A DNA stretch of 40,452 bases from Gallionellales bacterium RIFCSPLOWO2_02_FULL_57_47. Lineage in GTDB: Bacteria > Pseudomonadota > Gammaproteobacteria > Burkholderiales > Gallionellaceae. Positions 1 through 40,452 of this stretch are shown here, one piece after another (the first letter of the stretch is position 1; each line of letters begins with the position of its first letter). The position numbers were made by a program, and so were the translations under genes. The stretch covers positions 1 to 40,452 of the forward strand of contig MGWZ01000120.1 in NCBI GenBank assembly GCA_001801175.1. The letters run 5' to 3'. The notes below the pieces were generated by a model. That model searched no databases and was not told the DNA's origin. It saw only the letters and a list, made by a program, of their open reading frames with translations.

Positions 1-57
1 ATCGAAAAAGTCGGGCTCAAAAGGCTGACAAAGTGGAAAAAATTGGACGCTGATTAG
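1..57 (+). CDS. Possible 3' end of an upstream transposition gene (partial)
   Basis: Frame 1 is open from the window edge to a TAG at 55-57 and reads a short basic, Lys-rich tail. By analogy with Tn7-like elements, the gene upstream of tniQ would be an AAA+ regulator (TnsC/TniB), so this could be its C-terminus. That is inference from position only. Frame 3 is also open to a TGA at 51-53, so even the frame is uncertain. Confidence 0.2.
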   Translation: MEKVGLKRLTKWKKLDAD

Positions 58-76
58 TGGAAAGTATTGGGCGCTG
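34..76. repeat. Imperfect 20-bp direct repeat
   Basis: Two adjacent copies of a GTGGAAA-nn-ATTGG-n-CGCTG unit lie at about 34-52 and 57-75. They differ by a few bases and are separated by ATTA. They sit between the putative end of the upstream gene and the small frame that begins at 88. Function unknown; they could be binding sites or a chance tandem duplication. Confidence 0.4.
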
Positions 77-87
77 TTTGACAATTT

Positions 88-261
88 ATGGCAAAGGCCG
101 CAAAGTCTTTGAAGCTTTTGGGGCGAATTCGCCAAGAAATTGAACAAGGAGAAGACAAGGTCAAGGGTGCCACCTATGGCGAATCATATTTCGCCGGAAA
201 ATTGTTAGACGATGTCATTACGAAAATGAAAAGGCAAACGGTCAATGCTGGAGAACTTTGA
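88..261 (+). CDS. Small unknown protein (57 aa) overlapping tniQ start
   Basis: An ATG at 88 opens a 57-residue frame that ends in TGA at 259-261, overlapping the first 17 bases of the TniQ gene. The product is charged and helical-looking, rich in Lys, Glu and Gln. No family is recognised and no clear Shine-Dalgarno is visible, so it may be a leader or a small accessory gene of the transposon. The overlap would allow translational coupling to tniQ. It could also be a chance frame. Confidence 0.35.
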   Translation: MAKAAKSLKLLGRIRQEIEQGEDKVKGATYGESYFAGKLLDDVITKMKRQTVNAGEL

Positions 262-1585
262 CATTTTTGATGGGGACGCAGATGTCTATTTCGACCCTCT
301 GGTGATGCCCAGACTACGCCCCGCAACTATTTTGTATGATCTTGAACCAATCGGGGTAGGAACTGGCGCGTGCGAGTCTTTGCGGGGCTACTTTGACAGG
401 CTAGCGGATTCCCACAGGGTAAACCCTACTGCTTTGATTGAAGATGTTATTGCTCAACACTTAAGAGGGCTGCCGGGATATTCGATTCGCATCACTACTC
501 GGAGTAAACAATTATCTCGCCATTTCATCTCGGGTGGTGCTTCAACAGAAAGCATAACCAAGGTGCTGGTTAAGCTAACTGGTGTTCAAGAATTGGATTC
601 GTGCACTATGCTACCAACCAGAGGGATTATCGGGACAAGAGGCCTAATTAGAAGTCGCAGCTGCCATTGCCCTCTGTGCTTTCAGGCGGTAAAGTCAAAA
701 CCAAGATATGCACAGCTTCTTTGGGAAGTAGAATGTGTTACAGCATGCCCTATTCACAACATAAAATTTGTTGAATCAGTATGTGGTGCTGAACGTAGTG
801 TTTACACACACAAACCCCAGAAAAAACTTCTCTCGGGGGTTTGTTCAAAATGCGGAAGTATTGGCTACTGCTGCCGAAACGATACGGTTACTACCGCATC
901 AAGTGTTGAAATATGGAAAGCTCAGCAAGTAGCCGAGTTGATTTTGCACCTTCCTAAAGCGGCAACGATTTTTTCGCAGGAACGCACGATTTATGGATTG
1001 AAGGAGCTTGTAACAAAATCCACAAATGGAGTGAGTGCCATAGTTGCTAATAACGCAGGAATATATAAATCCGTTCTGTGGGGATGGATGAACGGACGGT
1101 TTCCACCTAATCTGCCACAGTTACTAGATATCTGTTTATCGACAGGCGTCTCCTTGGTCAGCGTACTAAAGGGAGAGCCATCAGAATGTGAATGCCCGAG
1201 GCAGATTTCAATAATTAGGGCAAAACCCAGAAAAGACAGAGCCAGTTACGAAGAAAGGGAAAGTGCACTGCGCCAAGCTCTGTCTGCGACACCGTCTATC
1301 AGTATTGCTGCAGTGGCACGCAAACTAAAGTTGCACAGAACGACACTGATAGGTCAATTTCCTGAATTGGCTACTCGCATAATTAAGCGATTTAGTGAAT
1401 TCCGAAAAGAATCGAGTGTTAACCGTCGTCAGCATGACTTAGAAGTTGCAGGAGCAATGATAAAAAAATTGAGGGATGCCGGAGTTCCATGCACCCATAG
1501 AAATTTCAGTAAACTTACAAACCAATATCTTCTGCCCGAGACTTCATTATGGGTGGCTCTTAGGAAGCTGCTCTCTGAGGAGTGA
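245..1585 (+). CDS. tniQ: TniQ/TnsD-family transposon targeting protein
   Basis: A 446-residue protein of the TniQ family, which in Tn7-like and Tn5053-like transposons selects the target and bridges it to the AAA+ regulator (TnsC/TniB). The N-terminal part shows the family pattern: a Glu-Ser-Leu motif near residue 44, then a zinc ribbon with C142-x2-C145, C164, C168-P-x-H171 and C200-x2-C203. The C-terminal half holds two helix-turn-helix-like stretches, at about residues 255-300 and 345-380, as expected of a TnsD-like protein that reads a specific attachment site. It is followed after 27 bases by a repeat-rich segment that looks like a transposon end, and then by tRNA-Ser. No transposase lies inside the window, so it is the last gene of an element extending to the left. 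The start at 245 has only a weak ribosome binding site. Confidence 0.8.
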   Translation: MLENFDIFDGDADVYFDPLVMPRLRPATILYDLEPIGVGTGACESLRGYFDRLADSHRVNPTALIEDVIAQHLRGLPGYSIRITTRSKQLSRHFISGGASTESITKVLVKLTGVQELDSCTMLPTRGIIGTRGLIRSRSCHCPLCFQAVKSKPRYAQLLWEVECVTACPIHNIKFVESVCGAERSVYTHKPQKKLLSGVCSKCGSIGYCCRNDTVTTASSVEIWKAQQVAELILHLPKAATIFSQERTIYGLKELVTKSTNGVSAIVANNAGIYKSVLWGWMNGRFPPNLPQLLDICLSTGVSLVSVLKGEPSECECPRQISIIRAKPRKDRASYEERESALRQALSATPSISIAAVARKLKLHRTTLIGQFPELATRIIKRFSEFRKESSVNRRQHDLEVAGAMIKKLRDAGVPCTHRNFSKLTNQYLLPETSLWVALRKLLSEE

Positions 1586-1612
1586 CTCAAGTATGTAAGT
1601 TAGATGGCTAAC

Positions 1613-1699
1613 TGTGTGGAGGAAATTAAGCATAACGTGTCGCTAATTCCAATTAAGCATAACGTGTCATTCGCGACAATTTATACTTAATTCCACACA
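1613..1699. mobile_element. Putative Tn7-like transposon end with repeated binding sites
   Basis: The segment begins TGTGTGGA (1613-1620) and ends TCCACACA (1692-1699), so it is bounded by an inverted repeat. Between these lie two exact direct copies of AATTAAGCATAACGTGTC (1624-1641 and 1651-1668, a 27-bp period) and a third, inverted copy matching at 16 of 19 bases (about 1674-1692). Multiple transposase-binding repeats just inside a TGT...ACA-type terminus are typical of Tn7-like ends. The end lies directly after tniQ and 25 bp from the 3' end of tRNA-Ser. The other end is outside the window, so the terminus and a target-site duplication cannot be confirmed. Confidence 0.6.
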
Positions 1700-1724
1700 A
1701 TACAGCAGACTGCGGGGGTTTGTT

Positions 1725-1814
1725 TGGCGGAGGGCGTGAGATTCGAACTCACGAAGGGCGCGAACCCTTGCCAGTTTTCAAGACTGGTGCCTTCAACCGC
1801 TCGGCCAGCCCTCC
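1725..1814 (-). tRNA. serT: tRNA-Ser(TGA)
   Basis: Read on the minus strand from 1814, the sequence folds as a class II tRNA. The acceptor GGAGGGC pairs with GCCCTCC, the anticodon stem is CCAGT/ACTGG around the loop CTTGAAA, there is a long variable arm, a T-arm with GTTCGAATC, and an encoded CCA at 1725-1727. Anticodon TGA reads UCA and related serine codons. It is intact, although a transposon end sits 25 bp beyond its 3' end. Confidence 0.93.
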
Positions 1815-1838
1815 ATAATTGTTTGTTTCTCGGAACGA

Positions 1839-1950
1839 CTTGCCAGTTTTGGCTCCGACATAACCTGAAGGTTAGTGTCTGCGCCGCAATAAGCCCGCTG
1901 TGCGGGCGTATAGTCAAGACTGGTGCATTCAACCGCTCTGCCAGCCCTCC
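1839..1950 (-). pseudogene. Interrupted tRNA-Ser copy (pseudo-tRNA)
   Basis: Minus-strand bases 1950-1914 repeat the 5' half of the neighbouring tRNA-Ser, from the acceptor GGAGGGC to anticodon TGA, with two D-arm differences. The next 63 bases (1913-1851) are unrelated and contain two small hairpins (GCCCGC/GCGGGC and AACC/GGTT). The tRNA sequence then resumes with AAAACTGGCAAG (1850-1839), the 3' side of the anticodon arm. After that the T-arm and the acceptor 3' strand are missing. It is most simply a degraded tandem tRNA duplicate with an insertion in the anticodon loop. No functional tRNA can form. Confidence 0.6.
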
Positions 1951-2017
1951 GAGGCCGCGCATTCTGAACCAAGCCGCTGACCATGTCCAGAAAAAAGCCG
2001 CTGCGTCCGGAAAAAAG

Positions 2018-2461
2018 CTAACCGCGTATGCAGTCTGCCCAGTTGTTGGGCGTTTCGAAGAGGCGGACTCTCTCCAGGCGCAGGTGGTTGCCGTAGGTGT
2101 CCTGATAAGCGGGCTCGAGAATGTCGAAAGCGACTTGCGCGAGATTTTCTGCGGTTGGCACGACATCGAGAATGACGGTTCGGTGATTCGGCAGGCTTGC
2201 CAGAAAATCGCACACCGCCTTGTCGCCGCGATACGCGAGGAAAGCGTGATCCCACCCGTCAACCAGCTTTTCCCTGGCGATGCGCTTGACGTCGGCGAAA
2301 TCCATCACCATCCCCTGTTCGGATGTCCCTTCGTTGGCGATGATATCGCCGGATAAAGTGATCTCAATTGCGTAGCGATGCCCGTGCAGGTGCCTGCACT
2401 GGCTGTTGTGGTTGGGAATACGATGTCCGGCATCGAATTCCAGGCGGCGTGTAATGAACAT
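2018..2461 (-). CDS. queD: 6-carboxytetrahydropterin synthase (QueD family)
   Basis: A 147-residue member of the 6-pyruvoyl-tetrahydropterin synthase family. QueD converts dihydroneopterin triphosphate to 6-carboxy-5,6,7,8-tetrahydropterin, the second step towards queuosine and other 7-deazaguanines in the cytoplasm. Visible features are the zinc ligands His13 and the HLHGH motif (His26, His28), Cys22 as the likely catalytic thiol, and the conserved DF and WDHAFL segments. Length fits the family. It starts 39 bp after the end of tgpA on the same strand and may be the last gene of that operon, although its function is unrelated. The substrate assignment within the family is by similarity only. 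Confidence 0.88.
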   Translation of the reverse strand: MFITRRLEFDAGHRIPNHNSQCRHLHGHRYAIEITLSGDIIANEGTSEQGMVMDFADVKRIAREKLVDGWDHAFLAYRGDKAVCDFLASLPNHRTVILDVVPTAENLAQVAFDILEPAYQDTYGNHLRLERVRLFETPNNWADCIRG

Positions 2462-2500
2462 ATTGTTTTGCTGGGTTATCGTGGCGCGGATTATACCCTG

Positions 2501-4528
2501 TCAGATTTTCAGGGCACCAGCGCGTAGCAGAAATTCATGCCGCGCCTGCTCATCTCGATCCGCCCCGTAGCGCAATGCGCTGTAGCGCGTGGCGAGATCG
2601 TGAAAGGCATCGGCAAGCTCGGGGCGCACGGCGGCAATGCGTGCCGCATAGTCAAGCGCGCCTTCGTGTGCGGCGCGCGGCAGACCGGCTTTCGCCAATT
2701 TGCGGCACAGTTTGAGCCATGCGGCCTGCACTTTGTCGGGCTGGCGCTTGATCAGGTGGCGCAGCATGAACAGCGCAAACAGCGCGATCACTACCCCCAA
2801 GCCGGATGCCATATTAAGAGCCAGTTTTTGCCAGGTGACGGATTCCATGCCGAGGCGGGTCAGGAAAGCGAATTGGCGTTCGGTGTCATAGCCCAGCACC
2901 CACTGGTTCCACTGGTTGGCAAGCGCGTCCCAGTTCAGGCGCAGGTCGCGCATCCATTGCGGCGGATTGCGCGCCATGAAGGGCAGGGCGGACGTATTGG
3001 ATATCGCGGCAGACAGGCCGCTTTCCAGGCGTGCCGGCGCGATAGCACCGGTCGGGTCAACGCGCACCCAGCCTTGGTTTTTCAGCCAGACTTCCGCCCA
3101 GGCATGGGCATCGGATTGGCGCACGATGTAGTAGTTGCCGACATCGTTGAATTCGCCGCCCAGATAGCCGGTCACCACGCGCGCAGGGACGTTAGCGGCG
3201 CGCATCAGGAACACGAAGGATGAAGCGTAGTATTCGCAGAATCCCTGCTTGCTGCCAAACAGGAAATCATCCACGCTGTGGACGCCGAGCAACGGCGGTT
3301 CGAGTGTGTACTGGAAGCCCTGCTGGTTGAAATAGGACAGTGCGGTACGCACGACAGCATCATCATTCGCGCTGTTGGCGCGCCATTCTGCGGCAAGTTG
3401 TTGCGCGCGCGGATTGAATTGGCCGGGAATCTGCAAGCCGCGCTGAAGCTGCCGTGTTGCTTCCTGCAAATTGGCGCGATAGCCGAGATTCGAGCGTGCC
3501 GCGTAGCGCAGCCGCGCATTTACCGGCTCCTTGCGCATCAACTGAAAGTCGTAAGTGAGTGTGGCCTGCACGGAAAGCTTGTCCGGCATTTCGAGTGCAA
3601 ACAGCCAGGTTTTGTTGTGCGGCTCCAGCGTGACGATGTAATCGGTCTGCTGGCCGAGGTCGGTGAATTGCGGCGCGACGGTGAGCGCGGTTCTGCCGGG
3701 CGTCCAGGTGCGCCCGTCAAATTCCCACAGCACCGGTCCGCGCCAGTACATCTGGTTGCGGGGCGGCGGTTTCCCGTTGTAGCTGACGCGAAACGCCACC
3801 GCATCGGACAGGCTCAAGCGGCTCAAACTGCCCGGCGACATCTTGTCATCCAGCCCGCTGCTGGCATACGCATCCTGCGGCAAGCCCCACAGCGGCCCCT
3901 GCACGCGCGGGAACAGAATGAACAGGATCAGCGTGAGCGGAAGCGCTTGCAGCAACAGCACAGCCGCGATGCGCAAGCGCGGCTTGAGTGCGATGTTTTG
4001 CGCCTGCAGGTGCACCCATGTCGTTACGATCACCATCAAAGCGGCGAGCATGTACAGCGCGGTAGGAATGCTCTGCGAGTAAAAAAAATTGGTGATGATG
4101 ATGAAGCAGGCCAGATAGATCAGCGCCATCGCGTCGCGCGGTTTGCGCAGTTCCATCAGCTTGAGCGCGGCGAGCAGCATCAGCAGAGTGACGCCGACCT
4201 CCCGTCCGAACAGAGTGCGGAAGTTGACCGCGATCCCGCCTATGCCGGCAAAGGTGATCAGCATCAGCAGCCAGCGTTTCGGCAGCGGGTCGTCGCTCCG
4301 ACACGGTGGGGCGGAGCCCTCTGGTGCGGGAGGAGAGACTGGGCGGCCATTCCCGCAATCGGCTCGCTTCGCGAGTAACGTGTCATGGCCGCCGCTGTAG
4401 GCAAGATAAGCCCGCCACAGCAGCAGGCCCAGGCACAAGCTACTGACCCATAGCGGCAGATGCTCGGCGTGCGGCGCGATGACCATCAGGATGCTGAGCA
4501 GGAGTCCGTAGGTGAGATGCTTGCTCAT
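2501..4528 (-). CDS. tgpA: TgpA-like transglutaminase-core membrane protein with an in-frame repeat insertion
   Basis: A 675-residue inner-membrane protein. It has a block of N-terminal transmembrane helices (about residues 5-40 and 85-205), a periplasmic domain with a transglutaminase/protease core, and one more helix near residue 575, followed by a cytoplasmic tail. The catalytic triad is visible as Cys431 (KQGFCEYYAS), His475 (SDAHAWAEVW) and Asp491 (RVDPT). The layout matches the DUF3488/TgpA family. Such proteins accompany MoxR and DUF58 genes, as here, and act in envelope processes that are poorly defined. Residues of about 46-80 (Gly, Pro, Ser and Arg rich) do not belong to the fold: they are the translation of a 103-nt double-hairpin repeat at 4291-4393, inserted in frame in the first cytoplasmic or periplasmic loop. 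Confidence 0.87.
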   Translation of the reverse strand: MSKHLTYGLLLSILMVIAPHAEHLPLWVSSLCLGLLLWRAYLAYSGGHDTLLAKRADCGNGRPVSPPAPEGSAPPCRSDDPLPKRWLLMLITFAGIGGIAVNFRTLFGREVGVTLLMLLAALKLMELRKPRDAMALIYLACFIIITNFFYSQSIPTALYMLAALMVIVTTWVHLQAQNIALKPRLRIAAVLLLQALPLTLILFILFPRVQGPLWGLPQDAYASSGLDDKMSPGSLSRLSLSDAVAFRVSYNGKPPPRNQMYWRGPVLWEFDGRTWTPGRTALTVAPQFTDLGQQTDYIVTLEPHNKTWLFALEMPDKLSVQATLTYDFQLMRKEPVNARLRYAARSNLGYRANLQEATRQLQRGLQIPGQFNPRAQQLAAEWRANSANDDAVVRTALSYFNQQGFQYTLEPPLLGVHSVDDFLFGSKQGFCEYYASSFVFLMRAANVPARVVTGYLGGEFNDVGNYYIVRQSDAHAWAEVWLKNQGWVRVDPTGAIAPARLESGLSAAISNTSALPFMARNPPQWMRDLRLNWDALANQWNQWVLGYDTERQFAFLTRLGMESVTWQKLALNMASGLGVVIALFALFMLRHLIKRQPDKVQAAWLKLCRKLAKAGLPRAAHEGALDYAARIAAVRPELADAFHDLATRYSALRYGADRDEQARHEFLLRAGALKI
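4291..4393 (+). repeat. Double-hairpin element, copy A (inside tgpA)
   Basis: Two hairpins in tandem. Hairpin 1 spans 4291-4340: arm 4291-4299, invariant core 4300-4331, arm 4332-4340, with 7 of 9 arm bases pairing. Hairpin 2 spans 4342-4393: arm 4342-4350 (GGCGGCCAT), core 4351-4382, two bases, arm 4385-4393 (ATGGCCGCC), a perfect pairing. The core of hairpin 2 has its own apical stem CTCGC-TTC-GCGAG. Copy B at 18438-18540 is the same length with the same cores but different arms. The element is read through by tgpA on the opposite strand without a stop. A 10-bp near-direct repeat, GGyCGyCGCT, flanks it. Confidence 0.85.
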
Positions 4529-4639
4529 GATTTCCCTCTTCTTCTGCTTGTCTCCAACTTGTGGGAGAGGTCACAGTCGTCAATTTTTCGCTTGAATTGA
4601 ATCCCATGAATCTGTGTGTGGTGTGTGGTGAGATCGGGC

Positions 4640-4659
4640 GTATGGCAATACGCCCTTCG
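4640..4659. repeat. Intergenic hairpin between DUF58 gene and tgpA
   Basis: GGGCGTAT-ggc-ATACGCCC forms a perfect 8-bp stem in the 140-bp space between the DUF58 gene and tgpA. It could be a REP-like remnant or reduce expression of the downstream gene. No U-tract follows on the minus strand, so it is not a standard terminator. Confidence 0.45.
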
Positions 4660-4668
4660 GTATGAGGT

Positions 4669-5811
4669 TCATGGGTAGGGGGTGGGGAGAGGGACGTTCT
4701 GCTGCGGCAGATTGAACAGCGCGATCCGGTGCAGGCATTCATCCCGATGCGCCGTGCCATTGTCGGGCGGCAGTTCGCCGCCCGGCAAACGCAGCCCATA
4801 GTGCAGACCCTGCGCTTCGGCATCCAGCACCCAGCGCGCCATGCGCGATAATTTTTCATCTTCGCTGCGATCCGGGGCGTCTGAAAAATCCAGCCACAAT
4901 TCCTCGCCGACCGGCGTGGAGAATTGCTTTACCTGCAAGCCGCGTTCGCGCGCATAGGCTTTCCACGAGATGCGCGGCAAGGGATCGCCCGCGACGTAAG
5001 TTCGCAACCCGGCAAAATCGTCATCGCCGGTAATGCTGCGCTTGCCGGTGCCGCCCGGTGAATTGCCGAACGGCAGCGGCGCATCGCTCAAGGGCTTTGG
5101 ATAAACCAGGCAACGCGTATCGAAGTGCAGATACGACCAGGAGTAAAACAATCCTAGCGGAAATTCGGTATACAGCGTCAGGCGGCCCATTTCCAGCCAG
5201 CCGCGCTTTGTGGCGGCCAGCGGGAATGCAACCACGCTGTCCTGCCGGGCGGGGACATCGAAGCAGGTGATGCGGCGATTGCTGTTGCGCTGCCGCCACA
5301 GACGGAACGCCGCGATGTGGCCTATGGTTTTACCGGCGCGTATTTCTTTGGAAAGCTGTTCTTTTGTGGGAATGCCGTCGCCGTTGCTTTCGCGCAGCCC
5401 CCGCAAGGAGGACGCCGCGAGGTGACCAACGGCTTCGCCGTTACCTCCGCGCAGGCAAAGCTGGTAGCGCGGCAGTTTGCTGCGGTTATGGAAGTGCAAT
5501 ATGAATTGCGCGGTTTCCCCGCTGAACACCGCATCGGCACGGCCGGGGCTGATCTCCAAATGTGCCAGATTGCGGAAGGCGTGCAGCATCGACATCACCG
5601 CCATCATTGCCAGCAGAAAGGTCAGGACATAGCCGAGGCTGAGGTTGTAGTTGATGTCGCCGAGCAGCATCAGCACCAGCACAAGGGCGAGCATGAATCC
5701 CTGTCTGGTGGGGATAATGAAGATGCGGCGTTGCGTGAGCGTGACCGTGCCATGCTCGATTTTTGGGCGGAACAGCCAGTTGCGAAAACGGGTTATTAAC
5801 CTGGTTAGCAT
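4669..5811 (-). CDS. DUF58 domain protein
   Basis: A 380-residue protein with two adjacent N-terminal transmembrane helices (about residues 33-75), then a soluble part ending in the DUF58 domain. The family signature is visible as GDDDFAGLRTYVAGDPLPRISWKAYAR near residues 262-290, where a short von Willebrand-like fold begins. DUF58 proteins are encoded with MoxR AAA+ ATPases and transglutaminase-core proteins and are thought to act with them on envelope targets. The biochemical role is unknown. It lies between moxR (58 bp upstream) and tgpA on the same strand, as in other genomes. Confidence 0.87.
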   Translation of the reverse strand: MLTRLITRFRNWLFRPKIEHGTVTLTQRRIFIIPTRQGFMLALVLVLMLLGDINYNLSLGYVLTFLLAMMAVMSMLHAFRNLAHLEISPGRADAVFSGETAQFILHFHNRSKLPRYQLCLRGGNGEAVGHLAASSLRGLRESNGDGIPTKEQLSKEIRAGKTIGHIAAFRLWRQRNSNRRITCFDVPARQDSVVAFPLAATKRGWLEMGRLTLYTEFPLGLFYSWSYLHFDTRCLVYPKPLSDAPLPFGNSPGGTGKRSITGDDDFAGLRTYVAGDPLPRISWKAYARERGLQVKQFSTPVGEELWLDFSDAPDRSEDEKLSRMARWVLDAEAQGLHYGLRLPGGELPPDNGTAHRDECLHRIALFNLPQQNVPLPTPYP

Positions 5812-5869
5812 GGTGTTATGTCCTCACCTCTTTCGCCTTTGGCAGCACCATTCCGAAAGGGTGCGCGGA

Positions 5870-6787
5870 TTACGGAATCGCCACAGCCTCAACCAACTCC
5901 CGCACCAGCACATCGCTGTTTTGTTTCGAGTATTCGCCGACCGCCTGCAGGCGGTGGCTGACCACGCCGGGCAGCACGGCTTGCACATCTTCGGGAAGCA
6001 CGGCATCGCGCTCATCCAGCAAAGCCCAGGCACGTGCGGCGGACAGCAGCGCGAGCCCGGCGCGCGGCGACAGGCCGTGGGTGTAGCGCGCCGACTCGCG
6101 CGTTTGGCGCAGGATGGCTTGAACGTAGTCGAGCAGTGCTGGGGAGACAAACACCTCCCGGACACGCTTTTGCAGCGCGAGCAGTTCGCTGCTTTCCATT
6201 TGCGGGCTGAGCTGGGCGACGATCTCGCGCCTGTCCACGCCGGATAACAAACCGCGCTCGGCTTGCGCGTCGGGATAGCCCATCTGGATGCGCATCAAAA
6301 ACCGGTCGAGCTGCGACTCCGGCAGCGGGAACGTGCCGACCTGATGCGCCGGGTTCTGCGTGGCGATGACGAAAAAAGGAGAGGGCAGGGCGCGCGTCTT
6401 CCCTTCGATGGTCACCTGCTGCTCCTCCATCGCTTCGAGCAGCGCGCTCTGCGCCTTGGGCGTGGCGCGATTGATTTCATCCGCCAGTATCATTTGCGCG
6501 AAAATCGGGCCGGGATGGAACTCGAACTTGCCGCTGTCGCGCTGATACACCGACACGCCGAGGATGTCGGCAGGCAGCAGGTCGCTGGTGAACTGGATGC
6601 GCTGGAACTGCAAGCCCAGGGTGTGAGACAGAACATGTGCCAGCGTCGTCTTGCCGACCCCGGGCATATCCTCGATAAGCAAATGGCCGCGCGCCAGCAG
6701 ACAAGTGAGCGCGAGCCGGATTTGCCGGGGTTTGCCGAGGATGATTTTTTCGGCTTGCTGGATGACGTCGCGCAGAGATTGGCTCAT
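5870..6787 (-). CDS. moxR: MoxR-family AAA+ ATPase
   Basis: A 305-residue MoxR-type AAA+ ATPase, thought to act as a chaperone that activates partner proteins such as the DUF58 and TgpA products encoded next. Walker A is GVGKTT (Lys46), Walker B is ILADEINR (Asp103, Glu104), followed by the sensor segment VIATQNP and the arginine-finger region PESQLDRFLM. Length and motif order are standard. Its ATG overlaps the stop of the upstream Mth938-like gene by 4 bases (ATGA), which implies translational coupling at the head of the operon. Confidence 0.92.
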   Translation of the reverse strand: MSQSLRDVIQQAEKIILGKPRQIRLALTCLLARGHLLIEDMPGVGKTTLAHVLSHTLGLQFQRIQFTSDLLPADILGVSVYQRDSGKFEFHPGPIFAQMILADEINRATPKAQSALLEAMEEQQVTIEGKTRALPSPFFVIATQNPAHQVGTFPLPESQLDRFLMRIQMGYPDAQAERGLLSGVDRREIVAQLSPQMESSELLALQKRVREVFVSPALLDYVQAILRQTRESARYTHGLSPRAGLALLSAARAWALLDERDAVLPEDVQAVLPGVVSHRLQAVGEYSKQNSDVLVRELVEAVAIP

Positions 6788-7191
6788 GTTGTACCCGGCT
6801 TAATAAGGATTGCGGCAACCACTTTGCGATCTTCAGCGACCAGTATGTTGTAGGTGCGACAGGCCGCCGGAGTGGTCATGAACTCAACGCCGATGCCCGC
6901 ATCGGCCAGCGCGCGATACAGGCGCGGATGGGGGAAGCGTTGCGTTGCGCCGGTGCCGAGCAACAGCACGTCCGGTTTGAAGTCGAGAAAATAGGCAAAA
7001 TGCGCTTCAGTCAATTCGTCAAATCCGGCGGCAGTCCAGTCGCAGCGAACCTCTCCAGCCAGCACAACGATGCTGCGATCATAGCGTTCGCCGTTGACCA
7101 TGACGTGATCCGTGCCATGGGCGGTGAACAGTTTGGTGTCGCCGAGATTGGTCAGTTGCAGTTTCAAGATAACCTCGCTTGTGTGCGGCAT
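6784..7191 (-). CDS. Mth938-like (DUF498) domain protein
   Basis: A small protein of the Mth938/DUF498 family, which is also found as the NDUFAF3-like assembly factor fold in eukaryotes. Its bacterial function is not known. The core runs from GDTKLFTAHGTD through the conserved LLLGTGATQRFP segment to the C-terminal TPAACRTYNILVAEDRKVVAAI region. The longest frame begins at 7230. An ATG at 7191 and a TTG at 7167 preceded by GAGG are both better starts for a family member, and I favour one of these. It overlaps moxR by 4 bases and heads the operon moxR-DUF58-tgpA(-queD). Confidence 0.8.
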   Translation of the reverse strand: MPHTSEVILKLQLTNLGDTKLFTAHGTDHVMVNGERYDRSIVVLAGEVRCDWTAAGFDELTEAHFAYFLDFKPDVLLLGTGATQRFPHPRLYRALADAGIGVEFMTTPAACRTYNILVAEDRKVVAAILIKPGTT

Positions 7192-7247
7192 GAATGTCGG
7201 GAGTTTAGGGTTTGGCGCCGGATGCGTCAAACCGCGGCGGCATGCGC

Positions 7248-7285
7248 CGTAGCCTGGATGCAGGCCGAAGGCCGAAATCCGGGGT
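7248..7285. repeat. REP-like hairpin
   Basis: GTAGCCTGGAT...ATCCGGGG with an inner GGCC-GAA-GGCC makes a short imperfect palindrome in the 230-bp space between two genes. The GTAGCCnGGAT...ATCCGGG pattern resembles interspersed palindromic repeats of many proteobacteria. The rest of 7231-7462 shows no gene. Confidence 0.5.
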
Positions 7286-7462
7286 GAGGGTGAGCGTGCC
7301 CGGGGATGATCTGGATTGCAGAGCCTTTCATCAGGATTGCGCTTGCTTCAGACAAGCACCAACATGCTGAACGCTGTGATGCAACTAATACAGGGGACGA
7401 TCGGGGAGGCTGCTTCCTGTCGGATACTGCAAGGGCACTACAGAAATTGAAGCATTGATAGT

Positions 7463-8881
7463 TTAATAATTTCTATTTGGTCGCACATCTGGCAAATGAG
7501 CTACACTGATCGAAGTGCTGTTAATTACGCCAGGCTGCTGAATTCTGATTTTTGAAGTTGAAGTGCGCAGCTCCACCGGGTAAGTAATGGCTTGATCGCT
7601 CCAACCCATCCAAAGGTATTCGGGGAGATAGCGGACAAAGCGGACAAAGCGGTAAGTGTTGCTGGGATCAAGTTCCTGCTTCAGCTTGCTGGCGCTTTCC
7701 TGATAACCTTCCCGCGAGATTTCCCTGCCTTTCAGAATGCTGGCCCATGCGATTGCCAGCCCGGCTTCAACCGCATGCGCCGAGTTGGCGTAATAGATGA
7801 TGCCCGCACCCAGCGCCGATCCGGCTGTGCCCACGACCAGGCCCGCGCTGGTGGTGGCGGCGATCTTCCCGCCGGCGATGGTGCTGCTGAGCGCTGCTTT
7901 TCCGCCGTAAGCGGAATCAAGGATCAGCTCGTGCAGCTCGCTCTCGCGCGCCAAATGGCGTTGGTACCATTTGTTCGCATCAGGGGAGAGATGCGGCACA
8001 ATCACGATACCGCGCTGGTCGGCAATGGCGAGCGGACTCTTGCGCCCGCGCAGCGCGAAACTGATCTTGCGTTCCGAGCGCAAAGGGTTAACCGTCAACT
8101 CGGGGGCCCACACCGGCTCCGGTCCCGGTCCGCCCAGCACCAGAAATAAATTGGCGGGAGGCTGGCTGCGCTCGGCCAGCTCTTTGGCCCAGGCGAGGCT
8201 GTTATCCATGAACCATGCCGCCCGCAAATCCACTTGCGCCTCTTGCCACTCTCCGCACATGGTCCACAACCCGGCCAGGAACAGGCGCATGGCCGGGTCG
8301 TCGAAGTGCCCCTCCGGGCTCCACGGCAGCGACAACAGGCTGCCGGCGATGCGCGCTTCCACGCAGGCGTCAGTGTATTTTCCCTGCAGCGAATATCCCC
8401 AGCTCAACAGGAAGTGCAGCCAGATCACTTCATGCTCGGAGGCGTAATAATCCTCGGGCGTCTGCACATAGAAAAAAGTCCGCGACTCGCGCGTGACATG
8501 GTAGCGCACCCGTTTTTCAAGTATCTCCGCCTGTCTTTGCAGCCCTTTTATTTGTGGCTTGCCCTGGATCAGCGACAGGTAACCCTTTTCCACCGTGGTG
8601 ATAAAAGTGCCATCCTCTGCCTTGCGCGGAAAATTCAGCAGCGCACCGTCGGCATCGCCCCGCAAAAAATCCTGCTGGCTTTTCTGGTAGTCCAGCCTGG
8701 CAAGCAGGCTGTTCTGGCTGCATCCCGACCCCAGCAGTGCCAGCACCAGCAGGCAAATTGCATTAAATGGATTCGGTTTCGCTTGATGTATTTGTATTTT
8801 GCCTCTCCAGTTGATACCCAAAGCATGCTTGCGCTTCGATGCCAGCATCCGGTTTGAAACGCGCGCTGAACGGCATGACAT
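7463..8881 (-). CDS. Uncharacterised lipoprotein
   Basis: A protein of up to 472 residues with a hydrophobic segment ending in a lipobox (LLGSGC, Cys54), so it is probably an outer-membrane lipoprotein after cleavage. The long N-terminus before the hydrophobic stretch suggests the true start lies further in. An in-frame ATG at residue 12 still leaves a long n-region, so a non-ATG start nearer the signal peptide is possible. The mature part has repeat-like helical segments (KSQQDFLRGDADGAL, GYSLQGKYTDACVEAR), reminiscent of TPR-type lipoproteins such as the COG3014 group, and a Gly/Ala-rich hydrophobic stretch near residues 345-375. No enzymatic motif is seen. It is transcribed divergently from alaA. 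Confidence 0.7.
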   Translation of the reverse strand: MSCRSARVSNRMLASKRKHALGINWRGKIQIHQAKPNPFNAICLLVLALLGSGCSQNSLLARLDYQKSQQDFLRGDADGALLNFPRKAEDGTFITTVEKGYLSLIQGKPQIKGLQRQAEILEKRVRYHVTRESRTFFYVQTPEDYYASEHEVIWLHFLLSWGYSLQGKYTDACVEARIAGSLLSLPWSPEGHFDDPAMRLFLAGLWTMCGEWQEAQVDLRAAWFMDNSLAWAKELAERSQPPANLFLVLGGPGPEPVWAPELTVNPLRSERKISFALRGRKSPLAIADQRGIVIVPHLSPDANKWYQRHLARESELHELILDSAYGGKAALSSTIAGGKIAATTSAGLVVGTAGSALGAGIIYYANSAHAVEAGLAIAWASILKGREISREGYQESASKLKQELDPSNTYRFVRFVRYLPEYLWMGWSDQAITYPVELRTSTSKIRIQQPGVINSTSISVAHLPDVRPNRNY

Positions 8882-8999
8882 TTGCTGTGCGGGGGCGGCG
8901 CGGGTAAAATCGCACTCTTTGCAGCTTCGCGGCGAATTCTAGCATTGTGCATTTTGCAGCGTTCGGGCAAATCGAGTAAATATCCAGAGTAAATACATA

Positions 9000-10226
9000 G
9001 TGAAGCCAATATTAAAATCGACCAAGCTTTCCAACGTGTGCTACGACATCCGCGGGCCGGTGATGGAACGCGCCAAGCAGATGGAGGAGGAGGGCCAGCG
9101 CATCATCAAGCTGAACATCGGCAATCTTGCGCCGTTCGGTTTCGAGGCGCCGGAGGAAATCCAGCAGGACGTGATCCTCAACCTGCCGAATTCGTCCGGC
9201 TACTCCGATTCCAAGGGCATGTTCGCGGCGCGCAAGGCGATCATGCATTACTGCCAGGCCAAGAAAATCGCCGGTGTCGGGCTGGAGGACATCTACATCG
9301 GCAACGGCGCATCGGAACTGATCGTGATGGCGATGCAGGGGCTGCTCAACACCGGCGACGAGGTGCTGGTGCCCGCGCCGGATTATCCGCTGTGGACGGC
9401 AGCGGTCACGCTGGCGGGCGGTACGCCGCGCCATTACATCTGCGACGAGCAGAACGAGTGGATGCCGGATCTGGCCGACATACGCAGCAAGATCACGCCG
9501 AACACGCGTGCCATCGTCATCATCAATCCGAACAATCCGACCGGCGCGCTGTATTCCGACGACATCCTGAAAGAAATCATCCGGATCGCGCGCGAACACG
9601 AACTCATCGTCTTTGCCGACGAGATCTACGACAAGATGCTGTACGACGGCGCGACGCACACCTCGATGGCCTCGCTGGCTGACGATGTGCTGTTCATCAC
9701 GATGAACGGCCTGTCCAAAAACTACCGTGCCTGCGGCTATCGCGCCGGCTGGATGGTGGTATCGGGCGAGAAGAAGCACGCGCAGGATTACATCAACGGG
9801 CTGACTATCCTGGCCTCAATGCGCTTGTGTTCCAACGTGCCCGGACAATTTGCGATCCAGACCGCGCTGGGCGGTTATCAGAGCATCAACGATCTGGTCG
9901 CGCCGGGCGGCCGACTGTGCAAGCAGCGCGACCTCGCTTACCAGCTGCTCACGGCAATTCCCGGTGTGACCTGCGTCAAGCCGAAGGCCGCGCTGTATCT
10001 GTTTCCGCGCCTCGACCCGAAAATTTATCCGATCGAGGATGACCAGCAGTTCATTCTGGAATTGCTGGAAACCGAGAAGGTGCTGGTGGTGCAGGGCAGC
10101 GGTTTCAACTGGATACACCAGGACCATTTCCGCATCGTATTCCTGCCGAATGCCGATGACCTGACCGAAGCGATCGGGCGCATCGCAAGGTTTTTGGAAA
10201 GCTACCGCAAGCGGCATGGGACATAA
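9000..10226 (+). CDS. alaA: Alanine aminotransferase-type PLP enzyme (AlaA family)
   Basis: A 408-residue fold-type I aminotransferase, close in length and sequence pattern to E. coli AlaA, which makes alanine from pyruvate and glutamate. Visible are the PNNPTGALY cofactor-binding segment (about residues 177-185), the FADEIYDKM motif, the Schiff-base lysine Lys240 in NGLSKNYRACGYRAGW, and a C-terminal Arg in HFRIVFLP. The start is GTG at 9000. It precedes hom and thrC on the same strand, a usual betaproteobacterial order that suggests amino-acid biosynthesis co-regulation. The exact amino donor and acceptor are by similarity. Confidence 0.87.
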   Translation: MKPILKSTKLSNVCYDIRGPVMERAKQMEEEGQRIIKLNIGNLAPFGFEAPEEIQQDVILNLPNSSGYSDSKGMFAARKAIMHYCQAKKIAGVGLEDIYIGNGASELIVMAMQGLLNTGDEVLVPAPDYPLWTAAVTLAGGTPRHYICDEQNEWMPDLADIRSKITPNTRAIVIINPNNPTGALYSDDILKEIIRIAREHELIVFADEIYDKMLYDGATHTSMASLADDVLFITMNGLSKNYRACGYRAGWMVVSGEKKHAQDYINGLTILASMRLCSNVPGQFAIQTALGGYQSINDLVAPGGRLCKQRDLAYQLLTAIPGVTCVKPKAALYLFPRLDPKIYPIEDDQQFILELLETEKVLVVQGSGFNWIHQDHFRIVFLPNADDLTEAIGRIARFLESYRKRHGT

Positions 10227-10238
10227 GCTTGTAGCTCG

Positions 10239-10301
10239 TAGCCTGTAGCGGGTAGCTTGTAGCAAACCACTACTCAGCTTCTCGCTACCCGCTACAGGCT
10301 A
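10239..10301. repeat. Inverted repeat between alaA and hom
   Basis: An 18-bp perfect inverted repeat (TAGCCTGTAGCGGGTAGC at 10239-10256 and its complement at 10284-10301) lies in the 107-bp space, surrounded by extra GTAGC units. It can form a strong hairpin in the mRNA, but no U-tract follows, so it is more likely a repeat element than a terminator. It could modulate read-through into hom. Confidence 0.7.
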
Positions 10302-10333
10302 CTGGCTCAATATCTAAACAATCAGGAACTCAA

Positions 10334-11644
10334 ATGAAACCAATCAACGTAGGACTCCTCGGCATCGGCACGGTCGGCGGCGGCACTTTCACCGTGTTGC
10401 AGCGCAATGCGGAAGAGATTGCGCGCCGCGCCGGGCGCCCGATACGCATCACCGTGGTGGCGGACAAGAATCTGGAGCTGGCGAAGCAAGTCACCGGCGG
10501 TACATGCCGTTTGACCGACGATGCTTTCGCCGTGGTGAGCGACCCGGAAGTAGACATCGTCGTCGAGCTGATCGGCGGCTGCGGTGTGGCGAAAGAACTG
10601 GTGCTGAAAGCGATCGCGAACGGCAAGCATGTGGTCACCGCGAACAAGGCATTGCTGGCGCTGCACGGCAACGAAATTTTCAAGGCGGCGCAGGACAAGG
10701 GCGTGATGGTCGCATTCGAGGCGGCGGTGGCCGGCGGCATCCCGATCATCAAGGCGCTGCGCGAAGGCTTGAGCGCGAACCGTATCCAGTGGATCGCCGG
10801 CATCATCAACGGCACGACCAATTTCATTCTGTCCGAGATGCGCGACAAGGGGCTGAGCTTCGACACCGTGCTGAAAGAGGCGCAGCGCCTGGGCTACGCC
10901 GAGGCCGATCCGACGTTCGATATCGAGGGCGTGGACGCGGCGCACAAGATCACCATTCTTTCCGCGTTGGCTTTCGGCATCCCGATGCAGTTCGACAAGG
11001 CCTACATCGAAGGCATTTCCAAACTGGACGCAACCGATATCAAATACGCTGAACAGCTCGGCTACCGCATCAAGCTGCTGGGCATCACCAAGCGCATGCC
11101 GGAAGGCGTGGAGCTGCGCGTGCATCCGACCCTGATCCCGTCAAAACGCCTGATCGCCAATGTCGAAGGCGCGATGAACGCGGTGCTGGTGCAGGGCGAT
11201 GCGGTCGGCGCGACGCTCTATTACGGCAAGGGCGCGGGCGCGGAACCCACCGCCAGCGCGGTGATCGCCGATCTGGTCGATGTCACGCGTATGCACACCG
11301 CCGACCCGGAGCATCGTGTGCCGCATCTTGCGTTCCAGCCGGACCAGTTGTCCGATCTGGCTATCCTGCCGATGGGCGAAGTCACTACCAGCTACTACCT
11401 GCGCCTGCGCGTGCAGGACAAACCGGGTGTGCTGGCGGACATCACCCGCATCCTCGCCGACGAGCAGATTTCCATCGACGCGGTAATCCAGAAGGAGCCG
11501 GCCGAAGGCGAAGACCAAACCGACCTGATCATGCTCACCCATCAGACGCGCGAGAAACGCATCAACGCTGCGATTGCCAGAATGGAAGCGCTGCCGATAG
11601 TGGCGGGCAAGGTGACGCGCCTACGGCTGGAACAGCTTGGTTAA
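10334..11644 (+). CDS. hom: Homoserine dehydrogenase
   Basis: A 436-residue homoserine dehydrogenase, which reduces aspartate semialdehyde to homoserine in the threonine and methionine pathway. The N-terminal nucleotide-binding motif GLLGIGTVGGGTF, the KHVVTANKALLA segment, the catalytic region GIINGTTNFILSEM with YAEADPTFDIEGVDAAHK, and a C-terminal ACT domain (from about residue 350, VQDKPGVLADITRIL) are all visible. The ACT domain is where threonine feedback usually acts. It is followed 131 bp later by thrC, its pathway partner. Confidence 0.96.
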   Translation: MKPINVGLLGIGTVGGGTFTVLQRNAEEIARRAGRPIRITVVADKNLELAKQVTGGTCRLTDDAFAVVSDPEVDIVVELIGGCGVAKELVLKAIANGKHVVTANKALLALHGNEIFKAAQDKGVMVAFEAAVAGGIPIIKALREGLSANRIQWIAGIINGTTNFILSEMRDKGLSFDTVLKEAQRLGYAEADPTFDIEGVDAAHKITILSALAFGIPMQFDKAYIEGISKLDATDIKYAEQLGYRIKLLGITKRMPEGVELRVHPTLIPSKRLIANVEGAMNAVLVQGDAVGATLYYGKGAGAEPTASAVIADLVDVTRMHTADPEHRVPHLAFQPDQLSDLAILPMGEVTTSYYLRLRVQDKPGVLADITRILADEQISIDAVIQKEPAEGEDQTDLIMLTHQTREKRINAAIARMEALPIVAGKVTRLRLEQLG

Positions 11645-11676
11645 GATAATACCAACATGAAACACACCGGAAGCCG

Positions 11677-11757
11677 CAGGGTGCAATAAGCGTAGCGCAT
11701 TGCACCGAATGTTTTGCCGTACATGCGGCGCAATGCCCGTTGGTTATTGCGCCCTAC
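11677..11757. repeat. REP-like hairpin doublet between hom and thrC
   Basis: Two tandem hairpins: GGTGCAAT (11680-11687) with ATTGCACC (11699-11706), and GGCGCAAT (11727-11734) with ATTGCGCC (11746-11753). The stems are near-identical in sequence and face each other, as in BIME-type repeat doublets. No promoter or terminator feature is evident. Confidence 0.65.
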
Positions 11758-11775
11758 CGTTGAGGAATTTACCGA

Positions 11776-13182
11776 ATGAAATACACCAGCACCCGCGGCG
11801 GGATGGCCGCAAAACCCTTTACCGAAATCCTGCTCGGCGGCCTGGCCGACGACGGCGGTCTGGCGGTTCCCGACCACTATCCGAAACTGAGCAAATCCGA
11901 GTTTGCTGCGATGCGCGGCATGAATTACCGCGAACTGGCGTTCGAGGTGATCAGCCGTTTCGCCACCGACATTCCGGCGGACGATCTCAAGGCCATCATC
12001 AATAAAACCTACACCGCCAAAACTTTCGGCAGCGATGTGATCACGCCGCTCAAGACGCTGGAGCCCGGCCTGCACATCCTCGGTCTGTCCTGCGGCCCGA
12101 CGCTGGCATTCAAGGACGTCGCGATGCAGTTGCTCGGCAACCTGTTCGAGTACGCCTTGGCCAAAGACCACGCCGAACTGAACATCCTCGGCGGCACTTC
12201 CGGCGACACCGGCTCGGCGGCGGAATACGCGATGCGCGGCAAGCGCGGCATCCGCGTGTTCATGCTGTCGCCGCTGGGCAAGATGAGCCCGTTCCAAACC
12301 GCGCAGATGTACTCGCTGCAAGACCAGAACATTTTCAACATCGCGGTCACCGCGCCGTTCGATACCTGCCAGGACATGGTGAAAGCCGTGTCGAACGACC
12401 TGGACTTCAAGGAAAAATATCACATCGGCACGGTCAACTCGATCAACTGGGCGCGGGTCGTCGCGCAGGCGGTTTACTATTTCCAGACTTATTTCGCGCT
12501 GACCAAGACCAACGACGAGCAGGTTTCCTTCGCCGTGCCGTCAGGCAATTTCGGCAACGTGTGCGCCGGGCACATCGCGCACCAGATGGGCCTGCCTATC
12601 GCGAAGCTGATCGTCGCGACCAACGAGAACGATGTGCTCGATGAATTCTTCAGGACCGGCATTTATCGTCCGCGCCCGGAAACGATGCACACCAGCAGCC
12701 CGTCGATGGATATCACCAAGGCCTCCAACTTCGAGCGTTTTGTCTATGACCTGGTCGGACGCGACCCGCAAATTCTAAAAGGCCTGTGGCAGCAACTGGA
12801 AAGAGATGGTTATTTCGATTTGAGCCAGACGCCCTATTTTGCCAGGGTGCAGGAATTCGGGCTGGCTTCCGGCGCCAGCAAGCATGCCGACCGTATCGCC
12901 ACGATCCGCCGCGTTCATCAGCAGTACGGCGTGGTCATCGACCCGCATACGGCTGACGGCATGAAGGCCGGGCTGGAACACCGCGAGGCCGGTATTCCGC
13001 TGGTGTGCCTGGAAACCGCGCTGCCAGCCAAGTTCGAGGAAACCATCCGCGAGGCACTGGGGCAGGACCCGCAACGCCCGGCCGGTTACGAAAACATTGA
13101 AAGCCTGCCGCAACGTTTCGACACGCTGCCGCCGGACGTCGCGCAGCTCAAGGCATTCATCGCTGCACGCGTTCCGCAGTAA
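11776..13182 (+). CDS. thrC: Threonine synthase
   Basis: A 468-residue PLP-dependent threonine synthase of the long (E. coli-like) type, converting O-phosphohomoserine to threonine. Motifs are the N-terminal YTSTRGG, the cofactor lysine Lys113 in GPTLAFKDVAMQ, the phosphate-binding GGTSGDTGSAAEYAMRG, and PSGNFGNVCAGHIAHQMGLP for the pyridoxal ring. The start ATG follows a GAGG. It sits downstream of hom, in a pathway cluster. Confidence 0.96.
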   Translation: MKYTSTRGGMAAKPFTEILLGGLADDGGLAVPDHYPKLSKSEFAAMRGMNYRELAFEVISRFATDIPADDLKAIINKTYTAKTFGSDVITPLKTLEPGLHILGLSCGPTLAFKDVAMQLLGNLFEYALAKDHAELNILGGTSGDTGSAAEYAMRGKRGIRVFMLSPLGKMSPFQTAQMYSLQDQNIFNIAVTAPFDTCQDMVKAVSNDLDFKEKYHIGTVNSINWARVVAQAVYYFQTYFALTKTNDEQVSFAVPSGNFGNVCAGHIAHQMGLPIAKLIVATNENDVLDEFFRTGIYRPRPETMHTSSPSMDITKASNFERFVYDLVGRDPQILKGLWQQLERDGYFDLSQTPYFARVQEFGLASGASKHADRIATIRRVHQQYGVVIDPHTADGMKAGLEHREAGIPLVCLETALPAKFEETIREALGQDPQRPAGYENIESLPQRFDTLPPDVAQLKAFIAARVPQ

Positions 13183-13358
13183 ATCACATCCTGAGTTGGC
13201 GCACTGCGGCAAGAGCGGCCAGCGAGCAGCTTGTTCACAGGTGAGCGGTAAACGCCTTGTCCGGCGGGAATTGACCCGGCAGCCCCGGTATCGCCCTCTT
13301 GCCGTTAAATAAGAGTGTGCTAATATACGCGCATTGTGTATTCCAAGGAGTCATAAAG

Positions 13359-13694
13359 ATGCCCAGCAACACCATCAAGGAAATTGATGCTTCCGAACTT
13401 GCCAAGTGGGTGAATGATGCCACGCATGACCTGCGCGTGATCGACGTGCGCCAGATGCAGGAGATTGCGATGGGCACGGTGCCCAGGGCGGAACCACTTC
13501 CGTTGCACACACTGCCTGCAAAAGTCCACGAACTGTCACGTGAGGAAAAAATGGTCATGGTGTGCCGCAGTGGCGCCCGGTCAGCGCAAGCCTGCATGTT
13601 TCTCCAGCAACAGGGCTTTTCCAACGTGTACAACCTGCGTGGCGGAATGATGGGCTGGGTGCAGAGCGGGTTTCCTGCTGCGCAACTGGCCTGA
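13359..13694 (+). CDS. Rhodanese-domain protein
   Basis: A 111-residue single-domain rhodanese. The start at 13359 is chosen because AAGGAG precedes it by 8 bases and a longer frame from 13299 adds only a non-homologous extension. The domain runs from IKEIDASELAKWV to the C-terminus. The active-site loop is CRSGAR with the sulfur-accepting Cys, typical of GlpE/PspE-like sulfurtransferases. Substrate unknown. It is convergent with the rlmI region and may relate to the sulfide-oxidising physiology suggested by sqr, but that is speculative. Confidence 0.85.
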   Translation: MPSNTIKEIDASELAKWVNDATHDLRVIDVRQMQEIAMGTVPRAEPLPLHTLPAKVHELSREEKMVMVCRSGARSAQACMFLQQQGFSNVYNLRGGMMGWVQSGFPAAQLA

Positions 13695-13731
13695 GCTTTC
13701 ATTCCATTTCCCAATCAATAGAGCAAAAATG

Positions 13732-13778
13732 TAGGGCGGGTTCTACCCGCCAGATAATGCTGACGGGCATAGCCCGGC
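13732..13778. repeat. Hairpin doublet between convergent genes
   Basis: GGCGGGT-tct-ACCCGCC (13735-13751) is followed by CGGGC-ata-GCCCG (13764-13776), in the 113-bp space between the rhodanese gene and rlmI, which converge. A REP-like doublet here could act as a bidirectional transcription stop, although it lacks a clear U-tract. Confidence 0.6.
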
Positions 13779-13807
13779 CTATGATTTATTTTCCGTTTGA
13801 AAGCGAA

Positions 13808-15153
13808 TTAGGCGCACACGCGAAGAGCCAACCCTTTCAGATACGCGCCTTCCGGGAAGCTGAGCAGCACCGGATGATCGGCGCTGGCGTGCAGGTAATG
13901 GATGATTTGCGCGTCCACACCGGCATCGAGCGCGGCTCCGGCGATGATTTTCTGGAACAGGTCTTCGCTGATTCCGCCGGAGCAGGAGTAGGTGGCGAGC
14001 AGGCCGCCCGGCCTGAGCAGCTTGAACCCGAGCAGGTTGATGTCCTTGTAGCCGCGCGCGGCCTTTTCGGCGAACGCGGCGGTGGGCGCGAACTTGGGCG
14101 GGTCGAGGATGATGAAGTCGAAGGTGCGGCCCTGGTCGCGCAGTTTGCGCAGCGCCTGGAATACATCCGCTTCCTGCCATTCGGCGCGGGTTAAGTCCAA
14201 ACTGTTGAGCGCCAGATTCTCTGCCGCGATGCGCAATGCGTCGCCGGACGCGTCGATCGACAGCACCGATTTCGCGCCGCCGCGCAACGCATAAAGCGAG
14301 AAGCCGCCGGTGTAGCAGAAGCAATTCAATACGTCCTTGTCATGCGCCAAGTTTCAGTCAGCGCGCGGTTGTCGCGCTGGTCGAGATAGAAGCCGGTCTT
14401 TTGCCCTGCTGCCACATCCACCTTGAAGCGCAGGCCGTGTTCGATTACTTCCACGCTTTCCGGCAACGTGCCGCGCAGCACGCCGTTGCGCGTTTCCAGG
14501 CCTTCCAGAGTGCGCGAATCAGAATCGGAGCGTTCGTAGATGCACACCGGATTGCATAGTTCCTGCAGAATATCGGCGCAGGTGTCGCGCCAGCGTTCCG
14601 CCCCCGCGCTGCCGACCTGCATCACCAGCACATCGCCGTACCGGTCGACGACCAGCCCCGGCAGGCCGTCGGATTCGGCGTGGATCAGGCGCATCCCGTT
14701 GCTTTCGTCACCCAGTTTCAATTCGCGCCGCGCCGCCAGCGCATTGGCAACTCGGCGGCGAAAAAACTCCGCGTCGATGCTTTCCTCTTCACGCCACGAC
14801 CAGATGCGCGCGGTGATTTGCGAAGCGGCGTTGTACGCCGCCCAGGCGAGAAAATTTCCCGAAGCATCGCGTACCGGCAATGTGTCGCCGCTGAGCGGCG
14901 CGCCATCGACGCGCTCGACCGCGCCGGAAAACACCCACGGGTGGCGGCGCAGCAGGGATTTTTCGCGGCCCACTTTGAGAGTGATGCCGGGTTCCGCAGT
15001 GGCGGAACCAGCCTGGAGTTGCGGCGCGCCACGCGGAGTGGTTTTCAGCTGGTCAGGGGATTTTTTATCGCGCTTTATTCTATTGCGGAAATCTTTGTTC
15101 CCCAGAGATGGGCGGTGTGGTGTGGAAGGTGATCTGGGCTTCTGGCTGGTCAT
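13808..15153 (-). pseudogene. rlmI: 23S rRNA (cytosine-1962-C5)-methyltransferase RlmI with a frameshift
   Basis: The N-terminal part (15153 to about 14345) and C-terminal part (14350 to 13808) together make a full RlmI: a PUA domain (TLKVGREKSLLRRHPWVFSGA), an EEHD-like middle, the conserved KTGFYLDQRDNR segment, then NCFCYTGGFSLYALRGGA for SAM binding and DPPKFAP for catalysis. The reading frame breaks between 14341 and 14350, just after RALTET. The N-terminal frame stops soon afterwards, at 14326, and the rest continues in the -1 frame, as after loss of one base (probably a C). This is either a true disruption or a sequencing error. The start at 15153 overlaps the xerC stop by 4 bases (ATGA), so the gene is coupled to xerC. 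Confidence 0.85.
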
Positions 15154-16088
15154 GTTTTTTCTTGGGTTTTCTTCTTGGCGCGCGGATGGGCCGCGTCGTA
15201 AATTTTGCTGAGATACTGAAAATCGAGGTGGGTGTAAACCTGTGTGGTGGAGATGCTCGCGTGGCCGAGCATTTCCTGCACCGCGCGCAAGTCTCCGCTG
15301 GATTGCAGCACGTGGGTGGCGAACGAGTGGCGCAGCAAATGCGGATGCACGTTGCTGGTAATGCCCTGTTTGATGCCCCATTCTTTCATGCGCAGTTGCA
15401 CCACGCGCGGCGAGATGCGCTGGCCGCGTTGTCCAACGAACAGCGCGGACTCGCCCGGCCTGGCAAGCTGGTCGCGTACCGCCAGCCAGCCCTGCAGAGC
15501 GGTGATGGCAAAGTTCCCGAGCGGCACGATGCGCGTCTTGCTGCCCTTGCCGGTCACGCGCACTTCGCCTGCGTTCATGTCGAGCTGGGGCGGGTCGAGA
15601 TTAACCAGTTCTGCCAGACGCAGGCCGGAGGAGTAAAACAATTCGAACATCGCCTTGTCGCGTATCGCTTCCGCTGTATCGGCCGGCAGATCGACCAGGC
15701 GCGCTGCCTCGTCGGGTGACAGGGCTTGCGGCAGTGTCTTCGGCGACTTGGGCGCGCGCAGGCCAATGCAGGGATTGTCCGCCAGGCCGTGATCGCGCAT
15801 CAGGTAAGTGAAGAAGCCGCGCCATGCCGATAACATGCGTGCCAGCGAACGGCCACCCAGACCCTTGCCGTGCAGTTGTGCGATGTAGCGGCGTACCTGG
15901 TAAATCTTGAGCTCGGCCAGCGGCGTGTCTGCGGTAAGCTCGAACAGGTGTCCAAGATCGCGGGCATAATTTTCTGCGGTCAGTTCGGAATACTGCTTTT
16001 CGTTGCGCAACCACGCCAGGTAGCCCTGTAGATATTTCTGGTTAAGTCCTTCGACTTGGCTAAGGACAGGCATGGCTACATCTGTCAT
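15150..16088 (-). CDS. xerC: Site-specific tyrosine recombinase XerC
   Basis: About 312 residues from the ATG at 16088, which is preferred over 16133 because the upstream DUF484 gene ends at 16105. XerC resolves chromosome dimers at dif with XerD. The N-terminal SAM-like domain (GYLAWLRNEKQYSELTAENY) is followed by the catalytic domain with Arg in SGLRLAELVNL, the Lys beta-hairpin GKGSKTRIVPLG, HLLRHSFATH, GHASISTTQVYTH and the tyrosine nucleophile. The first residues (PVLSQVEG) are encoded by a small palindrome at 16046-16067 and do not look like native XerC. It overlaps rlmI by 4 bases. Confidence 0.92.
   Translation of the reverse strand: MTDVAMPVLSQVEGLNQKYLQGYLAWLRNEKQYSELTAENYARDLGHLFELTADTPLAELKIYQVRRYIAQLHGKGLGGRSLARMLSAWRGFFTYLMRDHGLADNPCIGLRAPKSPKTLPQALSPDEAARLVDLPADTAEAIRDKAMFELFYSSGLRLAELVNLDPPQLDMNAGEVRVTGKGSKTRIVPLGNFAITALQGWLAVRDQLARPGESALFVGQRGQRISPRVVQLRMKEWGIKQGITSNVHPHLLRHSFATHVLQSSGDLRAVQEMLGHASISTTQVYTHLDFQYLSKIYDAAHPRAKKKTQEKT
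16046..16067. repeat. Short palindrome inside the xerC N-terminus
   Basis: GTCCTT (16046-16051) and AAGGAC (16062-16067) flank a 10-base loop. The encoded peptide is VLSQVEG. From general knowledge, this type of CCTTCGACnnnGCTnAGGAC palindrome and its peptide recur in unrelated bacterial proteins, so this may be a small mobile repeat captured in the coding region. Confidence 0.45.
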
Positions 16089-16104
16089 TTCATGTTTGGC
16101 ATGG

Positions 16105-16731
16105 CTAATGGTCCAGATACGGATGCAACGCACCGCTCACGGCTTCGGCGATGCGTTGCAGGAACAACGTGCCCATTTCCGGATAGAAGCGTTGCTTGTC
16201 TTCGCTGGCCAGCACCAGCAGGCCGATGGTCTCGCTGCCGGCATGCAGTGGCAGATAGGCGAATGAATGCAGTTGCGCGGCGTTTTCGCCGAACCAGCAG
16301 GCGGTGTCGTGCGCGGCGTGATGCAGGCAGACCGGCTGCGCCTGGGCATCGGCAAAAGCCAGTACCTCGGCGCTGGGCGGGTTGGTCTGCCAAAGACGCA
16401 GCGCGGTGTGCGGCACTGCAAAGATATCGCGCAGCAGATGGGGGATTATTTCCTGCAGGGTGTCCAGATCGCGCCCGGCAAACAGGGTAACGACAAACTC
16501 ATGCACCTTGTGTTGCAGCGCGTCGTTCTCCTGTGCGAGCGCCATCATTTCGCGCAGGTTTTTTTCCAATATTTTGTTTTTTTCGCGCAACGCAACCAAT
16601 TGTCGTTCGCTCAACGAAATCGTGCGTCCGCCGTGGGGGTGCGGGAGATTGATTTGCACCAGCGTTTCGACATGTTCCTCAAAGAACTGCGGGTGGTCAT
16701 GCAAATACTGTGCGACTTCTTCAGCTCTCAT
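16105..16731 (-). CDS. DUF484 family protein
   Basis: A 208-residue protein of the DUF484 family, a GAF-like fold usually encoded between dapF and xerC in gamma- and betaproteobacteria, as it is here. The N-terminus has the family helix (EEVAQYLHDHPQFFEEH) followed by the LQINLPHPHGGRTISLSERQL segment and a coiled coil (residues 43-75). The GAF-like part ends in FYPEMGTLFLQRIAE. Function unknown. The start at 16731 is set by homology: a frame running to 16920 overlaps dapF and lacks family sequence. It begins 11 bases after the dapF stop. Confidence 0.87.
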   Translation of the reverse strand: MRAEEVAQYLHDHPQFFEEHVETLVQINLPHPHGGRTISLSERQLVALREKNKILEKNLREMMALAQENDALQHKVHEFVVTLFAGRDLDTLQEIIPHLLRDIFAVPHTALRLWQTNPPSAEVLAFADAQAQPVCLHHAAHDTACWFGENAAQLHSFAYLPLHAGSETIGLLVLASEDKQRFYPEMGTLFLQRIAEAVSGALHPYLDH

Positions 16732-16742
16732 GTGATCATTTC

Positions 16743-17573
16743 CTATATGTTTATTTCGCCGGTAAATACCGTAATCGCCGGTCCGGTCATCTGCACGTCT
16801 GCGGCATCGCCATCCCATGAAATACTCAACGAGCCGCCGCGTGTCGCCACATTTACCGGGCTGTCGAGCAAGTTGCGCCGGATGCCCGCCACCACAGCCG
16901 CGCATGCGCCGGTGCCGCATGACAAAGTTTCGCCAGCGCCGCGTTCATACACGCGCAGGCGGATACTATGGCGATCCATTACTTGCATGAACCCGGCATT
17001 GACGCGCCTGGGGAAGCGCGGGTGGCGCTCGATGAGTGGCCCCAATTCCTTTACCGGCGCCTGTTCAATATCATCCACCAGTTGCACCGCATGCGGGTTG
17101 CCCATAGACAGCGCGCTGATGCGCAGCGTCCTGCCCTCTACCTCCAGAGGTTCGCTTGCCGCACCGCTGCCGCCGTCGAATGGAATATGCGAAGGTTCGA
17201 AAATCGGCGCGCCCATGTTCACCGTCACGCGCCCATCCTGCTCGAGACGCGGGCTGATCAGTCCGCTGTGCGTCTCCACGACGATCTCGCGCTTGGCAGT
17301 CAGTTTCTGGTCATGGACGAAACGCATGAAACAGCGCGCGCCATTGCCGCACTGCTCCACTTCGCCGCCGTCCGAGTTGAAGATACGGTAACGAAAATCC
17401 GCTTCCTTGTTCTCTGTCTTCTCGACGATCAGAATCTGGTCACAACCCACGCCAAAATGCCGGTCAGCCAACAGGCGCAACTGTTCCGGCGTGAGTGCGA
17501 TGTCCTGGCGCACGCCGTCCAGCATCACGAAATCGTTGCCCGCGCCGTGCATTTTGGTGAATTTCAATAGCAT
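16743..17573 (-). CDS. dapF: Diaminopimelate epimerase
   Basis: A 276-residue cofactor-independent racemase that converts LL- to meso-diaminopimelate for lysine and peptidoglycan. The two catalytic cysteines are visible as Cys75 (EQCGNGARC) and the second in SCGTGACAA near residue 218. The N-terminal [10 protein letters not shown] and central SMGNPHAV motifs complete the signature. Length is typical. It lies 3 bp after tag in the operon CoA-binding protein-tag-dapF-DUF484-xerC-rlmI. Confidence 0.96.
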
Positions 17574-17576
17574 TCT

Positions 17577-18155
17577 TTATCCTTTGTCGCCGAGCAATTC
17601 GGCATGCCGAAAACAATTCGTTGTATGATCGTTGACCATGCCGACTGCCTGCATATAGGCATAACAAATCGTTGTGCCGGCAAACTTGAAGCCGCGTCGC
17701 TTTAATTCTTTGCCCATCGCGTCCGATTCCGGCGTGCTGGTCGGCACATGGTCCTGGCTGCGCCACTTGTTCAGTCTTGGCCTGCCTTCGACAAACTGCC
17801 AGATGAACGTGTCAAAACTGCCAAATTCATCCTGCACATCGAGAAACTTCTGGGCATTGACCACCGCGGCAGCCACCTTCAGGCGATTGCGCACGATACC
17901 AGCATCCTGCAGCAGAGATTTTATTTTATTTGCGCCATAAGCGGCAATGCGTGCCGCATTGAAATCATCGAATGCGGTGCGATAATGTTCGCGCTTGCGC
18001 AGAATAGTGATCCAGCTCAAGCCCGCCTGAGCGCCTTCCAGAATCAGGAATTCGAACAGACGCCGGTCATCGTGCAGCGGCACGCCCCATTCCTTATCGT
18101 GATATTGCCGATATAAGGCATCATCGCCAGCCCAGGCGCAGCGCTGCTTTTTCAT
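17577..18155 (-). CDS. tag: DNA-3-methyladenine glycosylase I
   Basis: A 192-residue Tag enzyme, which excises 3-methyladenine from alkylated DNA. Visible are the N-terminal CAWAGDDALYRQYHDKEWGVP with the zinc-binding Cys and His, the helix-hairpin-helix region around ILEGAQAGLSWITILRKRE, and the C-terminal His...Cys pair (NDHTTNCFRH) that completes the zinc site. Its ATG overlaps the stop of the CoA-binding gene by 4 bases, which indicates translational coupling. Confidence 0.94.
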   Translation of the reverse strand: MKKQRCAWAGDDALYRQYHDKEWGVPLHDDRRLFEFLILEGAQAGLSWITILRKREHYRTAFDDFNAARIAAYGANKIKSLLQDAGIVRNRLKVAAAVVNAQKFLDVQDEFGSFDTFIWQFVEGRPRLNKWRSQDHVPTSTPESDAMGKELKRRGFKFAGTTICYAYMQAVGMVNDHTTNCFRHAELLGDKG

Positions 18156-18691
18156 GACGCTTGCTCACGACGCGGGTGTACACCGAACTTTACCGCGTCG
18201 CGCCACATGCAGCGGTCCATTACCACGGTGATGCCTGCCCCCCCGGCGCGCTGCGCGGCTTCCTCATGAATGATGCCCTCTTGCAGCCAAAGGTTCTTGA
18301 TGCCAAGCTTGATACAGCTTTCCACGATGGCGGGAACATGCTTCGCCGCACGAAACACATCCACGATGTCCGGCAGTTCGGGCAGGCTTTCCAGGTCCGG
18401 AAACACTTTTTCGCCCAAGACCTCGGCAACCATCGGCCGCACCTCCGTCACGTTACTGGCGAAGCCAGCCGATTGCGGGAGGAGGTGCGCTGCGGCCACT
18501 CCCGCACCAGAGGGCTCCGCCCCACCGTGTCGTGGCCGCACCGGTATGATGCGATAGCCCAGACTCTGCAATCCGCTCGCAACCCGAAAGCTGGGGCGCG
18601 ACTGATTCGGCGAAAGGCCCACCATGGCTATGCTGTGTACGCTGTGCAGCAGTCGGCGGATTTGTTCTGGTTCGGGATTGCTGAAAGTCAT
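18152..18691 (-). CDS. CoA-binding (YccU-like) protein with an in-frame repeat insertion
   Basis: A 179-residue member of the CoA-binding domain family, with a Rossmann-like fold similar to the succinyl-CoA ligase alpha N-domain. The fold is seen in SIAMVGLSPNQSRPSF, GYRIIPV, the helix after VLGEKVFPDLESLPE, DIVDVFRAAKHVPAIVES and LWLQEGIIHEEAA. Function in bacteria is unclear. Residues of about 53-86 (Gly/Ala/Ser rich) interrupt the loop between IIPVRP and MVAEVLGEKV. They are encoded by double-hairpin copy B at 18438-18540, so the protein is about 33 residues longer than usual. VRP occurs on both sides of the insert, as after a target duplication. The start at 18691 is chosen because the longer frame adds non-family sequence. 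Confidence 0.85.
   Translation of the reverse strand: MTFSNPEPEQIRRLLHSVHSIAMVGLSPNQSRPSFRVASGLQSLGYRIIPVRPRHGGAEPSGAGVAAAHLLPQSAGFASNVTEVRPMVAEVLGEKVFPDLESLPELPDIVDVFRAAKHVPAIVESCIKLGIKNLWLQEGIIHEEAAQRAGGAGITVVMDRCMWRDAVKFGVHPRREQAS
18438..18540 (-). repeat. Double-hairpin element, copy B (inside CoA-binding gene)
   Basis: Minus-strand copy with the same spacing as copy A. Hairpin 1 is 18540-18491 (arms 18540-18532 and 18499-18491, 9 of 9 pairing, core 18531-18500). Hairpin 2 is 18489-18438 (arms 18489-18481 and 18446-18438, 9 of 9 pairing, core 18480-18449). Core 1 is identical to copy A over 32 bases. Core 2 differs at two bases only, and both change the apical stem together (CTCGC/GCGAG to CTGGC/GCCAG). 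The four outer arms are wholly different from copy A yet still pair. A 9-bp direct repeat, GGTGCGGCC, flanks the insert. Confidence 0.88.
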
Positions 18692-18799
18692 GGCACGCTT
18701 GGGATTGTAATCATGGCAAGCGGCACGATAGCATTTTTTTGCGTGAAGCGGCGTGGACGGTTTGGGCAAAAACCGTTATGCTGCGCGCCTTCTCAGAAC

Positions 18800-18876
18800 G
18801 CGCCCGTAGCTCAGCTGGATAGAGTATTGGTTTCCGAAGCCAAGGGTCACAGGTTCGACTCCTGTCGGGCGCACCA
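18800..18876 (+). tRNA. tRNA-Arg(CCG)
   Basis: A 77-base class I tRNA with encoded CCA. Acceptor GCGCCCG pairs with CGGGCGC, the D-arm has GCTCAGCTGGATAGAGT, the anticodon stem TTGGT/GCCAA holds the loop TTCCGAA (anticodon CCG), and the T-loop is GGTTCGACTCC. It reads the arginine codon CGG. It stands alone between the CoA-binding gene (divergent) and an uncharacterised gene. Confidence 0.95.
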
Positions 18877-18939
18877 TATTCCTGGAATCCTTATCAAATA
18901 AGGGATTCAACCGTCATCAACAAGACACTTGAAAAGACA

Positions 18940-18982
18940 AAACCAGGCAATCTGTTAAGTTGGCCTGATAAGCGCCTGGTTT
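18940..18982 (+). terminator. Possible terminator after tRNA-Arg
   Basis: AAACCAGGC (18940-18948) pairs with GCCTGGTTT (18974-18982) over 9 bases around a 25-base loop. It lies 64 bases past the tRNA and ends in a T-rich run. The loop is long, so this is a weak call. Confidence 0.4.
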
Positions 18983-19231
18983 GATTGTTTGCTATGTGCC
19001 ATAAATAGCAGAAGTTCGTATTTTTGGAGCTTACGTCTGATTTGCCAGATATTCCGCGGGGATTCAACCTTCGAATATTGTTAGGTTTATGCGTTGCGGT
19101 TCGTTACGGCACTTGGGGAGGTTCGGTGGCACCGCCAAAGCGAAGACGCTCTTCTTTCTACCAGCCATGCCACGTTGCCCGCAAACCTGACAGATCGCGA
19201 ACGTCTCCTCAAGTGGGCATTCCCTGCCGCT
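18983..19231. other. Stretch with no recognisable gene
   Basis: Between the tRNA-Arg downstream hairpin and the end of the secreted-protein gene, two overlapping plus-strand frames of about 95-110 codons exist, but neither shows family features and both run into the antisense of the next gene. I see no RNA gene or repeat here. It may be decayed sequence next to the tRNA. Confidence 0.4.
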
Positions 19232-19912
19232 TCACGGATTCGGTTTCCCGGGCTCTATTGCACTTTTTTCAGCGGAGTCTTGTGCTGCAACCGAAGCAGA
19301 AGATTCGATAGCAACCCCCCCTTTGTCATAGTCAGAATAGATAGACTCGACAGTTATGCGCGAGCCCTGGTTATCCACCCAGATAAATGTCTCCTTGTCG
19401 AGCTGGAATCCTTCTACTTCTTTTAATCCAAAAGTACCCTGATCGAGTTGGGTTCCTATCGCTTTTTTTACTATCGCATTTTGCTTCAGCGGCTTCCCAT
19501 ACTTTTTCTCCAGGGCTTTGGCAAGCGCTAGCATTTCTTGCGTGGAACCGTCTATCACGACCTTGATGAGAGCTTTGTCGCTACTCAAGGTAACCAATGC
19601 AATTGCGTCAACCAGGCTTTCGTAGTCGAGCAATATCATGCTTTTTTCATCTGTGAAGGAGCATCTGTCTTTCATGGAGTTGAATTTTTTCCCCATGCAT
19701 ATTTTCTGCAAGGCATTCTTTACTCCTGGCTTGCCAAGAGGAATGCCTTTAAAGGAAATCGTCTGAGTTGTCTTATTGGAGAGTTGCATTTGCGGCGGCT
19801 GTTCCACTGAAGAACTACCCTTTTTCTGTGCCTGAGATTCGGCATAGCCATAACTTGAAAAGAGTAATGCACCGGTTACTGCAATAATCGACAGCAAAAT
19901 CCGTTGATTCAT
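19232..19912 (-). CDS. Secreted protein of unknown function
   Basis: A 226-residue protein with a typical Sec signal peptide (MNQRILLSIIAVTGALLFSSYGYAES, cleavage probably after AYA-like residues near 24). The mature part carries two cysteines spaced as a likely disulfide (KICMGKKFNSMKDRCSF). A compact alpha/beta region follows (VTLSSDKALIKVVIDGSTQEMLALAKALEKKYGKP), resembling small periplasmic proteins that are often hypothetical in beta- and gammaproteobacteria. The C-terminus is low complexity, Ser/Ala/Glu/Pro. No catalytic motif is seen. It is not in an obvious operon. Confidence 0.7.
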   Translation of the reverse strand: MNQRILLSIIAVTGALLFSSYGYAESQAQKKGSSSVEQPPQMQLSNKTTQTISFKGIPLGKPGVKNALQKICMGKKFNSMKDRCSFTDEKSMILLDYESLVDAIALVTLSSDKALIKVVIDGSTQEMLALAKALEKKYGKPLKQNAIVKKAIGTQLDQGTFGLKEVEGFQLDKETFIWVDNQGSRITVESIYSDYDKGGVAIESSASVAAQDSAEKSAIEPGKPNP

Positions 19913-20087
19913 TTTAGTTGGCCCCGTTAATAAAATTGTGACGCCATTATAGATAGATTGAAATTAATTAGGAACCGCCAATTTATACACCGTCAATTCC
20001 GCAATGGGTTGAAAGCGTAAGGTCAGGGCAGAAAAACGACTGTTTCTCGGTGCCCGGATTTTATCTCTTCGGGCGCGCCGCATATTC

Positions 20088-20120
20088 AAAATGGCCGGGT
20101 GTTTTCACCCGGCCATTTTT
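20088..20120 (-). terminator. Strong bidirectional terminator downstream of sqr
   Basis: AAAATGGCCGGGTG-ttttt-like loop-CACCCGGCCATTTT forms a 14-bp perfect stem flanked by A and T runs on both sides. It is located 66 bases after the sqr stop and suits Rho-independent termination of sqr on the minus strand. Confidence 0.85.
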
Positions 20121-20185
20121 CGCCGTCAAATTGCGAGCGACTGCTGCAAAGAAGAAAATTGAAAAGCGCCGCTCCGAGTCGCTGC

Positions 20186-21469
<1,284 letters not shown>

Positions 21470-21594
21470 TTAATTGAATGGTTCGAAATAACATTTTAAT
21501 AATACGCCCATTCTGCTTGAGTCAACGATAGCCCAACGGGATAAATCGAATCACTTCTGGGTTATTGACACCGCTTTAACAATATGCGCACCCA

Positions 21595-22491
21595 TTACGG
21601 GTGAATTAAGGCGGATTTCGATTTGCTTGCCGAGGCGGGACTTGATCCTCCGCTCACCCGTTCGATCCCCGCCAGATCTCGCGCGGAGAATACCGCAGTA
21701 AATCCCGCCTGCTGCAACAGCGCACGCACCTGCGCCGCCTGGTCGTAACCGTGTTCGAACAACAGCCAGCCATCAGGGTTGAGATGAGCTTTTGCCTGCG
21801 CGGTGATGCGGCGGATGTCGTCAAGCCCCTCCGCGCCTGAAACCAGCGCGCTGCGCGGCTCGAAGCGCACATCGCCCCGCGCCAGATGCGCGTCGCCGGC
21901 GGCGATGTAGGGCGGGTTGGAAACGACGATATCGAAGCGCTCATCGTGCAATGCGCTGAACCAGTCACCCTGCAGGAATCGCGCGCTCTTCAGGTCCAGC
22001 CGCTGTGCATTCAGCTGTGCTATTTCCAGTGCGGCGGTTGAAGTATCCACTGCCACCACTTCTGCATTGGGACGCGCATGGGCGATACTCAACGCAATCG
22101 CGCCGCTGCCGGTGCCCAGGTCCAGCACGCGGCATCTGCCTTGTTGAGGAATATGCTGCAACGCCAGGTCGACCAGCAATTCGGTATCGGGTCGCGGGAT
22201 CAGCGTCGCGGGGGAAACCTTGAAATTCAGTCCGTAAAACTCGCGTTCGCCAAGCAGGTAGGCAACCGGTTCGCCAAGCAAACGCCGCTCGAATAAAGCC
22301 GCATAGCGGGCATATTGTTGGTCATCAAGCTGATGTTCCGGGTGAGTAAGCAACCAGGCGCGGTTCGCCTGTAACACGGCTTGCAGCAAACATTGCACCT
22401 CGATGCGCGCGCTGCCGGAATCCAGATTCAGCGCAGTTTCAAGCTGCTTGCTGTGGTGTTGCAGTATCGCCTTGATGCTAATTGAGGACAT
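21595..22491 (-). CDS. prmC: Release factor glutamine methyltransferase
   Basis: A 298-residue SAM-dependent enzyme that methylates the GGQ glutamine of release factors 1 and 2. SAM motif [18 protein letters not shown] and the catalytic NPPYI are visible, with an N-terminal helical substrate-binding domain. The start ATG lies within the end of prfA (14-base overlap), so writer and substrate are translated from one message. Confidence 0.96.
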
Positions 22492-23566
22492 CTTCCGCCA
22501 TCGCGGCGAGTTGTTCGGCCTGATACTCGGCCATCAGCGCGCCGGTGAGTTCGCCGATGTCGCCATCCATGATTGCGTCCATCTTGTACAGCGTCAGGTT
22601 GATGCGGTGGTCGGTGACACGGCCTTGCGGGAAGTTGTAGGTACGGATGCGCTCGGAGCGGTCGCCGCTGCCGACCAGGCTCTTGCGCGTCGCGGCGATC
22701 TTGGCGTTTTGTTCGCGCACTTGCGTATCCATGATGCGCGCCGCCAGCACGCGCATCGCCTGCGCCTTGTTCTGGTGCTGCGAACGCCCGTCCTGGCACT
22801 CGACCACGACGCCGGTCGGCAGGTGGGTGATGCGCACCGCCGAATCGGTCTTGTTGATGTGCTGCCCGCCCGCGCCGGAAGCGCGAAATGTATCGATACG
22901 CAGGTCGGCGGTATTCAGCACCACCTCGTCCACCTCGGCCACTTCCGGCATGATTGCAACGGTGCAAGCCGAGGTGTGCACACGGCCCTGGGTTTCGGTG
23001 GCGGGGACGCGCTGCACGCGATGGGCGCCGGATTCGAATTTCAGCACCGAATACGCGCCTTGCCCGACAATCCTGGCGATGATTTCCTTGTAGCCTCCCA
23101 TTTCGCCGGGGCTTTCCGAAATCACCTCCACCTGCCAGCGCTTGCGCTCGGCGTAGCGCGAATACATGCGGAACAAATCACCGGCAAATAATGCCGCCTC
23201 GTCGCCCCCGGTTCCGGCGCGCACTTCCAGAAACACGCTGCGTTCATCGTTGGGATCCTTCGGCAGCAACTGCACCTGCAACTCGCTGGCGAGCTGCGCC
23301 AGCCGTTCCTGCCCTTGTTTGATCTCGGCTTCGGCGAACGTCTTCATTTCCGGGTCGCTCGCCATTTCCTGCGCGGCACCGATGTCCGCCTGGGCGGTTT
23401 GGTAGGCGTGATAAAGCTCTACCACCGGTTCGAGTTCGGCGCGTTCACGGTTCAGCTTGCGAAACGTGTCCATGTCTTTGGTGGCTTCTTCGGTGCTCAG
23501 CAGTTGATTGATTTCGAGCAGACGCTCGCTCAGTTGAGCGAGTTTGGCGGTGATACTGGGGTTCAT
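22478..23566 (-). CDS. prfA: Peptide chain release factor 1
   Basis: A 362-residue class I release factor reading UAA and UAG. The start is set at 23566 ([12 protein letters not shown]), since a frame running to 23680 would translate the repeat element upstream. The tripeptide anticodon region ([16 protein letters not shown]) and the catalytic GGQ loop ([17 protein letters not shown]) are intact. It is followed by prmC with a 14-base overlap. A 111-bp MITE-like palindrome lies 32 bases upstream of the start and probably falls in the 5' leader. Confidence 0.96.
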
Positions 23567-23597
23567 TTCATTGATCTCACGAAGCAGCAATAACCAT

Positions 23598-23708
23598 GTA
23601 GGGTGCATTCCATGCACCATTGCCATTGGTGAAACTACTAGCCATCTGACTAGGCTGTCCAAAAACGACAGCCAAGTCATTGGTTATGGTGCATGGAATG
23701 CACCCTAC
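23598..23708. mobile_element. MITE-like palindrome between hemA and prfA
   Basis: The 23-base ends (23598-23620 and 23686-23708) are exact inverted complements, beginning GTAGGGTGCATTCC. An inner partial stem, GACTAGGCTGTC/GACAGCCAAGTC (23648-23676), makes the whole 111 bp a long imperfect hairpin with no coding capacity. The size and perfect terminal repeats suggest a non-autonomous mobile element. No target duplication is obvious. Confidence 0.75.
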
Positions 23709-23737
23709 GATATTTCACTTTTTATTTAGGATAGGAC

Positions 23738-24991
23738 TCATTCTTCCGGGTGCAGATGGTACAGGCGATGAATCACGTCGAGGAACGCTTCGCGGTCATT
23801 GCTTTGCACCTGGTTAAGCGCGTGGGTCGGCGCGTGCAGGAATTTGTTTGTCAGGCTGCTGCTCATCGCTTCCAGCACCTTCTCCGGACTTTCGCCCCTG
23901 GCCAGCAGGCGCAGGGCCTTTTCCAGTTCGTGGCGGCGATTGCGCTCGGCATGGTCGCGCAATGCGCGGATAGTCGGCACCGCCTCGCGCGATTCCATCC
24001 AGTGGATGAAATCGGACACGCCGGAGTCAATGATGACCTCGGCTTCCTTCACCGCGCCCTGTCGTGCGTCCAACCCGTCTTTCACTACTTCGGCGATATC
24101 GTCCACGGTGTACAGGAACACGTCGTCCAGCTCGGCGACCTCCGCTTCCACGTCGCGCGGCACGGCCAGGTCCACGATAAACAGCGGCCGGTGCTTGCGC
24201 GCCTTCAGCGCGCGCTCCACCATGCCCTTGCCGAGGATCGGCAACTGGCTGGCGGTGCAGGTCACGATGATGTCGTGATGCGCCAACTGCTCCGGCAAAT
24301 CGGTCAGCGTGATCGCATGGCCATTGATGCGCCGCGCCAGGGTTTGCGCGCGTTCCAGCGTGCGGTTGGCGACGGTGATGCGCTTGGGCGAACGTGCCGC
24401 AAAGTGCACCGCATTGAGTTCAATCATCTCGCCCGCGCCGATGAACAGCACGCTCTGCTCTGAAATGCTTGGAAAGATGCGCTCGGACAGCCGAACCGCT
24501 GCGGCGGCCATCGAAACCAGATTCGCGCCGATCTCGGTTTGGGTGCGCACATCCTTGGCCACCGAGAAGGTGCGCTGAAACAATTTGTGCAGCAGGAAAC
24601 CCAGCGTGCCGGCCTGCTCAGCCTGGCGCACCGCCTGCTTCATCTGCCCGAGAATCTGCGGCTCGCCCAGCACCATCGAATCCAGCCCGCTCGCCACCCG
24701 GAAGGAATGCTTCACCGCCTGCTCGCGCGGCAGGGTGTAGAGATAGGGTTCGAGATCCTTGCGCGGCAGATGATGATATTGCGCCAGCCAGTCGATGGCG
24801 TGGTCCGGTTGCGAAGAGTTGCAGTACAACTCGGTGCGGTTACAGGTGGACAGAATCGCCGCCTCTTTCGCCGCGCCGTTTTCCACCAGATTGCGTAGCG
24901 CGCTCTCCATCCCGTCCTCGTTGAAAGCGACTTGCTCGCGCACGGCAAGCGGCGCGGTTTGATGGTTAATGCCAAAGGCGAACAACTGCAT
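23738..24991 (-). CDS. hemA: Glutamyl-tRNA reductase
   Basis: A 417-residue enzyme that reduces glutamyl-tRNA to glutamate-1-semialdehyde, the first step of tetrapyrrole synthesis by the C5 route. The catalytic Cys50 lies in [12 protein letters not shown]. The substrate-pocket motif ([18 protein letters not shown]), the NADPH-binding segment ([19 protein letters not shown]) and the C-terminal dimerisation helix are all present. It precedes prfA-prmC on the same strand, the classical hemA-prfA-prmC order, here with the MITE-like element between. Confidence 0.97.
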
Positions 24992-25060
24992 CTTGGTATC
25001 TGGCGGATGACAAAGCTAAAATGGGACGCGAATTATAGTCGGAACGGACGGGCAATACCA

Positions 25061-25200
25061 TCCGGGGCGAGACACCCCAGCTTATACATAGCGACAGAAA
25101 TCGTAGCGAGCGGCTTTGGGGTGGGGGAGGCCGAGCATAGCGCCCGGAGCATACACCGCAGTATGTGAGGAGCGCGAGCACCGCCCGACCTCGCCCCGGA
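25061..25200. repeat. Large multi-branched palindromic element between hemA and yaeQ
   Basis: The ends TCCGGGGCGAG (25061-25071) and CTCGCCCCGGA (25190-25200) pair over 11 bases. Inside, CACCCCA (25073-25079) pairs with TGGGGTG (25117-25123), and CATAC (25150-25154) with GTATG (25161-25165). The 140-bp region can thus fold as a closed stem with at least two arms, and it contains no gene. It sits between the divergent hemA and yaeQ starts, so it could be a mobile repeat or a structured leader. Confidence 0.6.
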
Positions 25201-25272
25201 GTCGCGCAGTAGATTTATGCCGCTATGTAATAGAATGCGCGGCTGCAAAACACCTGTTGAAACAACCCGCAC

Positions 25273-25824
25273 ATGGCCATCAAAGCAACCGTTTTCAAAG
25301 CCGCCCTCCAGATTGCCGATATGGATCGCCATTACTACGCAGACCACACCCTGACGCTGGCGCGCCACCCATCGGAAACCGACGAACGCATGATGGTGCG
25401 TTTGCTTGCCTTCGCGCTGTATGCCGACGATGCGCTGATTTTCGGCAAGGGCATGAGCAGCGACGAGGAGCCCGACCTGTGGCAAAAAGACCTTACCGGT
25501 TCGATCGAACGCTGGATAGAAGTCGGCCTCCCCGACGAGCGCGCAGTCCGCAAAGCCAGCGGGCGCGCCGATAAAGTCGTGGTCATCAGCTACGGGCGAG
25601 CCGCTGGCATCTGGTGGAATGAAAACCGCGACAAGCTTCAACGCCTGAATAACCTCACCGTGCTTAACCTGCCGACTGAAACCACGCTGGCTCTCGCCGC
25701 GCTCGCCAGCCGCAACATGCAACTGCAATGCGCCATACAGGAAGGTCACATCATGATGACCAGCGATGCGGGCATGATAGAAATCGAGCCGAGAATTTTA
25801 CAGGGCAGTTTCCGTTACGCTTAA
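25273..25824 (+). CDS. yaeQ: YaeQ family protein with an exchanged 3' end
   Basis: A 183-residue YaeQ protein, a PD-(D/E)XK-nuclease-like fold of unknown role that is conserved in proteobacteria. The full family length is present (MAIKATVFKAALQIAD to IEIEPRILQG). The last 178 bases (25639-25816) occur again at 32175-32352 behind the Shango genes, about 93 per cent identical. That downstream copy ends RSADG and overlaps ychJ, so it is the likely original tail. The tail of this intact gene (SFRYA) probably arrived with the inserted DNA. Confidence 0.85.
   Translation: MAIKATVFKAALQIADMDRHYYADHTLTLARHPSETDERMMVRLLAFALYADDALIFGKGMSSDEEPDLWQKDLTGSIERWIEVGLPDERAVRKASGRADKVVVISYGRAAGIWWNENRDKLQRLNNLTVLNLPTETTLALAALASRNMQLQCAIQEGHIMMTSDAGMIEIEPRILQGSFRYA
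25639..25816. repeat. Left copy of the 178-bp yaeQ direct repeat
   Basis: Matches 32175-32352 in the same orientation at a constant offset of 6536 bases. The first 55 bases are identical. About a dozen differences gather towards the 3' end, many at codon third positions. The two copies bound the DNA that carries the Shango system. Confidence 0.9.
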
Positions 25825-25833
25825 AGTAATTAT

Positions 25834-25881
25834 CGTTCCCACGCTCCGCGTGGGAACGCAGACAGTGACGCTCTGCGTCAC
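25834..25881. repeat. REP-like hairpin doublet downstream of yaeQ
   Basis: CGTTCCCACGC-tcc-GCGTGGGAACG (25834-25858) is an 11-bp perfect stem, followed by GTGACGC-tct-GCGTCAC (25865-25881). This two-hairpin arrangement is a common interspersed repeat type in proteobacteria. It lies just inside the left boundary of the Shango insertion and may terminate yaeQ transcription. Confidence 0.7.
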
Positions 25882-26058
25882 GATAGCAACACCAAAATAG
25901 TTGAACAGAAGTCAAGTGAGCACAAGTGCCGCAGAGAGGCAATACTATTTTGGAGCGCCATAAAAAGGAGTGCTTGCGAGTGGGGGAGGCATGACCGCGA
26001 GTGGCTTGCGCTGGCGAGTGATATTGGCGATGATGATGTATTGGAGGAAACCATGTAA
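25882..26058 (+). pseudogene. Open fragment before sngA, ending in a start-stop ATGTAA
   Basis: The yaeQ frame stays open after its stop from 25825 to a TAA at 26056-26058 and reads a charged C-terminal-like peptide (HDREWLALASDIGDDDVLEETM). No start codon is seen except an ATG directly before the stop, so this looks like the tail of a truncated gene. Acidic tails of this kind occur in small antitoxins, but I cannot assign a family. GGAGG at 26043-26047 is ideally spaced for that ATG (26053), whose TAA overlaps the sngA ATG. Confidence 0.35.
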
Positions 26059-28559
26059 TGAGCATCATCGGCAAGTTCAAAAGACTGATTTTCGGCACAA
26101 GTGCTGAGCCTGTGGTGCAAGTCCCCCTGCGGACAGTACCGCAGCCAGAGCAAGCCCAATCCAGCAAGGCTGGCGATAATGAACCTAGGTTTTCGGAAAG
26201 CGATATGTTGGCGGTTCAGCAGCGCGCGGAGACTGTTCAACGAGCATTCAACGAGTCTCTTGGTATCGCAAATCAGTCAAAGAACCGGGGGACACGGGAA
26301 TACAGGTTGCAGGTCGCTCGCGAGTGGCTTATCGAGCTAAAGAAACTCGCAAACAAGTTCCCGTTTCTTCAGCTGACAAACCTGCAAGCGGTCGAAGCTA
26401 GCATCATTGCAGTAGAGGCCGAAACACGCTCGCTCCCCTACAACGAAGTTCTAGTCCGATATGTCGCGGATAACGTTGACTCGTCGGTGACCTCGGCATC
26501 CTGCTGGGTTAAGCCAGGGACGGAAATCCTCGCTAAGGGGCTCACTATTCCGGGTGGGATGCTTTATTACGGCAAAGGACTTGCCCGTGTAACGGGCGCC
26601 GGCATTGAGCCCGCGCTCATCAATCCAGGCCTTCCGGTCAACATGCCCGCGGGTTCGCTAGAACAAATGCCGTACTGGCTTTCCTACTCGGATATTTCAC
26701 CCACCGCGCGTGGCGGGTACCTGCAGTGGCTCGCCGGTGGCCGGAAAGACCCAAACGTTCAGATTGGATACGTATTCCTTTTCTTCTATGGCCTGGAGCG
26801 CCGGGTGCTTGCCGACGCGCGGCAGTACCCGGAGGTCGCGCAGGAGCTCCCTGCAGTCCTCGCGGAAGTAAGAAGGCTCCTTTCAATCTACGAAAACCAA
26901 GGTTCCTTCTACGGATACGCCAGCCGCTTCCTCGACTTGGTGGTAACGGTCGGCGCAAAGGACCGCATCTACAAGCTGCCACCTCTGCCGCAGGGCCAGT
27001 ACAAGGCGCTCACGCTACGGCACAAGATTGCGCTCGGTCAGGCCGCTGTCGATGGCGCGCTACTTCCGGCCGCGTGGGCCTACTCATGGCTCATCAACGA
27101 TGAGCGGTTCTACCCACGCACGCCGGCATGCCGCTGCCGGGACGAATTCAAGAAACTCTTTCTCGACGCCTACGCGGAAAAGTTCGACCAAGGCCTGAAG
27201 CTTCCTGTGAACAAGACAAAGTTAAAGGCGCTCTACAAGCCCGCAAGCGCTTCGTTCGGCTACGGCCAGGTTGAGCTAACAGGCGCTGACATCCCGGATA
27301 TCACGGTTCTTGAGGGGCCGCTCAACCGGCTAAGGGAGATTGCCGAGAGCGCCACCGCACAGCTTGAGCCCTACAGCCGCTACGTCGGCAGAAACCCCGA
27401 GAAAAAGGGTTCCAGGGATGCGATGGTGTTGCTACCGCCTGAGCTGTGGCCAGCCGAGAACTTACACTCTCTTACATCGTGGTTGGTAAAGCTGGGTGCA
27501 GATGGGGCTGCGCAGGTTGCAACGTTTGGCGAGTTGATGCAGCATTTCTCAGCCGGGGCGGCGCCGAAGAAAGATGGGTACCTTGCTCTTGCCTCTGGGC
27601 TGGAGCAGCTCGGGGTAGGCATTGAGCCGGACGTACGATGGGGTGGGCCATTACCGAGCGAAGGCTCGAAAGTTGTGCTCTTTCCCATCTCGGTCGGAGA
27701 ACGAACAACGAAGCCCTCTCCGCCCTACTCTGCCGCGATCCTCACATTGCATCTCGCGGCTGCGGTAATAGCCGCAGACGGTGAGGTTTCCGCTCAAGAA
27801 GAAGAATATCTGGAAAAACAGCTCGGACGCTGGATACATCTAGGTGCGGCAGAGTTCTCGCGGCTTCGTGCGCACCTTAAGTGGCTGCTACTTTCGCCGC
27901 CGTCGCTAACGACGCTCAAGAAGCGCGTCTCTGTCCTGACGGACGACCAGAAACGTGCGATCGCAGAATTCCTCATAGCCCTAGCGCAAGCTGAAGGAGG
28001 CGTTTCGCCCGCGGAGATCAACGTGCTGACCAAGGTGTACCGGCTATTCGGCCTAGATGAAAAGGTTCTCTACAGCCAGGCGCACACTGCGGCGACGGAA
28101 CCTGTAACAGTGAAGCACTCAGCGCCTGCATTAACCGGCTTTGGTGTGCCACCGCAGCCCACGCCTCGGCCTATAGGCGCGATTGTCCTCGACCACGAAC
28201 GGATTGCAACCCTCACGGCCGATTCGGAACGTATCTCGGCGATACTCAGTGCCATTTTCACCGACGAGGTGCAGCCCGCCGAGCCCGTAGTGCCAGCGGA
28301 GCCTGAGGTGACGCCCACGGGCGTTTCCATCGTGCGCCTGGATGCAAGTTACTCGGAATTAGTACGCGTGCTCGTATCTCGCGATGCATGGACACGTGCC
28401 GAGCTGGAGGACTTGGCGTCCGACCGGGGCATCATGCTCGATGGTGCGCTCGATCATATCAACGAAGCGTTCCTCGATGCGCACAACGAGCATCTACTTG
28501 AGGGCGAAGACCCAGTTGAAATCAACAAGAACATCGCAAAGGAGCTTGAAGTCGTATGA
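26058..28559 (+). CDS. sngA: Shango defence protein SngA (TerB_N/TerB/TerB_C)
   Basis: An 833-residue protein. Residues of about 145-350 are a TerB_N domain (YWLSYSDISPTARGGYLQWLAGGR, YVFLFFYGLERRVL). Around 560-680 is a TerB helical domain (HLAAAVIAADGEVSAQEEEYLEKQL). The C-terminus is TerB_C (ASYSELVRVLVSRDAWTRAELEDLA). This domain order, followed by a DUF2791-type ATPase and an Lhr-like helicase, matches the published Shango anti-phage system, in which SngA is the TerB component of unknown biochemical role. The start ATG at 26058 overlaps the TAA of the preceding start-stop codon pair. It overlaps sngB by 4 bases (ATGA). Confidence 0.85.
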   Translation: MSIIGKFKRLIFGTSAEPVVQVPLRTVPQPEQAQSSKAGDNEPRFSESDMLAVQQRAETVQRAFNESLGIANQSKNRGTREYRLQVAREWLIELKKLANKFPFLQLTNLQAVEASIIAVEAETRSLPYNEVLVRYVADNVDSSVTSASCWVKPGTEILAKGLTIPGGMLYYGKGLARVTGAGIEPALINPGLPVNMPAGSLEQMPYWLSYSDISPTARGGYLQWLAGGRKDPNVQIGYVFLFFYGLERRVLADARQYPEVAQELPAVLAEVRRLLSIYENQGSFYGYASRFLDLVVTVGAKDRIYKLPPLPQGQYKALTLRHKIALGQAAVDGALLPAAWAYSWLINDERFYPRTPACRCRDEFKKLFLDAYAEKFDQGLKLPVNKTKLKALYKPASASFGYGQVELTGADIPDITVLEGPLNRLREIAESATAQLEPYSRYVGRNPEKKGSRDAMVLLPPELWPAENLHSLTSWLVKLGADGAAQVATFGELMQHFSAGAAPKKDGYLALASGLEQLGVGIEPDVRWGGPLPSEGSKVVLFPISVGERTTKPSPPYSAAILTLHLAAAVIAADGEVSAQEEEYLEKQLGRWIHLGAAEFSRLRAHLKWLLLSPPSLTTLKKRVSVLTDDQKRAIAEFLIALAQAEGGVSPAEINVLTKVYRLFGLDEKVLYSQAHTAATEPVTVKHSAPALTGFGVPPQPTPRPIGAIVLDHERIATLTADSERISAILSAIFTDEVQPAEPVVPAEPEVTPTGVSIVRLDASYSELVRVLVSRDAWTRAELEDLASDRGIMLDGALDHINEAFLDAHNEHLLEGEDPVEINKNIAKELEVV

Positions 28560-29869
28560 ACGGGATAAAGCAAAAAGACCGGGACGCGGTCATTCAGTCA
28601 TTGCGCGCGGGGGTCGTTCCGAGGGCTGGGCAGCATCTGATTCAAGTCGGGCGTGCCCGCGAGCTCGAATCGCTGATCGGCGACATCGAGAGGCTGGCTG
28701 ATGGTGGCTCGACGTTTCGTCTTGTCATCGGTGAGTACGGCTCTGGCAAGACGTTTTTTCTGAACCTGGTGCGCGCGGTCGGCATGGAAAAGAAGCTCGT
28801 GACGACTTCCGCTGATCTCAATCCGGACCGGCGGCTTCACGCGACCGGAGGTCAGGCCCGTTCGCTTTATGCGGAGCTGACGAGAAACCTCTCCACACGT
28901 ACCAAGCCCGACGGCGGCGCGCTCGCCGGTATCGTGGAGAAGTTTGTTGCGGCCACGCTCACCGAAGCGAAAACCGCGGGCGAGAAACCCGAAGCCGCCA
29001 TTCATCGCAAGCTCGAAAGCCTTGCCGAGATGGTGAACGGCTATGACTTTGCAGCCGTAATTGCCGCCTACTGGAATGGCTTCGATGAGGGTAACGAGCA
29101 GACGAAGAGCGATGCTATCCGCTGGCTTCGTGGGGAGTTCACCACCAAGACTGATGCCAGGTCCGCGCTTGGCGTGAGAACCATCGTTGATGACGCGACG
29201 GTCTATGATCAGTTGAAACTCCTCGCACGATTTGTCCGCTTGGCCGGTTTCGAGGGCTTGCTCATTTGCCTCGACGAAATGGTCAACCTTTATAAGCTCG
29301 CGAATACCCAGGCGCGAAACTCGAATTATGAACAACTGCTGCGGATTCTTAACGACTCGTTGCAAGGTACGGCGGAGGGGCTTGGATTCGTGCTTGGGGG
29401 TACTCCAGAATTCCTGATGGACACCCGCCGAGGCCTCTATAGCTATCCTGCGCTGCAGTCGCGGCTTGCGGAAAACACTTTTGCAAAGCAGCAAGGACTG
29501 GTTGACTTCACCGGCCCCGTGCTTCGACTCGCAAGCCTTTCGCCAGAGGACTTTTTTGTCCTCCTGCAAAAGTTGCGGCACGTCTACGCATTGGGGGAGC
29601 CGTCAAAATATCTCCTGCCAGATGAGGCGCTGCCAGCGTTCATGGAGCATTGCCATAAGCGTATCGGCGAGGCCTACTTCCGTACGCCGCGCACGACCAT
29701 TACCGCGTTCATCAACCTGATGGCGGTGCTCGAGCAGAACCCTAATGCGACCTGGCGAGAGCTCCTTGGACAGGTAGAGGTAGAGAAAGATACCGGAGCA
29801 GTGAAGGAGCTTATGGTCGAAGACAACTCCTCTGGCGGTGATGATGAGCTCGCCAGCTTCAAGCTCTAG
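28556..29869 (+). CDS. sngB: Shango defence ATPase SngB (DUF2791/BrxD-like)
   Basis: A 437-residue P-loop ATPase of the DUF2791 type, related to the BrxD protein of BREX. Walker A is GEYGSGKT (residues 59-66) and Walker B is LLICLDEM (Asp240, Glu241). A sensor-like GGTPEFLMD segment follows at about residue 282, and a C-terminal winged-helix-like region contains FRTPRTTITAFINLM. In Shango it is required with SngA and SngC for phage protection, presumably on DNA, but its mechanism is not established. It is translationally coupled to sngA (4-base overlap) and overlaps the sngC start by about 30 bases. Confidence 0.85.
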   Translation: MNGIKQKDRDAVIQSLRAGVVPRAGQHLIQVGRARELESLIGDIERLADGGSTFRLVIGEYGSGKTFFLNLVRAVGMEKKLVTTSADLNPDRRLHATGGQARSLYAELTRNLSTRTKPDGGALAGIVEKFVAATLTEAKTAGEKPEAAIHRKLESLAEMVNGYDFAAVIAAYWNGFDEGNEQTKSDAIRWLRGEFTTKTDARSALGVRTIVDDATVYDQLKLLARFVRLAGFEGLLICLDEMVNLYKLANTQARNSNYEQLLRILNDSLQGTAEGLGFVLGGTPEFLMDTRRGLYSYPALQSRLAENTFAKQQGLVDFTGPVLRLASLSPEDFFVLLQKLRHVYALGEPSKYLLPDEALPAFMEHCHKRIGEAYFRTPRTTITAFINLMAVLEQNPNATWRELLGQVEVEKDTGAVKELMVEDNSSGGDDELASFKL

Positions 29870-32138
29870 CGGCCAAGCTTCGAGCAGCTTTCACGCGCTG
29901 GATGAGCGCATCCAGCGCTGGATTTGGCAGGCGGGCTGGACCGAACTCAAGGACGCACAGGAGCGGGCGATACCAATCATCTTGGAGGGCACGCGCGATG
30001 TCATCATTGCCGCCGCCACCGCATCAGGCAAGACAGAGGCCGCGTTTTTGCCCATCCTCACGAAGCTCTTGCGGGACGAACACCCAATGCCCTGCGCCCT
30101 CTACGTGAGTCCCTTAAAAGCGCTCATCAATGACCAGTGGGGCCGGTTGGAGACACTTTGCGAATCGCTCGAAGTACAGGTTACCCCTTGGCATGGTGAT
30201 ATCTCTGATACGAAGAAGAAACGCTTTCTGAAACACCCGCGAGGGTGCATCCTTATCACGCCAGAATCTCTCGAAGGTCTGCTGATGAACCGCGGCCAAG
30301 CGCTGAAAGGGATCTTCGATGGGCTCCGTTTCTGCGTGGTGGACGAGCTTCACGCGTTCATCGACACCGAAAGGGGAAAGCAGATGCAGTCATTGCTCAA
30401 TCGCATCGATTTCGCATTGAAACGCTCGGTGCCTCGCATTGGCCTTTCGGCCACGCTGGGCGAAATGCGGCTCGCGGCTGAGTTTCTTCGACCCGGAGCT
30501 GGCGACAAGGTCGACATCATCGAGAGCAAGGAGGCCGGTCAAGAGCTTAAGGTATTGGTCAAAGGCTATCTCGATCTTCCGCCGCGCCTACCCGACAAGG
30601 AGATTCAGCAACAAGAATCGCAAGGGCTCCTGGTCGAAAAAGAGGACGAGGTGCCGCAAGGCGTGCTCGCCATCAGTGAGCAACTTTTCAAGACGCTTCG
30701 TGGCAGCAATAACCTTATCTTCCCCAATAGTCGTGGCAAGGTCGAACTCTACTCGGATCTATTGCGGTGGCAATGTGAGAAGCTTGGCGTACCTAACGAA
30801 TTCTGGCCGCATCACGGCAGTCTCTCCAAAGATATCCGTGAAGAAGCGGAAGCTGCGCTCAAGTCCAAGGAGCGCCCCGCAAGTGCGGTGTGTACGACAA
30901 CCCTGGAGCTTGGCATTGACATCGGCGCCGTGAAGAGCGTGGCCCAGATTGGGCCGGCACCGACGGTAGCAAGCTTGCGCCAGCGGCTCGGGCGTTCTGG
31001 GCGCCGCAAAGGGGAACCGGCAATTCTTCGAAGCTACAACCTTGAAGGGGAAATCACACCGGATACCCCGCTCTCGGACCAGTTGCGCGAGGGACTTGTG
31101 CAGACCATTGCCCAGATTCGGCTTCTCGCGAAGGGCTGGTACGAACCGCCCCGGATTTCCGGAAAGCATTTTTCCACGCTCATTCAGCAACTCCTGTCGC
31201 TTGTTGCCCAGTACGGTGGAGCAACTGCCGCGCAAGCCTGGTCAGTCCTGTGCGAAAGCGGAGTCTTTCCCGGCGTCACTAAGGAGGAGTTCGCCGAACT
31301 CCTCCGTGGTCTTGGTGAGAAAGACGTACTCATGCAAGACTCGACCGGGCTTCTTCTTCACGGCGGACTCGGCGAGAAGCTCGTGAACCACTACACCTTC
31401 TACGCAGCATTCACGAGCGATGAGGAGTTTCGCATCGTCTCGGGCGGAAAGACACTAGGCTCGGTGCCGGTATCGCGCCCGCTGGAGGTAGGAAGCTATG
31501 TCATCTTCGCTGGGCGGCGCTGGCAAGTGATGGGTTTTTACCCAACGGAGAAACTCATTGAGGTCGTGCCTGCCAAAGGGGGCAAGCCCCCGCTCTTCGA
31601 TGGCATGGTCGGCAAAGTGCACGACAGAGTACGCGCCGAAATGCGCGCCGTGCTCTCTGATACGGCGCCCGTATCATTTCTGGATAAGCAAGCTGTCGAA
31701 CTCCTGGCCGAAGCGCGCTCGACCTACGCCCGGTTCAATCTTGACAACGAGTCGGTGATTCAGTTCGGCAACGAAGCGCGCATTTTTACGTGGTGCGGCG
31801 ACTGGGTAAATGACACCTTGGCACTCATGTTGGCTAAAAAGGATGTTAAAGCGACTAACGAAGGGCTATGCCTAGTCGTGTTTAATGCAGAGCGTGACCG
31901 TCTTCGGGACCTTCTTTACGACATTGCGAACGGCAAGCCGCCCAAGCCAGAAGACCTTGCGCGGCTCATTCAAAACAAGGCACGAGAAAAATGGGATGGC
32001 CTTCTCACGGAAGAATTGCTTTGCAAGTCATTTGCGTCGAGCGAGCTGGATGTACCAGGTGCAATAGCAGCAGCTAACCTAGCAGCGTGCGGCATTATCA
32101 ATCCCCGCGTGCGCGGCGATGAAGGGCTGGGCCGATAG
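29841..32138 (+). CDS. sngC: Shango defence helicase SngC (Lhr-like SF2)
   Basis: About 765 residues of a superfamily 2 helicase with Lhr-like architecture. Motif I is ATASGKTEAAF (Lys at about residue 64), motif Ia VSPLKALINDQ, motif II DELH (about 168-171), motif III LSATLG, and motif VI RLGRSGRR. An Lhr-type winged-helix and C-terminal domain extend to the end. In Shango this helicase acts with SngA and SngB. Similar helicases (BrxHI) occur next to BrxD-like ATPases in BREX, but no BREX methylase or PglZ lies here. Starts at GTG 29838, ATG 29841 and ATG 29844 are all possible, inside the end of sngB. The stop lies 36 bases before the right yaeQ repeat. Confidence 0.85.
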   Translation: MMSSPASSSSGQASSSFHALDERIQRWIWQAGWTELKDAQERAIPIILEGTRDVIIAAATASGKTEAAFLPILTKLLRDEHPMPCALYVSPLKALINDQWGRLETLCESLEVQVTPWHGDISDTKKKRFLKHPRGCILITPESLEGLLMNRGQALKGIFDGLRFCVVDELHAFIDTERGKQMQSLLNRIDFALKRSVPRIGLSATLGEMRLAAEFLRPGAGDKVDIIESKEAGQELKVLVKGYLDLPPRLPDKEIQQQESQGLLVEKEDEVPQGVLAISEQLFKTLRGSNNLIFPNSRGKVELYSDLLRWQCEKLGVPNEFWPHHGSLSKDIREEAEAALKSKERPASAVCTTTLELGIDIGAVKSVAQIGPAPTVASLRQRLGRSGRRKGEPAILRSYNLEGEITPDTPLSDQLREGLVQTIAQIRLLAKGWYEPPRISGKHFSTLIQQLLSLVAQYGGATAAQAWSVLCESGVFPGVTKEEFAELLRGLGEKDVLMQDSTGLLLHGGLGEKLVNHYTFYAAFTSDEEFRIVSGGKTLGSVPVSRPLEVGSYVIFAGRRWQVMGFYPTEKLIEVVPAKGGKPPLFDGMVGKVHDRVRAEMRAVLSDTAPVSFLDKQAVELLAEARSTYARFNLDNESVIQFGNEARIFTWCGDWVNDTLALMLAKKDVKATNEGLCLVVFNAERDRLRDLLYDIANGKPPKPEDLARLIQNKAREKWDGLLTEELLCKSFASSELDVPGAIAAANLAACGIINPRVRGDEGLGR

Positions 32139-32174
32139 TTTTGCTGGCTCTTAAACATGGCGGGATAAAAATTG

Positions 32175-32365
32175 CAACGCCTGAATAACCTCACCGTGCT
32201 TAACCTGCCGACTGAAACCACGCTGGCTCTTGCCGCGCTCGCCAGCCGCAACATGCAACTGCAATGCGCCATACAGGAAGAGCACATCATGATGACCAGC
32301 GATGCAGGGATGATCGAAATCGAGCCGAAGATTTTGCATGGCCGTTTCCGTTCGGCTGACGGATG
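32175..32365 (+). pseudogene. yaeQ: Orphan 3' end of yaeQ (right copy of the 178-bp repeat)
   Basis: This fragment continues the YaeQ reading frame from QRLNNLTVLNL to RSADG and stops at 32363-32365, overlapping the ychJ ATG by 4 bases. It lacks the first two thirds of the gene. Because its end is fused neatly to ychJ, it is most likely the original tail, detached when the Shango DNA entered. Confidence 0.88.
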
Positions 32366-32746
32366 ACGGCAAAGCAGCTACCCTGTCCTTGCGGTGCAGC
32401 CAGCTACAGCGCCTGTTGCGGCCGCTATCACAACGGCGACGTTGCCCCGGATGCCGCAACCCTGATGCGCTCCCGTTACAGCGCTTATGTGCTCAGGCTG
32501 GAAGCCTATCTGCTTGCCACGTGGCATCCCGATACCCGCCCGGCCTCGCTTGATCTGGCCGCTGACAACTGCAAATGGCTGGGGCTGGAAGTGAAGAAAT
32601 TCATTCGGGAATCGGCGGATTGCGCCACAGTCGAGTTCGTCGCACGCTACAAGACCGGAGGGCGCGCCCATCGCCTGCATGAGATCAGCCGCTTTGTGCG
32701 CGATGCGGGGCGGTGGTTCTATGTGGATGGGAAATTTACGGATTAG
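32362..32746 (+). CDS. ychJ: YchJ family (UPF0225) protein
   Basis: A 127-residue protein of the YchJ/UPF0225 family. The N-terminal zinc-type motif CPCGAASYSACCGRYH resembles a SEC-C domain, followed by the family segment LMRSRYSAYVLRLEAYLLATWHP and a cystatin-like beta sheet (VEFVARYKTGG, RWFYVDGKF). Function is unknown. The ATG (32363) overlaps the stop of the yaeQ tail, so in the ancestral order yaeQ and ychJ were translationally coupled; the inserted Shango DNA has separated them. Confidence 0.87.
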
Positions 32747-32783
32747 CCAGCCAGTGCAGAATCGGCGCCGCCGTGAGGGCTAA

Positions 32784-34469
32784 TCAGAAGCTGGTCTTGG
32801 TCTTCAGCAGGAACTGAAACGATGTTGTGTTGGAGTCGCGGTTAAGCGGGAACGCGAAGTCGGCGTGCATCACGTTGCCGAAGGCCGAGCGGGCGCTGAG
32901 AATACGGAGGCCGAAGCCGACATCGTGGAGCCAGCCGGGATTCGAGAGGTTCTGGTTCATGCTGCCACCCCACGCGCGGCCGGCATCGTAGAACATTGCG
33001 CCGCCAACGCGGAACAGCCGGAACGGATACCACTCGGAATAAGCGCGCCTCTCAACGGTCAGCAGAGCGCTTTTGTTCCCGCTCTGGTAACGCAGCGGGT
33101 AACCGCGCAGGCCATTGTCGCCGCCAAGCAGCAATTGCTCGTCAATGCCCGGGTTGCTGACGGCATTGGCCTCAACGGACATGAAAAGCAGGGTGTGCTC
33201 GCTCCGGGGTATGTAATATCGCGCGGACCCATTGAGCAGATGCTTTTCGCTGATGCCGTTCCAGTATTCTCCTGAAAGTGACGCCGACAACAACAGGGCG
33301 CTGCGGGGCAATATTTCAAGACCATTGCCTATGCTCCCTTTGTAAATCCACAGATTATTGCTGGAGCCGAGGCCGGTCAGTGCGCGGCCTATTTGCACGC
33401 TGGATTGAAAGCCCATCGCGAAATACTCGGCACGTTCAATCTGGTCCCGGTTCTTGAGTTTCTGGTAGCTGTCCTCGACGACTTCGTAGCGGAAGAATGG
33501 GGCACTCAGGCGCTGATCCGGTGGTGGCTGCACGGGCGGAAACAGGTTTGCGGCCGGTCCATAAGTATTCGTATCGTAGGTCAGGCCGATGGAATAGCGG
33601 CGCGCCCGATTTTCGATGAGACCTTCGGACCAGCCGCCGAAAACCTCAACCCCTTTCTGCGAATGGGAGTACTGCCCGATCAGTATTCCGCTGTTGTAAA
33701 GAGGATCGATGCGGTCATCCTGCATCACGGATACCCCGGCGGCCCAGCGCGTATCCAGTGCATAGAAAGGCTGGCCGAAAAAGAAGGACTGGCGCTTGCC
33801 GTCACTGAGCTTGGCGTACCGGTAACCTGCGTTATACCAGCCGCCAAAGGCTTGTTTATCGCTGATTTCGAATTCGGTGCCGTTGCGATCGACGTCCGAG
33901 ATATTCCTCAGCCCCAGTGAGGCGCCAGTACCGAGCAAATTGCGCTCCTCAATCGTAAAACCCAATGTATTGACCCCGCCGGCGCGGCTGAATTGGAAGC
34001 CGGGATGCAGCGACCAGGTGTCCCGTGTCTTGACCTCGATATCGACGACGCCGTCGTGGTAGGCAATTGGCCGGATATGAACGTCGTAGATGAAACGGTT
34101 GCTGCGCAGCAGGCGCTCCGATTCTTCGATAAGGCGAGTCGAAACAGGCTCGCCGCTCTTGAACAGCAGGGTATCTTCAATGACTTTGGGACGCGTTCTG
34201 ATGTGCAGGCCGTTTGCAACGCGGTAGGGGAGCGCATTTTCCTTTGGATCCTGCAGTTCGAAAATATCCTGACCGTCGATGCGAATCTCGCCGAACACGG
34301 CCCCGGCGGCTTCAAGCTCGACAAAGGAGGGAATGTCATTTTCCTGGCTCGGTTCATTCGCAATTGCCGGGTTGTGCGCGATGGCGAAACAAAAGATCAA
34401 CAGCCAGCGAGTCCAGCACGGGGTCGCGTTTATCCAGGGTGAAATGAGGTGCGTTTTCGGGTAAGCCAA
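32784..34469 (-). CDS. BamA/TamA-superfamily outer-membrane barrel protein
   Basis: A 561-residue protein with a signal peptide (hydrophobic residues of about 20-38, ending AIA), a POTRA-like domain (residues of about 105-170, SGEPVSTRLIEESERLLRSNRFIYDVHI and DVEVKTRDTWS) and a C-terminal 16-strand-like barrel ending in Phe, as BAM substrates do. The loop motif LLLGGDNGLRGYPLRYQSG matches the conserved L6-type (V/I)RG-like element, and FYDAGRAWGG is a family hallmark. Only one full POTRA domain is visible, so it is not BamA itself. It is likely a surface-antigen-type translocator of unknown cargo. It stands alone. Confidence 0.78.
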   Translation of the reverse strand: MAYPKTHLISPWINATPCWTRWLLIFCFAIAHNPAIANEPSQENDIPSFVELEAAGAVFGEIRIDGQDIFELQDPKENALPYRVANGLHIRTRPKVIEDTLLFKSGEPVSTRLIEESERLLRSNRFIYDVHIRPIAYHDGVVDIEVKTRDTWSLHPGFQFSRAGGVNTLGFTIEERNLLGTGASLGLRNISDVDRNGTEFEISDKQAFGGWYNAGYRYAKLSDGKRQSFFFGQPFYALDTRWAAGVSVMQDDRIDPLYNSGILIGQYSHSQKGVEVFGGWSEGLIENRARRYSIGLTYDTNTYGPAANLFPPVQPPPDQRLSAPFFRYEVVEDSYQKLKNRDQIERAEYFAMGFQSSVQIGRALTGLGSSNNLWIYKGSIGNGLEILPRSALLLSASLSGEYWNGISEKHLLNGSARYYIPRSEHTLLFMSVEANAVSNPGIDEQLLLGGDNGLRGYPLRYQSGNKSALLTVERRAYSEWYPFRLFRVGGAMFYDAGRAWGGSMNQNLSNPGWLHDVGFGLRILSARSAFGNVMHADFAFPLNRDSNTTSFQFLLKTKTSF

Positions 34470-34654
34470 AAAAATTCCGTTCAGATTGGTTTCAGCGCGA
34501 GCGCAGCCTTATTTTATCCAGTAAAGCGCAGCCTGTTGTTTTTTATTGTTGCGACGCCGAGGCTCGTCGCACCGGGCTGGTCTGCTGAACGCGAACAGGA
34601 CTTTGCAGGCGGCGCAGAGTAAAATCCGCATTTGTTCAGCAAGTCCATCCCAAA

Positions 34655-35527
34655 ATGTCCATACAGTGGTTTCCCGGTCACATGACCTCGGCGCGCAGAA
34701 AAGCGGCCGAGACCATGGAATTTATCGATGTTGTCGTCGAAGTACTGGATGCGCGCGCGCCCGAAGCGAGCAGCAACCCGATGATCAGGGAGTTGCGCGA
34801 GCATCGCCAGCGCCCCTGCCTGAAGATACTCAACAAGGCCGACCTCGCCGACCCCGTCGCCACCCAAGCGTGGCTCGATTATTACAGCCGGCAACCTGGT
34901 GTCAAGGCGGTGGCGCTGAGCTGCAAGAGCGCCAGCGATGCCGCCAAGGTACCCAAGCTATGCCAGCCGCTCGCCCCGCATCGTGACAGCACCCACAAGC
35001 CGCTGCGCATGATAATCATGGGCATCCCCAATGTCGGCAAGTCCACGCTGATGAACATGCTGCTCAAACGCCGCGTCGCCAATGTCGGCGACGAACCCGC
35101 CGTGACTAAATCACAGCAGTGCCACAACCTGAATGAACGTATGACGCTCACCGATTCGCCAGGCCTGATGTGGCCGAAGATCGAACACCGTGAAGACGGA
35201 CTGATGCTCGCCGCGATCCATGCTATCGGCCGCAATGCCGTTATCGAAGAAGAGGTTGCCGAATATCTCGCCAGTGTTCTGCTGGCGCGCTATCCCGCGC
35301 AGCTCGTCGAACGCTACAGTTTGGCGGCGGAAGGGCTTGATGGCGTGGGTGTGATCGAAGCCATCGCCAAAAAACGCGGCTGCCTGCTGAAGGGCAAGGG
35401 AGGTGAACCGGACCTGGAAAAAGCAGCGATGATTTTGCTCACGGAGTACCGCAGCGGGAAGCTGGGGCGGATCAGTCTGGAGACACCGGAGTCGCGTGCA
35501 GCGATGTTAATGGCAGATGCCAGGTAA
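34655..35527 (+). CDS. rbgA: Ribosome biogenesis GTPase YlqF/RbgA
   Basis: A 290-residue circularly permuted GTPase. The G4 motif NKAD (60-63) and G5 SCKSA come before G1 GIPNVGKST (123-131) and G3 DSPG, the order typical of YlqF/RbgA, which helps mature the large ribosomal subunit. The N-terminal IQWFPGHM is the family start. A strong terminator follows at 35599-35631. Confidence 0.93.
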   Translation: MSIQWFPGHMTSARRKAAETMEFIDVVVEVLDARAPEASSNPMIRELREHRQRPCLKILNKADLADPVATQAWLDYYSRQPGVKAVALSCKSASDAAKVPKLCQPLAPHRDSTHKPLRMIIMGIPNVGKSTLMNMLLKRRVANVGDEPAVTKSQQCHNLNERMTLTDSPGLMWPKIEHREDGLMLAAIHAIGRNAVIEEEVAEYLASVLLARYPAQLVERYSLAAEGLDGVGVIEAIAKKRGCLLKGKGGEPDLEKAAMILLTEYRSGKLGRISLETPESRAAMLMADAR

Positions 35528-35598
35528 TCACTGAATAAAACAGGCTTCTTTGATGTTCTGAGAAAAGCGGTTTGTTTGCGGTATTGTTCCGCAAAAGA

Positions 35599-35631
35599 AA
35601 ACGGCTTCCAGTCAATCACTGGAAGCCGTTT
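35599..35631. terminator. Terminator after rbgA
   Basis: A 14-bp perfect stem, AAACGGCTTCCAGT-caatc-ACTGGAAGCCGTTT, followed by TTGG. It ends rbgA. On the other strand it would have ended the ancestral tRNA-Phe. Confidence 0.85.
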
Positions 35632-35637
35632 GGTTGT

Positions 35638-35685
35638 TGGTGGCCCGGGGCGGAATCGAACCACCGACACAAGGATTTTCAATCT
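35638..35685 (-). repeat. tRNA-Phe 3' fragment: element attachment site
   Basis: On the minus strand this reads the anticodon loop (GAA) to the encoded CCA of a tRNA-Phe: the anticodon arm 3' side, variable loop, T-arm with GGTTCGATTCC and the acceptor GGGCCACCA. The 5' half, including the D-arm, is missing, and the sequence diverges beyond 35686. Such 3' fragments are left when a tyrosine integrase inserts at a tRNA 3' end. The integrase gene starts about 180 bp to the right, so the element lies right of this site and the complete tRNA-Phe should be at its far end, outside the window. Confidence 0.85.
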
Positions 35686-35866
35686 CTGGTTCCGATGTTT
35701 TTCCTGGTTTGATGGTTGTTGATACATCGTTATCTATCAATAGGTTGATGGTAGTATTCCTTTACCAAAATTGACCATCATGCCCTGAAATTTCCCAATT
35801 ATGTAACCCCGGCGTAACCCCATTATCGGTATAATGCCTACAGTTCTGCTCTGGCTCATACGCATA

Positions 35867-37036
35867 ATGAATTCCGTAATTAACTTCACCAAAGCCAATC
35901 TGGAAACACTGCCCACGCCTGCGTCTGCCAGAGTGGAATACCAAGACGGCAAAACACCTGGGCTAAAAATCAGAGTGACCCCAAACAACGTCAAGACATT
36001 TTGTGTATTGAAGCGGATAAAAGGAGGCTCACCACTTCGCACAACGCTTGGCCGCTTCCCGGATATGTCAATTGAGCAAGCCAGAAGACAAGCTGCTGTC
36101 ATATTGGCAGAAATAGCTGAGGGTGGTAATCCATCGGAAGTTAAGCGTGCCATTAAAGGCGAGTTCTCATTTGCAGACCTGTTTGATCTTTACCTTAAGC
36201 GCCATGCGAAAGTTCACAAAAAAACGAGCAAATCAGATGAGCAGCGATACCAACAATATTTGGAGAAGCCGCTTGGTAAGAAAAAACTATCCGCAATCAC
36301 AAAAGATGAAATCACAACGCTGCATAGTAAAATCACCAGCGATGGACACCCTACTGTGGCGAACAGAGTTCTTGCACTTCTATCGAGTGTATTTAATCGT
36401 GGCATTGAATGGAGTATCACCCAGACCAATCCATGCGAGAAAATTAGACGCAACAAGGAGATCAGCAGAGATCGTTTTTTGCAATCTGACGAACTCACAA
36501 GATTTTTTGAGGCGCTAAATTTAGAACCAAACGCCACCATACGTGACTACATTTGGCTTTCGCTACTCACCGGAGCTAGGCGGACTAATGTGCTCAGTAT
36601 GCAATGGTCTGAGATCAATCTAGCTGAAGGCACTTGGCGTATTCCCATGACCAAGAATGGCACACCTCAAAATGTTCCATTATCACCACCTGCCATTGAA
36701 CTACTGAAAAATAGACGCCAGATTATCGACGAGGAAGTTGCATTTGTTTTTCCTAGCATTGGGGTCACAGGTCATCTAGTTGAACCCAGAAAAGGATGGG
36801 AAAGACTCTTGTGTGAGGCAGGTTTAACCAACCTGCGCATCCATGACTTGAGACGCACGATGGGGAGCTGGCAAGCCAAGACCGGAGCATCACTTTCAAT
36901 CATCGGCAAAAGCCTGAATCACAAATCCACTCAAACAACCGCAATATATGCACGTCTAGACATCGATCCTGTCAGGGATTCAATGAACACCGCCACGGAC
37001 GCTATGTTGAAGGCAGGGGGAGTGAAGAAGAAATAA
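35867..37036 (+). CDS. int: Tyrosine-type integrase of a tRNA-Phe element
   Basis: About 389 residues from the ATG at 35867 (MNSVINFTK). A frame from 35834 adds a non-family extension. It has a DUF4102-like N-terminal arm-binding domain (GLKIRVTPNNVKTFCVLKRI), a core-binding helical domain and a catalytic domain with Arg in LTGARRTNVLSM, HDLRRTMGSW and NHKSTQTTAIYARL with the Tyr nucleophile. P4-like integrases of this type insert at tRNA 3' ends, which fits the fragment upstream. Confidence 0.93.
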   Translation: MNSVINFTKANLETLPTPASARVEYQDGKTPGLKIRVTPNNVKTFCVLKRIKGGSPLRTTLGRFPDMSIEQARRQAAVILAEIAEGGNPSEVKRAIKGEFSFADLFDLYLKRHAKVHKKTSKSDEQRYQQYLEKPLGKKKLSAITKDEITTLHSKITSDGHPTVANRVLALLSSVFNRGIEWSITQTNPCEKIRRNKEISRDRFLQSDELTRFFEALNLEPNATIRDYIWLSLLTGARRTNVLSMQWSEINLAEGTWRIPMTKNGTPQNVPLSPPAIELLKNRRQIIDEEVAFVFPSIGVTGHLVEPRKGWERLLCEAGLTNLRIHDLRRTMGSWQAKTGASLSIIGKSLNHKSTQTTAIYARLDIDPVRDSMNTATDAMLKAGGVKKK

Positions 37037-37056
37037 TACCGGCATTTATTCATGTC

Positions 37057-37254
37057 TTATAAGAGAAGATCATCCTCGGGCACATCGGTATGGGTTTCCA
37101 GAATTTCAGCGTACCTTTTAATTCTCACAAATCCATTTTTTACTGCAACCTCTACAACACAGTCAGCAGTATCTAGTTTTTTCGCTGCCTTTTTGACACC
37201 ACCTATTTTTTTGACAGCAACAGCCACCGGGTTGTCGAATTTCTTTACCTGCAT
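37057..37254 (-). CDS. Small HTH protein (YdaS/Cro-like)
   Basis: A 65-residue protein. The start is set at 37254 (MQVKKFDNPVAVAVKKIGG). The core pattern GG-x-KKAAKKL-x5-V-x3-V-x-NG-x-VR-x4-AEIL resembles the single-helix-turn-helix YdaS/Cro type often found in prophages and islands. It overlaps the preceding HTH gene by 10 bases, so the two are likely expressed together as regulators of the element. Confidence 0.65.
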   Translation of the reverse strand: MQVKKFDNPVAVAVKKIGGVKKAAKKLDTADCVVEVAVKNGFVRIKRYAEILETHTDVPEDDLLL

Positions 37255-37448
37255 GGTCGTAAATCCCTCACCTGCATACCCACAAGTGCAGCCAGTTTTG
37301 TAGCTTTTTCTATATCTGGAATCTTGCGCTTGCGGATCCAAGCAAACACTGCACTACCACTACAGCCCATTAGATTTGCCACCCTTGTTGCTCCACCTGC
37401 ACGCGTTATAGCGATTTTTACTTTGTTTTGAAATCCGTAATCATTCAT
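37245..37448 (-). CDS. YdaS-like DNA-binding regulator
   Basis: A 67-residue protein from the ATG at 37448 (MNDYGFQNKVKIAI). The sequence AGGATRVANLMGCSGSAVFAWIRKRKIPDIEKATKLAALVG is a clear YdaS/Cro-type helix-turn-helix. Such proteins act as repressors or anti-repressors in mobile elements. An upstream in-frame ATG at 37493 is also possible but is Asn-rich and not family-like. It lies convergent with the integrase gene. Confidence 0.75.
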   Translation of the reverse strand: MNDYGFQNKVKIAITRAGGATRVANLMGCSGSAVFAWIRKRKIPDIEKATKLAALVGMQVRDLRPCR

Positions 37449-37696
37449 TTTTGCATCCTCATTGTTGTTGTTTTTAGAAGGGACTTTTGTCATCCTCATA
37501 TCTTTATTTTAGTTTATGAAAAGCCGCAAATTGCCAGAAAAGGCCTATTTATTGAACTATTTTTTGAATCGTGCTTTTTAGTGGTACGAGATCCGAATAA
37601 AACTTTTTTATGGCGGGGGAAGTAGTGTCGTGGGGCTTGGTTTGGGGGAATACGTTGGGATGTCGGGGGGGAGCGAGGTTACCTGCCAGAATAATA

Positions 37697-37772
37697 TTAA
37701 GGGCACCTCTAATAATTCGTCATTCCTGCGAAAGCGGGAGCGATGAAAATGAATTTTTAGATGTGCCCTTAA
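37697..37772. mobile_element. Small palindromic MITE-like element
   Basis: TTAAGGGCACnTCTAA at the left (37697-37712) is mirrored by TTTAGAnGTGCCCTTAA at the right (to 37772), with a middle GCGAAAGC hairpin. The ends begin with TTAA on both sides. The 76-bp size and lack of coding capacity suggest a MITE; the ends resemble those of IS5-type elements, but that is inference. Confidence 0.65.
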
Positions 37773-37785
37773 ATATGATGAGATA

Positions 37786-38289
37786 TCAGTTGAATGGTTT
37801 TGCAAATCCTTCTCTTACCCATTTAAGGATTTGAAGAAGGATCAAAACCGCAGCTTCGCCCATTCCAAATAACCAAATGTAAGCGAACATAGTTTCAACC
37901 CATCTTGTGTCGTTTATTTGATGTCTTATTAAATACAATGCAATAAAGCCTGGAATGATAAATTGTACGGATATATATACTCTTTTCAATCCTGCATGTG
38001 CTTCATTTTTGTAATCAAAAAAATAGGCCGCAATAATTAAGCATGGGATAAGCACGTAAAATAATAACCTCCAAGCAACTCCCAAAGGATCAAAATCACT
38101 AGATTTTAAGACTTCAATAAATCCCAGATTTGCAGTAATGTCACCACCAAAATGCTCCTGCGATTTCGACCTGATTTGATTTAGTTCACTTCTATATTCC
38201 ATGAACATCATAAACAAAAATGAAAATACGTAAACTGAAATGGCAAGTAGCCACTTTTTTGGTGATAATCTGCTTAAGAAGTTTTTCAT
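37786..38289 (-). CDS. Membrane protein of unknown function
   Basis: A 167-residue protein from the ATG at 38289 (MKNFLSRLSPKKW). Four transmembrane helices are visible at about residues 14-30, 70-92, 102-122 and 135-155, with a basic N-terminus and a cytoplasmic tail. No enzyme motif is recognised. It lies 34 bases after the DUF1232 gene on the same strand, in an AT-rich region, and is probably element cargo. Confidence 0.6.
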   Translation of the reverse strand: MKNFLSRLSPKKWLLAISVYVFSFLFMMFMEYRSELNQIRSKSQEHFGGDITANLGFIEVLKSSDFDPLGVAWRLLFYVLIPCLIIAAYFFDYKNEAHAGLKRVYISVQFIIPGFIALYLIRHQINDTRWVETMFAYIWLFGMGEAAVLILLQILKWVREGFAKPFN

Positions 38290-38323
38290 ATTATTTTTGT
38301 CATCCTTATGTGTTAATTGAAGT

Positions 38324-38671
38324 TTACTTTCCAAACCATTCATCCAATTTCGTCTCGGCCTTTGCTTTAATTTCATCAGTAATGTAAGTCGCAACTGTGG
38401 CAATAGCGGCTGCAAGAACCCCTAGATCATCTGCAAATCCAATGAGCGGAATGGCATCTGGAATTGCATCTATCGGCGAAATGAAATAACCCAATGCAGC
38501 AATAATGACCGCCTTAGCCCATGCTGGTGTAGCCGGTGCTTGCATTGTGTAGTACAACTGTAATGCCTTTCCGATTACCTCATTCCCCGCAATCTTGGCA
38601 AAATTCTTGACCTTTTCCCAAAAGCTATTTTCTGAATAATCTTTTGCGTACCCACTGTTTTCTTCGCTCAT
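38324..38671 (-). CDS. DUF1232 (YkvA-like) protein
   Basis: A 115-residue protein from the ATG at 38671, which has GGGGAAAGC 5-12 bases upstream; a frame running to 38707 lacks this. The DUF1232 signature is PAWAKAVIIAALGYFISPIDAIPDAIPLIGFADDLGVL, with two short membrane-associated helices. The family is widespread, of unknown function, and often near envelope or element genes. It is divergent from the XRE regulator gene and shares the repeat-bearing upstream region with it. Confidence 0.85.
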   Translation of the reverse strand: MSEENSGYAKDYSENSFWEKVKNFAKIAGNEVIGKALQLYYTMQAPATPAWAKAVIIAALGYFISPIDAIPDAIPLIGFADDLGVLAAAIATVATYITDEIKAKAETKLDEWFGK

Positions 38672-38738
38672 TGCTTTCCCCTTTGTAGGCGTTAATCGAT
38701 TTGCCACCTTTCACGAGGGATTGATCTACTTAACCAAA

Positions 38739-38854
38739 ACCAAACGCAAAGTGTTTGTAACATAGGCCACACCTTAAATCAAACTCAAAGTGTGTGGATT
38801 AGAGTGTGCCAGTCGTCAAGACTGCCACATGCGAAATCAAACTCAAAGGTGTGG
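38739..38854. promoter_or_regulatory. Three repeated operator-like sites
   Basis: The motif CAAACnCAAAGtGT occurs three times: 38741-38754 (CAAACGCAAAGTGT), 38780-38797 and 38838-38854. The last two are longer units of about 30 bp that begin CCACA and end GTGTGG. They lie between the divergent DUF1232 and XRE genes, the usual place for autoregulatory operators. The third copy may reach into the XRE coding region. Confidence 0.6.
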
Positions 38855-39071
38855 TGCACAGTTGCTTTTCGCCAGCAATATGAAGCGAGTCCGGTTAGCA
38901 AAAAAGCTGACTCAAGAAAATGTAGCTGAAGGCGCAGGACTTCACCCCAACTACATCAGCTCAGTTGAACGGGGCGAGCGGAATATCTCGATTGGCAACA
39001 TCGAACGCATCGCATGTGCCTTGGGGGTGCCGATGACAGAGCTACTTGCTGATCCAGGGATGGATCACTGA
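38829..39071 (+). CDS. XRE-family HTH regulator
   Basis: About 80 residues. The helix-turn-helix runs NMKRVRLAKKLTQENVAEGAGLHPNYISSVERGERNISIGNIERIACALGVP, the classical XRE/Cro-C1 fold as in controller proteins. The start is uncertain: ATG 38829, TTG 38862 or ATG 38880 are possible, and none has a strong ribosome binding site. The ATG at 38829 lies inside a repeated operator-like motif. It probably represses itself and the divergent DUF1232 gene. Confidence 0.8.
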   Translation: MRNQTQRCGAQLLFASNMKRVRLAKKLTQENVAEGAGLHPNYISSVERGERNISIGNIERIACALGVPMTELLADPGMDH

Positions 39072-39155
39072 CCTGTCTGAGTCTGATCGTAGGTTTGTTC
39101 TGGAAATGGTACAGGCTTGGTGCGAGAGGTTGAAAGCATAACAGCGCCAGCCCTT

Positions 39156-39896
39156 TCAATCCCCGTTATATCCTGGCAAAAACTCTATGCCCGTGCGACG
39201 CACAAGCTCTGCATAACTAATTGGTTTTCCTACCCTAGCCTGATCAGTATTTTCCAGCCAATGTGCCCAGGCTTTGTTCTTGGACGGATCGTAGACCAAC
39301 TTGAACAAATGTTGTGGCACCCACACTCTGTTCGCCCCTATTGCAGGCGGTATACCATCAAAAACCGGCCCCGTAATCACGTAAACATCTCCCGAAGCAC
39401 GCATCGCATATTTTCTTGTGTCAGCCTCAATTTTCCTCCAAGCATTGCGATTGTTTTCGGGATTCTGTGGGATGGTATTCGCCAGGGAGAAGCTCTGATC
39501 CTTAGATTCAAGGGTTCCCATGTCCCCGGCTGGAACCATATGCCCACGGTCAAATTCTGAGCCACGATAATCATCTAACTGTGAACGCTCTGCTTGAGGC
39601 AATCTGGCTTCCTCAAAAAACAAGTTTGATCTGGGTATGTCCTGCGATGCTAGCAAGGCCTGTTTGGTGAGGCGTTCTGCGACGTAGACTGGAGTGTGGC
39701 TTTTGCCTGAATGAAGGACTGCGAATCCGCTAAAGCATAGCGCTCTTGGTTTCAGCTCTTCTTGGTGCAGTATGACGGGTGGAGTGCCATTAGGGAAAAA
39801 TTGGCGGCATTGTTCAAAGTCTCTTCCAGCTGATAATGCAGGGGTCGCTGCCAGCAACGAGGCTGTCAGAAGCAGGATTCGTGTAAAGTAGTGCAT
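39156..39896 (-). CDS. Secreted DNA/RNA non-specific endonuclease
   Basis: About 246 residues from the ATG at 39896 (a GTG at 39902 is also possible). The signal peptide is MHYFTRILLLTASLLAATPALSA. The NUC1-type metal-dependent core is visible as GSEFDRGHMVPAGDM (the catalytic His-containing DRGH motif) and NTIPQNPENNRNAW (metal-binding Asn). NUC1 enzymes cut DNA and RNA without sequence preference, here in the periplasm or outside the cell. It is divergent from the next small gene and could serve nutrient scavenging or as cargo of the element. Confidence 0.88.
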   Translation of the reverse strand: MHYFTRILLLTASLLAATPALSAGRDFEQCRQFFPNGTPPVILHQEELKPRALCFSGFAVLHSGKSHTPVYVAERLTKQALLASQDIPRSNLFFEEARLPQAERSQLDDYRGSEFDRGHMVPAGDMGTLESKDQSFSLANTIPQNPENNRNAWRKIEADTRKYAMRASGDVYVITGPVFDGIPPAIGANRVWVPQHLFKLVYDPSKNKAWAHWLENTDQARVGKPISYAELVRRTGIEFLPGYNGD

Positions 39897-39914
39897 CGTC
39901 ACTGGAGAACCTCT

Positions 39915-40193
39915 ATGTCAGATTTAGCAACCTTCGGACAATACCTCAAATTGGCTGACCAGCTCATCGAAAAAGTGAGTAAAGAAGACATAGCAGAAGC
40001 TGCCAGGTTACTTGCCTTGAATGTGGCTCACTACCAGTCCAAGTATGGTGAACTGCCACTTGATGAAACGCTAGCTATGATCGGCATGAGCAAACCCAAT
40101 GAAGAGCAGCTTCAGCTCATGACTGCTGGCATGGAGATTTTCGTTGGTGTGCTGGGAAGTGTTGTAGTGGGGATTGGACAGGAGAGGCATTGA
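39915..40193 (+). CDS. Small conserved protein of unknown function
   Basis: A 92-residue protein from the ATG at 39915 (MSDLATFGQYLKLADQLIEKV). A frame from 39891 adds eight residues that overlap the nuclease start. The N-terminal half is helical and charged. Its C-terminus has a hydrophobic stretch (MEIFVGVLGSVVVGIG). Proteins of this kind recur in proteobacterial islands, but their function is unknown. It ends in ATTGA, overlapping a possible TTG start of the following small frame. Confidence 0.65.
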   Translation: MSDLATFGQYLKLADQLIEKVSKEDIAEAARLLALNVAHYQSKYGELPLDETLAMIGMSKPNEEQLQLMTAGMEIFVGVLGSVVVGIGQERH

Positions 40194-40369
40194 AACGTGC
40201 CGATGAACGTCTGCTACGGACATTTGCGTCAAGGTCAACTATCTCGATAGAGGACGCTGGTGGCGGACAGGTTTCGACACATTGGAAAAGGTCGATCTTC
40301 TCCGAAAATGCCCTTCAAAAATGTCTACAAAAGCAGGCGGCATTGCTTCTTGAACGATTCGTTAACTAG
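40190..40369 (+). CDS. Possible small coupled gene (59 aa, TTG start)
   Basis: A TTG at 40190 overlaps the TGA of the previous gene and is preceded by AGGAGAGG, a strong ribosome binding site. The 59-residue frame (KRADERLLRTFASRS to ALLLERFVN) ends in TAG at 40367-40369. The product is basic and helical, without recognised family. Position and signal suggest a real coupled gene, but a short frame could occur by chance. Confidence 0.45.
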   Translation: MKRADERLLRTFASRSTISIEDAGGGQVSTHWKRSIFSENALQKCLQKQAALLLERFVN

Positions 40370-40447
40370 TGTAGTGCGCCGTAATTAACGGAACTAACAA
40401 TCATGAGGCCTGTCCCATATTCCGGTTATTGAGACAGGAGACACACA

Positions 40448-40452
40448 ATGCG
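40448..40452 (+). CDS. Start of the next gene (cut by the window end)
   Basis: An ATG at 40448 follows GGAG with suitable spacing (AGACAGGAGACACACA). Only the first codon is inside the window, so nothing can be said about the product. A CCTGTC...GACAGG inverted repeat lies just before it (about 40409-40437). Confidence 0.35.

Follow-up and report, generated by a model that had tools for sequence, protein, structure and literature searches.

The window analyzed here, a 40,452-nucleotide stretch of contig MGWZ01000120.1 from the 2.81-Mb genome of Gallionellales bacterium RIFCSPLOWO2_02_FULL_57_47, carries two copies of a mobile double-hairpin element of ~99 bases, the stems of which differ between copies yet are nearly always paired. 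Inside genes, the element adds ~33 amino acids and keeps the reading frame. Copy 1 (4291 to 4393, plus strand) lies in tgpA and copy 2 (18438 to 18540, minus strand) in a gene for a CoA-binding protein. Both are in open frames, and since both host genes are on the minus strand, the copies are oppositely oriented relative to their genes. The features are as follows:

2501 to 4528, minus strand: tgpA, host gene of copy 1 (TgpA_N, Transglut_core, DUF4129)
4291 to 4299, plus strand: copy 1 left outer arm, pairing with 4332 to 4340 (7 of 9)
4300 to 4331, plus strand: copy 1 core C1, with an apical GGGC-GGA-GCCC hairpin
4332 to 4340, plus strand: copy 1 left inner arm
4341, plus strand: copy 1 spacer
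4342 to 4350, plus strand: copy 1 right inner arm
Center of 4332 to 4350, plus strand: copy 1 candidate guide
4351 to 4384, plus strand: copy 1 core C2, with an apical CTCGC-TTC-GCGAG hairpin
4385 to 4393, plus strand: copy 1 right outer arm, pairing with 4342 to 4350 (9 of 9)
18152 to 18769, minus strand: CoA_binding_2 domain gene, host of copy 2, with a 33-residue insert
18435 to 18443, minus strand: right copy of the target duplication GGTGCGGCC at copy 2
18438 to 18446, minus strand: copy 2 right outer arm (9 of 9)
18447 to 18480, minus strand: copy 2 core C2
18481 to 18499, minus strand: copy 2 inner segment (right inner arm 18481 to 18489, spacer 18490, left inner arm 18491 to 18499)
18500 to 18531, minus strand: copy 2 core C1
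18532 to 18540, minus strand: copy 2 left outer arm, pairing with 18491 to 18499 (9 of 9)
18534 to 18542, minus strand: left copy of the target duplication GGTGCGGCC at copy 2

The unit is ordered as left outer arm (9 bases), core C1 (31 to 32), left inner arm (9), one base, right inner arm (9), core C2 (34), and right outer arm (9), and shorter variants also occur. C1 is approximately the reverse complement of C2, each module reading TCCCGC, a hairpin with a triloop, and CGTGTC, and the second module is a near-inverted copy of the first. Parsing of the sequence agreed with the first-pass annotation, made from the letters of the window alone, in the positions and pairing of both copies, their fixed structure, opposite orientation, and open frames. 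The identity of core 1 over 32 bases and the two compensatory differences in the apical stem of core 2 were likewise seen; with core 2 delimited here as 34 nt (4351 to 4384 and 18447 to 18480), one further base near its end differs (TGTC in copy 1 versus TGAC in copy 2).

A search for the two cores in the host genome and its relatives, as the first-pass annotation had envisaged, revealed a repeated family. The source genome gave 49 matches at E values up to 10, including 33 with E ≤ 0.001; in some cases, two matches are the halves of one copy. Ninety of 150 Gallionellaceae genomes, from 13 of 15 genera, contain a match. A core-2 pattern scan of named genomes returned at least 112 stretches, and among the 80 matches listed, most belong to Gallionella, Sideroxydans, Gallionellaceae, or Nitrosomonadales, with a few others. 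At the order level, with another copy as the query, 7 of 250 genomes matched, three of them outside the family (74% to 76%); by eye, five loci from these order-level matching genomes have the same plan with other arms, and their right arms are paired less well. The element is placed both within genes and between them, some copies having no long frame around them. No plasmid matched at an E value of 0.001. Four viral contigs have a core-2 match and three have the full element with identical flanks; these three IMG/VR contigs (L312, L313, and L315) share a single copy and are either viral or mis-sorted. In L091 (6740 to 6923), L219, L220, L130, and L015, units repeat in tandem every 99 nt, with a 14-nt arm junction between neighbors. 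A search for an autonomous version, in which a gene would separate the two modules by a long distance, listed five far pairs, which were tandem copies or apparently separate elements. In L103, L152, L167, L179, and L180, reading by eye places the right arm (GGAGGTG or GGAAGTG) a few bases upstream of an ATG, a position in which it might act as a ribosome binding site.

The insertions can be read against empty relatives. All 29 fetched tgpA orthologues lack the element, with a net difference of 99 nt each, as do 18 of the 19 fetched orthologues of the CoA-binding gene (again net 99 nt), L194 being filled. The proposal of a mobile, protein-compatible insertion was thus borne out, and the same residues were not found as ancestral protein sequence in distant orthologues. 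Further filled and empty sites were gathered by all-against-all comparison of the retrieved loci, allowing overlaps of 12 to 19 nt and with orthology groups chosen by hand. At 15 sites, both flanks match an empty relative codon by codon without stops, the insert is open, and the net length is 96, 99, or 102 nt; together with the CoA site, all 16 of 16 coding sites have a net length that is a multiple of three, for which selection for frame is the simplest reading. Sites failing the codon test, which were not counted as coding, have net lengths of 99 (D, G, and M), 96 (L), 96 and 98 (H/H2), and 98 (T), and site M shows a protein match with a 33-residue gap though the codon test fails. In the CoA protein, the insert is located at IIPVRP. 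A structure model of this protein gives pLDDT values below 50 to residues 83 to 112 and to the N-terminus (1 to 26), while the rest of the domain is confident; the insert is modelled as a disordered loop that the protein would tolerate. In a gene that we take, by its sequence likeness, to be hrpA, the element occupies one site in at least six genomes from at least three genera. The filled copies (L002 and L187; L039; L041) are all net +102, which one old insertion, transfer between species, or repeated insertion may each explain. Split or cut matches within long open frames at query residues ~190 to 205 and ~320, seen in many family genomes, suggest that hrpA may carry further in-frame inserts at other sites.

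The CoA site bears on how often the element arrives. A tree built from the CoA gene region with the insert removed places the window copy beside two empty relatives and L194 beside a different empty one. Forcing the two filled rows into one clade was rejected (AU test, p = 4e-39), as was a single ancestral insertion for the two filled genes. Both copies occupy the same base in the same orientation with nearly the same arms. On this tree, the site would have been hit twice, or the element would have been lost exactly several times, or a very short tract bearing it would have been transferred from one species to another. Across 21 same-site pairs picked by hand, some sharing rows and some with poorly aligned flanks, copies in different genomes differ at 66 of 1,380 core positions (4.8%) and at 1,449 of 5,832 flank positions (24.8%). 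This suggests either that the cores are constrained after insertion or that many same-site pairs are recent re-insertions, and the CoA case indicates that the latter can happen. If the insertions are old and shared, then something keeps the cores constant, and simple mobility offers no explanation for that.

The variable stems are nearly always paired. Among the eight arm pairs adjoining the cores in 121 distinct copies, Watson-Crick pairs amounted to 7.42 on the left and 7.12 on the right, compared with 4.59 and 4.48 when partners were shuffled between copies. In an alignment of 49 distinct equal-length copies (49 of 50 rows, L143 being left out for its decayed left side), 94.9% of stem cells pair versus 76.0% after shuffling, double-changed cells number 251 versus 78, a double change is seen in 23 of 27 pairs, and covariation scores 0.522, compared with 0.174 after shuffling and no more than 0.150 for slid structures. 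One of the five measures, further pair types, was not clearly higher (51 versus 47.6 shuffled, a value reached by 45 of 500 shuffles). The proposed arm pairing therefore passed the test of covariation, and the many copies with unpaired arms that would speak against it were not found. The first-pass description of constant loops and variable base stems was right in that the internal loops are constant and the base stems co-vary; it did not hold for the apical stems, which vary too, the apical hairpins (helices 2 and 4) also covarying. Given this strong covariation and the 33 own-genome matches at E ≤ 0.001, the likeness of the two copies in the window is far beyond chance.

Part of the stem sequence resembles the target. 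The flanks of the 121 copies agree best in a 14-nt register (0.437 versus 0.371 shuffled, SD 0.006), and registers 8, 16, and 19 are also above the shuffles, less strongly; the near-direct repeats noticed at first pass are therefore real. The overlap of the flanks varies from 12 to 18 nt between sites, which is odd for a precise enzyme. The sequence GGTGCGGCC stands on both sides of copy 2 and occurs singly, as GGTGCGSCC, in many empty CoA orthologues. Between L010 and L169, the duplicated stretch is GTGCG, and the empty site has nothing corresponding to the core-adjoining bases GGCAC and GAAG; judged from such alignments, the distal half of each arm would tend to be target and the proximal half element. 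The suggestion that the inner arms are copied or selected to complement the target survived in part: at 14 loci, where orthologues, in many cases distant ones, stood in for the actual empty site, the inner center matches the empty target core at 2.59 and 2.83 of 5 positions (permuted, 2.22 and 2.32; p = 0.022 and 0.002), whereas the core-proximal arm halves match the target no better than permuted ones (p = 0.14 and 0.12). These loci are the 14 of 21 sites with an overlap of 14, site U (lineage IV repeats at different loci) being left out, and two of them (F and L) have no inner-center match to the target at all. The signal is modest and suggestive of an inner center that may guide target choice. 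Twenty-two copies at ~14 unrelated places share an inner type within three changes of GTGGCCGCATCGCACCTYC; in them, the left cores are TGCG (16), CGCG (3), AGCG (1), TGCA (1), and CCGC (1), and the right cores are TGCG (12), TGCA (5), CGCA (3), CGCG (1), and TGAC (1).

Our preferred reading, to which we assign a probability of about 0.6, is a non-autonomous, REPIN-like family of mobile DNA consisting of two inverted modules, each closed by a variable basal stem of ~9 bp, which acts as folded DNA, is tolerated as a protein loop, and has an inner center that may help in site choice. The element would move as folded single-stranded or cruciform DNA and be recognized by its constant loops and stem shape rather than by stem sequence. 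Its inner center (e.g., CGCA-T-CGCAC) would pair with a matching target core (GTGCG) and help choose the site, and both basal stems would take their distal half from the duplicated target core. Insertions that stay in frame would survive purifying selection as extra protein loops, and later arm mutations would be matched on the other side, probably via DNA-level template switching and/or selection for the hairpin. In a stronger form, which we offer tentatively and consider rather unlikely, the 8 to 10 nt of the inner center would be a programmable guide pairing with both sides of the target; the guides of different lineages would differ by core (TGCG, TGCC, TGCA, GGCG), change over time, and re-hit the same base across species, while a candidate recombinase would read the constant loops. 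The case for such a guide address was slightly lowered because an argument from L127, that its inner segment is unlike the target and hence not copied, fell: L127, L129, and L136 have flanks in common and differ in the left core.

Mispairs in the arms comprise 28 G-T and 23 A-C among 1,888 arm cells. When the 73 copies whose longest open frame reached at least 250 codons were oriented by that frame, the transcript strand held 18 G-U versus 19 A-C; the counts cover 118 of the 121 copies, those with more than three core mismatches being excluded, and the copies are partly non-independent. Because an RNA stem should favor G-U and no such bias is seen, it is more likely that pairing is kept at the DNA level and acts on DNA rather than RNA. 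A functional RNA element, be it a structure in the mRNA, a mini-intron removed by splicing, or an element causing translational bypass, could draw on the stability of the predicted double hairpin (a prediction with no shuffle control) and on the tolerance of both orientations in genes. However, the wobble asymmetry test lends RNA-level function no support, the insert is open in the gene frame and a multiple of three at 16 coding sites, which splicing or bypass would not need, and an Rfam search over the window returned only two tRNAs, with no family above its gathering score at either copy; we consider this explanation very improbable. Ancestral protein sequence, with which the open frames would also agree, is refuted for tgpA and the CoA-binding gene by the exactly empty orthologues (29 of 29 and 18 of 19) and retains practically no credibility. 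A more serious contender, possible if short of probable in our estimation, is that the arms are complementary only through replication template switching (quasi-palindrome correction), with no guide, the target likeness reflecting a short duplication and an inner arm corrected from the outer one. The absence of an RNA-strand bias in the mispairs fits this, as do the changes between same-site copies (10 compensatory double Watson-Crick-to-Watson-Crick versus 25 one-sided); template switching is known to generate stems and preserve them (PMC8794818), and coding palindromes exist elsewhere (PMC6649704). The recurrence of the GTGGCCGCATCGCACCTYC inner type at ~14 places, with left core TGCG in 16 of 22 copies and right core TGCG or TGCA in 17 of 22, would rather be expected if the inner sequence came first and selected the sites, and the two separate CoA insertions at one base have nearly one inner sequence, although both observations are also compatible with correction after insertion.

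It is doubtful, in our view, that the element is a canonical REPIN mobilized in trans by a resident RAYT or IS200-like Y1 transposase. Inverted hairpin modules of ~100 nt, repeated in the genome and with tandem 99-nt units, fit a REPIN, the host has six Y1_Tnp matches (five above the family cut-off and one below), and IS200/IS605 guides pick cleavage sites by pairing (PMC8266576). Nevertheless, across the 150 genomes, Y1_Tnp is no commoner in carriers (67 of 90) than in non-carriers (50 of 60; p = 0.23), the genome lists being compiled by hand with unlisted no-match genomes taken as the remainder; some of the 23 carriers without a match are incomplete genomes. The 49 Y1_Tnp loci yielded one weak module-like match and none that was convincing. 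No host Y1_Tnp locus is flanked by a well-paired module (L045 to L050 gave only matches with poorly paired arms), one host Y1 gene has its own, different repeat, and the 49-copy consensus has no GTAG foot. A resident RAYT as the mover is thus unsupported by genome association, by the Y1 loci of relatives, and by those of the host itself. A past or shared enzyme is a possible mover, and CGTC REPs have been left without a transposase for similar reasons (PMC3733652). The repeat-bearing host gene (L048, 1192 to 1965, on contig C11) is a Y1_Tnp gene with an inverted repeat (ACCCGCCCTACGG) on both sides that is unrelated to the element.

Our reading of a non-autonomous, REPIN-like family can be set against known systems. 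REPINs resemble the element: their mobile unit comprises two inverted hairpin modules, they occur in tandem clusters, and they have conserved end sequences with compensatory changes in the intervening part. They are described as extragenic and tied to RAYT (PMC3116915), whereas the element is often inside genes with no RAYT linked. Each of its modules is closed by its own variable 9-bp stem, which is partly target-like DNA. Two inverted hairpin modules are present. A RAYT flanked by the same repeat was not seen at the Y1 loci covered, the consensus has no GTAG foot, and the 16 coding sites depart from an extragenic location. The idea of a structure rule wholly different from that of REP-like elements was not supported, since compensatory two-sided changes are already known for REPINs (PMC3116915), and complementary stem variants, as well as in-frame REP dimers that add 20 to 30 residues inside conserved genes, for REPs (PMC3733652). 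Intragenic GTAG and CGTC REP dimers are alike in being in frame in conserved genes and in their complementary stem variants, and the CGTC families lack a dedicated transposase (PMC3733652). In contrast to these, the element has no GTAG foot, and its likeness to the CGTC superfamily is limited to the CGTGTC adjoining the variable arm, with no constant CCA tail in the 49-copy consensus. TGTC variants are noted among CGTC REPs, making a distant tie possible, while the combination of constant internal loops and variable basal stems is not described for GTAG/CGTC REP dimers in the parts of that report compared here (PMC3733652).

The claimed likeness to Rickettsia palindromic elements in protein-compatible insertion was confirmed, in that the palindromic insertions are in frame in unrelated genes and absent from orthologues. 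The hosts differ, the two were compared by description rather than by sequence, and Rickettsia palindromic elements form one long hairpin versus two separate hairpins here. Like the present family, they are protein-compatible insertions in many unrelated genes (PMC3733652). QMITE2 of Coxiella burnetii is similarly a small MITE, with variable direct repeats of 7 to 11 nt and some in-frame insertions, but is 150 to 190 bp long with terminal inverted repeats, and covarying basal stems are not described in the part of its report compared (PMC5896051). IS200/IS605 elements carry a short guide sequence next to a hairpin, and it base-pairs with the site of cleavage or targeting (PMC8266576). One side of the element would share an order of guide, hairpin, and target, whereas on the left the hairpin separates the target from the candidate guide, the target is duplicated, and no TnpA is linked. 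The layout of IS608 was used for this comparison. The overlap of 12 to 18 nt and the outermost bases, which differ between copies, do not suit a DDE MITE, and 23 of 90 carriers without a Y1 match do not suit an IS200/IS605-type MITE. Identity with integron attC sites was considered and dropped.

The element is a real, widespread family of in-frame mobile double hairpins, REPIN-like in build and similar to Rickettsia palindromic elements in its tolerance within genes. None of the open-access papers listed (at most 20 per search) for palindromic elements, REPs, Gallionella, MITEs, and in-frame insertion describes it in the title or the opening of the abstract. In the portions of the literature compared, we saw no account of a separate, partly target-like variable basal stem for each module, of a recurrent in-frame unit of ~99 nt, or of a possible central guide. 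With ~30 copies or part-copies in one genome, and most examined genomes of this iron-oxidizing family carrying an element able to write a 33-residue loop into conserved proteins, it amounts to a natural experiment on how proteins accept insertions. It also provides clear stem covariation in coding DNA with behavior that is not RNA-like, and possibly a new rule by which a tiny mobile element chooses its targets; should the guide step hold true, the recombinase would be of wide interest.

Two other repeats were observed at these loci. A different repeat (CCCTCTCCCC...GAGGGGG) of varying length lies at one tgpA codon (~386) in L076, L213, L215, L216, and L217, with matches in open frames, and some of its copies have a 60-nt hairpin nested inside. 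This second mobile hairpin of ~60 nt (TAACCAGCGACTTGGC, a variable stem, and GCCTAGTCGAATGGCTAGTAGTTYCATCA) is also nested in the element and in itself, at L026, L028, L020, L006, L096, and L140 (inside core 2), L035 (inside core 1), and L017, L113, and L184 (in itself). By eye, its stems look covarying.
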